Shown piece after piece: positions 1 through 9,220 of a DNA stretch of 9,220 nucleotides; position 1 is the first letter of the stretch; every line of letters begins with the position of its first letter. Made by a program: the position numbers and the translations under genes. The stretch covers positions 1 through 9,220 of the forward strand of contig JAFGBW010000203.1 in NCBI GenBank assembly GCA_016932965.1. Reading direction: 5' to 3'. The notes under the pieces are model-generated. The model was given only the letters and a program-made list of their open reading frames with translations, was not told the origin of the DNA and did no database searches. Source of the stretch: Candidatus Auribacterota bacterium. Lineage in GTDB: Bacteria; Auribacterota; JAFGBW01.

Positions 1-43
1 ACCCGAAATCCCATCGTGGTTAAAAATAAAATCAATCCTTTTC

Positions 44-67
44 ATTCTCAATTCTTAATTCTTAATT
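44..67 (+). repeat. AT-rich heptamer repeat upstream of clpA
   Basis: This is a run of degenerate 7-nt units of the form ATTCTYA: ATTCTCA, ATTCTTA, ATTCTTA, then ATT. The same unit recurs at 5348-5372 in the same orientation and at 5133-5150 inverted. All three copies are intergenic, and two lie upstream of chaperone/protease genes. No function can be read from the sequence; it looks like a dispersed low-complexity intergenic repeat. The rest of 1-144 shows no recognisable promoter. Confidence 0.6.
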
Positions 68-98
68 ATCTACCCTGAACCGGACAGGATATGTTAAG

Positions 99-137
99 AT
101 GAAAACCGACCGTAAATCAACCAGCAACGTTTCATAA
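99..137 (+). other. possible 12-codon leader ORF before clpA
   Basis: An ATG at 99 opens 12 sense codons (MKTDRKSTSNVS) and a TAA at 135-137. The stop lies 7 nt before the clpA ATG. An AGGA at 86-89 lies 9 nt before this start, whereas the clpA ATG itself has no Shine-Dalgarno sequence within the usual distance. Ribosomes could therefore reach clpA by re-initiation after this mini-ORF. That is inference: an ORF this short also occurs by chance, and there is no independent evidence of translation. Confidence 0.2.
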
Positions 138-144
138 AATATCC

Positions 145-2445
145 ATGCTCATCAGCCCACAACTGCAGATCGCTTTGAATGAGGCCGGAGCTTGTGCTCA
201 GGACATGACCCATGAATACGTCACCCTGGAACATCTCTTCCTGGCGTTATTGAACTGCTCTGAAATCAGCTACATCATCGAAGCCTGTCACGGAGATGTG
301 GAACGCCTGAAAAACAAAGTCAGCGCCTATCTGGCCACTCTAGGTAAAACCGGGACCGGAAAACTCCCGGTTCCCACGGCCGCCCTGGAACGGGTGCTTC
401 AGGAATCCGCCATCCATGTCCAGTCAGCCGGCAAGGAAAAAATCGTGGCGGGGAACGTCTTTGCCGCCTTTTTCAATGAAAAAGAATCCATGACCTATGT
501 CTGGCTCAAGGAAGAGGGAATCAGAAGACTCGATGTTTTGAGAGTCTTGTCGCACGATCCCCATGCCGGACTCAGTAAAAAAAGAAAATACGCTCCGGAC
601 GGGGCCTTGTCTGAAGAGGAGGAAGAGGCCGTCCCTGTTTCCAGGGCCCTTGAAAAATACACGATCAATCTGAACCAAAGGGCCACCCAGGGCAAACTAG
701 ACCCTTTGATCGGCAGGGATTCGGAATTAAAACAGACAGTGAGAATTTTAATGCGGAGGCAGAAAAACAACCCCGTGCTGGTCGGAGACGCCGGCGTGGG
801 AAAAACAGCCATCGCGGAAGGGCTGGCACAGAGAATCGTCAAAGGGGATGTGCCTGAACAATTGAAAAAGTCCGTGATCTATGTTCTGGACCTGGCCTCC
901 CTTCTGGCAGGAACCCGTTACAGGGGTGATTTCGAGGAACGGTTCAAGACCGTTCTGGAAGGACTCCGCACCAAACAGGGCAGCATTCTCTTTATCGATG
1001 AAATCCATAACATCATCGGCGCAGGCGCCACGTCCAGCGGGACCATGGACGCGTCCAATCTGTTAAAACCCGTTCTTGGAGCGGGAGAAATCAAGTGCAT
1101 CGGCGCGACAACGTTTGACGAATACCGGAAACATTTCGTGAAATCCAAAGCGTTTTCAAGACGTTTCCAGAAAGTGGACGTCAGGGAACCCAAACTCCAT
1201 GAAGTCATCGAAATCCTGAAAGGATTGAAATCCAGGTACGAGTCCTATCACAGGGTCACGTTCACCGATTCAGCCATCGAATGCGCCGTCACCCTGTCGG
1301 AAAGACTCATCCAGGACCGGAAACTGCCCGACAAGGCGATCGATGTCCTGGACGAGGCAGGCGCCGCCAACCTCATGCTGGACGAGATCAGCAGAAAAAA
1401 AATCATCGATGTCCCTGAAATAGAAAAAGTCATCTCTGAAATGACGTCGCTCCCCGCCATCAAGGTCACGAGTTCCGACCGGGAATTCCTGAAAAATCTG
1501 TGCCTGAATCTGAAACTCCTGATTTACGGACAGGACACAGCCATTGAAACGGTTTCATCCGCCATCAAACTGTCCCGCTCAGGACTGGGACCCAAAGGCC
1601 GCCCTATCGGATGCTTTCTCTTTTATGGGCCGACAGGCGTGGGAAAAACCGAACTGGCCAGACAGCTCTCCGTGAACCTGGGCATTGAGTTCATCCGCTT
1701 CGATATGAGCGAATACATGGAGGCCCATGCCGTGGCGCGCCTGATCGGTGCTCCCCCGGGTTATGTGGGATTCGACCAGGGCGGACTCCTGACGGAATCC
1801 GTTTCCAAAACACCCCACGCCGTGATCCTCCTGGATGAAATCGAAAAAGCCCACCCTGACCTCATCAACATTCTGCTCCAGGTCATGGACCACGGGACCC
1901 TGACCGACAACAACGGTAAAAAGGCCGATTTCCAGCATGCCATCCTCATCATGACCACCAACATCGGCGCAAGAGAAATGGATAAAAATAACATCGGTTT
2001 CCAGTCCGGCTCCGACAGCATCCATGATCCGATCCGGGAAATCAAAAAACATTTCTCCCCGGAATTCCGAAACCGACTGGACGCGATTGTCCAGTTTCAC
2101 CCCCTTCCCCGGGAAATTGTCCTGCAGGTGGTCCATAAATTTTTGGGAGAGCTCCAGACACAACTGGAGGAGAAAAACATCGTTTTTGAAGCGGATTCGT
2201 CTCTCAAAGAATGGATCCTGGAAAATGCCTATGACGCCAAACTCGGGGCGCGCCCCATGTACCGGTTCATCCAGGAACATATCAGAAAACCCCTCTCCGA
2301 TGAGATCCTTTTCGGAAAACTGGAAAAGGGCGGGGAAGTGAGGGTCAGAATGAAAGACGGAAAACCGGCCTTTGAAACAGAACCCGCAGAGTCCCCTGCC
2401 GCTCAGGAAAAAACCGGGGCAGAGGAAAAGGTGGAGGGCGTCTGA
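145..2445 (+). CDS. clpA: ATP-dependent Clp protease ATP-binding subunit ClpA
   Basis: This encodes the HSP100/AAA+ unfoldase that pairs with ClpP in the cytoplasm, unfolding substrates and threading them into the protease. The 766-aa length is usual for ClpA. The N-terminal Clp repeat domain covers about residues 1-140 and begins MLISPQLQIALNEAGACAQD, as in other ClpA proteins, which supports the start at 145. An acidic linker (about 150-165) leads into AAA+ module 1: Walker A GDAGVGKT (214-221), pore loop RYRGD (258-262), Walker B ILFIDE (281-286) and arginine-finger candidates R339/R340. Module 2 has Walker A GPTGVGKT (495-502), pore loop GYVG (539-542), Walker B ILLDE (561-565) and sensor-2 GAR (701-703). 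The IGF tripeptide at 617-619 sits where the ClpP-docking loop is expected. There is no long middle coiled coil, so it is ClpA rather than ClpB or ClpC. The C-terminal tail from about 745 is low complexity. The adaptor gene clpS, often next to clpA, is not visible in the 144 nt upstream. Confidence 0.95.
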   Translation: MLISPQLQIALNEAGACAQDMTHEYVTLEHLFLALLNCSEISYIIEACHGDVERLKNKVSAYLATLGKTGTGKLPVPTAALERVLQESAIHVQSAGKEKIVAGNVFAAFFNEKESMTYVWLKEEGIRRLDVLRVLSHDPHAGLSKKRKYAPDGALSEEEEEAVPVSRALEKYTINLNQRATQGKLDPLIGRDSELKQTVRILMRRQKNNPVLVGDAGVGKTAIAEGLAQRIVKGDVPEQLKKSVIYVLDLASLLAGTRYRGDFEERFKTVLEGLRTKQGSILFIDEIHNIIGAGATSSGTMDASNLLKPVLGAGEIKCIGATTFDEYRKHFVKSKAFSRRFQKVDVREPKLHEVIEILKGLKSRYESYHRVTFTDSAIECAVTLSERLIQDRKLPDKAIDVLDEAGAANLMLDEISRKKIIDVPEIEKVISEMTSLPAIKVTSSDREFLKNLCLNLKLLIYGQDTAIETVSSAIKLSRSGLGPKGRPIGCFLFYGPTGVGKTELARQLSVNLGIEFIRFDMSEYMEAHAVARLIGAPPGYVGFDQGGLLTESVSKTPHAVILLDEIEKAHPDLINILLQVMDHGTLTDNNGKKADFQHAILIMTTNIGAREMDKNNIGFQSGSDSIHDPIREIKKHFSPEFRNRLDAIVQFHPLPREIVLQVVHKFLGELQTQLEEKNIVFEADSSLKEWILENAYDAKLGARPMYRFIQEHIRKPLSDEILFGKLEKGGEVRVRMKDGKPAFETEPAESPAAQEKTGAEEKVEGV

Positions 2446-2452
2446 ATTTTTC

Positions 2453-2560
2453 TTCGGGCGGAAAACTTCTTTTCCGGAAAAGAAGTTTTCCGCCCGAACC
2501 CTCCTTTCAAGAAAACGAATCCGCGTCCCATGTTTTTTTGAAACAAAAAATCATGGGACG
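2453..2560 (+). repeat. two-hairpin composite element, copy 1 (after clpA)
   Basis: The element begins 7 nt after the clpA stop. Hairpin A (2453-2498) is a perfect palindrome with 23-nt arms and no loop; its left arm contains GGGCGGAAAACTTCTTTTCC. A linker follows with the core CCTTTCAAGAAAA (2503-2515). Hairpin B (2524-2560) has a 9-bp outer stem CGTCCCATG/CATGGGACG, one T-T mismatch, then six T-A pairs closing a GAAAC loop (2540-2544). Related copies lie after dnaK (8465-8552) and after thiE (8625-8729, inverted). The linker here matches the thiE copy at 23 of 27 positions. Nothing after hairpin B resembles a U-tract, so it is not a textbook intrinsic terminator, although a role in 3'-end formation or mRNA protection is plausible. 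Open frames crossing it on both strands are probably only translations of the palindromes. Confidence 0.8.
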
Positions 2561-2634
2561 GATATAGTGTTATTAACCGGACCGGAGTCATCAAAAACCA
2601 AATAATCTTCCGCCGATTCAGGTAATACTAAAAA

Positions 2635-2922
2635 ATGATCGCTCAAAGTGAAACGGAAAGTTTTCTGGCTTTATTGCACAATGCGGCCTACTATTTTGCC
2701 CTTGTCTCCTTTCTCTTTGATGCGGAGAAAGCGGAACAATCAGTAAGCAAGGCATATCAGGTAACGACCCTTTTGAGAGAATTAGGCCTGCAAAGGGTCA
2801 CGTTTGATCAGCTGGCACGGTATGATTCAAAAATGATTCAATCCCATCAGGTCAATCCCGGCGTCATTGACCATGATCTGGCCAGAGTGGAACCCAATCT
2901 GGCTGTCTTATGCGCGGCCTGA
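2635..2922 (+). CDS. hypothetical protein, 95 aa
   Basis: I do not recognise this protein. It is 95 residues long, mostly helical in character, with no signal peptide, no clear membrane span and no metal-binding or nucleotide-binding motif. The middle (about residues 20-60) alternates charged and hydrophobic residues as in an amphipathic helical protein. The ATG at 2635 is preceded only by a weak AGG 12-14 nt upstream. The gene stands alone between the two-hairpin element after clpA and the convergent CheB-like gene, whose stop codon is 18 nt away. No terminator is visible in that 18-nt gap. It could be a real small gene or a chance ORF; no better ORF covers the same segment on either strand. 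Confidence 0.5.
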   Translation: MIAQSETESFLALLHNAAYYFALVSFLFDAEKAEQSVSKAYQVTTLLRELGLQRVTFDQLARYDSKMIQSHQVNPGVIDHDLARVEPNLAVLCAA

Positions 2923-2940
2923 TAAATGACGGAATGTATT

Positions 2941-3984
2941 TTATTTCAGCGAATTAATCAGCAGGTGAATCTGGTCAATGGGGACCCTGACGTTGGCGTA
3001 CTCGCTCTCCCCCACCCCCAGCATTTCCGAATCCTGGATGACCGTGTAATGGCCGTGCGCCCTCAAATTCTGCATTTCCGACATCCCGTCTCCACCGGAA
3101 AATTTTAAAAGCACCGCCATGGTTTTGGTGTTCGGAAGGGCCAGCGCCGACTGAAAAAGATGGTTGATGGGCTGAAGGGTTTCCATGTCGATCGCGTTTT
3201 CCTGTTTGATGACCTCGATCAGGAATTTTGATTCGTACGCTTTTAATTCCACCAGCTGGTCGGCGGATGCCATGTAGATGAACCTCGGAAACAGGGGAAA
3301 GGCGTCTTCCACGATCTTGATGGGCACTTTCATGATTTTTTTCAGCTCATCCACCAGGTTTTTCACATACATGGTGTTCATGTGGCAGAGCGCTAAAATG
3401 GGAATGTTGGAATTTTTTTCTATCTTGGAAAACACCTGAAGCATGGACTGATATCCGCCGGCACCGACGCCCAGTAAAATCAGGTTGATGTCTTTCGGCA
3501 CGGTAACCACCTCCGTCACCTTGTGAAGCACCTGGTCCCCCTGCTGGGCGATCTTTTCGTAAAACAGACGGTTCTTGTGCTGCAGCTTGATCTTCGGGAT
3601 AACACTCTCCCGGATGAATTGAATGTTCTTGTCGATGGAGGAAGCGTCCAGCACCTTGGGAATAAAATCAGAGGCGCCCTGCGAAAGGCATTTGACCGTG
3701 GCAGAAGCTCCGGTATCGGTCAATGAACTGAGCATGATGACAGGAATGGACGGATATTTCTCCCGAAGGACCTGCAATGTTTCAAGACCGTTCATGCCGG
3801 GCATTTCAATATCCAGCGTGATGACGTCCGGTTTTAAAAGAGGAATTTTCTCCAGGCAGTCTTTTCCGTCCTCGGCCACCCCTACCACGTTGATTTCAGG
3901 GTCTTTTGCAATGACGACCTGCAGGATCTTGCGATAGGCGCTGCTGTCATCCACAATCAGTAAATTGATCTTGTCCGTACTCAT
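2941..3984 (-). CDS. response regulator with degenerate CheB-type methylesterase domain
   Basis: The 347-aa protein has the CheB layout: an N-terminal receiver, a linker and a C-terminal domain with the CheB fold pattern. The receiver (about 5-125) looks functional, with acidic pair D12/D13, phospho-acceptor D58 in ITLDIEMPGMNG, the S86/S87 switch position and K110 in FIPK. In the C-terminal domain (about 165-347) the nucleophile motif, normally IGASTGG, reads LGVGAGG (171-177), so the catalytic serine position is G174. H201 (in CHM) and D299 (in GGDG) of the triad remain. The methylesterase/deamidase reaction on chemoreceptor glutamates is therefore probably lost, leaving a phosphorylation-controlled binding protein; this is inference. 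Its ATG overlaps the upstream gene's stop codon (ATGA), so the two are probably cotranscribed and translationally coupled. No chemoreceptor, CheR or CheA gene is nearby in the window. Confidence 0.85.
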   Translation of the reverse strand: MSTDKINLLIVDDSSAYRKILQVVIAKDPEINVVGVAEDGKDCLEKIPLLKPDVITLDIEMPGMNGLETLQVLREKYPSIPVIMLSSLTDTGASATVKCLSQGASDFIPKVLDASSIDKNIQFIRESVIPKIKLQHKNRLFYEKIAQQGDQVLHKVTEVVTVPKDINLILLGVGAGGYQSMLQVFSKIEKNSNIPILALCHMNTMYVKNLVDELKKIMKVPIKIVEDAFPLFPRFIYMASADQLVELKAYESKFLIEVIKQENAIDMETLQPINHLFQSALALPNTKTMAVLLKFSGGDGMSEMQNLRAHGHYTVIQDSEMLGVGESEYANVRVPIDQIHLLINSLK

Positions 3985-4943
3985 GATAATGACTTGATAA
4001 CAATAGTGGTAATAAACAGGCTGCCCATGGTGGCGGTGGCCAGAGTCAATAAAACGGACAGCCAGTCACAGGAAAGCCCCCTGGTTAATAAACGGCTGTA
4101 AAAGTTTAATTTCACGATCAAAATCAGAGTCCCCGTAATGAGTCCCACCCATTCTAATGAAAAAAATAGAAAAGCATAAATAAAGAAATTCCGGATAAAA
4201 ATAAAAAACGATTCCATCCCTAAGACAAATACACTGAGATAGACGCAGGACAACTTATTTTCCGTTGTACAAATGCCGAAGGCAAACAGGCCGGAGAAAA
4301 TCACCCACTCTGAGAAGGTGGCCCCTAGGGAAACATGATTGGGAAAGACCGGAGAAAAAAACCTGCATAAAATCGCGCCGGCCATGAAACAGATGCCCAT
4401 GAATAGAAAACGGACCCTGAAAGGAGTGGACTGGCGGAGAAGATATAAAGAATCGGTAAACGTCTCACCCGGTTTTTTGAATACGTTCGAAAAAAAGAGT
4501 TTCAGGGAAGGTGACTGGATGACTTTCAGGACATAAGCAGCAGGCTGGACCGAAGGAGGCTCTTCAGGCTGTTTTTCAGGAATTTTTTGTATCTCATCGA
4601 CGGAATCACCCAGATGAGCGGAAAAAGTGGCTTCAGGCGATCCTTGTGTTTTTGTATCTACGACTGTCTGGGAAAGCACGGGCCAGGACGACGATTCCTC
4701 ATTCAGACCGGAATCCGGTTTTTTGATTTCAGGCTGGGGCTTCGGAGCGGGTGCTTGGGGTTTAAAAGTCCCTGCCTGATCATTTGATTCTATTTCCTGA
4801 CACTGACCCTGACACTGGGGACAAAAAAACGTATTGAAAGTACCGGCGCGGAAAATCTGAACGCATTCTTCACAGAAACACACCTGACAAGGACCGCATT
4901 CATACAGCGCTTTTCTATCAGCATGATTCACGCAGTTCATCAT
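3981..4943 (-). CDS. B-box-type zinc-finger, multi-pass membrane protein (Yip1-like)
   Basis: From the ATG at 4943 the protein has 320 residues. The N-terminus carries a B-box-like zinc site: C4, H7, C16, C19, C22, C24 and C27, followed by CPQC at 41-44 and C48. Residues about 50-140 are Pro/Gln/Glu-rich and probably disordered. From about 145 the sequence LKLFFSNVFKKPGETF leads into roughly five hydrophobic spans (about 178-196, 211-227, 231-251, 253-278 and 294-316). This resembles bacterial Yip1-domain membrane proteins with a cytosolic zinc finger, but I would not assign a function. An in-frame TTG at 4967 would add eight residues. I prefer ATG 4943 because the zinc site begins immediately after it, although neither start has a strong Shine-Dalgarno sequence. 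The stop overlaps the start of the CheB-like gene by 4 bp, suggesting that the two work together at the membrane. Confidence 0.75.
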   Translation of the reverse strand: MMNCVNHADRKALYECGPCQVCFCEECVQIFRAGTFNTFFCPQCQGQCQEIESNDQAGTFKPQAPAPKPQPEIKKPDSGLNEESSSWPVLSQTVVDTKTQGSPEATFSAHLGDSVDEIQKIPEKQPEEPPSVQPAAYVLKVIQSPSLKLFFSNVFKKPGETFTDSLYLLRQSTPFRVRFLFMGICFMAGAILCRFFSPVFPNHVSLGATFSEWVIFSGLFAFGICTTENKLSCVYLSVFVLGMESFFIFIRNFFIYAFLFFSLEWVGLITGTLILIVKLNFYSRLLTRGLSCDWLSVLLTLATATMGSLFITTIVIKSLS

Positions 4944-4997
4944 TGATTCAAACGGGTAAAAGTCCAATCACTCATTTAAACATCCCAGTTGGTCTTC

Positions 4998-5321
4998 ATG
5001 ATAAGAATAGAAAACCATTATCAAATCCCTGTAAATGATTCAAGACAAGAAGCCTCTTCTCAGTACTCTCCGGTAAAAAGCATAATCACAGGTAAAACAG
5101 GAGGCAGAATAAAAATAACAACTGATGAGCAGGAATTTAGAATTGAGAATAAAATGGAAGAACTTTTTACACTAATAACAAGGCTTCCCATTGAAATTCA
5201 AACTAGATACAAACAGAAATATAATCTGGATCGAGGCAGAAGATTCCCGATGGGACATCGGGCATCGTTCTCTTGCCCTTTCAGGCAACTTCCTCGTCCC
5301 TCTTCGCCATATAAGGCTTAG
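4998..5321 (+). CDS. doubtful hypothetical ORF, possibly a remnant
   Basis: This 107-codon ORF starts MIRIENHYQIPVNDSRQEA. The first 75 or so residues have plausible protein composition, for example EFRIENKMEELFTLITRLP. The tail, rich in Arg, Pro and Ser, runs into the CCCGAT/ATCGGG hairpin and then pyrimidine-rich intergenic sequence, so the 3' half looks non-coding. One reading is a small gene whose end was lost or replaced; another is chance. Part of the frame, around EFRIENK, reads through the inverted heptamer repeat at 5133-5150. I recognise no family, and no clear Shine-Dalgarno sequence precedes the start. Confidence 0.2.
   Translation: MIRIENHYQIPVNDSRQEASSQYSPVKSIITGKTGGRIKITTDEQEFRIENKMEELFTLITRLPIEIQTRYKQKYNLDRGRRFPMGHRASFSCPFRQLPRPSSPYKA
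5133..5150 (-). repeat. AT-rich heptamer repeat, inverted copy
   Basis: Read on the minus strand this is ATTCTCAATTCTAAATTC, matching the heptamer units at 44-67 and 5348-5372. Together with 5348-5372 it forms an imperfect inverted repeat with about 200 bp between the arms. Confidence 0.5.
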
Positions 5322-5347
5322 AGTCTTAATTCTCATTTCCTCTTCCC

Positions 5348-5372
5348 ATTCTCAATTCTCAATTCTTAATTC
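5348..5372 (+). repeat. AT-rich heptamer repeat upstream of grpE
   Basis: The units are ATTCTCA, ATTCTCA, ATTCTTA and ATTC. Seventeen or more positions match the copy upstream of clpA. It is intergenic and of unknown role. Confidence 0.6.
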
Positions 5373-5606
5373 CGCCCCCTCTGTGGTGATAATTATTTTT
5401 AAGATACTTCCGTATCTGTCAAACTTGAGTCGTCCATCATCTGATATGGTGATTTACCGGATTAATTAATTCATGGACCCGGTGTATAGCAATGTGACCC
5501 ACTTTGAGACATTTGTAGCAGGTCTGCTTTCTGTTAACGCGAGTGTCATCCGGTAACCAAAATGGTGGAATCCTTACGAGGCAACGCCTGCAGGACAATT
5601 AATGAT

Positions 5607-5621
5607 CAATATTTGATATTG
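5607..5621. promoter_or_regulatory. palindrome upstream of grpE, possible operator
   Basis: CAATAT (5607-5612) and ATATTG (5616-5621) form a perfect inverted repeat around TTG, 99 nt before the grpE start. The symmetry and position fit a dimeric regulator site, but an AT-rich background makes chance palindromes common. A second inverted repeat, ACAATT/AATTGT, lies at 5662-5682 with an A-rich loop. No transcription factor can be named. Confidence 0.25.
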
Positions 5622-5707
5622 GTATGTATATTGCTTTTCCTTCTTATGAAATAAAGTAAAAACAATTCTAAAAAAAAATTGTCAATAAACAGGAAAGAAT
5701 GAGCGAT

Positions 5708-5713
5708 TAAGGA
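5708..5713 (+). promoter_or_regulatory. ribosome binding site of grpE
   Basis: TAAGGA lies 7 nt before the ATG at 5721 and fixes the grpE start. The UAA within it is also the stop of a three-codon ORF (ATG at 5699, MSD), which has its own AGGAAAG upstream. Confidence 0.7.
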
Positions 5714-5720
5714 ACCAGCG

Positions 5721-6443
5721 ATGACAAAGAAAGAGCACAAAAAGGAAGATCATCCGCATCATGCAGGTAAACATAGCCAGCATGAAAAAAAAGAGGATGT
5801 CCTTTCATCAACAGCAAAAGAATCCTCAGCAAACATGACCGGGGAAGAAATAAAACCGGAGCAGGCTGAAGAAACCACCCTATCAGCGAATGAGATAAAA
5901 GAGGAGCTGGACAAAGCCAGAAAACAGGCCCGGGAATATCTGGACCACCTTCAGCGCTTACAGGCTGAATTCGATAATTATAGAAAACGGGAGGAAAAAC
6001 AAAGGCTGTTATTAAAAGAGAAAATACTGGAAGACGTGGCTTGCGATTTATTGCCCGTGGTCGATAACTTTGAAAGGGCCATGATTCACGCGAACCAGAG
6101 TAACATCACTTTAGAGTCGCACGTGAACGGCATGGAACTGGTGTTAAAGCAGTTCCTGGAAATGCTGGCCAAAATGCATATCAATCCCATGGATGATACC
6201 CTGGGCAAAAAATTTGATCCGCATTTCCACGAAGCCATGATGAGCGCCCCTTCCAAAGACCACGAGGAAGGGCATGTGGCTGAAGTGCTTCAGAAAGGCT
6301 GGATGCTTCTTGAAAAGGTCATCCGCCCGGCCATGGTGGTTGTTTCGTCAGGGAACAAAACGGGTGTGGAAAACGAAACCGCTTCCGACACAGGCCAGAC
6401 CCAAACGGAGAACACGGAATCAGGAAACACGGATACGAATTGA
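5721..6443 (+). CDS. grpE: GrpE, nucleotide exchange factor of DnaK
   Basis: GrpE is the cytoplasmic homodimer that opens the DnaK nucleotide site to release ADP, driving the Hsp70 cycle and acting as a thermosensor. The protein is 240 aa, longer than many GrpE proteins because both ends are extended. Residues 1-50 are charged and histidine-rich, with six His between residues 6 and 21. A long coiled-coil helix spans about 55-105 and includes YLDHLQRLQAEFDNYRKREE. The segment LLPVVDNFERA (110-120) leads into the four-helix bundle. The beta domain that contacts DnaK is visible as KFDPHFHEAMM (164-174) and GHVAEVLQKGWMLLEKVIRP (184-203). The tail from about 212 is Thr/Glu/Asn-rich and probably disordered. 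dnaK follows after 70 nt in the same direction, so the pair is likely one transcript. No hrcA lies upstream, unlike many hrcA-grpE-dnaK operons. Confidence 0.95.
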   Translation: MTKKEHKKEDHPHHAGKHSQHEKKEDVLSSTAKESSANMTGEEIKPEQAEETTLSANEIKEELDKARKQAREYLDHLQRLQAEFDNYRKREEKQRLLLKEKILEDVACDLLPVVDNFERAMIHANQSNITLESHVNGMELVLKQFLEMLAKMHINPMDDTLGKKFDPHFHEAMMSAPSKDHEEGHVAEVLQKGWMLLEKVIRPAMVVVSSGNKTGVENETASDTGQTQTENTESGNTDTN

Positions 6444-6500
6444 ATCATTTCAGCAGGAACGGTCCTCTACCTATGCCTGCCTGAAAAAACAAATATCATG

Positions 6501-6506
6501 AAGGAG
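6501..6506 (+). promoter_or_regulatory. ribosome binding site that decides the dnaK start
   Basis: AAGGAG is one of the strongest Shine-Dalgarno matches in the window. It sits 7 nt before the ATG at 6514 but only 1 nt before the in-frame ATG at 6508, so 6514 is the likely start and the protein begins [14 protein letters not shown]. Confidence 0.8.
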
Positions 6507-6513
6507 AATGAAC

Positions 6514-8457
6514 ATGGGAAATACTAAAATTATAGGAATAGATTTAGGAACAACGTATTCCTGCGTTTCAGTGATGGAAGGCGGCAAACCCGTTGTGATC
6601 ACCAATTCAGAAGGGAGCAGAACCACACCGTCCATCGTGGCTTTCACTAAAGACGGGGAAAGGCTGGTCGGACAGGTCGCGAAAAGACAAGCCATTACCA
6701 ATCCCGAGAACACGGTTTTTTCAGCCAAGCGTTTCATCGGACGCAAATACACCGAATGTCACTCTGAAAAAAAGATGGTTCCCTTTAAAGTCTCGGAAGG
6801 AAAAAACGGAGACGTGAGATTTTCCGTCAACCAGGGTGAATTCTCTCCGCCTGAAATTTCAGCCATCGTGCTGCAGAAAATGAAAAAGACAGCGGAAGAT
6901 TACCTGGGGACAGAAGTCAAGCAGGCCGTCATCACGGTGCCGGCTTATTTCAACGATTCCCAGCGCCAGGCCACTAAAGACGCGGGAACCATTGCCGGGC
7001 TGGACGTACTCCGCATCATCAACGAACCCACCGCGGCGGCCCTGGCTTACGGAATGGACAAGAAAAAAGAAGAAACCGTTGCCATTTTTGATTTCGGCGG
7101 CGGCACGTTTGATATTTCCATCCTTGAAATCGGGGACGGTGTTTTTGAAGTGAAAGCCACCAACGGCGATACCCATCTGGGAGGCGATGATTTTGACCAG
7201 GCTGTCATGGACTGGCTGATCACGGAATTCAAAAAAGACCAGGGAATCGATCTCAAAAACGATAAGATGGCCATCCAGCGACTGAAGGAAGCGGCTGAAA
7301 AAGGCAAGTGTGAACTTTCCTCATCCATGGAGACGCAGATCAACCTTCCCTTCATCACGGCCGACCAGAGCGGGCCGAAACATTTGAACATGACCTTATC
7401 GCGTTCCAAATTTGAAGCCATCATCGAGCCGTTTTTAGACAGGGCCGTTGACCCCTGCAACAAATGCATGGCCGATGCCGGTCTGACTTCGGATAAGATC
7501 CATGAGGTGATTTTGGTGGGCGGGTCCACAAGAGTGCCGGCCATCCAGGCACTTGTCAGAAAAATTTTCGGAAAAGAAGGCAATAAAAGCGTCAACCCGG
7601 ATGAAGTAGTGGCTGTCGGCGCCGCCATCCAGGGAGGAGTTCTGGGCGGAGAAGTCAAGGACGTCCTCTTATTGGATGTCACGCCCCTTTCCCTCGGCAT
7701 CGAAACGTTAGGCGGGGTTTTTACCCGGCTGATTGACAGAAACACAACCATCCCCACCAAGCGTTCCCAGATCTTTTCCACAGCGGACGATAACCAGACC
7801 GTGGTCAGCATCCATGTGCTCCAGGGCGAGCGTCCTCTGGCCAAAGACAACCGCTCCCTGGCCCGGTTCGACCTCTCTGATATTCCTCCGGCGCCGCGCG
7901 GAGTCCCCCAGATCGAGGTGACTTTCGATATCGACGCCAATGGCATTGTGCACGTGACAGCCAAGGACCTTTCCACCGGCAAACAACAGAAAATCCGCGT
8001 GGAGGCTTCTTCAGGACTCTCTGAAAATGAAATTGACCGCATGGTCAAAGAGGCTGAAACTCATGCCAGGGATGATAAGGAAAAAGAGAAAACCATTCAG
8101 GAAAAAAATGAGGCTGAACACCTGATCTATCAGACCGAAAAAGCACTCCGTGAATACGGCGACAAGATCGGCTCTGAAAAGGAAAAAATCGAAGCGGCCG
8201 TTAAAAAGCTGAAAGACGCCGTCTCCAGCGGCGACAGCGACCGAATCAAAAAAGCCAAGGAGGAATTGAGCCTGGCCGCGCAGAAAATAGGCGAGATCAT
8301 GGCCAAGGAAGCCCAGGCCCAGCAGGGTGCCGCAGGGAAACAGCAGTCTTCGGGAAAAAGCCAGGACACCCCGCATGATAAGGGCCCCAAAGACCAGGGT
8401 CCCTCCTCTAAAAAAGATGACGACGTCATCGACGCCGAATTCGAGGAAAGCAAGTAA
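6514..8457 (+). CDS. dnaK: molecular chaperone DnaK (Hsp70)
   Basis: DnaK is an ATP-driven cytoplasmic chaperone that binds exposed hydrophobic stretches of client proteins, working with DnaJ and GrpE. At 647 aa it is full length. The ATPase domain shows phosphate-1 motif [10 protein letters not shown] (9-18), phosphate-2 motif [11 protein letters not shown] (192-202) with the conserved Thr at 198, and adenosine motif [10 protein letters not shown] (333-342). The hydrophobic interdomain linker DVLLLDV (383-389) is intact. The beta-sandwich substrate domain (about 390-500) includes [12 protein letters not shown] and VLQGER, followed by a helical lid to about 600. The Gly/Gln/Lys-rich tail ends [13 protein letters not shown], the usual bacterial ending. 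An in-frame ATG at 6508 would add two residues but is too close to AAGGAG. grpE lies upstream; dnaJ does not follow. The gene ends 7 nt before a perfect palindrome that starts copy 2 of the two-hairpin element. Confidence 0.97.
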
Positions 8458-8464
8458 AAGCAAT

Positions 8465-8552
8465 ATGAAGGGAAACGTTTCCCTTCATGCTTCCCTTTTA
8501 AAGAAAAACATTGCGGCCGCTGATTTTTTTGAAGCAAAAAAATCAGCGGCCG
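8465..8552 (+). repeat. two-hairpin composite element, copy 2 (after dnaK)
   Basis: Hairpin A (8465-8488) is a perfect palindrome with 12-nt arms, ATGAAGGGAAAC, unrelated in stem sequence to hairpin A of the other copies. The 25-nt linker (8489-8513) has the diverged core CCCTTTTAAAGAAAAACATT. Hairpin B (8514-8552) has a perfect 17-bp stem: CGGCCGCTGA followed by seven T on the left arm and the complement on the right, around the loop GAAGC (8531-8535). Only the T-run, loop and A-run resemble hairpin B in the other copies; the outer stem is different but fully paired. It lies 7 nt after the dnaK stop. No U-tract follows, so intrinsic termination in the classical sense is unlikely. Confidence 0.75.
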
Positions 8553-8624
8553 GAACGGTTTCATTAAATTTAAAATAAAATTCCCTGCCTGATTTCAAAA
8601 TCCTGTTTCCTAGAATAATGCCCT

Positions 8625-8729
8625 GCGGGAAATGAATTTTTGTTTCAAAAAATTATTTCCCGCGCATTGATTTTCTTGAAAGGCGGGTTCGGGCGGAAAA
8701 CTTCTTTTGGTAAAAAAAGTTTTCCGCCC
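8625..8729 (-). repeat. two-hairpin composite element, copy 3 (after thiE, inverted)
   Basis: Read on the minus strand, hairpin A comes first (8729-8691). Its 18-nt arms share the GGGCGGAAAACTT stem with copy 1 and have one mismatch (8704 against 8716). A 27-nt linker (8690-8664) with CCTTTCAAGAAAA follows, 23 of 27 identical to copy 1. Hairpin B (8663-8625) has outer stem GCGGGAAAT/ATTTCCCGC, a one-base bulge, then an A/T stem with GAAAC in the loop. It starts 15 nt after the thiE stop, across a run of eight C (plus strand, 8737-8744). About 72 nt separate its hairpin B from that of copy 2, so the two convergent genes dnaK and thiE each end in their own copy, tail to tail. Confidence 0.8.
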
Positions 8730-8744
8730 AACAATACCCCCCCC

Positions 8745-9220
8745 TCAGCCATGACGGATTAATCTTTTTTCGATATCCAGGACGAGGTCTTTGACAGTGG
8801 AGGCGATTTTTTCCGCCTGGGTGATTTCCGTGACCATGGCGATATTTCTTGCTCCACATTCGATCACTTTTCTCAGATTGTCCTTCTTGATCCCCCCCAT
8901 GACGGAAAAAGGGAGTTTTGTTTTCACGCTTTTTAAATAATCCAGCCCGAGCGGTTTTACGGAAGTCATCTTGGTTTGTGTCTGGAAAACAGGACCGATA
9001 TTGATGTAAGTGGCGCCGTCTTCTTCAGCCCGCCGGATCTCTTCCTGCGTATGCGTTGAAACGCCGATCATAAGGCTGGGCGCGATCCTTCTGGCCTCCC
9101 GGCAGGGCAAATCATTTTGCCCCAGATGCACCCCGTCCGCCTCCACTGCCAGGGCGATGTCAACATGATCATTGATGATGAGTGTGACCCCGTTTTGCCT
9201 GGTGAGTCTGCGGTATTCTC
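8745..9220 (-). CDS. thiE: thiamine-phosphate synthase ThiE, 5' end outside window
   Basis: ThiE couples hydroxymethylpyrimidine diphosphate with thiazole phosphate to make thiamine phosphate, the joining step of vitamin B1 synthesis. The visible 157 residues cover the C-terminal three quarters of the TIM-barrel enzyme. They run from EYRRLTRQNGVTLIINDHVD through ADGVHLGQNDLP, GVSTHT, GPVFQTQTK (with the TxTK lysine and threonines of the phosphate site) and VMGGI to a stop at 8745-8747. The frame stays open to the right edge; the GTG at 9146 is an internal valine, not the start. About 50 N-terminal residues should lie beyond the window. The gene is convergent with dnaK, and its 3' end carries copy 3 of the two-hairpin element. 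Confidence 0.92.
   Translation of the reverse strand, partial: EYRRLTRQNGVTLIINDHVDIALAVEADGVHLGQNDLPCREARRIAPSLMIGVSTHTQEEIRRAEEDGATYINIGPVFQTQTKMTSVKPLGLDYLKSVKTKLPFSVMGGIKKDNLRKVIECGARNIAMVTEITQAEKIASTVKDLVLDIEKRLIRHG

What the first reader, a model, noticed from the sequence alone, without database searches (positions are those of the whole stretch)
2453..8729. Three copies of a two-hairpin element, each just after a stop codon
At 2453-2560, 8465-8552 and 8625-8729 (inverted) the same architecture recurs: long palindrome, 25-27 nt linker, second hairpin. The linker core CCTTTCAAGAAAA is identical in copies 1 and 3 and recognisable in copy 2. Every copy begins 7-15 nt after a stop codon (clpA, dnaK, thiE) and has the same orientation relative to that gene. 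Constant spacing, conserved linker and gene-end placement are more than chance hairpins would give. It may be a structured 3'-UTR element (RNA stability, unusual termination) or a REP/MITE-like repeat that inserts after genes. I know of no named family that matches.
Basis: seen in the sequence. Interest (0 to 1): 0.68.

Follow-up and report, generated by a model that had tools for sequence, protein, structure and literature searches.

The report
Triple-helix-coded hairpins at gene ends
Just after many gene stop codons this bacterium, and unrelated gut bacteria, carry a DNA hairpin followed by a strand whose letters match the hairpin base by base in the way a three-stranded helix requires, which is rare evolutionary evidence that a natural triple helix is being preserved.

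Summary
The three copies belong to a family with about 60 strong matches in this 3.1 Mb genome, none inside a gene, most starting 0-40 nt after a stop codon in the gene's own orientation. The key feature is not the two hairpins. The linker after hairpin 1 is the parallel complement (the mirror image, not the reverse complement) of that hairpin's whole 5' arm, e.g. GGGCGGAAAACTTCTTTT / CCCGCCTTTCAAGAAAA. That is the code for an intrastrand triplex: a pyrimidine third strand parallel to the 5' purine tract, then a purine third strand antiparallel to the 3' purine tract. Run lengths and interior substitutions of hairpin and linker co-vary over 133 distinct copies from several phyla, with flat controls. 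The same element occurs in gut Clostridia (138 exact-pattern copies in one genome) and a few others, again just after stop codons. Closest known kind: PIT/BoxC/TM intrastrand triplex motifs. The strand-switching code, gene-end placement and covariation are new to my knowledge. G.U pairs are no commoner than A.C mismatches, so the fold may act as DNA rather than RNA. Mechanism is inferred: a gene-end boundary that stops or shields transcription. No fold or function was measured.

The parts
2453..2498 (+). copy 1, hairpin 1 (perfect 21-bp stem), 7 nt after the clpA stop
2499..2515 (+). copy 1, putative third strand CCCTCCTTTCAAGAAAA, parallel complement of the hairpin 1 5' arm GGGCGGAAAACTTCTTTT
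   Evidence: score 11.5, 0 of 2000 shuffles as high
2520..2563 (+). copy 1, hairpin 2
8465..8488 (+). copy 2, hairpin 1 (short), 7 nt after the dnaK stop
8490..8498 (+). copy 2, putative third strand CTTCCCTTT over GAAGGGAAA: nine uninterrupted triplets, loops of 2 and 3 nt; the A-rich continuation runs to about 8509
   Evidence: score 9.0, p 0.0005
8514..8552 (+). copy 2, hairpin 2
8688..8731 (-). copy 3, hairpin 1, 13 nt after the thiE stop (minus strand)
8671..8687 (-). copy 3, putative third strand CCCGCCTTTCAAGAAAA
   Evidence: score 11.5, 0 of 2000 shuffles as high
8624..8664 (-). copy 3, hairpin 2
145..2445 (+). clpA-like gene whose end carries copy 1
   Evidence: gene name from sequence inspection
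6508..8457 (+). dnaK, whose end carries copy 2
   Evidence: dnaK matches
8745..9220 (-). thiE-like gene (5' end outside the window) whose end carries copy 3
   Evidence: gene name from sequence inspection

Best explanation
It is a dispersed gene-end element whose core is a long hairpin plus a 3' third strand coded to fold back into the hairpin's major groove. The fold would be an intrastrand triplex of alternate-strand type: in the lower half C/T of the third strand lie parallel on G/A of the 5' arm, and after the purine-pyrimidine junction A/G of the third strand lie antiparallel on A/G of the 3' arm. In this genome a second hairpin follows. Shown: the base-by-base correspondence and its covariation, the placement just after stop codons in sense orientation, and the occurrence in distant bacteria. 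Inferred: that the triplex really forms (as single-stranded DNA of either strand, or as the 3' UTR of the mRNA), and that it works as a boundary which stops or pauses RNA polymerase, or shields the transcript end, where related genes carry an ordinary intrinsic terminator.
For: Window copies: p 0.0005 or less each. Mirror score 9.2 (own genome, n=61) and 10.2 (other genomes, n=63) against about 4.7 for shuffles and 6.2-8.5 for direct, reverse and reverse-complement relations. Linkers fit the hairpin of their own subtype better than those of other subtypes. Purine-tract length of the hairpin against pyrimidine-tract length of the linker: rho 0.96. Over 133 distinct copies: A-run with T-run 0.71, C-run with C-run 0.89, T-run with A-run 0.65, mismatched controls 0.08 and -0.09; a C-G pair after the T-run goes with G after the linker's A-run in 12 of 13 copies against 0 of 120. 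A scan that did not use the search pattern found the same rule with new hairpin sequences such as GAGAGGAACC/CTCTCCTCC. Sense gene-end placement: own 42 of 62, other genomes 38 of 63, Clostridia G039 40 of 55 sense against 11 antisense. dnaK has an element 14 nt after its stop in G039; in the same-order genome G001 and in Desulfovibrio it has an intrinsic-terminator-like hairpin 11-14 nt after the stop.
Against: No fold was measured. Copies within a genome are related, so the P values overstate independence; I count roughly six independent origins of the upper C-G/G match by inspection. Subtypes B2 and D score lower under simple complement scoring because junction C lies opposite C. At the interruption in GGGCGG the third-strand base does not track the hairpin (T, G, G, A; G even when the hairpin has A). 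The purine half is a DNA-type triplex rule and is not expected to be stable in RNA, while the sense placement suggests transcription. The published PIT motifs showed no promoter or terminator activity (PMC4666352).
Confidence: 0.6

Rival explanations
1. A mobile palindromic element (REP/MITE-like) that spreads through the genome and settles preferentially behind genes. Hairpins and third strand would serve a transposase or the element's replication, not the host gene.
For: Many similar dispersed copies in subfamilies; patchy distribution: present in this genome, with no genuine copy found in 38 other genomes of the phylum (the one weak hit is an ordinary terminator), but common in some gut Clostridia.
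Against: No Y1/RAYT transposase gene in a 92.6% complete genome. Gene orientation is respected, and convergent genes each carry their own element of a different subtype. Orthologous gene ends in another clostridial genome keep an element in 3 of 7 cases against 11% of gene ends overall, a small sample.
Confidence: 0.2
2. A 3' UTR RNA element acting by ordinary base pairing only (two stacked hairpins that stabilise mRNA or help termination); the mirror relation of the linker is incidental.
For: Sense placement after stop codons; strong folding; covariation in hairpin 2.
Against: The mirror relation co-varies position by position and cannot come from antiparallel pairing. Pairing of the linker with the upstream flank is no better than with other copies' upstream flanks (7.06 against 6.78). 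G.U pairs are not favoured over A.C.
Confidence: 0.12
3. An ordinary bidirectional intrinsic terminator family of unusual sequence.
For: Position where other genomes have terminators after dnaK; found at convergent gene ends.
Against: Only 3 of 42 own-genome elements and 2 of 39 in G039 have a hairpin with a U tract at or just after them; in G047 5 of 5 have a separate terminator nearby. The genome also uses normal U-tract terminators elsewhere.
Confidence: 0.08

Closest known systems
PIT elements / BoxC / TM_ECO intrastrand triplex motifs (Hoyne and Maher; Holder et al. 2015, PMC4666352)
   Same: A hairpin followed after a short loop by a 3' third strand on the same DNA strand; dispersed, intergenic, multi-copy, patchy between relatives. 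Copy 2 alone (GAAGGGAAA cg TTTCCCTTC atg CTTCCCTTT) would pass the published ITxF stem and loop limits.
   Different: TM_ECO is a G/C-rich single-motif (purine) triplex, found more often upstream than downstream of genes with no set distance, and without promoter or terminator activity. Here the third strand switches motif and partner strand at a purine-pyrimidine junction, spans the whole hairpin, co-varies with it, and lies just after stop codons in sense orientation.
REP/BIME palindromes of enterobacteria (from my own knowledge)
   Same: Dispersed palindromes behind genes, in pairs or singly.
   Different: No RAYT gene found; the linker is a mirror strand, not a second inverted REP.
RNA stability elements with triple helices (ENE type; from my own knowledge)
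   Same: A triple helix near an RNA 3' end would be the closest functional analogue if the RNA is the active form.
   Different: ENEs clamp a poly(A) tail with a U-rich internal loop; here the third strand is an adjacent 3' segment with a mixed code, and RNA-level selection is not supported.

Membership tests
PIT / ITxF intrastrand triplex motif | three consecutive triplex-compatible stems of 6-15 nt on one strand with loops of 1-6 nt | tested here: met
   Copy 2: 9-nt stems, loops of 2 and 3 nt, no mismatch (definition).
PIT / ITxF intrastrand triplex motif | one triplex class throughout the stems | tested here: not met
   Copies 1 and 3 and most others change from pyrimidine to purine third strand at the junction.
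TM_ECO / BoxC | consensus CCCTCNCCC..GGGNGAGGG..GGGNGAGGG | tested here: not met
   Window and family sequences differ on inspection (consensus).
PIT / TM_ECO | triplex forms in vitro | not testable with these tools
   Needs CD, NMR or footprinting.
REP/RAYT system | a Y1 (RAYT) transposase in the genome | tested here: not met
   PF01797: no match in the own genome while 5 of 14 control genomes ring.
Intrinsic terminator | GC-rich hairpin followed directly by a U tract on the sense strand | tested here: not met
   3 of 42 own elements and 2 of 39 in G039.
Known Rfam family | score above a family's gathering threshold | tested here: not met
   Window scanned against 4227 families; only sub-threshold chance hits.

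The most novel reading that the evidence does not exclude
A natural alternate-strand intrastrand triple helix conserved by selection across bacterial phyla, placed just after stop codons as a gene-end device: the first covariation evidence, to my knowledge, that a genomic triplex is functional.
Probability: 0.5. Interest if true: 0.92.

Novelty: new variant of a known kind. Interest (0 to 1): 0.8.

Why it matters
Triplex-forming sequences have been catalogued in genomes for decades, but whether any is kept by selection as a triplex is unsettled; the earlier bacterial motif gave no clear function and no stable triplex signal in vivo (PMC4666352). Here hairpin and third strand change together across distant bacteria and sit where transcription should end. 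That makes the question directly testable by compensatory mutation, and suggests an end-of-gene signal that terminator and RNA-family searches overlook.

Tried and rejected
Watson-Crick pairing of the linker with purines upstream of hairpin 1: suggestive in some copies, not specific overall. Linker pairing with the hairpin 2 loop: seen by eye in subtype A, not maintained in other subtypes. Rfam. Y1 transposase. Plasmid and phage records by blastn and viral contigs by pattern: no match. Literature searches for the consensus strings: none. The weak hit in relative G030 is an ordinary terminator. Naming the organism: DnaK is 58-68% identical to every genome tried, so its phylum stays undetermined. 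A clpA comparison failed because same-order genomes have no close ortholog.

Full report
1. Observation. They start 7, 7 and 13 nt after the stops of clpA, dnaK and thiE and share the genes' orientation. Hairpin 2 differs in sequence between copies but stays paired: over the six-copy structure 8 pairs have changes on both sides. No Rfam family reaches its threshold.

2. A family in the own genome. BLAST with copy 1 finds four more close relatives outside the window. A covariance model built from six copies finds about 60 strong, non-overlapping elements among 3.14 Mb, in several sequence subtypes: A (GGGCGGAAAACTTCTTTT), B (GAAGGGAAACTTTTCTTTT), C (GCGGGAAAAACTTTTTT), D (GGGGGAAACCTTTTTT). None lies inside a gene. 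Of the 62 with at least 28 bits, 47 have the upstream gene on the same strand (tallied) and 42 start within -8 to +45 nt of a sense stop. Convergent genes often carry one element each, of different subtypes, for example dnaK and thiE in the window. In 590 kb of sampled contigs the elements were clearly clustered on some contigs.

3. The linker is a mirror strand. Written 5' to 3', the linker is the complement, not the reverse complement, of the 5' arm of hairpin 1: GGGCGGAAAACTTCTTTT/CCCGCCTTTCAAGAAAA, GAAGGGAAACTTTTCTTTT/CTTCCTTTCAAAAGAAAA, GGGGAAAACTTTTTT/CCCCTTTCAAAAAA. Equivalently it is the mirror image of the 3' arm. All three window copies show it (p 0.0005 or less each). The mean local score is 9.2 against 4.8 for shuffled linkers; direct, reverse and reverse-complement relations score 6.2-7.3 (own genome). 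DNA copying makes direct or inverted repeats, not mirror repeats, so a mirror relation that is maintained points to a structural constraint.

4. Covariation. One scan of named genomes with a hairpin-and-linker pattern found 99 stretches (80 shown), mostly in gut Clostridia, with others in Desulfobacterales DeMMO6_21 and a Desulfatibacillaceae MAG and single cases in Hydrogenedentota, Verrucomicrobiota, Lentisphaerae and Desulfovibrio. In these and the own genome the run lengths match: purine tract against pyrimidine tract rho 0.96 with the linker one shorter, and C-run against C-run 52 copies 1:1, 8 copies 2:2, one exception. A scan that did not use the pattern found the rule in 80 of 186 strong hairpins against 3 of 186 with shuffled flanks, including hairpins unlike the pattern: GGGGGAGGAAAAAC/CCCCCTCCTTTTC, GAGGGGAAC/CTCCCTTC, GAGAGGAACC/CTCTCCTCC, TTTCTTTT/AAAGAAAA. 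Over 133 distinct copies the A/T, C/C and T/A run lengths correlate at 0.71, 0.89 and 0.65, with mismatched controls near zero; a C-G pair after the T-run goes with G after the linker's A-run in 12 of 13 copies against 0 of 120. Copies within a genome are related, so these P values overstate independence, but the same matches recur in unrelated genomes and with different sequences.

5. What the rule means. A strand that returns beside a hairpin runs parallel to the 5' arm. Over the lower half the purines are in the 5' arm, and a parallel pyrimidine third strand is the classical T.A-T / C+.G-C motif. Over the upper half the purines are in the 3' arm, and the returning strand is antiparallel to them and made of A and G, the classical purine motif. 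The linker therefore obeys both orientation rules and switches at the junction. On the opposite DNA strand the same sequence places G and A antiparallel on the lower purines and T parallel on the upper ones, also canonical. Copy 2 is a nine-triplet single-motif case with loops of 2 and 3 nt. These chemical rules are established knowledge; that the structure forms is inference.

6. DNA or RNA. Stem mismatches of the G.U type (40) are no commoner than A.C (44) over all sets, so there is no sign of selection for RNA pairing; the purine half is also a DNA-type motif. Against this stands the strong sense placement. Both forms remain possible.

7. Gene ends elsewhere. In Clostridia RGIG1778 (G039), which holds 138 exact-pattern copies, a pattern-free scan of 386 kb from contigs that mostly held matches found 55 mirror-strand hairpins against 4 in the control; 40 start 2-38 nt after a sense stop, 11 pass the same test antisense. 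Its dnaK has one 14 nt after the stop. In the same-order genome and in Desulfovibrio, dnaK has an intrinsic-terminator-like hairpin at 11-14 nt instead. Elements are not U-tract terminators themselves. Orthologous gene ends keep an element in 3 of 7 cases against 11% background, a small sample.

8. Relation to known things. The nearest kind is the intrastrand triplex motif (PIT, BoxC, TM_ECO). Holder et al. report many copies in enterobacteria and cyanobacteria, triplex formation in vitro, no fixed distance from genes, and cite work showing no promoter or terminator activity (PMC4666352). The element described here differs in its strand-switching code, covariation, taxa and gene-end placement. 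I file it as a new variant of that kind, with function inferred.

9. Limits. Gene calls are open-reading-frame heuristics. The named-genome set was gathered with a pattern, although the correlations concern positions the pattern left free. G039 contigs were chosen mostly because they hold matches. The own genome's phylum is unknown to me.

Noticed in passing
window 5100-5400 (also 36-70): A second dispersed repeat family, with terminal inverted repeats containing AATTCTCAATTCTTAATT; 46 partial matches in the own genome. Probably a MITE or decayed insertion element, unrelated to the finding.
   Followed up: partly
L279:7701-7800 (Clostridia G039): dnaK of an unrelated gut Clostridia genome also carries the element, 14 nt after its stop.
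   Followed up: yes
own genome, hairpin 2 of subtypes A and B: The apical part of hairpin 2 is conserved (TTTTTTGAARCAAAAAA or TTCTTGAAGCAAGAA) while the stem below it varies with compensation; its role is unexplained.
   Followed up: partly
G039, downstream of the third strand: A tail CTTTNANACTGG follows the third strand, and many copies then have a long imperfect hairpin beginning GTGCAGATTT.
   Followed up: no
own genome C154, C85, C202, C283: Elements are clustered on some contigs (five on C154, several on the 8.7 kb C85) and rare on others; assembly mixing was not excluded.
   Followed up: no
window 2941-3984 (-): A response regulator whose C-terminal part looks CheB-like and possibly degenerate; a cysteine-rich membrane-protein ORF (3981-4967) overlaps its start. 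Judged by eye only.
   Followed up: no
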